DNA from: Acidimicrobiia bacterium
GTDB lineage: Bacteria > Acidobacteriota > Vicinamibacteria > Vicinamibacterales > UBA2999
NCBI GenBank assembly: GCA_016871255.1
Contig: VFZH01000011.1
Location: 1 to 45,681, forward strand
DNA length: 45,681 nt
Direction of reading: 5' to 3'
Of the stretch, positions 1 through 45,681 are shown piece by piece. Numbering within the stretch: the stretch's first letter is position 1; each line of letters opens with the position of its first letter. A program made the translations under genes and the position numbers. The notes under the pieces were generated by a model. The model made no database searches and was not told where the DNA came from. It worked only from the letters and a program-made list of their open reading frames with translations.

Positions 1-406
1 TGGCCGATGCGGTCGTAATCACGTAGGCGGTGTCACAACACGCGTCGAGATCGGCCGGCGGATCGGCCTCCTTCGACGGCCGGCAACTGACCGCCTGGAT
101 GACGTACGTCCCCGGGTTCAGCCCCTCGACGCGGAAGTTCCCCGTCCGGGTCGTGAGCGCACAGAGGAGCACCGCGCCTGCCTCATTCAGGACCTGAATC
201 GGCACCTCGGAGAGCGGCCCCGAGGGTCCGATGAGGATCCCCTCGATCCGTCCGCGACCCGTGAACTCCTGCCTGGGTTGCTGCGCCAGCGCCGGCGGCA
301 GGGCCAGGAGAACTCCAAGCAGGAGACCCAGCACTCTACGTATGCAACCCCTGGAGAACGCCGGGGCGACACAAGTAACGGAAACCGGGACTACAGATCT
401 GCTCAT
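1..406 (-). CDS. Secreted protein, N-terminal part (carboxypeptidase-regulatory-like domain), runs off left edge
   Basis: This open frame starts at ATG 404-406 and continues through the window edge, so only about 135 residues are visible. The first 41 or so residues form a long signal peptide: a basic stretch (RGCIRR), a hydrophobic core (VLGLLLGVLLALPPALA) and a likely cleavage before QQPRQ. The segment after it (GRIEGILIGPSGPLSEVPIQ, then a short segment ending GNFRVEGLNPGTYVI) has the pattern of a carboxypeptidase-regulatory-like beta-sandwich. In Acidobacteriota this often precedes a TonB-dependent receptor or other large surface protein. The C-terminal part is missing, so receptor, adhesin and plain secreted protein cannot be told apart. 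It lies 44 bp downstream of the NtrC-like regulator on the same strand. No Shine-Dalgarno precedes the ATG; a TAAAGT hexamer ends 7 nt before it. Confidence 0.7.
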   Translation of the reverse strand, partial: MSRSVVPVSVTCVAPAFSRGCIRRVLGLLLGVLLALPPALAQQPRQEFTGRGRIEGILIGPSGPLSEVPIQVLNEAGAVLLCALTTRTGNFRVEGLNPGTYVIQAVSCRPSKEADPPADLDACCDTAYVITTASA

Positions 407-413
407 AGTCAGA

Positions 414-419
414 ACTTTA
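414..419 (-). promoter_or_regulatory. Candidate -10 hexamer for the secreted protein
   Basis: On the minus strand TAAAGT lies 7 nt before the ATG at 406. If used, the transcript would begin at or next to the start codon. No convincing -35 is seen, so the call is weak. Confidence 0.3.
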
Positions 420-450
420 TCTCGGCTTGAGCAGACAAGCCAGGTCCATG

Positions 451-1545
451 CTATGCCTTCTCACACCCCGCCCCATCTCGACGAATCGAGAGCTGGCGCA
501 CCTTCCGATACAGGTTGGTGCGCTGAATACCGAGAGCACTGGCCGCTTCGCCCATCCGCCAGCGGTGGCGTGCCAGGGTGCGAACCACGTACTCGCGTTC
601 GAACCGGTCCCGTGCCTCCTTGAGTGTCCCTTGTGTCGTGAAGGCAACATCGATGCCGTCGAGGCTCAGGTTCCGGAGCACATCGAGAACTTTGACCTTA
701 CGCCCCTCGCACCGGTCCACGAGCAGGTCCACGACCCGCTTCAGCTCGGCCACGTTGCCTTTCCAGGGCAGCGCCGCCAGCAGCGCCACCGTCTGTCTGG
801 ATGGCGCAAACTGCGGAGCCTGTCGCGCGACAGCGGCGTCGACGAACAAATCACGAATCAGCCGGCCGACGTCACCCTGCCGGCGACGCAGCACAGGGAG
901 CCTGATGGCGGGCCGTGACAGGTGTCGCCGAAGCACAGGCGTCAGCGGATCGCTGAGCGATCGGTCCCCCGAAGGATCGAGGGACGCGATCACGAGCGAC
1001 TGAACCGATGCTCGCTCCCGCATGCCTCGGCCGTCCTCGACCCATATTTCGCCGTCACGGAGGACTCGCGCCAACGTGGCCTGCGCCCGAGGGGCCAGTT
1101 CCTGGACGTCGCGGAGGAACAGCGTGCCCCCGAGCGCCTGATGGACGGGGCTCCCGGCATTCGTGACCGCCAACCCATCGGGGCCCACGCTCCGGTCGCG
1201 CCAGCAGGCCCCGAAGAATGCCAACCCGATGTCCCCACAGGCCGAACAGTCCAGCACCACAAAGGGGCGGTCGCTCCGAAAACTGCGGGTCTCAGCGTTC
1301 AACAGCGTCGCGAGTTCCGTCGGCTGGCCCGGGACGAGCGCGCGGTGAAACGCCCGCGCCGTCAGCTCGCGCCCGGTGCCGGCCTCTCCCGTGATCAGCA
1401 GTCCACCGCGACCCCGAAGCGCCTCGCTGAACTGCGAAGCCGCCTCAGACATGTCATATGACCGAAACATGCGCGGGAGCTGGCGTCGGGCGAGGCCGCC
1501 CCGGGGGCGTTCTACCGGCGATATATTGGCTGTAACTTGTTGCAT
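451..1545 (-). CDS. NtrC-family AAA+ regulator with Fis-type HTH, degenerate ATPase motifs
   Basis: A 364-residue protein with the layout of a bacterial enhancer-binding protein: an AAA+ region at about 35-270 and a Fis-like helix-turn-helix at about 320-355 (AASALGIQRTNLYRKVRQL). There is no recognisable receiver or sensory domain. The key motifs are altered. Walker A reads GEAGTGRE, with Arg for the essential Lys. Walker B reads GGTLFLRDV where family members have LFLDE. The GAFTGA loop that contacts sigma-54 is absent (the region reads FFGACWRDRS). It therefore probably binds DNA without acting as a sigma-54 ATPase; this is inference. ATG 1545 lies 7 nt after the upstream lipoprotein's stop codon and has no Shine-Dalgarno. 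The secreted-protein gene follows 44 bp downstream and is a natural candidate target. Confidence 0.8.
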   Translation of the reverse strand: MQQVTANISPVERPRGGLARRQLPRMFRSYDMSEAASQFSEALRGRGGLLITGEAGTGRELTARAFHRALVPGQPTELATLLNAETRSFRSDRPFVVLDCSACGDIGLAFFGACWRDRSVGPDGLAVTNAGSPVHQALGGTLFLRDVQELAPRAQATLARVLRDGEIWVEDGRGMRERASVQSLVIASLDPSGDRSLSDPLTPVLRRHLSRPAIRLPVLRRRQGDVGRLIRDLFVDAAVARQAPQFAPSRQTVALLAALPWKGNVAELKRVVDLLVDRCEGRKVKVLDVLRNLSLDGIDVAFTTQGTLKEARDRFEREYVVRTLARHRWRMGEAASALGIQRTNLYRKVRQLSIRRDGAGCEKA

Positions 1546-1551
1546 TACAAA

Positions 1552-1557
1552 ATTATT
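1552..1557 (-). promoter_or_regulatory. Candidate -10 for the NtrC-like regulator (leaderless arrangement)
   Basis: AATAAT on the minus strand is followed by exactly 6 nt and then ATG 1545. It sits in a short AT-rich patch that overlaps the lipoprotein's stop codon. The spacing would start the mRNA at the ATG. No good -35 is visible. Confidence 0.35.
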
Positions 1558-2215
1558 GTGTCGTATGACCTACAATCTGGTTCTGAAGCCCTTTTCCGTC
1601 GGTGTCCCGCTCGACCAGGACGACTTCTCCACTCTCGCCGTAGGTGAAACGGAGGGTTGGAACGCCGAGTCCGGCGTGGTCGAAGGCCGCCGATGCCACC
1701 GAATAGGTCTGTTGACCATTCGTCGACGGTGTGTTGAGGCGGTAGGTCTCCCACTTGTCCGGCCGCCCGTCGCCGTTCGTATCCTCCTGGCTGCGCTCGA
1801 GCCTCCAGTCCGCGTAGAACTCAAGCCGGTCGAAGACGCCGTCTCGCCGGGTGGACACCTCGATGCGTTCAAGGCTTCCCGTAGGGTCGTAGAAGGCGAC
1901 CGAGTCCATCACACCGTCGTTTCTGGAGGCGAAACCCACCTTTTCGAGCGTGCGATCCGGAGTGTAGAAGTCCCACCGCTCCGCGTGCCCGTTCTCGTCG
2001 AGATCCAACTCGACGCGCACGACCCGGCTGCCGTCCATGACGCTGACGGAATCCCGCGTGCCGTTCCGCGTCAGATCCACATCGAGCCGAACCAGCCGGC
2101 CGGTCTCTGGATCGTACTCCGCGGTTGGCGGGGCACCATCAGGCGCGGGCGTACACGCCACGGCCAGAAACGGAGAGACGAAAAGCAGCGACAGGATTCG
2201 GGAGCGATAAGGCAG
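1553..2215 (-). CDS. Repeat-containing lipoprotein, probable CTG start
   Basis: Function not recognised. From GTG 2161 the frame begins directly at ACTPAP, which would remove any signal peptide. The same frame read from CTG 2213-2215 gives a basic start (LPYRSR), a hydrophobic core (ILSLLFVSPFLAVA) and a lipobox-like LAVAC. No ATG, GTG or TTG lies between the in-frame TGA and GTG 2161, so CTG is the best start, with a purine-rich GAGAGG about 8 nt upstream. The mature part has roughly 20-24 residue imperfect repeats with D/N-G-D or N-G motifs (RNGTRDSVSV, DENGHAERWDFY, RNDGVMDSVAFY, TNGDGRPDKWETY), suggesting a beta-hairpin repeat, possibly calcium-binding. It leads a two- or three-gene minus-strand transcript with the regulator. 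The CTG start is inference; the open frame is seen. Confidence 0.65.
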   Translation of the reverse strand: MPYRSRILSLLFVSPFLAVACTPAPDGAPPTAEYDPETGRLVRLDVDLTRNGTRDSVSVMDGSRVVRVELDLDENGHAERWDFYTPDRTLEKVGFASRNDGVMDSVAFYDPTGSLERIEVSTRRDGVFDRLEFYADWRLERSQEDTNGDGRPDKWETYRLNTPSTNGQQTYSVASAAFDHAGLGVPTLRFTYGESGEVVLVERDTDGKGLQNQIVGHTTQ

Positions 2216-2318
2216 CGCTTCGCCCTCTCACCTACACGCAGGGCCGCGGATCGATAGGCCCATTCGAGCGACTGCACACACGATGCCAGCCTGGCCCGAA
2301 AGCGTTATCGGCTGATCA

Positions 2319-2346
2319 ATTGTAGGACGTAAGCCCGGTGTGTCAA
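2319..2346 (-). promoter_or_regulatory. Strong sigma-70-type promoter upstream of the lipoprotein
   Basis: On the minus strand a perfect TTGACA (-35, 2346-2341) is followed by a 16-nt spacer and TACAAT (-10, 2324-2319, five of six consensus bases). Transcription would start near 2312, giving a leader of about 97 nt before CTG 2215. A short leader frame of 11 codons (ATG at about 2260) ends at the TGA just before the GAGAGG. Confidence 0.7.
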
Positions 2347-2378
2347 GGAAACGACGGCTGGATCCGAACTGATACCGA

Positions 2379-3455
2379 TCACACCGGAAGCATCGCGGCT
2401 TCGGTGTCGTGGACCGCCGCGGTGGCCGGGGATCGGTCTCCGGCGAAGAATGTGTCCACGATGTCGTGCACTTCCGCGATTGAGGTCGCGGTGTTGATGC
2501 GAGTCCGCATCGTCGAGCCGCCCTCCAGCCCCTTCGAGTACCACGCCGCCAGCGCCCGAATCTTGTTGATGACCCATTTCTCCCGGCCTCGGGCCGGCGC
2601 GGCAGCCTGCACGGCCGCCGCGTGGCGGAACCCGGGTGCCTCGGCCTCCTGGTCGTCCAGCAGCAGGTCGATGTACTGGTGGAGGAACAACGCCCGGTCG
2701 GCCATGGTCACGGTACGGGCCGGCCGGCCGGCAGCCAGGTCGGCGGCCTGGGCCAGGATCCATGGATTTCGAAGCACTCCGCGGCCAACCAGCACGCCGC
2801 TCACGCCGCTCTGCAGGCGCCGAACCACCTGGTCCGGCTCCACGCAGTCGCCGCTGCCGAGCACGGGAACGGGACTGCGGCGTGCGATCTCCGCAACGAA
2901 CTCCCAGTCGGCGCTGCCGGAGTACGACTGTTCGGCGGTCCGCCCGTGCACGGCCACCGCGGCAGCGCCGGCATCGGCCACACGCTGGACCAGCTCGGGG
3001 GCGTTGCGCTGCCCATCGTTCCAGCCCGCACGCATCTTGACGGTCACCGGAATGCGCACGGCCTTCGTCATGGCGCGCACGATGGCCGCAGCATGCGCGG
3101 GATCGCGCATGAGGCTGCACCCGGCGTGGTGCTTCGCGATCTTCGGCACCGGGCACCCCATGTTCACGTCCACGATGTCTGCGCCGAGGCGCTCGACGAC
3201 CTGCGCCGCGGCCGCCATCTTCTCCGGGTCACCGCCGAAGACCTGGATGGAGACGGGGCGCTCTTCCTCCGTGTACTCCGCGTATTCCAGCGTCCGGTCG
3301 ATTCCGCGGACCAGGCCCTCGGAGCTCACCATTTCGGTGACGACCAGGCCGCATCCGGTGTGCCGCTTCACGAGCCGGCGGAAGGCCGAATCGGTCATCC
3401 CGGCCATCGGCGCCACGACGAACGGGGTGGTCAACTCGACGGGTCCGATCTTCAT
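2379..3455 (-). CDS. dus: tRNA-dihydrouridine synthase (DusB-like)
   Basis: The enzyme reduces specific tRNA uridines to dihydrouridine with FMN and NADPH. The N-terminus (VELTTPFVVAPMAGMTDSAF) is the classic FMN-binding start of the TIM barrel. DVNMGCPVPK carries the active-site Cys. VAVHGRT, VPVLGSGD and VLVGRGVLRNPW are conserved Dus signatures. The length of 358 residues is slightly above the usual 320-350. ATG 3455 was chosen because an SD-like GAGGA lies 4 nt before it, overlapping the NusG-like stop codon, and because homology begins there. It is the last gene of the ABC exporter-to-Dus run. The DusB assignment rests on the MGCP context and is less certain than Dus itself. Confidence 0.93.
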   Translation of the reverse strand: MKIGPVELTTPFVVAPMAGMTDSAFRRLVKRHTGCGLVVTEMVSSEGLVRGIDRTLEYAEYTEEERPVSIQVFGGDPEKMAAAAQVVERLGADIVDVNMGCPVPKIAKHHAGCSLMRDPAHAAAIVRAMTKAVRIPVTVKMRAGWNDGQRNAPELVQRVADAGAAAVAVHGRTAEQSYSGSADWEFVAEIARRSPVPVLGSGDCVEPDQVVRRLQSGVSGVLVGRGVLRNPWILAQAADLAAGRPARTVTMADRALFLHQYIDLLLDDQEAEAPGFRHAAAVQAAAPARGREKWVINKIRALAAWYSKGLEGGSTMRTRINTATSIAEVHDIVDTFFAGDRSPATAAVHDTEAAMLPV

Positions 3456-3462
3456 CGCGTCC

Positions 3463-4017
3463 TCAGTACGGGCGCACGTCGGCGGCATCCACTTCGACGC
3501 TCACGGCCTGCCCGATCAGGTCGACCGAGAGGACGAGACGGGCGTGCGCGCCCTTGCGCACGAGGCGGCCGACCACGCCGCGAAGGGGTCCGTGCTTGAC
3601 CTCCACCATCATGCCTTCGCGAATCAGCGGGCACGGATCGTAGGCCAGCTCGCTCTCGACCAGCTGCCGGATGCCCTGGATTTCGTGCTCGGGAATGGGC
3701 GCCAGCTCGCCCTCGAACGACACGATGCTCACGACACCGGCACACTTGAGCACGGGCATCCGCGCAACGGGATCGAAGCGGGCAAAGCAGTATCCCGGGA
3801 ACAGGGGCCAGTCGATCTTCTTCTTGCGGTCCTTCCAGCGGCTCCAGCGAGTCACCGTGGGCAGGAACGTCTCGATCTGCTTGCGCTCGAGCTGGGTGCG
3901 CACCACCTGCTCGTGGCGCGACCGGGTCCAGATGGCGAACCACGCGACGGCCGCCTCGCCGGGGACGGCTTCTGCGCCGGCCGTTGCCGGCACGGCCAGG
4001 TGCAGATCGTCGCTCAC
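3463..4017 (-). CDS. NusG/RfaH/UpxY-like transcription elongation factor
   Basis: A specialised NusG paralogue of 184 residues. The NGN domain (about 25-118) starts at WFAIWTRSRHEQVV and includes the family signature FLPTVTRW and PLFPGYCFARF. The KOW domain (about 128-184) contains VEVKHGPLRGVVGRLVRKG. NusG proteins bind the RNA polymerase clamp; paralogues usually promote antitermination in long polysaccharide operons. Its GTG start overlaps the stop of the upstream chaperone gene (GTGA), suggesting translational coupling. The housekeeping nusG normally lies next to secE and rplK, which are absent here, so this is probably a paralogue. The link to the exporter genes upstream is inference. 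Confidence 0.88.
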   Translation of the reverse strand: MSDDLHLAVPATAGAEAVPGEAAVAWFAIWTRSRHEQVVRTQLERKQIETFLPTVTRWSRWKDRKKKIDWPLFPGYCFARFDPVARMPVLKCAGVVSIVSFEGELAPIPEHEIQGIRQLVESELAYDPCPLIREGMMVEVKHGPLRGVVGRLVRKGAHARLVLSVDLIGQAVSVEVDAADVRPY

Positions 4018-5084
4018 TGGGCCGTTCCGGTGATCGCGCTCCGCTGCTCGAGCGCGATGTCGTACGCCTTCTTCAGCTCCTCGTTGCGCCACTGCACGAT
4101 GGCCTGGCTCCGGAGCCGGTCCACGAACTTCCTGATCTCCACGCCCAGCTTCTCCTGCGACACGCGCTCCGCGATCGCCGGGCGCGCCTCGGCGAACGAC
4201 TGGACCTCCCGCGGACTGCGGCTCTCCAGTTTCAGGATCTGGTACCCGGCAGACACCCGGATCGGAGAGGCCACGTCGCCCACCTCGAGCCCGTCGATCA
4301 GCGCCTGCAGCGGCGGGGCGAGGTCGTTCATCCTGAACGGCCCGATCAGGCCGCCGTTGGCTTTCGACGGTGAATCGGAGACCTCGCCGGCCAGGCGCGG
4401 GAACGGCTCACCCTTGAGCAGCCGCTCGTGCACGGCTGCCGCCTCGGCGCGGGCAGCCTCGTCCTCCGCGACGTTTACCGCGTCGTTGACCACGGCGACA
4501 CCGATCAGGATCTCGCGCAGCGTGACCTCTGCGGGAGTGGAAAAAGCTTCCCGGTTCTCGTCGTAATACGCCCGGGCTTCCTCTTCGGTCACGCTGATCC
4601 GGTTCCGGATTTCCTGCGACTGCACCTGGCTCACCAGCATCTGCCGCTCCATGTTCCGCCGGAGTTCGGCCATCGTCATGCTTTCCTGCGCCAGCGCCGC
4701 CTGGAAGTCGGCGTCGCTCTCGATCCGGTTCTCCTGCTTGATGTTCTCGACGATGCTGGCAAACTGCTCATCGCCCAGCACGTAACCGAGCTCCCGGCCC
4801 CGCTGCACGAGCAGCAGTTCGTCGACGACATTGAGAATGAGCCCGGGCGTGACCTCCTCGACCGCCCTCCTGAGCACGTCGTTGGTGACGTTGCCGCCGG
4901 CGAGCTCGGGGCGCTGGCGGAGCAGGGCGACCTGCCGCTGCTCGAACTCGGATTTGGTGACGATCTCGCCGTTCACCTTGACGACCACCTGCTCGATGAT
5001 CTGGGCGCGGGGCAGAACGGACGCGACCGTGACGACCAGGGCGACGAGCAGCACGGTCCCGGAACGCTGACTTCGGGCTCGCAT
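4014..5084 (-). CDS. Periplasmic peptidyl-prolyl isomerase/chaperone (SurA/PpiC type)
   Basis: A 356-residue exported protein. A basic N-terminus (MRARSQRSG), a hydrophobic segment (TVLLVALVVTVASVL) and a cleavage near PRAQ form the signal peptide. Residues about 30-170 resemble the SurA N-terminal chaperone region (VVVKVNGEIVTKSEFEQR, VDELLLVQRGRELG). One parvulin-type rotamase domain follows at about 180-290 (STPAEVTLREILI, GGLIGPFRMNDLAPPL, VSAGYQILKLESR). E. coli SurA has two such domains. Proteins like this help fold outer-membrane proteins. ATG 5084 was chosen over an upstream ATG at 5108 because GGAGGA lies 6 nt before it. Confidence 0.9.
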   Translation of the reverse strand: MRARSQRSGTVLLVALVVTVASVLPRAQIIEQVVVKVNGEIVTKSEFEQRQVALLRQRPELAGGNVTNDVLRRAVEEVTPGLILNVVDELLLVQRGRELGYVLGDEQFASIVENIKQENRIESDADFQAALAQESMTMAELRRNMERQMLVSQVQSQEIRNRISVTEEEARAYYDENREAFSTPAEVTLREILIGVAVVNDAVNVAEDEAARAEAAAVHERLLKGEPFPRLAGEVSDSPSKANGGLIGPFRMNDLAPPLQALIDGLEVGDVASPIRVSAGYQILKLESRSPREVQSFAEARPAIAERVSQEKLGVEIRKFVDRLRSQAIVQWRNEELKKAYDIALEQRSAITGTAQ

Positions 5085-5112
5085 CACGCTTCCTCCAGTA
5101 GTACCCACCGAG

Positions 5113-5118
5113 ATTCTA
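5113..5118 (-). promoter_or_regulatory. Candidate -10 in the mfd-ppiC gap
   Basis: TAGAAT on the minus strand in the 54-bp gap after mfd would give a leader of about 22 nt that carries the GGAGGA ribosome site. No clear -35 is visible. It would give the chaperone, NusG-like and Dus genes a promoter of their own. Confidence 0.4.
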
Positions 5119-5138
5119 TTCTCCGGGGTCGGCGCCGA

Positions 5139-8100
5139 TCACGCCAGCCGGTCGAGCAGGCCGCGGAGGCGGTCGAACATGCCCCCTGGGGCCCGGGGAT
5201 CGGCCCTGGGCCTCCGGAGCACCTCGGCCTTCGTGAAGCCCGAGCGTACCTCGCTGTCTGTGGCGCGGGCGGTCCACCAGCCGGCGGTGTCCTCCCCGAC
5301 GGCCGCTCCGGAACCCCGTCGCCCGCCAGCCCGGCCGGCCCGCGGCGGCGGGTGATCCGTCGCGGTCAGGTCCAGCTTCAGCGAGGCCGGCGGCACGAGG
5401 GAGACGCCAGCCAGCTCGTGTACCAGCCGGACCAGCGCCTGCGGGTCCACCTTCGTCGTCGGCCGGAACCTGATGGCCACGAGCGACCCCTCGCGGTCGA
5501 TCGCCTCGACGCCGAGGTGATCCGCCAGCACCCGGATTCGGCCGTACTCGGCGAGGTTCAACACGGAGGGCGGCGGCGCTCCGTACCGATCCCGCATTTC
5601 GCCCAGCACGCCCTCCACCTCGTCCGTGGTCCGGGCGCCGGCCACCCGACGGTACAGCGCCAGCCGCTGGTTCATCTCGGGCACGTACGCCTCCTCGATC
5701 CGCAGATCCACCCCCAGGTTCACCGCGGCCCGTGTCTCTTCCTCGACGTCCTCGCCCTTGAGCTCCCGGATCGTCTCGTCGAGCAGTTTCATGTACATCT
5801 CGAAGCCGACGGCATCGATGTGGCCGCTCTGTTCGCCGCCGAGCAGGTTGCCCGCGCCCCGGATCTCGAGGTCTAGCGCCGCGATGCGGAAGCCGCTGCC
5901 CAGGTCGCTGAACTCGCGGATCGCGGCCAGGCGCTTCCGGGCCACGGCCGACAGCGATTCCTGCGGCGGAATCAGGAGGTAGGCGTACGCCGGGCGATCG
6001 GAGCGTCCCACGCGTCCCCGCAGCTGGTAGAGCTGCGACAACCCGTAGCGGTCCGCGCGATTGACGATGATCGTGTTGGCGTTCGGGATGTCGAGCCCGT
6101 TCTCGACGATCGTCGTGGCCAGCAGGACGTCGAAGTCCCGGCTCACGAACCCCATCATCGCCTTCTCCAGCTCCTGCTCCGCCATCTGCCCGTGCCCGAC
6201 GACGACCCGTGCCTCGGGCACGAGACGCTGCACGAGATGGCCGATGGAGTAGATCGACTCCACGCGGTTGTGTACCAGGTACACCTGCCCACCCCGCGCG
6301 AGCTCGTTGCGGATGGCGCGTTCGATCACGGCGGCGTCAAACGTCACGACGTTGGTCTGGATCGACAGCCGGTCCTTCGGGGGTGTCTCGATGATCGACA
6401 TGTCGCGGATGCCGACGAGCGACATGTTCAGCGTGCGCGGGATCGGCGTCGCGGTCATGGTCAGCACGTCCACGCGCCGGCGGAGCTGCTTGATCCGTTC
6501 CTTGTGCGCGACACCGAAGCGCTGCTCCTCGTCCACCACGAGGAGGCCGAGATCCCGGAATCGCACGTCCTTCGACAGCAGCCGGTGCGTGCCGACGATG
6601 ACGTCGATCCGCCCGGCGGCCAGCGCCTCGATCGCCTCCTTCTGTTCCTGCTTCGAGCGGAACCGGCTGACCAGCTCGATGGCGACGGGGAAGCCGGAGA
6701 AGCGCTCGGTCAGCGTCTTCAGGTGCTGGAAGGTCAGCACGGTCGTCGGCGCCAGGAAGGCCACCTGCTTGCCGTCCATCACGGCCTTGAAGGCGGCCCG
6801 CATCGCGACTTCGGTCTTGCCGTACCCGACGTCGCCGCAGAGCAGGCGGTCCATCGGCACGGGCGCCTCCATGTCCCGCTTGATGTCGGCAACCGCGGCG
6901 GCCTGATCCGGCGTGAGCTCGTACGGGAAGGCGTCCTCGAACTCCTGCTGCCAGTGCGTGTCGGGCGGGAAGGCGTGGCCGGGCACGGCCTTGCGCTGCG
7001 CGTAGAGCTTCAGCAGCTCCTCAGCCATGTCGCGCATGGCGCGCTTGACGCGTGTCTTGGCACGCTCCCAGGTCGTGCCTCCGAGGCGATCGAGGGCAGG
7101 CCGCGACCCTCCGCTGTACTTCTGGATCAGATCCAGCCGCTCCACGGGAACGAACAGCTTGTCGTCCGCGGCGTACTTCAGCTCGAGGAACTCCTGCGCC
7201 GTTCCGGCGGCGCCCGCCACGCCGAGCTGCTTGAGCCCGACGAACTCGCCAATGCCGTGATCGACGTGGACGACCAGATCGCCGGCCTTGAGATCGCGGA
7301 GATCGGAGAGAAACGTGCGCGCCAGGCTCCGCCTGGCCTCCGGGCTCCGGCGCTCCTCCTCGAAGAGGTCGCCCTCGGCGAACACCGACAGCCCGGCGTC
7401 CGGCAGGCGGAACCCCCGGGACAGCGATCCGACGCACACGAGCACGGCGGCGGCGTGCGCGTCTTCCGCCCGTTCCACGGGCACGGCGATCACGTCGTAG
7501 TCACGCAGGATCTCGACGATCCGCTCCGCCATCCCCGCCGTGCCTGCGACGAAGAGCGCCGTTTCCCGTCGCGCCCGCGCCTGCGCGATCTCCTCGGCCC
7601 AGCCGGCAATCCGGCCGTGGTACGTCACGGCGGGCTGACACCGCACGTGGCCGGCCTCGTCTCCGATCGCGAGCTCCTCGAGCCCCTCTGCGCGCGCGAG
7701 ATCCGCTTCGACGGCCTCCCATGCGGCGAACAGCTCGCCGGGAGCCGGCACCGCGGACCGGCCGGAGGCGGACGCGGACTCGAAGCTGGCCTCGAGGTGC
7801 GCCCGCGCGCGCCGTCCCTGCTCGTCCACCGCCTCGGCCTCGGACACCAGCACGTGCACGGCAGTGGACGCGCGCAGGTGCTCGATGACCGACACGGTCG
7901 GCTCGCCGGGATCGAAGCGCTCGCGGAGGGGCACGATCGCGACCTGATCGGTGAGGCCGGTCGAGCGCTGCGTAGCACCGTCGAACCGGCGGATCGACTC
8001 CACCATGTCGCCCACGAACTCCAGCCGGACAGGCTGGACGGCTCCGGCCGCGAACACGTCCACGATGCCGCCCCGCACGGTGAACTCGCCGTGTTCGTCC

Positions 8101-8630
8101 ACGGGATCCTGGCGCTCGAACCCGGCGTCGACGAGCAGTGCCGCGAGCGCCGCCGGATCGATCTCCGACCCGGGCCTGAGGTCGATGGCCGCACGGGCGA
8201 AGCGCTCCGGCGTGGCGACCCGGGGAAGCAGCGCCGCCCCCGACGCCACGATCAGCCGTGCCGTCCCGGCCGCGGCACCGTACAGCGCACGGGCGCGGGC
8301 GGCCGCGACGTGCAAGTGCGGGGTCATCCCGCGATAGGGATCGACCTGGTGGGAGGGGAAGGGCAGAACGGCCGCATCCACGGCCGCGGCAGACGCACCC
8401 TCGAACGCCGCGAAGAAGAACCGCGCGTCGGCGGTCATCGGCTCGACGTCGCGATCGGCGGGCACGACCAGCAGGGTGACACCGGACGTCCGGACGGCGT
8501 CCGACACCGCAGCGAGCGCCCGCACGGCCGGCGTGAGACCGCTGCGTACGCGCTGCCGGCGATCGAGACCCGACCGCGACACCGCCGACTTGAACAGGGC
8601 CGAGAGCGTGAGGGAGGACAGGGCCGGCAC
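5139..8630 (-). CDS. mfd: Transcription-repair coupling factor Mfd
   Basis: Mfd removes RNA polymerase stalled at DNA lesions and recruits UvrA. At 1163 residues the protein is full length. The N-terminal UvrB-like module has LPFPSHQVDPYRGMTP and GGIVDVF. The polymerase-interacting domain follows near residue 455 (VHVDHGIGEFVGL). The RecG-like translocase has Walker A GDVGYGKT (about 598-605), DEEQRFG near 700, TATPIPRTL, and the terminal motifs VENGLDIPNANT and QLRGRVGRS. The C-terminal TRCF domain ends with a low-complexity basic tail. GTG 8630 was chosen, 4 nt after the rfaE2 stop; a TTG at 8660 would overlap that gene and adds only low-complexity residues. Confidence 0.97.
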   Translation of the reverse strand: MPALSSLTLSALFKSAVSRSGLDRRQRVRSGLTPAVRALAAVSDAVRTSGVTLLVVPADRDVEPMTADARFFFAAFEGASAAAVDAAVLPFPSHQVDPYRGMTPHLHVAAARARALYGAAAGTARLIVASGAALLPRVATPERFARAAIDLRPGSEIDPAALAALLVDAGFERQDPVDEHGEFTVRGGIVDVFAAGAVQPVRLEFVGDMVESIRRFDGATQRSTGLTDQVAIVPLRERFDPGEPTVSVIEHLRASTAVHVLVSEAEAVDEQGRRARAHLEASFESASASGRSAVPAPGELFAAWEAVEADLARAEGLEELAIGDEAGHVRCQPAVTYHGRIAGWAEEIAQARARRETALFVAGTAGMAERIVEILRDYDVIAVPVERAEDAHAAAVLVCVGSLSRGFRLPDAGLSVFAEGDLFEEERRSPEARRSLARTFLSDLRDLKAGDLVVHVDHGIGEFVGLKQLGVAGAAGTAQEFLELKYAADDKLFVPVERLDLIQKYSGGSRPALDRLGGTTWERAKTRVKRAMRDMAEELLKLYAQRKAVPGHAFPPDTHWQQEFEDAFPYELTPDQAAAVADIKRDMEAPVPMDRLLCGDVGYGKTEVAMRAAFKAVMDGKQVAFLAPTTVLTFQHLKTLTERFSGFPVAIELVSRFRSKQEQKEAIEALAAGRIDVIVGTHRLLSKDVRFRDLGLLVVDEEQRFGVAHKERIKQLRRRVDVLTMTATPIPRTLNMSLVGIRDMSIIETPPKDRLSIQTNVVTFDAAVIERAIRNELARGGQVYLVHNRVESIYSIGHLVQRLVPEARVVVGHGQMAEQELEKAMMGFVSRDFDVLLATTIVENGLDIPNANTIIVNRADRYGLSQLYQLRGRVGRSDRPAYAYLLIPPQESLSAVARKRLAAIREFSDLGSGFRIAALDLEIRGAGNLLGGEQSGHIDAVGFEMYMKLLDETIRELKGEDVEEETRAAVNLGVDLRIEEAYVPEMNQRLALYRRVAGARTTDEVEGVLGEMRDRYGAPPPSVLNLAEYGRIRVLADHLGVEAIDREGSLVAIRFRPTTKVDPQALVRLVHELAGVSLVPPASLKLDLTATDHPPPRAGRAGGRRGSGAAVGEDTAGWWTARATDSEVRSGFTKAEVLRRPRADPRAPGGMFDRLRGLLDRLA

Positions 8631-8634
8631 GGGA

Positions 8635-9123
8635 TCAGTCGCGGGCCCGGGCCCGGGCAATCAGCGTCGTCGTGGACAGGCCTTCGGTCAGCGGGACGCG
8701 CACGACGCGCCCGCCCCGCGCTTCCACGATGTCGCGGCCCACGATCGCGTCGGCTGCCCAGTCGGCGCCCTTGACGAGTACGTCCGGCTGGACCAGCGCC
8801 ATGAGCGCCCGCGGGGTCTCCTCGTCGAAGATGGCCACCGCATCCACGGACGACAGGGCCAGCAGCACCTCGGCACGTTCGCGCTCCGGCGTCAGCGGAC
8901 GCGAGGGGCCCTTGATCGCCCTGACCGATCGATCGGAGTTCAGACCGACGAGGAGCAGATCGCCGAGCATCCGGGCCTGCGCCAGGTAGCGGACGTGCCC
9001 GGGGTGCAGCAGGTCGAACACGCCGTTGGTGAACACCACGCGCCGGCCCGCGGTGCGCGCCGCCTCGGCAAAGGCCGCGGCCCCGGCCGGCGTGAGCAGG
9101 GGGCCGGACGGACGCCGGGTCAC
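8635..9123 (-). CDS. rfaE2: D-glycero-beta-D-manno-heptose 1-phosphate adenylyltransferase (RfaE2)
   Basis: This enzyme transfers AMP to heptose 1-phosphate, the last activation step before ADP-heptose for LPS inner core. It is 162 residues long, with the cytidylyltransferase-like signature [17 protein letters not shown] (HPGH at 40-43) and [22 protein letters not shown] and LSTTTLI, all typical of RfaE domain II. In enterobacteria it is fused to the kinase as HldE; here it is a separate protein and the kinase is not in the window. GTG 9123 overlaps the stop codon of the upstream ABC ATPase gene (GTGA). Its place behind a polysaccharide exporter suggests envelope glycan work. Confidence 0.93.
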
Positions 9124-10562
9124 GACGGGGACTCCCCGGACCCGATACCCGAAATGACCCACCGGTGGCGCGGCCGGAAGATCCCCACGTCGGCGATCCG
9201 TGAGGTCACACGGAACGAGTAGAGCAGGCGGTGGTAGTCGTAGGGCACGCCGTTCGCCCTGTGCACGGCGACGTCGAGCCTGTAGGCGCCGGCGACGAGA
9301 TCGAGGTTGTCGACGACGAAGCGGACCTCCGCCTCGCCGTGGAGCACGCCCCTGACCGCCTGCTCGATCCCCGTGTTGGTGCCGTAGCAGCAGATGCCTT
9401 CCGCGTTGAACAGCCCGACGCCGAAGACGACGTCGCCGAGCGGCGCGGGTGCGTGCACCCTCAGGCACACCGTCATCGCGCCGCCCGACTCGAAGACGTG
9501 CGAGGGCTGGTCACGGGCGTCCAGGAGCCGTACCTCGGTGATCTCGGCTTCGCGCGAGCCCCAGCGGCCTTCGACCGCCCTGAACATGTCTGCGGGCGCC
9601 TCGGGGCGCCCGTTCTGTTCCTCGGCACTCCCGGCAGCCGCGCTGCCGGCCTCCTCCGGATCCGCCGCCGTGGAAACCACATCGGGTGGTGGCGGCGCCG
9701 CGGGCGGCCCGGGGGCCTCGGCCTCGCTCGCCTCGGGCGCGCGCCCCCTGGCCGGAATGCTGGCGGCGCGACCCGCGGCCACCGCCGCGGCCGCCGCCAT
9801 CTGCGCGTTCTCGATCCGCGCCACGTCGAGCCGGTACTCGTCGACAATCCGGCGCGGATCGCCCTCTGCCCGCACCCGGCCCTCGTCCAGCCAGAGCGCT
9901 TCCTCGCAGAACCGCTCGACCAGATCCAGCGAGTGCGTCACGAGGATCACCGTCCGGCCCCGGCGCCGGAACTCGGCGAACTTGTCGAGACACTTGTGCG
10001 TGAACCCTTCATCGCCCACGGCCAGGACCTCGTCCACGAGCAGGACGTCGGGATCCACGTGAATGGCCACCGCGAAGCCGAGGCGGACGTACATCCCCGA
10101 CGAGTAGGTCTTGACCGGCGCGTCGATGAACGGCTCCAGCTCCGCGAAGCGGACGATCTCCTCGAAGCGGCGCTGGATCTCCCGTTTCGACAGCCCGAGC
10201 ATGAGCCCGTTGATGAACACGTTCTCGCGGCCGGAGATCTCGGGATGGAAGCCGGCGCCCAGCTCGATCAGCGCGGACACCCGGCCGTCGACGCGCACGG
10301 TGCCGGCACTCGGCCTGCCGATCCCGGCAATCAGCTTGAGGAGCGTGCTCTTGCCGGAACCGTTGCGGCCGATGATCCCGAACGACCGTCCCCGGGACAC
10401 GTCGAACGACACCCCCTTGAGCGCTTCCAGCGCGTCGTCCCGGCGCAGGTCGCCGATCAGCGTGCGCGAGAGCAGCGCGCTCTTCAACGTGGCGAACTGC
10501 TTGCGGCGGCTGAAACGCCGGTAGATCTTGCGGACGTCGCGGACCTCGACGGCGGGGGACAC
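9120..10562 (-). CDS. wzt: ABC-type polysaccharide exporter ATPase with Wzt-like C-terminal domain
   Basis: A 480-residue ATPase partner of the upstream ABC-2 permease. The nucleotide-binding domain has Walker A GRNGSGKS (65-72), signature YSSGM, Walker [13 protein letters not shown] and H-loop THS, with the [17 protein letters not shown] stretch typical of TagH/Wzt. Residues about 250-335 are an Ala/Pro/Glu-rich linker. A C-terminal beta-sandwich (about 335-470, with [16 protein letters not shown] and [10 protein letters not shown]) resembles the Wzt carbohydrate-binding domain, which in O-antigen exporters recognises the terminal modification of the glycan. The GTG start follows directly on the TAG of the permease gene with no spacing, indicating coupled translation. 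Substrate unknown; O-antigen-like glycan is the best guess. Confidence 0.92.
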
Positions 10563-11357
10563 CTATACCTCCTCCGGCAGGGCGTCGCGCAGGCGGTCGA
10601 AGACGAAGTGCCCGGCGAGGAACGTCGCGATCGACAGCGCGGCGAGCACCAGCAGGCCGGGGCGCACCACGAACGGCGCCGGCGTGAAGAGGACGTCCTG
10701 ATAGGCCACGGCGAGGTGCGTGAACGGGTTCAGCTTCAAGAGCGGCTGGACGCGCTCCGGCGCCAGCGACAGCGGGTAGATGATCGGCGTCGCGAAGAAC
10801 CACAGCGTCATCAGGTTCGACAGCAGGTCGCGCACGTCGCGGAAGAGCACCGTCAGCGCCGAGAAGAAGAGCGCCAGGCCGGTCGTGAACAGCAGCTGCA
10901 CCAGCATGATCGCGGGCAGCCAGAGCAGATCCGGGAGGTGCAGCGGCGTCCGGTAGTACACCTCGAACGCCGCGAGAATCGGGAGCCCGAGGCAGAAGTG
11001 CACCAGGTTCGCCAGGACGATCGTGATCGGGAGGACCTCCGCGGGGAAGAGCACCTTGCGGATCAGGTTGCCCCCGGCCACCAGGGAGTTGGACGCCTCC
11101 AGAAGCGACGAGGAGAACCAGGACCAGGGCAGGATGCCGCAGAACATGAACATCGCGTACGGCTCGAGCTCGGTCGGCCGCGTGCCCGGCATCACGACCG
11201 TGAACACGAACGTGTAGATCAGGAGGAGCAGGAGCGGGTTGACGAACGACCAGACGAAGCCGAGGACGGAGCCGCGGTAGCGCGCCTTCAGCTCCCTGCC
11301 GGTGAGGCTGGCGATGAGGGCGCGATGGCGGACGAGAAGACTGAGGTTGTTGAGCAC
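10563..11357 (-). CDS. wzm: ABC-2 type polysaccharide exporter permease (Wzm/TagG)
   Basis: A 264-residue inner-membrane protein with about six hydrophobic segments. It opens with the amphipathic family motif RELKARYRGSVLGFVWSFVNPLLLLLIYTFVF and includes LPWSWFSSSLLEASNSLV and FFATPIIYPLSL, typical of TagG/Wzm/KpsM permeases. It pairs with the Wzt-like ATPase to move a lipid-linked glycan across the membrane. GTG 11357 was chosen because homology starts there. The longer frame from TTG 11462 would overlap atpC and adds only Arg/Pro-rich residues. No Shine-Dalgarno is obvious, so the start is uncertain by a few codons. Confidence 0.9.
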   Translation of the reverse strand: MLNNLSLLVRHRALIASLTGRELKARYRGSVLGFVWSFVNPLLLLLIYTFVFTVVMPGTRPTELEPYAMFMFCGILPWSWFSSSLLEASNSLVAGGNLIRKVLFPAEVLPITIVLANLVHFCLGLPILAAFEVYYRTPLHLPDLLWLPAIMLVQLLFTTGLALFFSALTVLFRDVRDLLSNLMTLWFFATPIIYPLSLAPERVQPLLKLNPFTHLAVAYQDVLFTPAPFVVRPGLLVLAALSIATFLAGHFVFDRLRDALPEEV

Positions 11358-11418
11358 GATCGGCCTGCGCCGCGGAGCGGGGCGCGGGAGCGGCCGCGGA
11401 GTCGGCCCCCTGGCTCGC

Positions 11419-11853
11419 TTACGCGCGGGTCCGGGCGCGGGCCGCCACCTGAAGCCGGACAAGCGACTTCAGGAGCGCCACACGCGCACGCTCCACGTCA
11501 ATGTCGGCGCCCCGGCCCGTCACGCGCTCCGAGGCGCGCGCCCTGGCGGCTTCAGCGCGCTGCACGTCGATGTCTTCGGCGCGTTCGGCCGTCTGGGCGA
11601 GCACGGTCACCCGATCCGGCAGGACCTCCACGAACCCGAACGCGACGTGCAGGTGCGACGTCCGCCCCCCGGCCCGGTACGTCAGCTCGCCGACCTGGAG
11701 CGACGCCAGCAGGGGCGTGTGCCCGGGCAGGATGCCGAGGTACCCCTCGGCCGCCGGCACCTGGACCTCGTCCACGTGCTCGGTGACCAGCGCGCGGTCG
11801 GGCGTGACGATCTCGAGCGTCAGCGTCGTGGGCAGCGGAGGAACGTCGGCCAT
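11419..11853 (-). CDS. atpC: ATP synthase epsilon subunit
   Basis: Epsilon is part of the F1 central stalk and regulates hydrolysis. It is 144 residues with the N-terminal beta-sandwich (LTLEIVTPDRALVTEHVDEV, GYLGILPGHTPLLASL) and a C-terminal helical pair rich in Ala, Arg and Glu (about 85-140). It follows atpD by 17 nt. An in-frame GTG at 11865 is an alternative start that adds four residues. It is the last gene of the F1 cluster; the exporter permease follows in the same direction. Confidence 0.95.
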   Translation of the reverse strand: MADVPPLPTTLTLEIVTPDRALVTEHVDEVQVPAAEGYLGILPGHTPLLASLQVGELTYRAGGRTSHLHVAFGFVEVLPDRVTVLAQTAERAEDIDVQRAEAARARASERVTGRGADIDVERARVALLKSLVRLQVAARARTRA

Positions 11854-11870
11854 CGCTCGGCTCACCGCCC

Positions 11871-14215
<2,345 letters not shown>

Positions 14216-14260
14216 CGCCGCTCCTGCGGATCCCGGCCGGGCGCGGCGCGGACGGGCCTG

Positions 14261-15793
<1,533 letters not shown>

Positions 15794-15816
15794 GCTGTCG
15801 TGCCTCTCCGCGTCCG

Positions 15817-16362
15817 TCAGGTGCGTTGCGAGAGCCGGCTCCGCATCCGTGTGAGCTGCGTGGCCACGCTGCCGTCGTACACCGTGCTGCCTATCTTCGC
15901 CACCAGCCCCCCGACCAGGGCCGGATCCACCCTCGCGCTCACCTGAACCGTGCGGCCCGTCGCCGAGGCCAGGCGCTGCCGGAGCCCGTCCACGCGATCC
16001 GCGTCGAGCGCCTCGGCCGTCACGATCTCCGCCCGGATCACCTGCTGGTGATCCATCAGGCGCTCACGGTAGATCCCGTTGAGGTCCGGGAGAAGGTCGA
16101 GGCGGTCGCGGTCGGCCAGCATCTGGAGCAGCCGTCCCACCTGTGGAGACGGCGTGAGTCGTGCGATCAGCTGGTCGACGACCGCCAGTTTGGCGGCGGT
16201 GGGCACGGCCGGGTTCGAGAAGGACTGGCGCAGGTCGTCGTGGCGCTCGTACAACCCGGAGAACGCCGCGAGATCGTCGCCGGCGCGCTCGAGGACCTGC
16301 TCGCGGAGGGCCACGTCGAAGAGCGCCCGCGCATAGCGCGCGGCCGACGCGCGGCGGCTCAT
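15817..16362 (-). CDS. atpH: ATP synthase delta subunit
   Basis: Delta links F1 to the peripheral stalk. It is 181 residues; [11 protein letters not shown] at the N-terminus, [17 protein letters not shown] in the middle and [31 protein letters not shown] near the C-terminus are the family hallmarks. ATG 16362 was chosen because homology begins at SARYARAL; an upstream in-frame start at 16419 adds a poorly conserved stretch. It is the first visible gene of the F1 cluster. The genes that usually precede it (atpB, atpE, atpF) are not adjacent; parB lies upstream instead. Confidence 0.95.
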
Positions 16363-16640
16363 CTGGCGACCTCGATGCCGGCGATCGGATCGGCCTGGAC
16401 TCGCACCGGGGTGGCGCACACAGCGGGTGTCAGGGGCAGATTCCGCAGCACGTCTGGGTTCGAGAATGCTGTCCGGCCGGTGGCGCCGCTCGCCCCGGGC
16501 CGAACGGGAATGGTCGGTCGGGCAGCCGCTGCCGTTGATCCCGCGCGCTCGCGCGGCAACGCAAACAAACTTTTATATCACGAGTCCGGCCCGGTGTTCC
16601 CGTACCCCTCTTGCGGCCCCCCCTCGCCGCCCCGCCGCCT
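16363..16640. other. Spacer between parB and atpH with possible atp promoter
   Basis: A 278-bp spacer with no convincing gene. On the minus strand an AT-rich spot contains TATAAA (16577-16572), a possible -10 for atpHAGDC with a leader of about 200 nt; the -35 match is poor. A perfect 7-bp inverted repeat, CCGCGCG/CGCGCGG with a 2-nt loop, lies at 16541-16556 but has no T-run after it on the minus strand. A 69-codon TTG-started frame (16568-16359) overlaps the atpH ATG but looks non-coding. Confidence 0.4.
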
Positions 16641-17501
16641 TCAGGACGTGAGCTGACGATAGAGACGGTCGAGCTCCGCCTCGGACGTGAAGGCGACTTC
16701 GATCGTTCCTCCCGTGCCGCGCCGGGTGATCCGCACCTTCGTCCCCAGGGCGAAACGCAGGCGGTCTTCGGCTGCGCGTGTGTGGACGTCGGCCGGGGAA
16801 GCGGGCGCGGCGGGGCGCGAACGCGACTCGCTGCCCATCCGGCGCACCAGCGCTTCGGTGTCGCGGACGGAGAGGTGCCGGCTGATCGCCTCTCGTGCCG
16901 CAGCCCGCTGATCGGCGTCCGAGCCGAGCGCGAGCAGCGCCCGGGCGTGTCCCATGGTCAGCGCCCCGGTGGCGAGATCCGCGTGGATTTCCACCGGCAG
17001 CTTCAGCAGCCTGAGGTAGTTGGCGACCGTGCTGCGCTCCCTGCCGACCGCTGCCGCGATCTGTTCCTGCGTGAGGCCGAACTCGTCGGCCAGCCGCTGG
17101 TAGGCGGCCGCTTCGTCCATGCAGTTGAGGTCTTCACGCTGGATGTTCTCGATCAGCGCCAGCTGCAGGGCGTCCCGGTGGGCGTCGTCGCCCAGGTCGC
17201 GGACGATGACAGGGACCTTCAACAGGCCTGCCCGCTGTGCGGCCCGCCAGCGCCGCTCACCGGCGATGATCCGATACCCCTCGCCCGACCGGCGCACCAG
17301 AATCGGCTGGATGATGCCGTTCCCGCGAATGGACCTTGCCAGGTCCTCGAGCCGCTGGTCATCCATCTGGACCCGCGGCTGGTCCTCGTTGGGAGCAAGC
17401 CGATCGATGTCCACCTCGAGCACGCCTGCGCGCGGCTCGGGGGGGCTACCGGGAATGAGGGCGCTCAGGCCCTTGCCGAGCGCGGGCCGCCGCTCTGCCA
17501 T
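16641..17501 (-). CDS. parB: Chromosome-partitioning protein ParB
   Basis: A CTP-dependent DNA clamp that loads at parS and works with ParA. It is 286 residues: N-terminal ParA-contact segment (ALGKGLSALIPG), the CTP-binding/ParB-N domain with GERRWRA near residue 80 and LALIENIQREDLN, a helix-turn-helix (LTQEQIAAAVGRERSTVANYLRLLKLP), a linker at about 210-235, and a C-terminal dimerisation domain (GTKVRITRRGTGGTIEV). It follows parA by 24 nt. A parS site lies upstream of parA. Confidence 0.97.
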   Translation of the reverse strand: MAERRPALGKGLSALIPGSPPEPRAGVLEVDIDRLAPNEDQPRVQMDDQRLEDLARSIRGNGIIQPILVRRSGEGYRIIAGERRWRAAQRAGLLKVPVIVRDLGDDAHRDALQLALIENIQREDLNCMDEAAAYQRLADEFGLTQEQIAAAVGRERSTVANYLRLLKLPVEIHADLATGALTMGHARALLALGSDADQRAAAREAISRHLSVRDTEALVRRMGSESRSRPAAPASPADVHTRAAEDRLRFALGTKVRITRRGTGGTIEVAFTSEAELDRLYRQLTS

Positions 17502-17525
17502 CTGTGGCGTCTCCTTGGTTCGTGA

Positions 17526-18335
17526 TCAGGCCGCCGGCCTCGCCAGGACCTCGTGCGCCAGCGCGACATAGGCTTCGGCGCCGCGCGATTTCACGTCGTA
17601 CAACACTGCGGGGATTCCGTGGCTGGGCGCCTCGCCGAGCCGGATGTTGCGCGGGATGACCGTGCGATAGACCTTGTCCTGGAAGAACGCCCGGACGTCG
17701 CGCGCCACCTGCTGGCCCAGGTTCGTCCGTTCGTCGTACATCGTCAGCAGGACGCCTTCGATGTCGAGGGCCGGGTTCAGGCTCCCCTGGACGCGGCGCA
17801 TCGTGTCGACCAGATCGGCGAGCCCCTCGAGGGCGAAGTACTCGCAGTGGAGCGGGACGAGGACCGTGTCGGCGGCGACCAGCGCGTTGAGCGTGAGCAG
17901 GCCGAGCGAGGGTGGACAGTCGATGAAGATGTAGTCGAAACGCAGGCGCGCGGCGTCGAGCACACGCTTGAGCCGGTGCTCGCGATCCTGGAGATCGACC
18001 AGCTCGACCTCCGCGCCTGTCAGGTGACGGTCCGAAGGCATCAGCGAGAGGTGGTCGATCGTGGTCGGGAGGATGAAGCGACCCGGATCATCGATGGTGT
18101 CGGCCATCAGGGCGTCGTAGACCGTGCCGCCGGCGGCGCGCCGGTGTTTGAGGCCGACGCCGCTGGTGAGGTTGGCCTGGGGGTCGGCATCCACGAGGAG
18201 CACCCGACGGCCAGCCATGGCGATGGATGTGGCCAGGTTGAGGGCGGTGGTGGTCTTGCCGACGCCACCCTTCTGGTTGGCGACCGCGATGACGCGGCAG
18301 ACGCGGCGCGCGGGGTCGTCGACACTATTGGTCAT
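17526..18335 (-). CDS. parA: Chromosome-partitioning ATPase ParA/Soj
   Basis: A 269-residue deviant-Walker ATPase that forms gradients on the nucleoid to move ParB-parS complexes. It has ANQKGGVGKTTTALNLAT (Walker A with the signature Lys, about 20-30), LLVDADPQANLTSG, FIDCPPSLGLLTLNALVAAD and LTMYDERTNLGQQV. ATG 18335 opens the parAB pair; a 108-bp gap with the parS site separates it from rsmG. Confidence 0.97.
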   Translation of the reverse strand: MTNSVDDPARRVCRVIAVANQKGGVGKTTTALNLATSIAMAGRRVLLVDADPQANLTSGVGLKHRRAAGGTVYDALMADTIDDPGRFILPTTIDHLSLMPSDRHLTGAEVELVDLQDREHRLKRVLDAARLRFDYIFIDCPPSLGLLTLNALVAADTVLVPLHCEYFALEGLADLVDTMRRVQGSLNPALDIEGVLLTMYDERTNLGQQVARDVRAFFQDKVYRTVIPRNIRLGEAPSHGIPAVLYDVKSRGAEAYVALAHEVLARPAA

Positions 18336-18406
18336 TAACCCGATTACTATCAGGTTCTGTGGAGAGCGAGGATAGCACGGTATGGCGGTGGCGGGTCGGG
18401 AATCAC

Positions 18407-18422
18407 TGTTCCACGTGAAACA
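18407..18422. promoter_or_regulatory. parS: parS centromere site
   Basis: The 16-mer TGTTCCACGTGAAACA fits the bacterial parS consensus TGTTNCACGTGAAACA at every position. It lies in the rsmG-parA gap, next to the genes for the proteins that use it and about 7 kb from the predicted origin. No second copy was noticed in the window. Confidence 0.95.
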
Positions 18423-18443
18423 TCTGGGGGGGTGTCGTTCGCC

Positions 18444-19136
18444 TCACGGAGCGGTTTGGCCGGCCTGTCGGGCCGGTGAGCCAAGGCGCCGCTTCTCGAG
18501 GACGATCAGCCGGCTGCCGAGCGATTCAATCAACGGGAACGTGGCGCGCCACGAGAGGATCGGGCTGCCGTGGTCGCTGCCCGGGTCGCGGCTGGACGCG
18601 CGAAACAGGAAGAAGACGCCGCCGGGTCGCAGCAGGGCCTGCAGGCCCAACAACGTCCGGGGCTCCACGCGCACGGCCCGGATGCTGATGACGTCGTGCG
18701 CCTCGTGCCGGTCGGGTTCCGCCAGCAGCTGCTCGAACCGGCTGTTCACGATGTCGGTCTCCGCCAGGCCGAGCGCACGCACCACTTCCCGTAGAAACAC
18801 GGACTTCCGCGTCTTGGCCTCGACCATCGTGAGCAGGACGTCCGGCCGGAAGAGCTTCAGCGGCACTGCGGGCGAACCGCCCCCGGAACCGACGTCGAGA
18901 ACCCGCGCGCTCCCCGCTGGCAGGTGTCGCACTGCCGCCAGCGGCTCCAGGAGCAGGCGGTCGAACGCCTCGTCTGCGCGGTGCTCGAGGTCAATCCCGG
19001 TCAGATTCACCTTCCCATTCCACGTCGTCAGCAGCTCGAAGTACTGGTGGAGTGGACCGACGGCCTCCACAGGAACCTGCAGCCCTGCCCGCCGCGCCCG
19101 ACGCCGCAGCCGCTCCCCGAACGCCCTGGCGGTCAT
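18444..19136 (-). CDS. rsmG: 16S rRNA (guanine-N7)-methyltransferase RsmG
   Basis: RsmG methylates N7 of G527 (E. coli numbering) in 16S rRNA; its loss gives low-level streptomycin resistance in several bacteria. It is 230 residues. [14 protein letters not shown] and the SAM-binding motif [17 protein letters not shown] are diagnostic, followed by [14 protein letters not shown] and ISIRAVR. ATG 19136 overlaps the mnmG stop codon (ATGA); upstream parts of the open frame belong to mnmG read in another frame. Confidence 0.94.
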
Positions 19137-20989
19137 GCCGGGGGCGCCGCGCGCCGCGGCTGCCGGAGAGAGACTTCGAGCATCGCGATAGCGGCAGGCG
19201 TGACTCCAGGGATCCTCGACGCCTGCCCGAGCGTTTCCGGTCGGACCTGCTCCAGCCGCTGCACGACTTCCCTGGAGAGGCCGGCCACGCCGGCAAACTC
19301 GAACCTCGGAGGGATCCGCCGGTCCTCCTCCTCCCGGAGCCGCACCGCACGTGCCAGGTCGCGCTCCAGATAGCCCGCGTACTTCGCTTCCGTTTCCACG
19401 CTGGCGATGTCCAGTTCCGGCCGACCCGGCGAAGTCTCCAGGCTGACAAGGCGCTGGTCCACGAGGTCCGCCAGCTTCACATCCGGTCGGCGAACATGCT
19501 GCGCGAGCGGGACCCTCCCCGCCGCGGACGCTATCGTGGTGCGCGCCAGATGGCTCCGGTTCCGCTCGAAGCGCTCCCGGCGCGCCTCGAAACGCCTCCA
19601 CCGCGTGTCATCGACGAGGCCCACCTCCCGACCCCTGCCTGTCAGGCGCAGGTCGGCGTTGTCGATCCGCAGCAGCAGCCGATACTCCGCTCGCGACGTG
19701 AACATGCGATACGGCTCCAGGCACCCGCGCGTCACGAGATCGTCGATCAGGACGCCGATGTACGCCTCTTCCCGGCCGAGCACCATGGGTGGTCGTCGCT
19801 GCAGCAACCGCGCGGCGTTGACGCCGGCCATCAGCCCCTGCGCCGCGGCCTCCTCGTAGCCGGACGTGCCGTTGATCTGCCCGGCAAGAAACAGCCCGTC
19901 GATGCGGTGCGTCTCCAGGGACCGCTTCAGCTCCGTCGGCTGGATGAAGTCGTACTCCACGGCGTACCCGGGCCGCAGCATCACCGCGTCCTCGAGGCCT
20001 GGCAGCGCCTGCACCAGCGCACGCTGGACATCGGCTGGGAGACTCATCGAGAAGCCGTTCACGTAGACCTCGTCCACGTCCAGCCCCTCGGGCTCGAGGT
20101 AGATCTGGTGCCGTTCCCGCTCCGGGAAACGCATGATCTTGTCCTCGAGCGATGGGCAATACCGTGGTCCGATGCCACGGATCTGACCGTTGAACAGCGG
20201 GCTCGCGTGGACGTGGCGGCGGACCAGCTCCGCCACCCTGTCCGTCGTGTGGAGCAACCAGCAGCTCACGCGGTTGACCGGTCGCTCATCAGTGAGAAAC
20301 GAAAACGGCTCCGGCACCGCATCGCCGCGCTCCTCCGCGAACCTGCCAGCCGCCGTACAGCCCTCGAAATCGATGCTCGCGCGGTGCAGCCTTGGCGGCG
20401 TCCCGGTCTTCAACCGGCCCCAGTTGAACGCCTGGGCCTTGAGCGACTCCGCAAGGTGAATCGCCGCTGGCTCGTCGGAGCGTCCGGCAGCGCGACGCTC
20501 GGTGCCAACGTGGATCAAACCATTCAGGAACGTCCCCGTCGTGATGACCAGCGCCCTGCAGGCGATCCGGGCGCCCTCGTCGAGCTCCACGCCCGTCACT
20601 CTCCCGAACTCCACCAGGATCCGGCTCACCTGAGCCTCGACCCAGGACACTCCCGGCTCGGCCGCCAGTGAGTCAGCCATCCACCGCGCGTACGCACGCT
20701 TGTCCGCCTGCGCGCGCGGCGACCAGACCGCCGGTCCCCGGCTGCGATTCAGCAGCTTGAACTGCAGTCCCGTCGCGTCGATCGCCGCACCCATCAGGCC
20801 GCCCAGCGCATCGATCTCCCGGACGAGATGCCCTTTCGCCGTCCCTCCGATAGCTGGATTACAGGGCATGTGACCAATTGTTGCCCTGGACAGGGAGCAC
20901 AGCCCCACGCTGCAGCCGAGCCGCGCTGCCGCTCTGGCCGCCTCGAGTCCGGCATGCCCGGCCCCGACCACCACGACGTCGAACGTCAT
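19133..20989 (-). CDS. mnmG: tRNA uridine-34 modification enzyme MnmG (GidA)
   Basis: The FAD partner of MnmE, installing carboxymethylaminomethyl groups on wobble U34. It is 618 residues. FAD motif [20 protein letters not shown] opens the protein; [20 protein letters not shown] and KTGTPPRL are signatures; [20 protein letters not shown] and [20 protein letters not shown] mark the C-terminal part. ATG 20989 lies 4 nt after the mnmE stop. Confidence 0.98.
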
Positions 20990-20993
20990 CCGT

Positions 20994-22334
20994 CTACTTC
21001 CCGATGCAGAATCGTTCGAAGATGTGCCGAAGCACCGCGTCGTGCGCGCGCACACCCCGTATCTCGTCCAGCGCCTGCTGCGCCCTCTGCAGATCGCTCA
21101 ACACCAGTTCCTCCGGGAGGGCCTCCCCGCGAACAGCGGACTCGGCATGCGCCAGGTGCGCCTCCGCCGCTTCCAGCAGCGCGATATGGCGCAGGTTCGA
21201 AATCCCGGGCGCATCGTGCCACCCATCCTCTCCTGCCAGCTCCGCCTTCAACCGGTCCCGCAACATCGCCATGCCCTCGCCTGTCACGGCCGCCACCGGC
21301 AGGGCGGCGCACCCCAATTCCTCTCCGTTCCACGCCGCCGCCAGGTCGTTCTTGCTGCCCACCACGATCCGGCGTGCGCCCTCCGTCGCGCGCAGCACGG
21401 CCCGGTCCTGTTCGTCCAGCGGCCGCGATCGGTCCGCCACCACCAGCGCAACTGTCGCCACCCCGATCGCCTGCCGCGCCCGCGCGATGCCCTCCTGCTC
21501 CACGCCGCCGGCGTCATCGCGAAAACCGGCCGTATCCACGAGCGTCACGGGCACGCCATTCAGATCCACCACCTCCGTAACGAAGTCACGCGTCGTGCCA
21601 GGCTCCGCCGACACGATCACGCGCGCCTGTCCGGCCAGCGCATTGAACAGCGTCGACTTCCCGCTGTTCGTCCGCCCGACGATCACCACCCGCGCGCCTT
21701 CGCGTACCACGCGTCCGCGATCCGCCTCCGACAGCAGCGTCCGCACATCACGGCGCACCTGCTTCAGCCGGCCCGCCACTTCGTCCGCGTCCGCGAAGTG
21801 GTACCCCTCGTCCGGGAAATCGAGCGACGCTTCCAGCGTCGCCATCAGATCGAACAGCACTTCGGCGACCGCGCGGATGCGCCGCGTGAGTGTGCCTTCG
21901 AGCTGGTCGAACGCCGCCCGAGCCTGCAGGGGCGTCACCGCCTCCACCAGATCGATCACGGCCTCGGCCTGTATGAGATCGACCCGCCCGTGCAGGAACG
22001 CGCGCAGCGTGAACTCGCCGGGCTCCGCCACGCGCGCGCCCTGTGCCTGCGCGGCACGCACGATCCCGCGCAGAACCACCGGGCTGCCGTGGACGCTGAT
22101 CTCCACCACGTCCTCGCCCGTGTAGGAACGCGGCGCCTCGAACAGCGTCACGATGGCTTCGTCGAGATCGAGGATCCTGGCGAGCGTTGCGTACCGCGGC
22201 CGCAGTGGTTTCGGCCTGTCGATCAGGGCCCCGGCGATCGCTGCGCTCTTCGGGCCGCTCAGCCGCACCACGCCGAGCCCGCCACGCCCCGGCGGCGTGG
22301 CGATCGCCACGATGGTGTCGCTGGTCGAGAACAT
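20994..22334 (-). CDS. mnmE: tRNA modification GTPase MnmE (TrmE)
   Basis: A 446-residue GTPase. The N-terminal domain ([22 protein letters not shown]) binds formyl-tetrahydrofolate, the G domain sits at about 215-370 (G1 GRTNSGKS, G3 DTAG, G4 GSKND) and the protein ends in FCIGK with the family's C-terminal Cys. The G4 motif reads SKND where NKxD is usual. It lies between jag and mnmG. Confidence 0.97.
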
Positions 22335-22409
22335 GAGCGCCCTCGCCGATTGCGCGCCGTGCCGGCGGTGCGCACCGTCCGGACAGCCGGCGGCGGCGCC
22401 CCGTTCGCG

Positions 22410-22862
22410 TCAGCTCCTGGCGGAGATGATGACGGTCTTCATGTAGGCGTCGCCGATGCTTTCCGACGTCACGGCGGGATCTTCGGCGATCGCCAGGTGC
22501 ACGATGCGGCGCTCGTACGGGTTCAGCGGGCCCATCTCCTGCTGAATTCCGTTCCGGCGGACCTTCTCTGCGGCGAACCGCGCCATCTCGCGCAGCTCGG
22601 CGTCCTTCTCGCGGCGGTAGCCCAGGCAGTCCACGATCACGCGCTGCCCGTCACCGAGCTCGTCGCGGAACGCCGTCGCCACGACGTGCTGGAGCGCCTG
22701 GAGGCCTTCGCCCCCTCGCCGGATCAGCAGCCCGCCGTCTTCACCTTCGAGGTTGATGCGCGCGCCGTCAGGCGATTCTTCCACGGTGGCGACGAGCGTC
22801 AGCCCCATCGCCCGCACGACCTCCTGCACGAATTCCGCCATCTTCGTCGTCTGCGCCGCCAT
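22410..22862 (-). CDS. jag: Jag/KhpB-type KH-R3H RNA-binding protein
   Basis: A 150-residue protein encoded behind yidC, as in most bacteria. Residues about 1-75 form a KH domain (LLIRRGGEGLQALQHVV is the GxxG region, as RRGGEG). The C-terminal part is an R3H domain (NPYERRIVHLAIAED, with the R-x3-H core). The N-terminal Jag domain of Firmicutes KhpB is absent. KhpB proteins bind RNA and affect cell division and envelope genes in streptococci; the role in this lineage is not established. GAGGG lies 5 nt before ATG 22862. Confidence 0.9.
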   Translation of the reverse strand: MAAQTTKMAEFVQEVVRAMGLTLVATVEESPDGARINLEGEDGGLLIRRGGEGLQALQHVVATAFRDELGDGQRVIVDCLGYRREKDAELREMARFAAEKVRRNGIQQEMGPLNPYERRIVHLAIAEDPAVTSESIGDAYMKTVIISARS

Positions 22863-22870
22863 CTCTGCCC

Positions 22871-24610
22871 TCACTGCACGCGCCGGGAGTTCTTCTCCGC
22901 TTTCGGCGTCTGCCCGCCGCCCGCCGGCTTGACGCGCCGCTCGGCCGCCGGCCGCACGACGTGTGCCGGGGCCGGGCCGATGACCTTGTTGGTCACCACC
23001 TGCTGCCCGATCGCCCAGAGCGTGTTCACGAAATAGTAGATCGCCAGGCCGCTCGGCAGCGTCAGGAACATCGCCACGAACACGAACGGCATGATCATCA
23101 TGACCTTCTGCTGTGTCGCGTCTCCGGTCGTCGGCGTCAGCTTCTGCTGCCAGAACATCGTCACGCCCATCAGCAGCGGCGTCACGTAGAGCGGGTCGTG
23201 CCTCGACAGATCCTGAATCCACAGCACGAAGGGCGCACCGCGCAGCTCGATCGCCTCCGACAGCAGCGCGTAGAAGGCAAACAGCAGCGGGAACTGCAGG
23301 ACCATCGGAATGCAGCCGCTCGCCGGGTTGACCCCCTTCTCCCGGTAGAGATTCATCATCTCCGTGTTCATCTTCTGCCTGGCGGGGTCGGTGACCTTCA
23401 GTCCGGCGTACCGCTCCTGGATCACCTTCAGCTGCGGCTGCAGTTCCTGCATCTTCCGCATCGACACCACCGTCTTGTGCCGGAGCGGGAAGATGACGAT
23501 GTTCATCAGGATGGTGAGCGCGATGATGGCCCACCCGTAGTTGCCCAGGTAGCCGTAGATCCACTGGAGGGCGCTCAGGAAGGGCACCGCGAGCCACGCC
23601 CAGAAGCCGAAGTTGATCGCGCGGACGAACTCTCCGTCCACTGCCTGCAGCACGTCGAACGCCTTGGGTCCGATGTAGTACCGCAGCTCCGTGTCGCCCG
23701 CGGACACGACACGGTACGACAGGAGCTCCCGTGTTTCGCCGGGCGCGTCCGCGACCGGCAGCCGCAGTCCCCGGTACGCCACCTCGATCTCGCCCGGGTT
23801 CACGATTGCCGTGATGAAGTAGTGATCCTCGACACCCACGAAGCGGAAGGATCCGCGGTGCTCGGGCGTCTCCGCCACGCTGCCGACCGCGATCCGCTCC
23901 ACGTCCTCACCCGTGTGGAAGATCGCGTTCGGCGGCAGGGAACTGCGGTCGCCGAAGAAGCTCCCGCCCGTGGCCATGACCAGGTCACCCGGGCCGGCTC
24001 CCCATTCGATCGAGGACGAGACCGGCTGGCCACCCCGTCGAACGGCAACCCTTGCCGTCAAGAGGTACGTCGATGGATCCAGGTGAAAGACCTTCTCCGC
24101 CGACAGACCGCTCTCGTCTTCGAACTCGAAGCGCAGCTCCGTCCCGTCCGGCCCACCCTGCTCGCTCGCGCGATACAACGCGGCGTTGAGGCGCGCCGTG
24201 AGACTGTCATCGTCGGCCTGCAGCGTGAACGGGAGCGCCTCGCCCGGCGGCAGATCCTGCGTCACCATGTCCACCGGCTCGCCCTGCGCGTCGTCGTACT
24301 CCTTCAGCCGCCAGCTGATGAGCCGTGCACCGCGATTCGTGAACACGGCACGCACGACCGGTGTCTCCACGACGATCTCGCGCTCCGTGCTCTCGCCAAC
24401 CACCATGGCAGCCTCCGGTGCTGCCGCCGCGGCAACCACCGGCTCGGAGGGCGGCCGGGCACCGCCGACGTTCCCGGCCGGAGCCTGGGCCGCAGCCGGG
24501 GCCGCTGGCGCCGCGTTGTCAGGGCGGGGCGGGGGAGGAAGGAAGAACGCCTGGTAGGCGTACAGCACCACGAAGGAGAGCACGACCGCGAGCAGCGCAC
24601 GCCGTTCCAT
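22871..24610 (-). CDS. yidC: Membrane protein insertase YidC
   Basis: Inserts and folds inner-membrane proteins, alone or with SecYEG. It is 579 residues in the Gram-negative format: TM1 (ALLAVVLSFVVLYAYQAFF), a Pro/Ala-rich linker (about 25-75), a large periplasmic beta-sandwich (about 85-345) and the conserved five-TM core (GNYGWAIIALTILMNIVIFPLRHK, with the conserved Arg; SGCIPMVLQFPLLFAFYALL; LPSGLAIYYFVN). ATG 24610 shares its A with the yidD stop codon (TGATG). Confidence 0.97.
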   Translation of the reverse strand: MERRALLAVVLSFVVLYAYQAFFLPPPPRPDNAAPAAPAAAQAPAGNVGGARPPSEPVVAAAAAPEAAMVVGESTEREIVVETPVVRAVFTNRGARLISWRLKEYDDAQGEPVDMVTQDLPPGEALPFTLQADDDSLTARLNAALYRASEQGGPDGTELRFEFEDESGLSAEKVFHLDPSTYLLTARVAVRRGGQPVSSSIEWGAGPGDLVMATGGSFFGDRSSLPPNAIFHTGEDVERIAVGSVAETPEHRGSFRFVGVEDHYFITAIVNPGEIEVAYRGLRLPVADAPGETRELLSYRVVSAGDTELRYYIGPKAFDVLQAVDGEFVRAINFGFWAWLAVPFLSALQWIYGYLGNYGWAIIALTILMNIVIFPLRHKTVVSMRKMQELQPQLKVIQERYAGLKVTDPARQKMNTEMMNLYREKGVNPASGCIPMVLQFPLLFAFYALLSEAIELRGAPFVLWIQDLSRHDPLYVTPLLMGVTMFWQQKLTPTTGDATQQKVMMIMPFVFVAMFLTLPSGLAIYYFVNTLWAIGQQVVTNKVIGPAPAHVVRPAAERRVKPAGGGQTPKAEKNSRRVQ

Positions 24611-24882
24611 CACGTCGTCCTGTGACCAGAGCCCGGGGGCAGCACGGGATCGAAGCCCGACCCGCCCAACGGCTGGCACCGCGCCAGGCGGCGGAGGCCC
24701 AGCAGTGTCCCCCGGCCGGCGCCGTGCAGTCGGATGGCGTCACCCATGTAGTCTGCGCATGAGGGATGGAACCGGCACGCGCCGGCGAAGAACGGAGAGA
24801 GGACCAGCTTATACGCCCGCAGTACGGCCAGCGCGACGCGCGCTGGACCGGTGACGCGGGCGGTCGCCGGGACGGGGTGCAC
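24610..24882 (-). CDS. yidD: Membrane protein insertion efficiency factor YidD
   Basis: A 90-residue protein with the full family signature: LVLSPFFAGACRFHPSCADY, AIRLHGAGRGTLLGLRRLARC and GGSGFDPV, with three conserved Cys. It helps YidC-dependent insertion. The chosen GTG at 24882 has GGAG about 10 nt upstream. It overlaps the end of rnpA by 74 nt in another frame, because both lack a better alternative. Confidence 0.9.
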   Translation of the reverse strand: MHPVPATARVTGPARVALAVLRAYKLVLSPFFAGACRFHPSCADYMGDAIRLHGAGRGTLLGLRRLARCQPLGGSGFDPVLPPGSGHRTT

Positions 24883-25216
24883 GGGTGAGAAGCTCCTGGA
24901 AGTCGGCTTCGAGCCTGGGGTACGGGGCGTGCAGCATCTCACGTCGCGGCACGATCACGAGATCGAGACCGGCCGAGGGCCTGTGGTGCCTGAACAGCTC
25001 GCGCGCCAAGCGCTTCAGGCGATTCCGCTCCACCGCCGTTCCCAGCTTTCGCGATGCGGCCACGCCCAGGCGCGCCCTCGCGTGTCCGCTGGTCCGGCGA
25101 AACAGCACCATGAACCGGCCGGAGAGACGTGAACCGTCCTCGTAGACGCGCTCGAACTCCGGCCTCTGTCGCAGACGCTCGGCCGGCGTCAGCCGGCCGG
25201 TGCGGCGGGGAGTCAC
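24809..25216 (-). CDS. rnpA: Ribonuclease P protein component
   Basis: The protein subunit of RNase P, 135 residues. RLRQRPEFERVYEDGSRLSGRF, LGVAASRKLGTAVERNRLKRLARELFR (the RNR motif that binds the catalytic RNA) and LVIVPRRE are typical. The C-terminal 25 or so residues form a basic tail beyond the usual end, inside the overlap with yidD. The start is GTG 25216, preceded by GGGGAG at 5 nt. It follows rpmH by 14 nt. Confidence 0.95.
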   Translation of the reverse strand: MTPRRTGRLTPAERLRQRPEFERVYEDGSRLSGRFMVLFRRTSGHARARLGVAASRKLGTAVERNRLKRLARELFRHHRPSAGLDLVIVPRREMLHAPYPRLEADFQELLTRAPRPGDRPRHRSSARRAGRTAGV

Positions 25217-25230
25217 TGGTCTCCCCGCGC

Positions 25231-25383
25231 TCAGCGTTCGTCGGACACCGTCAGCCGCTTGCGTCCCCTGGCCCGCCGGCGAGCCAGCACTACCCGGCCG
25301 TTCTTCGTGGACATGCGAACGAGGAACCCGTGCGCCTTCTTCCGGCGCCGGACGTTCGGCTGGTATGTACGCTTACCCTTCAT
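25231..25383 (-). CDS. rpmH: Large ribosomal subunit protein bL34
   Basis: A 50-residue, very basic ribosomal protein: [20 protein letters not shown] is the family start, followed by [23 protein letters not shown] 25383 was chosen by homology; a longer frame from 25428 adds 15 non-conserved residues. It leads the rpmH-rnpA-yidD-yidC-jag cluster, from its own promoter. Confidence 0.97.
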
Positions 25384-25427
25384 GTGCGTGAGCCTGTCTG
25401 TTCCCGCTTCGAATCCGGGAACCACCA

Positions 25428-25457
25428 ACTGTATTCGTCGTGCGGTCGAGGTGTCAA
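25428..25457 (-). promoter_or_regulatory. rpmH promoter
   Basis: On the minus strand a perfect -35 TTGACA (25457-25452), an 18-nt spacer and TACAGT (25433-25428) as -10. The start would lie near 25421, giving a leader of about 38 nt before ATG 25383. Confidence 0.6.
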
Positions 25458-25569
25458 CGAAAGGTGCGGATCCGGGTGTCCGCGCAACGATCGGTGTGGT
25501 ACATTCAGCGCCTCGGCAGACCTCCGGACCTTCACGGTGGGTTCGTTGCTCTTCGGTTTCTCACCCAAG

Positions 25570-25589
25570 TTTTCCACACCTGTGGAAAA
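25570..25589. promoter_or_regulatory. Palindromic pair of DnaA boxes
   Basis: TTTTCCACA and its exact reverse complement TGTGGAAAA lie head to head, two nucleotides apart (25570-25578 and 25581-25589). Both fit the consensus TTWTNCACA. The site lies 54 bp before the dnaA start and may serve origin binding, dnaA autoregulation, or both. Confidence 0.8.
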
Positions 25590-25592
25590 CAC

Positions 25593-25601
25593 TGTGAAAA
25601 T
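25593..25601 (-). promoter_or_regulatory. Weak DnaA box
   Basis: The minus strand reads ATTTTCACA, one mismatch from TTWTNCACA, directly next to the palindromic pair. Confidence 0.4.
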
Positions 25602-25643
25602 TGGGAGTCTGCCTGAAACCTTCCGCCGGGCGGGGCACGGATC

Positions 25644-26975
25644 ATGGCACGAAGCGTGTGGGACGAGGTGCTGGGCCGCGTTGAGGCCAAAATCAACCGG
25701 CACAGCTTCTACACTTGGTTCAAGCCCTCCAGCTTCGTCGCGGATCGCGGCGCGACCATCATCGTTCAGGTTCCGGACCCCCTGTTCAGAGACTGGTTGA
25801 GCAAGCACTACTCAGGAGTGCTCAGTGAAGCGCTCAGAGAGATCGAGCGGGCCGATACGAGGGTTCAGTTCGTCATCGATAGTGTTCCTGACGAAAGATC
25901 AACACAAGATGTAGATGTACTTGGTCATAAGACCGAGTTTCAGGATGGTTCCAGCCTCTCGGGGGGGTTGAATCCGCGCTACACCTTCGACACGTTCATC
26001 GTCGGCCCGTCCAACCAGTTTGCGCACGCCGCCAGCCGGGCGGTCGCGGAGGCCCCGTCCGGCTCGTACAACCCGCTGTTCATCTACGGTGGAGTCGGCC
26101 TGGGAAAGACCCACCTGATGCACGCCATCGGGCAGCACGTGCTGCGCCACAGCCGGAACCTCCGGCTCACCTACATCTCGTCGGAGCGCTTCATGAACGA
26201 GATGATCAACGCCGTTCGATTCGAGCGGATTCTGGATTTCCGCGAGCGGTACCGAAGCGTGGACGTGCTGCTGGTCGACGACATCCAGTTCGTGTCGGGC
26301 AAGGAGGGCACGCAGACCGAGTTCTTCCACACCTTCAACGCCCTCTACGACGCCCAGAAGCAGATCGTGCTCAGCAGCGATCGACCTCCCAACGAAATCC
26401 CGGCGCTCGAGGAGCGCCTGCGCTCTCGATTCGAATGGGGCTTGACCACGGACATCCAGCCCCCGGACATCGAAACGCGGGTGGCGATCCTGAAGCGCAA
26501 GGCGGACGCCGAAGGCGTCCCCCTGGCTGACGACGTGGCGCTGTTCATCGCCGGCCGCATCAGGTCGAACATCCGCGAGCTCGAGGGCTCGCTCATCAGG
26601 CTCGTTGCCTACGCCTCGTTGACCGGCCGGCAGTTGTCGCTCGACCTCGCCCAAGAAGTCCTCCGCAATGTGATCGACCAGGATGACAAGGCGGTCACGA
26701 TCGATGCGATCCAGCGTTTCGTGTCCGAGTACTACCAGTTGAAGGTTGCGGATCTGAAGTCCCGGAACAACTCGAAGTCGATCGCCATGCCCAGGCAGGT
26801 GGCGATGTACCTCTGCAAGAACCTCACGAGCGCGTCGCTTCCGGAGATCGGCCGCAGCTTCGGCGGCAAGCACCACTCGACCGTGATTCACTCCATCAAG
26901 AAGGTCGAAGACCTCCGCCGCGTCGACAAGCATTTCAACACCCTGGTCAGCGGTTTTCTCCAGTCTTTTCGCTGA
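25644..26975 (+). CDS. dnaA: Chromosomal replication initiator DnaA
   Basis: A 443-residue AAA+ initiator. Domain I (about 1-85; VWDEVLGRVEAKINRHSFYTW) interacts with helicase loaders. Domain II is a short linker. Domain III carries Walker A GGVGLGKTH (about 149-156), Walker B LLVDDIQF (about 209) and SSDRPP. Domain IV binds DnaA boxes through a helix-turn-helix with IGRSFGGKHHSTVIHSIKKV (about 400-420). The first gene to the right of the origin spacer; the first codon of the conserved start MARSVWDEV is ATG 25644. Confidence 0.98.
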   Translation: MARSVWDEVLGRVEAKINRHSFYTWFKPSSFVADRGATIIVQVPDPLFRDWLSKHYSGVLSEALREIERADTRVQFVIDSVPDERSTQDVDVLGHKTEFQDGSSLSGGLNPRYTFDTFIVGPSNQFAHAASRAVAEAPSGSYNPLFIYGGVGLGKTHLMHAIGQHVLRHSRNLRLTYISSERFMNEMINAVRFERILDFRERYRSVDVLLVDDIQFVSGKEGTQTEFFHTFNALYDAQKQIVLSSDRPPNEIPALEERLRSRFEWGLTTDIQPPDIETRVAILKRKADAEGVPLADDVALFIAGRIRSNIRELEGSLIRLVAYASLTGRQLSLDLAQEVLRNVIDQDDKAVTIDAIQRFVSEYYQLKVADLKSRNNSKSIAMPRQVAMYLCKNLTSASLPEIGRSFGGKHHSTVIHSIKKVEDLRRVDKHFNTLVSGFLQSFR

Positions 26976-26985
26976 ATCCACAGCC

Positions 26986-27008
26986 GTGCACAACTCCGGT
27001 TGTGCACA
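26986..27008. promoter_or_regulatory. Inverted repeat with DnaA-box-like halves
   Basis: GTGCACAAC-TCCG-GTTGTGCAC is a perfect inverted repeat with 9-bp arms and a 4-nt loop; the right half plus the next base is TTGTGCACA, one change from TTATNCACA, and the left half reads TTGTGCACG on the other strand. It lies 10 bp after the dnaA stop. A small hairpin terminator is unlikely because no T-run follows. Confidence 0.5.
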
Positions 27009-27135
27009 GCGTCCATCCGGGTCTCTGCGACCAGCCGATCCACCGGATCCCGACCAGGACTCCGCCTCTGGATCCACGGATGGAGACAGCCTTTAAAGCA
27101 CTGAAAACAAACAAGTAGTCCTTCAAATTGCGGCT

Positions 27136-27163
27136 TTGAACAGCGCCTTCTTTCTTGTATAAT
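27136..27163 (+). promoter_or_regulatory. dnaN promoter
   Basis: TTGAAC (-35, 27136-27141), a 16-nt spacer, and a perfect TATAAT (-10, 27158-27163). Transcription would begin near 27170 and leave a leader of about 70 nt. It can drive dnaN-gyrB and perhaps gyrA separately from dnaA. Confidence 0.75.
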
Positions 27164-27238
27164 TCTGTGTCTCTTTGATCCTCCTGAAGAACTACTTACG
27201 AGCGGACGAGTCGACCCGCTCCGAGGGTAAAGCCCTTT

Positions 27239-30912
<3,674 letters not shown>

Positions 30913-30991
30913 GCGTCGCGTCGCGCGCCGCCGTCCGTCACGACAGGCCCGGCGTGCGCCCGAAGAGACCAACCAGCGCGTGCTGTAACGC

Positions 30992-33538
30992 ATGACCACG
31001 ACACCCAACAGGATTCCCGTCAACATCGAAGACGAGATGAAGCGCTCGTACATGGATTACGCGATGAGCGTGATCATTGGACGCGCGCTGCCCGATGTAC
31101 GGGACGGCCTCAAGCCGGCGCACCGCCGTGTGTTGTACGGCATGAAGGCGATGGGGCTGGCCTCGAACCGGGCCTACCGCAAGAGCGCGAAGATCGTCGG
31201 CGAGGTCATGGGCAACTTCCATCCCCACGGCGACGCCTCCATCTACGACACGCTCGTCCGGCTGGCGCAGGACTTCAACATGCGCGCGCCGCTCGTGGAC
31301 GGGCAGGGCAACTTCGGGTCGATCGACGGCGATCCGCCCGCGGCCATGCGCTACACCGAATCGCGGCTGCAGGCGCTCGGCGACGAGATGATGGCGGATC
31401 TCGACCGCGAGACCGTGGACTTCGCGCCCAACTACGACGAGACGACCGAGGAGCCGGTCGTGCTCCCCACGCCGTTCCCGAACCTGCTGGTGAACGGCTC
31501 GGCCGGTATCGCGGTCGGCATGGCCACCAACATCCCGCCCCACAACATGGGCGAGGTGATCGATGCCTGCATCTGGTCGATCGAGGCCTCGCAGGCCGAG
31601 ACGCCGCCGACCCTCCCCGAGAAGCAGCGGAAGCTGCTCGAGCTGGTTCCCGGGCCGGATTTCCCGACCGGCGGCTACATCGTGGGGCGGCAGGGCATCC
31701 GCCAGGCATACCTGACCGGGCGCGGCACGGTGATCATGCGCGCGAAGGCCGAGATCGAGACGACCCGGAAGGGCGACCGCCAGGCGATCGTCGTGTCCGC
31801 GATTCCTTTCCAGGTCAACAAGGCGAAGCTGATCGAACGGATCGCGGAGCTGGTGCGGGAGAAGACGCTCGAGGGCATCTCGGACATCCGCGACGAATCG
31901 GACCGCGACGGGCTGCGCATCGCCATCGACCTCAAGCGGGGCGAGGTGGGCGAGGTCATCCTGAACAACCTGTACAAACACACGGCCCTGCAGACGTCGT
32001 TCGGGATCATCCTGCTGGCGATCGTCGAGGGCCGGCCCCGCGTGCTCACGCTGGTCGAGTTGGTCGAGAACTTCGTGGAGTTCCGGCGGGAGATCGTCCG
32101 CCGCCGCACCGAGTTCGACCTGCGGAAAGCCGAAGCGCGCGCGCACATCCTCGAAGGCCTGAAGATCGCCCTGGACCGGCTGGATGCCGTGATCGCCCTG
32201 ATCCGCGCGGCAAAGAATCCCGGTGAGGCCCGCGAGGGCCTGATGGGCACGTTCGGGTTGAGCGCCGTGCAGGCGCAGGCCATCCTGGACATGCAGCTCC
32301 AGCGGCTCACCGGGCTGGAACGCCAGAAGATCCTCGACGAGCTGGCCGACCTCCTCCGGACGATCGAGCGCCTCCGCGCCATCCTCTCGAGCCATCGGCT
32401 GCTGATGGAGATCGTGGTCGACGAGCTGCGGCAGGTCCGGGAGAAGTACGGTGACCCGAGGCGGACCGACATCCTCGCCGAAGAAGATGATTTCCGCGCC
32501 GAAGACCTGATCGCCGAAGAGGACATGGCGATCACCGTGAGCCACACGGGGTACATCAAGCGCACCGCCGTATCGACCTACCGCAGCCAGCGGCGCGGCG
32601 GCAAGGGCCGGATCGGCATGCGGACGCGCGAGGAGGACTTCGTCAGCCACCTGTTCGTGGCCTCCACGCACGCGTACATCATGATCTTCTCGGACCGCGG
32701 CCGGGCGTACTGGTTGAAGGTCCACGAGATCCCCGACGTGGGCCCGGACGGCCGCGGCAAGGCGATCGCGAACCTGGTGTCGATGGAGCCCGGCGAACGG
32801 ATCGCCTCGATGATCACCGTCAAGGAGTTCGGCGACGACCGCTTCATCGTCATGGGCACCCGGCGGGGCGTCGTGAAGAAGACGGCGCTGTCGGCCTTCA
32901 GCAATCCCCGGGCGGGCGGCATCATCGCCATCGGTGTGGACGAGGGCGACGCGGTGATGGCGGTGCAGCTCTCGGGGGGCGGCGACGAAGGCTTCATCGG
33001 CACCCGCGCGGGCATGGCCATCCGGTTCCCCGAAAGCGACGTCCGGCCCATGGGGCGCACCGCGTACGGCGTGCGCGGCATCTCACTTCGCGACGGCGAC
33101 GAGGTCGTCGCCATGGAGATCCTCAGCCCCGGCGGCACCATCCTCACCGTGACCGAGCTGGGCTACGGCAAGCGCACGGAACTGGACGAGTACCGCCTGC
33201 AGTCCAGGGGCGGCCTCGGCATCATCAACATCCAGACCTCGGACCGGAACGGCCAGGTCGTGGGCATCACGCAGGTCACCGACACCGACGAGCTCATGCT
33301 GATCACGCAGCAGGGCAAGACGCTGCGCATGGAGGCCGGGGGCATCCGGACCATCGGCCGCAACACGCAGGGCGTGAAGCTGATGGACCTCGAGGACGAC
33401 GACCGCGTGGTCGCGATTGCGCGCCTGCCCGAACAGGAGCGGGAGGAGGCGCTGGCGGCCGGTCCGGACGAGCGAGCAGCTGGGGAACTGCTGGTGGCTC
33501 CAGCCGTCCCCGAGGAGCCGCCCCGGGAGCCGGAGTAG
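30992..33538 (+). CDS. gyrA: DNA gyrase subunit A
   Basis: The breakage-reunion subunit, 848 residues. The catalytic Tyr is Y121 in AMRYTESRL. The quinolone-determining region reads [14 protein letters not shown] (77-90): Ala82 stands where E. coli has Ser83, and Asp86 matches Asp87. The GyrA box QRRGGKG (about 533-539) identifies gyrase rather than topoisomerase IV and marks the start of the six-bladed C-terminal domain. The C-terminus is a Glu/Pro/Ala-rich tail. No good Shine-Dalgarno precedes ATG 30992, 79 nt after gyrB. Confidence 0.98.
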
Positions 33539-33545
33539 GCGTGGA

Positions 33546-33593
33546 CTCGACGAATCCGAGGGGATCGGTGCTGCTGGGCTCGACGAAGCCGAG
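33546..33593. repeat. Pair of small palindromic direct repeats between gyrA and the helicase gene
   Basis: CTCGACGAATCCGAG (33546-33560) and CTCGACGAAGCCGAG (33579-33593) differ at one base and lie 33 nt apart start to start. Each can fold through CTCG/CGAG. They sit in the 99-bp gap between two convergent genes, where a terminator is expected, but there is no T-run. Confidence 0.5.
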
Positions 33594-33637
33594 AACCCCA
33601 ACGGCAGCATCGCCACAGAGCGCCGGAGGCGATTCGG

Positions 33638-35899
33638 CTAGGCCACCTCGAGCCTCGCGAACCGCGCCCGCAGCGTCTTCTGCCCCACGCTGTTGAACCG
33701 CACGACGAGGCGCGTGTCGTCGTCGATCGGCTCCACGCTCAGCACCGTGCCGACGCCGAACTGCGGATGGCGTACCCGGAGCCCCGGGCGCAGTCCCGCG
33801 ACGTTCGCGGACTGGTCTTCGTTTTCGTACGCGTAGGCCGGCTGCTCTTCCCGCGCACGGCCACGCCAGGACCCGCCGCCCGCCTGCCCCCGCCGCGGGT
33901 GCGCGGGCGCGAACGGCTGCGGCGCCGACGTGAACATCGGGGACACGTCGTCGACGAGGCCCGGAGGGATCTCGAAGAGGAATCGCGATGGCTCCGCGGG
34001 GCGGTACTCCCCGAAGTTGCGGCGGCGGGCGGCGGATGTCAGCACCAGCCGGTGTTCGGCCCTGGTGATGCCCACGTAACAGAGCCGCCGCTCCTCCTCG
34101 AGCTCCTCGTCATCGTCTGCCGACCGCGAGTGGGGAAACAGGCCTTCCTCCAGGCCCGCCATGACCACAACCGGGAACTCCAGCCCCTTCGCGCTGTGCA
34201 GCGTCATCATCAGCACGCGGGCATCCCGGGCGCCGTCTTCCTCGTCGGCATCGGACAGCAGCGAGAGCTGATCGACGAACCCTGCGAGCGACGGCTCCGG
34301 CTGCCGGGATTCGTACTCGCGCGCGGCCGAGACGAGCTCTGCCAGGTTCTCGATCCGCCCCTCGGCGTCTTCGCTGCGCTCGTCCCTGAGATCCTGGAGG
34401 TAGCCGCTCCTGTCCAGCGCCTTGCCCAGCGCGATCGACACCGGCTCCGTGCGCGCCACGTCCGCGAGTTCCGCCAGCAGGTCACGGAACATCGACAGGG
34501 CCGTGAGCGCCCGTGGTGGCAGCGTCCGCCGCTCCAGGGCCGTCAGCACGCGGCTCCACAGCGAGTCGGGCGGGGCCGCCGGGTCCAGCGCGGCGAGCAG
34601 CGGCGCGTCGGACCCGGGTGCGGCCGGTTCCACGGCCGCCAGCGCCTCCAGCACGCCCTTGCCGATGCCGCGCGGGGGCACGTTGATCACGCGGCGGAGG
34701 CTGACGTCGTCGTGCGGGTTGAGCACGAGGCGAAGGTAGGCGAGCGCGTCCTTGACCTCTCGGCGCTCGTAGAACCGGACGCCGCCGATGATCTTGTAGG
34801 CCAGGCCCGCCCGCCGGAGCGCGTCTTCGATCGTGCGCGACTGGGCATTGGTCCGGTAGAGGATGGCGACCCCCGAGGCCCCGGTCCGAAGCGCGTCGCG
34901 AGCCGTCCGGGCGACGAACTCCGCTTCCTCGAGGTCGTCGGCTGCACGGAAGCACTGGATGCGGGCGCCCCCCGTGCGGTCGGTGTAGAGGCGCTTCTCC
35001 TTCCGGGAGCGGTTCTGCGCGATCACGGCCGACGCGGCGTCCAGGATGATCTGCGTGGAGCGGTAGTTCCGCTCCAGTTTCACCGTGGTCGCCTCCGGAA
35101 AGGCCCGCTCGAAATCGAGGATGTTCCCCAGGTCCGCGCCGCGCCACTTGTAGATCGACTGGTCGGGATCGCCCACCACGCAGAGGTTGCGATGCCGGCC
35201 CGCCAGCCGCTCGACCAGCAGGTACTGGGGGCGGTTGGTGTCCTGGTACTCGTCCACCATCACGTAGCGGAACTTCGCGCTGTAGCGCGCGGCGACGTCG
35301 GGCACGCGCGTGAACAGGTCCACGGTCTTGAGCAGCAGGTCGTCGAAGTCGAGGGCGCTGGCCTCGCGGAGGGTTCGGGCGTAGCGGTCGTACAGCTCGG
35401 CGATCTGCCGCTCGCGGGGGCTGATGGAGGCGGCCAGGTCGGCGGCGCTCTCCATCCGGTTCTTGGCGTGGCTGATGCGGGACAGCACGGCGCGCGGCTG
35501 CAGCGACTCGTCGCCGCCGGTTTCCTTGATCGCCTGCTTGATGACCGCCAGTTGATCGGCCGAGTCGTAGATGACGAAGTCGCGCGACAGCCCCATGTGC
35601 GGCGCCTCGCGCCGCAGCAGGCGCGCGCAGAGTGCGTGGAACGTGGAGATCCACATCGCGCGGCAGTCGGACCTGAGCAGGGCGCCGACACGGGTGCGCA
35701 TCTCCTCGGCCGCCTTGTTCGTGAACGTGACCGCGAGCACGCGATCCGGGCTGACGAGGCCGCTGCCGACGATGTGGGCGATCCGGTGGGCGATGACGCG
35801 CGTCTTGCCGGAGCCGGCGCCCGCGAGGATGAGCAGGGGGCCGTCCGTGCTGAGAACCGCCTGCTTCTGTTCGGGGTTGAGACCGGCGAGAAGATCCAA
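33638..35899 (-). CDS. UvrD/PcrA-type superfamily 1 DNA helicase
   Basis: A 3'-5' helicase of 753 residues. It has all SF1A motifs: Walker A AGAGSGKT (about 26-33), TFTNKAAEEM, DEYQDTN, VGDPDQSIYKWRGAD, ERNYRST, MTLHSAKGLEF and VGITRAEHRLVLT. The C-terminal segment VRHPQFGVGTVLSVE is the Tudor-like domain that in PcrA binds RNA polymerase. The start is TTG 35899; an in-frame TAG lies four codons upstream and no ATG or GTG precedes the conserved N-terminus. UvrD and PcrA cannot be told apart from sequence alone. Confidence 0.96.
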   Translation of the reverse strand: MDLLAGLNPEQKQAVLSTDGPLLILAGAGSGKTRVIAHRIAHIVGSGLVSPDRVLAVTFTNKAAEEMRTRVGALLRSDCRAMWISTFHALCARLLRREAPHMGLSRDFVIYDSADQLAVIKQAIKETGGDESLQPRAVLSRISHAKNRMESAADLAASISPRERQIAELYDRYARTLREASALDFDDLLLKTVDLFTRVPDVAARYSAKFRYVMVDEYQDTNRPQYLLVERLAGRHRNLCVVGDPDQSIYKWRGADLGNILDFERAFPEATTVKLERNYRSTQIILDAASAVIAQNRSRKEKRLYTDRTGGARIQCFRAADDLEEAEFVARTARDALRTGASGVAILYRTNAQSRTIEDALRRAGLAYKIIGGVRFYERREVKDALAYLRLVLNPHDDVSLRRVINVPPRGIGKGVLEALAAVEPAAPGSDAPLLAALDPAAPPDSLWSRVLTALERRTLPPRALTALSMFRDLLAELADVARTEPVSIALGKALDRSGYLQDLRDERSEDAEGRIENLAELVSAAREYESRQPEPSLAGFVDQLSLLSDADEEDGARDARVLMMTLHSAKGLEFPVVVMAGLEEGLFPHSRSADDDEELEEERRLCYVGITRAEHRLVLTSAARRRNFGEYRPAEPSRFLFEIPPGLVDDVSPMFTSAPQPFAPAHPRRGQAGGGSWRGRAREEQPAYAYENEDQSANVAGLRPGLRVRHPQFGVGTVLSVEPIDDDTRLVVRFNSVGQKTLRARFARLEVA

Positions 35900-35903
35900 G
35901 CCG

Positions 35904-37748
<1,845 letters not shown>

Positions 37749-37758
37749 CGGTGGGGCC

Positions 37759-39144
37759 TCAGTCCTTCCCCGGCGGATTCCGCCGCCGCTCGGCCCATCC
37801 TTCGATGTTCCGCTGGCGGCCCGCGCTCACCGCCAGGGCGCCGGGCGGGACGTCCTCGCGGATCGTGGCGCCGGAGCCGACGTAGGCACCCTCGCCGATG
37901 CGGACAGGCGCCACCAGCTGCGTGTCGCTGCCGATGAAGGCGCCGTTGCCGATGATCGTCTGGTGCTTGGCCTCGCCGTCGTAGTTGCAGGTGATCGTGC
38001 CCGCCCCGACGTTGACCTTCGCGCCGATCGTGGCATCGCCCAGATAGGCGAGGTGGCCGGCCTTGGCACCCGGGCCGAGCGAGGTCTTCTTCAGCTCGAC
38101 GAAGTTGCCGACACGGGCGTCGGCGCCCACCGCGCTCTCCTCGCGCAGGTGGGCGAACGGGCCGACGCGAGCGGCGGCGTCCACCCGCGCCCCGTCGAGG
38201 ACGCAACAGTTGAGCACCGTCACGCGATCGCCCAGCACGGACCCTCGGATGCGCGACCAGGCGTGGATTTCGCAGGCGCTCCCGATCCGGGTGCGCCCTT
38301 CGAGGATGACACCCGGATGGATGACCGTGTCCGGCCCCACCTCGACGTCGTCTTCGATGTAGGTCGTCGCCGGGTCGATCAGCGTCACGCCGGCGGCCAT
38401 CAGTTCCTCGTTCTTGTGTTGTCTCACGATCCTGCTCACATCCGCGAGTTCCGAGCGGCTGTTGATGCCGCGGAGCTCGCTCGGGTCGTCCACGATCACC
38501 GCCTCCACCGGCAGCCTCGCCCGCCGGTGGATGGCGATCACGTCCGTCAGGTAGAACTCGCCCTGTGCGTTCTGGGGGGCGATGCGCCCGAGCGCGTCCC
38601 AGAGCGATCCCAGGTCGAACGCGTACACGCCGCCGTTGATTTCACGGACCGCGCGTTCGGCGCGCGACGCATCCCGCTCTTCCACGATGCGTGCCACCCG
38701 GCCGCGCGAGCGGATGATCCGGCCGTAGCCGTACGGCCGCTCGACGAGAGCAGTCAACATCGTCGACGCGGCACCGGCTGAGGTATGTGCCTCGATGAGG
38801 CGCCCCAGGGTGTGGCTGGTCAGCAACGGTACGTCGCCGGACAGCAACAGCAGCGTCCCGGAGCGGCCCGCCAGGAGCGGTTCCGCCTGGGCGAGGGCAT
38901 GGGCCGTGCCCAGTTGCCGCGCCTGGACCGCGAAGGCCACGTCGGGAGCCGTGAGCGCCTCCTGGACGTGCGCTCCCCCATGACCCACGATGACCGTGAT
39001 GCTGGCGGGGCCGAGTTGCCGGGCCGCCCGGAGGACGTAGTCGATCATGGGGCGGCCGGCCACGTGGTGCAGGACCTTCGGCGTGGCGGACTTCATCCGC
39101 TTGCCCTGGCCGGCGGCCAGAACCGCCACGTGGAGATCAGGCAT
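37759..39144 (-). CDS. glmU: Bifunctional GlcNAc-1-P uridyltransferase / GlcN-1-P acetyltransferase GlmU
   Basis: Makes UDP-GlcNAc from GlcN-1-P in two steps, 461 residues. The N-terminal nucleotidyltransferase has [39 protein letters not shown] and EINGGVYAF. After a linker at about 230 comes the left-handed beta-helix acetyltransferase with hexapeptide repeats ([31 protein letters not shown]-like [14 protein letters not shown]). ATG 39144 was chosen; an in-frame GTG at 39159 is possible. Confidence 0.97.
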
Positions 39145-39179
39145 GGGCGAGCCGGGCACGGCGTGACCCGGCGAGCGGT

Positions 39180-39797
39180 TCAGCGCGACCCCGGAGACAG
39201 CCCGGGATCCGGCTCCAGCGCCGCGCGGATCGCGTCGTCCCTGAGGAGCGAGGCGAGCTGTTCGTCGTGCAGCGCCGCGGCGCGATTGGACGGGTTGGCT
39301 GCAATCGCACGACGCAGGTACGACAAGGCGAGCCGGCTGTCGTTCCGCAGGGCATGGCCCACACCGAGCATGTACAGGGCGCCGTCGTGGGTGCCGTCTG
39401 CCGCCACCACGGCTTCCAGGTGGCCGAGCGCCGTGTCCACGTCACCTTGGTTGAGTGCGAGCGTGGCCGCGTAGACCCGCTCTTCCAGATTCCGGGGTTC
39501 CGCGCTGGCCCGGGCCAGGTGGCGCTCGCAGACGGCCTCGTACACGCGAGCCCGCTCGAGCAGTTCCTGCTCCTCAGGATACTGCGCCGACAACGTCCTG
39601 AACGCATCGAGGGCGTCGGCATACCGGTGTGCCTGGACGGCCGTCATGCCCCGCTCGTAGGTGGCAACCGCATCCGGGTAGGTGGCCCGCCGGGGCTCGG
39701 AGGCTCCGGCAGGCGAGGCCCGCCGGGTCGCGCCGCCGCGAGGGGCACCGGCGCCGGCCGATTTCGGGCGGGTCCGACCCCGCTGAGCCTTGGACAT
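39180..39797 (-). CDS. Tetratricopeptide-repeat protein, function unknown
   Basis: A 205-residue protein. A basic, low-complexity N-terminus (about 1-38, rich in Arg, Gly, Ala) is followed by helical TPR-like units: TYERGMTAVQAHRYADALDAFRTLSAQYP (about 47), RVYAATLALNQGDVDTALGHLEAV (about 107), LYMLGVGHALRNDSRLALSYLRRAIAANP (about 140). No signal peptide or catalytic motif. It probably binds a partner; which one is not apparent. It lies 35 nt upstream of glmU on the same strand, from its own promoter. Confidence 0.8.
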   Translation of the reverse strand: MSKAQRGRTRPKSAGAGAPRGGATRRASPAGASEPRRATYPDAVATYERGMTAVQAHRYADALDAFRTLSAQYPEEQELLERARVYEAVCERHLARASAEPRNLEERVYAATLALNQGDVDTALGHLEAVVAADGTHDGALYMLGVGHALRNDSRLALSYLRRAIAANPSNRAAALHDEQLASLLRDDAIRAALEPDPGLSPGSR

Positions 39798-39825
39798 ACA
39801 GCGGAAGGGAGCTGAGGCGGGCGTT

Positions 39826-39855
39826 ACACTAGCAAACCGCCGAAACCATCGTCAA
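39826..39855 (-). promoter_or_regulatory. Promoter of the TPR-glmU-glmS run
   Basis: On the minus strand TTGACG (-35, 39855-39850), an 18-nt spacer and TAGTGT (-10, 39831-39826). The start would fall near 39819, giving a short leader that contains a purine-rich GGAAGGGAG on the other strand only. Good -35, moderate -10. Confidence 0.5.
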
Positions 39856-39870
39856 GGGAGGTTACATGAC

Positions 39871-40713
39871 CTAACCCTTGGCCGCCTCAAGCAGTCTGTA
39901 GACCTCCCTGGGCGACAGAAGGTGCCGCCTGGAGAGCTCTGAAATGGCGGCCCTTCTTCCAAACCCGCAACTTTTTGTCAATTGACCATACTCGTGACCA
40001 AGGACGGCCGGCTCAGGCGGATCCGAAGGGCCCTTATCTGAGGTCAAACAACCAATTACGACGGTGATCTCGCCCTTTGGGTCTCGCTCTTTCAGGGCAG
40101 CCAGCACCTCACATGCGGTCCCACGCAGAAAATCCTGATGAAGTTTGGTCAACTCGCGAGCCACAAGAATCTGTCGTTCGCCCAACATCCTGTAGAGATC
40201 GCCGAGCAGCCCCAACAGCCGACGGGGGCTTTCGTAGAACACCACTGTCGAGTCCAGTTCCGCCAGCCGCTGCAGCCAGCGGCGGCGCGCCGCTCCCTTG
40301 CTGGGTGGAAAGCCGAGGAGGACCACCTCGGAGGTGGGGAACCCGGACGCGACCAGCGCGGTCACGGCGGCGTTGGGTCCCGGCAACACGTCGACTGGAA
40401 TGGCCTGTTCGACGCAGGCGGCCACCAGCTCCCGGCCGGGGTCGTTCAGCCCGGGCATCCCCGCGTCCGACACCAGCGCGACGTCGTCGCCGCTCGCCAG
40501 ACGCGCGAGCACCCGTGGCAGCCGGGCACGCAGGTTGTGGTCGTGGAAGCTGACGGTCGGGGTTGGAATCTCGTACCGCGCGAGCAGGCGCGCGGCCCGC
40601 CGGGTGTCTTCGGCCGCGATCACCGCGACGTCGCGCAGCACCCGCAGGGCCCGGAGCGAGATGTCCTCGAGGTTGCCGATGGGCGTGGCGACCACGAACA
40701 GGGTCCCGGACAT
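39871..40713 (-). CDS. rsmI: 16S rRNA (cytidine-2'-O)-methyltransferase RsmI
   Basis: Methylates the ribose of C1402 in 16S rRNA. It is 280 residues of the tetrapyrrole-methylase fold: LFVVATPIGNLEDISLRAL and AAEDTRRAARLLARY at the N-terminus, VSDAGMPGLNDPG, VLPGPNAAVTALVASG and FYESPRRLLGLL in the catalytic part. A C-terminal helix-turn-helix-like segment (GRRAAISELSRRHLLSPREVYRLL) closes it. The 3' third of the gene is visibly lower in GC than its surroundings. The gene is divergent from the DUF885 gene. Confidence 0.94.
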   Translation of the reverse strand: MSGTLFVVATPIGNLEDISLRALRVLRDVAVIAAEDTRRAARLLARYEIPTPTVSFHDHNLRARLPRVLARLASGDDVALVSDAGMPGLNDPGRELVAACVEQAIPVDVLPGPNAAVTALVASGFPTSEVVLLGFPPSKGAARRRWLQRLAELDSTVVFYESPRRLLGLLGDLYRMLGERQILVARELTKLHQDFLRGTACEVLAALKERDPKGEITVVIGCLTSDKGPSDPPEPAVLGHEYGQLTKSCGFGRRAAISELSRRHLLSPREVYRLLEAAKG

Positions 40714-40811
40714 CGAACGCCCGGTTATTGTACCATTGCGAGGTTGCGCATGAGCCGGCTGCTCGAGCAGGGAGTACGGCGCCCATCAGCAGGTAGAACG
40801 TCTCTTCAGGC
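40714..40811. other. Divergent rsmI/DUF885 spacer
   Basis: A 98-bp spacer with the rsmI -10 near its left end and a possible TAGAAC 12 nt before the DUF885 ATG. No ribosome site is obvious for either gene. Confidence 0.3.
40727..40732 (-). promoter_or_regulatory. Candidate -10 for rsmI
   Basis: TACAAT on the minus strand lies 13 nt before ATG 40713, giving a leader of about 6 nt. No -35 is obvious. Confidence 0.4.
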
Positions 40812-42470
40812 ATGCATCCGTCGGAGCCCTTTCCTCACTTCGTCGACGACTACCTGTCCTATCTGTACGAGGTGTACCCCGGGCGCGCCAGTCTCGACGG
40901 CGTGCACCTCCACGACGACCTGCTCGAGAACCTGAGCCGGTCGGGGATCGACGCGCACATCCGCGCGCTCGCGGGGTTCAGCCGCCGGCTGTACCAGATC
41001 GATGCGACCGCGCTCCAGGCGGTCGAACAGGTGGAGCACCAGATCGTCGCGGCTCGTCTCGAAGCGGAGATGTTCGAGCTGGAACAGGTGCGCACCCTGG
41101 AACGCAGCCCGCACGTCTACGCCGACATCCTCGCCGCCAGTCTCGCGAGCCAGACGATGTTCGCCTATGCGCCGGAGGCGGAACGCGCCCGGCGTACGCT
41201 GTCGAAGCTGCGGCAGCTCCCGGCCCTGGTGCAGGCGGCCCGCGACAACGTCAGGGAGCCGGCGGGCATTCTGGTGAAGGTCGGACTCGACACGTGGCGC
41301 GGAGTGCTGCGCCTCATCGAACGAGACCTCCCCCGCGCCTTCGCCACGCTGGACGATCTCCACGTGCTCGGCGACCTGGCCGACGCCTCGACGGAGGCGG
41401 TGACCTCCGTCCAGGGCTATGTCGAACACCTGGAGAAGGACCTGGCGCCGAGGGCCAAGGCGTCGTTCCGCCTGGGTGCGGAGGCGTTCCAGCAGAAACT
41501 CAAGCTCGAAGAGGGCATCGGCCTCAGTGCGGAGCGGCTGCTGGAGGTGGCGCTGCGCGAGCTGACCGCGACGCAGGAGGAGTTCCGCGCCGTCGCCTCG
41601 CGGCTCGACGCCGCCGATCCGCTGGCCGCATGGCGGGCGACCAAGGCACGGCATCCGGAGCCGGGCGGCCTGCTCGATGCGGCGCGCAGCCAGCTCGCGG
41701 AACTCTCGACCTTCCTGAGCCGGCAGGGGCTCGTGTCGATGCCGGCGGGCGAGCCGGTGGAGGTGGCCGCCTCCCCGGAGTTCTACCGGTGGACGGCCGC
41801 CAGCATGTGGACGCCCGGTCCGTTCGAAACGAGGCCGAGCCGCGCGTACTACTTCCTCACCGACGTCGATCGCCGCTGGCCCCCGGAACGGCAGACCGAG
41901 CACCTGCGCGACCTGAACTACCCGGCGCTCTGGACGCTGTCGATGCACGAGGTCTACCCGGGGCACTTCCTCCACGTGCAGCACCTGCGCCGCGTCGAGT
42001 CGAAGGTGCGCAAGTCCGCCTTCTTCGCGTCCTCCGCGTTCGTCGAGGGCTGGGCGCACTACTGCGAGCAGATGATGATCGAGGCCGGCTTCCGCAAGGG
42101 CGACGCGGCGCTCAGGCTCGGCCAGCTCGCCGACGCGCTCGTCCGGCTCGCGCGCGTGGTCGTGGCCGTACGCCTGCACTGCGAGGATCTCTCCGTCGAA
42201 CAGGGCATGCGCTTCTTCCGCGACGAAGCGTATCTCGAGGAAGCGACGGCGCGCCGCGAGGCCGAGCGGGGCACCTTCGATCCGACCTACCTCGTCTACT
42301 CCATCGGCCGGCTGATGCTCCTGAAGCTCCGGCACGACTGCCGGGAAGAGATGGACGGCCGTTTCACGCTGCGCGGCTTCCACGACACGCTGCTCGGCCA
42401 GGGCGTGGCGCCCGTGTGGGCGCATCGCCGGCTGATGCTCCGCCAGGACACGGCCGCGGTTCTCGACTGA
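40812..42470 (+). CDS. DUF885-family metallopeptidase-like protein
   Basis: A 552-residue, mostly helical protein. The family (DUF885) carries an HExxPGH zinc-site motif, here HEVYPGH at about 379-385, and the downstream EGWAHYCEQMM at about 411, whose Glu is a probable third ligand. The substrate is not known. There is no signal peptide (MHPSEPFPHFVDDYLSYLYEVYPG), whereas many Acidobacteriota members of this family are exported, so this one is probably cytoplasmic. It precedes an FmdB-type protein by 17 nt. Confidence 0.85.
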   Translation: MHPSEPFPHFVDDYLSYLYEVYPGRASLDGVHLHDDLLENLSRSGIDAHIRALAGFSRRLYQIDATALQAVEQVEHQIVAARLEAEMFELEQVRTLERSPHVYADILAASLASQTMFAYAPEAERARRTLSKLRQLPALVQAARDNVREPAGILVKVGLDTWRGVLRLIERDLPRAFATLDDLHVLGDLADASTEAVTSVQGYVEHLEKDLAPRAKASFRLGAEAFQQKLKLEEGIGLSAERLLEVALRELTATQEEFRAVASRLDAADPLAAWRATKARHPEPGGLLDAARSQLAELSTFLSRQGLVSMPAGEPVEVAASPEFYRWTAASMWTPGPFETRPSRAYYFLTDVDRRWPPERQTEHLRDLNYPALWTLSMHEVYPGHFLHVQHLRRVESKVRKSAFFASSAFVEGWAHYCEQMMIEAGFRKGDAALRLGQLADALVRLARVVVAVRLHCEDLSVEQGMRFFRDEAYLEEATARREAERGTFDPTYLVYSIGRLMLLKLRHDCREEMDGRFTLRGFHDTLLGQGVAPVWAHRRLMLRQDTAAVLD

Positions 42471-42487
42471 CCCACGGACGACACCGG

Positions 42488-42844
42488 ATGCCACTCTACG
42501 AATACGCGTGCGACGCCTGTGGCGAGCGGTTCGAGCAGATTCAGAAGTTCTCCGACCCCCCGCTCGAGACCTGCGCGCGCTGTGGCAAGGGCCCGGTGCG
42601 CCGCCTGCTCTCGAGCCCGGCGATCCAGTTCAAGGGGTCGGGCTGGTACATCACCGACTACGCCCGCAAGGGTGGCGAGAAGGGGAAAGACAAGGACGCC
42701 GGCCAGGGCAGCGGCAAGGCCGCCGACACCCCGAAGAGCGACAAGGCGACGACCGGCATCACGCCGGCCGCGAAGGACACGGCGACACCCCCCGCGGCCT
42801 CGACACCGAAACCCGCCACGCCCGGCTCCGGGTCCACGACCTAG
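42488..42844 (+). CDS. FmdB-type putative zinc-ribbon regulatory protein
   Basis: A 118-residue protein. The N-terminal 45 residues are the FmdB/CxxC zinc ribbon: MPLYEYACDACGERFE with a first CxxC, and CARCGKGPVRRLLS with a second. The family often continues with FKGSGWYITDY, as here. The C-terminal 50 residues are low-complexity (Lys/Asp/Gly, then Thr/Pro/Ala). The function of this family is poorly known. The stop codon TAG shares CTAG with the stop of galU on the other strand. Confidence 0.9.
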   Translation: MPLYEYACDACGERFEQIQKFSDPPLETCARCGKGPVRRLLSSPAIQFKGSGWYITDYARKGGEKGKDKDAGQGSGKAADTPKSDKATTGITPAAKDTATPPAASTPKPATPGSGSTT

Positions 42845-43710
42845 CCGAGCTGATCCAGGTACTCGCGAAACGGCTTCGCCAGGTCGGGGCGCTTCAACGC
42901 GAAGTAGACGACCGCCTTCAGGAACCCCAGCTTGTTCCCGGTGTCGTGGCGCACGCCGTCGATCTCGCATGCGTAGAGCGGGCGCGTCTCCAGGAGCCGG
43001 CGGAGCCCGTTGGTCAGCTGGATCTCGCCCGTCCGATCGCTGGTCGTGGCCTCGAGGGCCGCGAAGATGTCCGGCGTCAGGATGTACCGGCCGATGATCG
43101 CCAGGTTCGACGGCGCGTCGCGCTGCGCCGGCTTCTCCACCAGATCCACGATCCGATGGACGCGCGGCATCTCGGGCACCGGCTCCACCGCCACGACACC
43201 GTAGCTGCTCACATCCTGGGCGGGCACACGCTCGACCGCCAGCACGGGGCCCTGCACGCGCTGGAACACGTCGATCATCTGCTTCAGCGCCGGCGGCTCC
43301 GCGTCGATCACATCGTCGCCCAGGATCACGGCGAACGGGTCGTGGCAGTACTCCTTCGTCACGAGGACCGCGTGCCCCAGGCCGCGGGGTTCACCCTGGC
43401 GGACGTAGGCCACGTGGATCAGCTCCGTGATCTTCCGGATCTCCTCGAGCTGCGCCGTCTTGCCCCGCTGCTCCAGGAAGCTCTCGAGCTCGAAGGCGAC
43501 GTCGAAGTGATCTTCGATCGCGTTCTTGCCGCGACCGGTCACGATGAGGATGTTGTCGACACCGGATGCGACCGCTTCTTCCACGCCGTACTGGATGACC
43601 GGCTTGTCCACGAGGACGAGCATCTCCTTGGGCTGAGCCTTCGTCGCGGGGAGGAAACGCGTGCCGAGACCGGCCGCGGGAAAGACCGCCGTGCGGACGA
43701 CGCCGACCAT
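42841..43710 (-). CDS. galU: UTP-glucose-1-phosphate uridylyltransferase GalU
   Basis: Makes UDP-glucose for envelope glycans. It is 289 residues: TAVFPAAGLGTRFLPATKAQPKEML is the nucleotide-binding start, VIQYGVEEAVASGV, QGEPRGLGHAVL, FAVILGDDVID, LVEKP and GEIQLTNGLRRLL follow. The gene is divergent from serS with a 31-bp gap, convergent with fmdB. It fits with GlmU, GlmS and the exporter as sugar supply. Confidence 0.97.
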   Translation of the reverse strand: MVGVVRTAVFPAAGLGTRFLPATKAQPKEMLVLVDKPVIQYGVEEAVASGVDNILIVTGRGKNAIEDHFDVAFELESFLEQRGKTAQLEEIRKITELIHVAYVRQGEPRGLGHAVLVTKEYCHDPFAVILGDDVIDAEPPALKQMIDVFQRVQGPVLAVERVPAQDVSSYGVVAVEPVPEMPRVHRIVDLVEKPAQRDAPSNLAIIGRYILTPDIFAALEATTSDRTGEIQLTNGLRRLLETRPLYACEIDGVRHDTGNKLGFLKAVVYFALKRPDLAKPFREYLDQLG

Positions 43711-43716
43711 GCGGTG

Positions 43717-43722
43717 ATCCTA
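43717..43722 (-). promoter_or_regulatory. Candidate -10 for galU (leaderless arrangement)
   Basis: TAGGAT on the minus strand is followed by exactly 6 nt and ATG 43710. No Shine-Dalgarno fits into this gap. The serS -10 lies just beyond it on the opposite strand. Confidence 0.5.
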
Positions 43723-43729
43723 TCTCAGG

Positions 43730-43735
43730 TAGAAT
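43730..43735 (+). promoter_or_regulatory. Candidate -10 for serS (leaderless arrangement)
   Basis: TAGAAT on the plus strand is followed by exactly 6 nt and GTG 43742. The predicted start of transcription is at the GTG itself. Confidence 0.5.
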
Positions 43736-43741
43736 CGGCCG

Positions 43742-45028
43742 GTGATCGATCCCGCGCTCCTTCGTGATCACGGCGATGTCGTGCGCAGCGCCATGACCGC
43801 GCGCGGCGCCGATCTCAGCGCCGCGCTCGACGCCCTGGCCGCGCTCGACGCCGACCGGCGTCGCCTGCTTCCGGAGATCGAGGGCCTGCAGCGCGAGCAG
43901 AACGAGTCGGCGGCCGCGGTGGCCCGCGCGAAGAAGGAGGGACGCGACACGGCCGCCCTTCAGGAGGACAGCCGGCACCGCGCGGCGCGGATCAAGGAGC
44001 TCAGCCAGCAGCTCGAAGCCGTGGAGCAGCAGCGCCGCGACGCGCTGCTCGTCATTCCGAATCTCCCGCACGCCACCGTGCCGGCCGGCGCATCGGCCGA
44101 CGACAACGTCGAGGTGCGGCGGCACGGCACGCCGCGTGAGTTCGCGTTCACGCCGCAGGCCCACTGGGATCTCGGTCCCGCACTCGGGATCATCGACTTC
44201 GAGCGCGGCGTGAAGCTGGCCGCGGCTCGCTTCACGGTGCTGATGGGCGCCGGGGCGCAACTGGCGCGGGCGCTCATCAACTTCATGCTGCACGTGCACA
44301 CGACCGAGCACGGCTACACCGAAGTCGAGCCGCCGTTCATGGTCAACGCGGCGTCCCTCACGGGCACCGGGAACCTGCCGAAGTTCGAAGCGGACCTGTT
44401 CAAGATCGCCGGCGACTGGGACCTGTATCTCTCGCCCACGGCCGAGGTCCCGCTCACGAACCTCCATCGTGGCGAGATTCTCGACGGAGCCCGCCTGCCG
44501 ATCCGCTACACCGCCTACACACCCTGCTTCCGGAGCGAAGCAGGTTCGTACGGCGCCGACGTGCGGGGCCTGATCCGGCAGCACCAGTTCGACAAGGTGG
44601 AGCTGATGATCGTCTCGACGGCCGAGGATTCCTACGCCGAGCACGAGCGGCTCACGGGCAACGCCGAGGAGATCCTGCGCCGGCTCGAGCTCCCGTACCG
44701 GACGATCGTGCTCTGCACGGGGGACGTGGGGTTCGCGGCCGCCAAGACCTACGACATCGAAGTCTGGCTGCCCGGGCAGCAGGCGTACCGCGAGATCTCG
44801 TCCTGCAGCAACACCGAAGCCTTCCAGGCGCGCCGCGCGAACATCAAGTACCGCCCGGAGGGGAAGAAGAAGGCCGAGTTCGCGCACACGCTGAACGGCT
44901 CCGGCCTGGCCGTGGGGCGCACGCTCATCGCGATCCTCGAGAACTACCAGCAGGAAGACGGCTCCGTCGTGATTCCCGAGGCGCTCCGTCCCTTTATGAA
45001 CGGGATGGCGCGGATCGAGCGGCCGTAG
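43742..45028 (+). CDS. serS: Seryl-tRNA synthetase
   Basis: Charges tRNA-Ser and tRNA-Sec, 428 residues. The N-terminal coiled-coil arm (about 30-100; [38 protein letters not shown]) holds the tRNA. The class II core has the family's [25 protein letters not shown], motif 2 [21 protein letters not shown], and motif 3 [18 protein letters not shown]. The start is GTG 43742, since the frame is open from there and homology begins at IDPALLRDH. Confidence 0.97.
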
Positions 45029-45041
45029 CCGGCCCTGTCCC

Positions 45042-45681
45042 TCAGGCGAAGCGGTCTTTCATCGCGTCAACGACAATCGCCCTGATCCGGTTCCGCAGGA
45101 ATCGGTGGTCGCCCTCGCCGTCGCGGGAGATCCCGGTCGATCGCCGTACCGGCACCACGAGGCCGTCACCGCCGCGGGCGCGCCTGATCGCATCCGACAG
45201 ATCGCGGATGAGCAGGTGTTCGACAACGGCCCAGGCGGAGAGAAGTGCCACGGGCACCGCGACGCCGCCGGGAAGGTCCCACGAGCCAACGTCCCCGCCG
45301 GCCGACAACCACATCAGGGCGAACCAGGCGCCGAGCGCCCCGAGCGCCGTCAGCCTGGCTGCCCATATCGCCCCCGACTGACGGGTGTAGAGCGTCTCGA
45401 GCAGGAGCGCAGAGGCCGTTCCGGACGGCCGCAGCCGCGGAACCAGGCGATCGTGGATCTTCATCGCGTGGTACGGGTTGGTGACGAGGCCACGCAGGTG
45501 CTCGCACAGCAGCGCCAGCACCGTCGCCGCCTGCCCATCGCCGAAGCCCTGCTCCCGAAGTGTGGCGATCGCCCACGCGCGGCGGGACCCCAGCTCGGCA
45601 TGATAGAGGCGCAACTCGACCCCATCCTCCGAGCCGACGGAGAGGCGCTGGCGATGAAACGGTCGCAGCGGGAGGTCGCCG
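45042..45681 (-). CDS. Unknown membrane protein, C-terminal part, runs off right edge
   Basis: Not recognised. The frame stays open to the window edge; upstream of TTG 45614 it continues GDLPLRPFHRQRLSVGSEDG, so the true start is probably outside. Visible are about 213 residues: a hydrophilic part with REQGFGDGQAATVLALLCEHLRG, two likely membrane helices (LTALGALGAWFALMWLSA and VAVPVALLSAWAVVEHLLI), and a basic C-terminus ending AIVVDAMKDRFA. It is convergent with serS, 13 bp apart. Confidence 0.6.
   Translation of the reverse strand, partial: GDLPLRPFHRQRLSVGSEDGVELRLYHAELGSRRAWAIATLREQGFGDGQAATVLALLCEHLRGLVTNPYHAMKIHDRLVPRLRPSGTASALLLETLYTRQSGAIWAARLTALGALGAWFALMWLSAGGDVGSWDLPGGVAVPVALLSAWAVVEHLLIRDLSDAIRRARGGDGLVVPVRRSTGISRDGEGDHRFLRNRIRAIVVDAMKDRFA

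Follow-up and report, generated by a model that had tools for sequence, protein, structure and literature searches.

A degenerate NtrC-like regulator in an exopolysaccharide-export operon with a predicted sigma-70-type promoter

The regulator gene and the operon around it

We analysed a stretch of 45,681 nucleotides (hereafter the window), which is the complete contig C11 of a 3.91-Mb genome assembly (99.8% complete, 243 contigs). A degenerate regulator is encoded there within a minus-strand operon with the following features.

1553..2215, minus strand: putative lipoprotein (c5) with Asp/Asn-Gly repeats, 7 bp upstream of the regulator
451..1545, minus strand: degenerate NtrC-like regulator (FAM), 364 aa, without an N-terminal receiver domain
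1366..1389, minus strand: dismantled Walker A motif GEAGTGRE of the regulator (R59 replaces Lys)
1105..1122, minus strand: dismantled Walker B motif LFLRDV (DE pair missing)
484..624, minus strand: Fis-type DNA-binding domain (residues 308-354), with the recognition region LGIQRTNLYRKVRQL
2..406, minus strand: secreted CarboxypepD_reg-like protein, first structural gene of the exopolysaccharide-export operon, truncated by the contig end

The regulator matches the Pfam models Sigma54_activat (PF00158, 45 bits) and AAA lid (PF25601, 32 bits), and its HTH_8 domain (PF02954, residues 313-351, 39 bits) is intact. The GAFTGA loop is missing when the sequence is read. The open reading frame and the Pfam matches thus agree with what an earlier note on this DNA had described, i.e. 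an Arg in Walker A, no DE pair in Walker B, no GAFTGA and an intact Fis-type domain. The 44-bp gap that it had given between the regulator stop and the secreted-protein ORF (2-406, minus strand) was also confirmed. GC content by codon position (0.73/0.51/0.76) is close to that of adjacent genes, which suggests a coding frame. The genome encodes rpoN and has 20 other matches resembling enhancer-binding proteins (EBPs); a search of genome contigs retrieved only ordinary EBPs. A structure predicted from a 4-row alignment had a mean pLDDT of 54, too poor for use.

The window covers contig C11 completely, so the ORF of the secreted protein is cut at position 1. Contig C156 of the same genome starts inside a gene whose product ends in NASPSN (compare ASPSR in the secreted family), and its next genes are homologues of EpsL (46% to L109), EpsE (63% to L113) and Wzc (54%). 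From this gene end and this order, the window operon probably continues on C156 past the assembly break, a join that we infer. The CarboxypepD_reg secreted proteins carry a hydrophobic tail rich in Gly and Ala and end in a conserved ASPSR; their genes lie between the regulator and EpsL in L095, L111, L109 and others, and at C156:1-184.

The start codon of c5 is uncertain (the aligned position is a CTG at 2215-2213), and the protein has no Pfam match. Its gene lies upstream of the regulator in 23 loci and also heads exopolysaccharide operons devoid of the regulator (L144-L147). Such regulator-less operons exist in relatives, hence these operons can do without the regulator. Since mirror-frame ORFs in this GC-rich DNA obscured simple maps of neighbouring genes, we counted neighbours by cluster. 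Among 49 loci, the same-strand downstream genes include an EpsE/Wza-like exporter (Poly_export, SLBB) in 36, an EpsL-like barrel in 29, a Wzc-like kinase in 18 and a CarboxypepD_reg secreted protein in 15. The earlier note had taken the secreted gene as a possible target of the regulator. This gene belongs to a conserved exopolysaccharide-export operon, and in the window c5, the regulator and the secreted gene are probably co-transcribed from the promoter upstream of the regulator rather than from one in the 44-bp gap.

A clade with joint loss of the ATPase motifs

A first sequence search covered 59 genomes, the window's own included, and found homologues at E < 1e-30 in 11 others. In a second search, a profile of 14 members was run against 152 genomes of the class. 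Bit scores exceeded 320 for degenerate proteins, were about 294-320 for a group of the sister order (f16, L097-L106, the closest intact relatives) and remained below about 288 for ordinary EBPs. The degenerate set comprises 50 proteins, encoded by 38 genomes that span 10 families of the window's order. Their presence is patchy (38 of the 129 genomes of the order, 3 of the 34 in the window's own family), and an even sample of 198 genomes from the phylum yielded no degenerate member beyond the order. In this sample, the distribution is therefore order-wide and not, as had been suggested, widespread in the phylum. No paper retrieved in our literature search describes this family.

The maximum-likelihood tree resolves three clades: the 50 degenerate proteins (support 100), f16 (98) and the ordinary EBPs (97). 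With a root among the EBPs, the sister group of the degenerate proteins would be f16. The window protein clusters with L109 and L113 (99), with which it has in common an insertion after the Walker A helix; its branch is long (1.06 versus 0.29-0.35 for these sisters). Many f5 and f15 genomes encode two paralogues: one has a pseudo-receiver and mostly GxxGTGR, the other lacks the receiver and has its Walker A erased. Mixed dimers of the two are possible. Two-paralogue genomes are G082, G087, G088, G093, G096-G098, G102, G104, G106 and G036.

The motif losses recur together across this clade, a point that the earlier note had proposed to check. None of the 50 members has GAFTGA or the Walker B DE pair, and the Walker A Lys is found in 2 of 50 versus 20 of 20 intact relatives. 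The sensor I Thr-Asn/Ser is lost in the clade (n = 50) and the sensor II Arg is kept in 8 members. The two arginine-finger positions are kept in 44/50 and 46/50; the window protein has lost both (T202, H208). Degenerate receivers, where present, miss the acidic pair and the Lys, and most keep the phosphorylatable Asp, while f16 receivers are canonical. GAFTGA and all the ATPase motifs are retained in f16 (10/10) and in ordinary EBPs of the same genomes (10/10). Because the losses are conserved in 50 relatives while f16 and ordinary EBPs keep every motif, they do not reflect chance or error, and we reject a local sequencing error or local decay as their cause. The Fis domain is the best-conserved part of the degenerate proteins, with a mean pairwise identity of 67% versus 40% in the AAA core (83% and 79%, respectively, in f16).

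Promoter, putative operator and leader element

The region upstream of the operon contains the following elements. The scans for -24/-12 and -10 elements used simple scoring schemes of our own.

2340..2375, minus strand: putative operator with half-sites GTATC (2375-2371), GTCGT (2355-2351), N6 and GACAC (2344-2340), over the -35 box
2319..2346, minus strand: sigma-70-type promoter TTGACA-N16-TACAAT before c5, the regulator and the secreted gene
2273..2289, minus strand: best -24/-12-like site of the window, CTGGCATCGTGTGTGCA, 13.3 of 22.2 bits, in the operon leader
2217..2235, minus strand: conserved leader element GTAGGTGAGAGGGCGAAGC, ops/JUMPstart-like
3463..4092, minus strand: NusG paralogue of the UpxY antiterminator family, in a conserved upstream block

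A TTGACAC with a -10 box at 16-18 bp lies upstream of the first gene of the operon in 22 of 31 loci (1.4 in shuffled sequences, maximum 6). In 27 of the 50 members, a GTATC is found 24-27 bp ahead of TTGACAC, and a middle half-site at fixed distance completes a palindrome, GTRTC-N6-GAYAC. This palindrome (GTATC-N6-GATAC or a variant) overlaps or precedes the -35 box in operons of the degenerate clade; in the window, the middle half-site GTCGT is degenerate. The pattern GTATC-N23..27-TTGACAC occurs a single time in the window's own 3.9-Mb genome, at this operon, and class-wide it has roughly 105 matches, about 26 of them directly upstream of genes of the regulator clade. Between the regulator and the secreted gene, 29 loci hold 29 half-sites (5.2 in shuffled sequences, 1 with reversed pentamers). 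For example, the related loci L117, L118, L121 and L126 have a perfect GTATC-N6-GATAC 4 bp past the stop, which together with a third half-site lies ahead of a TTGAC box. We infer from these patterns that the palindrome is the predicted operator of the regulator.

The f16 loci share with those of the degenerate clade the 16-bp geometry of the palindrome and closely resemble them in the recognition region (LGIERTNLYRKMKQL in f16). They differ in that all the motifs of their REC-AAA-Fis proteins are intact, the half-site is GTTGC instead of GTATC (several loci have GTTGC-N6-GCAAC or half-sites), and a sigma-54 site lies about 90 bp past the palindrome. A Gln/Glu change in the recognition helix was considered as the origin of the GTATC versus GTTGC difference and found no support: Glu-bearing degenerate members also have GATAC or GTGTC sites. 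In f16, a -24/-12-like site is present within 450 bp after the gene, scoring 12.6-18.6 bits in 9 of 10 loci and 11.9 in the tenth. No such site was found in the same interval of the degenerate loci (best 9.2, median 3.5, n = 44). The search for -24/-12 elements that the earlier note had proposed thus gave none after the gene in these 44 loci, and one 13.3-bit site in the window's leader.

Downstream of the promoter, a 19-nt element (GTRANNNASRGGGCGRAGC, with small variations) occurs in 36 of 49 degenerate loci, always on the sense strand, and never in the equivalent place in f16. Genomes carry 1-4 copies of it, and most of the inspected copies precede exopolysaccharide genes, with or without the regulator. 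The window's genome has further copies at C34:12457-12475 (plus strand) and C95:603-621 (minus strand). A known riboswitch was considered and discarded, as five loci and the window leader gave no Rfam match. In the non-template strand, the core GCGAAGC/GCGGAGC might fold into a mini-hairpin. In E. coli, the ops element is GGCGGTAGCGTG; the window element is similar to it, not identical. The product of 3463-4092 passes the curated model NF033644 (114.1 bits, cutoff 100) and is the only NusG paralogue of the genome besides the housekeeping one. Its gene is flanked by SurA-like PPIase and Dus genes, and this block is kept with the regulator in several families. We regard the UpxY-family protein as the likely partner of the leader element. 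The latter looks like an ops site, and the pair may be a counterpart of the RfaH/ops system, which works via a leader element of this kind (PMC2871177, PMC7819879). As in RfaH/ops and UpxY antitermination, a NusG paralogue is combined here with a short leader element, of core GGGCGRAGC, before polysaccharide operons.

Known relatives, mechanism and competing explanations

Several derivatives of EBPs act independently of sigma-54: VpsR, TyrR, DhaR, HupR and some alphaproteobacterial NtrC (PMC3162934, PMC10274813). The closest parallel in context is VpsR of Vibrio cholerae, an EBP descendant lacking GAFTGA, linked to exopolysaccharide and acting at sigma-70-type promoters (PMC3162934; PMC10274813). 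Unlike in VpsR, the receiver is here degenerate or absent, Walker A, Walker B and the sensor residues are all lost, and the window's regulator gene is located inside the operon. The VpsR structure 7v2b is matched weakly by sequence (E 3e-8) and ranks under NifA and NtrC1. The clade is probably separate from the VpsR lineage, the resemblance being likely convergent. Loss of GAFTGA and use of sigma-70 promoters are also known for NtrC of Rhodobacter capsulatus and Caulobacter, TyrR, DhaR and HupR (PMC10274813, PMC3162934). However, R. capsulatus NtrC still requires ATP binding, and Caulobacter NtrC both binding and hydrolysis (PMC10274813), whereas in the degenerate clade the nucleotide site itself is dismantled.

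The explanation that we favour, with a probability of roughly 0.7, is that the protein descends from an EBP, has given up ATP hydrolysis and sigma-54 contact and, at sigma-70-type promoters, regulates both its own gene and the exopolysaccharide-export operon by binding DNA. The joint loss of motifs, the DNA-binding domain as the best-conserved part and the sigma-70-type promoters with a palindrome argue for the sigma-54-independent DNA-binding regulator proposed in the earlier note. The regulator would bind GTATC-N6-GATAC as its operator, and the dead AAA module would serve in dimer or oligomer assembly, perhaps in ligand sensing. The regulator would activate transcription by contacting the sigma-70 RNA polymerase while bound to sites that overlap the -35 box or lie immediately before it. 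As to the direction of control, we lean somewhat towards an activator, with a repressor or a protein doing both as the less favoured outcome. We give about even odds to a broader scenario, in which the ATPase, the receiver and the sigma-54 contact were dismantled, the operator geometry was kept, the exopolysaccharide promoters shifted in step from sigma-54 to sigma-70, and a UpxY/ops-like antitermination system provides an additional gate on the operons. The degenerate GTCGT half-site, the lost arginine fingers and the long branch of the window protein count against the favoured explanation, and the window copy may therefore be drifting. The presence of the window's best sigma-54-like site in this leader and the regulator-less exopolysaccharide operons of relatives also speak against it.

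The overlap between the palindrome and the -35 box raises the alternative that the protein is a repressor, which blocks RNA polymerase at its own promoter and that of the operon and is freed by a signal. In most loci GTATC-N6-GACAC indeed puts one half-site within TTGACA. Yet in L117, L118, L121 and L126 the palindrome and the third half-site lie entirely upstream of the -35 box, in an activator-like position, and the equivalent palindrome of the intact orthologues is upstream of the sigma-54 site, as for activators. We consider repression rather unlikely.

Another intact EBP might drive the operon via sigma-54 at 2289-2273, with the degenerate protein modulating it, e.g. by mixed oligomers or competition for sites. 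The best sigma-54-like site of the window does sit in this leader (p about 0.008 for the region), where the local regulator cannot serve sigma-54; comparable leader sites exist in L118 (18.0) and L081 (13.4), both distant, and rpoN and the 20 EBP-like matches would provide the partners. However, as a general feature upstream of c5 the site does not hold, since p falls below 0.01 in only 3 of 23 loci, and 57 bp upstream of 2289-2273 there is a sigma-70 promoter with much stronger conservation. The closest relatives, L109 and L113, have none, hence we treat the window's site as unexplained and this alternative as improbable.

That a former activator is simply losing its function in the window's lineage, as the long branch, the lost arginine-finger positions and the patchy presence (3 of 34 family genomes) might suggest, is improbable given an intact 364-codon frame of coding-like composition, an intact HTH, a conserved promoter and operator, and the same degenerate form conserved order-wide.

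Single activators without GAFTGA, such as VpsR, are known, but there is little documentation of how sigma-54 activators driven by ATP become plain sigma-70 regulators. The present case allows a direct comparison of intact sister proteins, degenerate proteins and the promoters of both, and the predicted operator is directly testable. Under the broader scenario, both the state before (palindrome and -24/-12 element, in the sister order) and the state after are open to test. It is important to highlight that genes of the degenerate clade will be mis-annotated as sigma-54 activators. For the bacteria themselves, an uncultivated or rarely cultivated group, the system offers a first entry point into how exopolysaccharide export is controlled; the regulator probably governs slime or capsule production in a simpler fashion than sigma-54 activators do.
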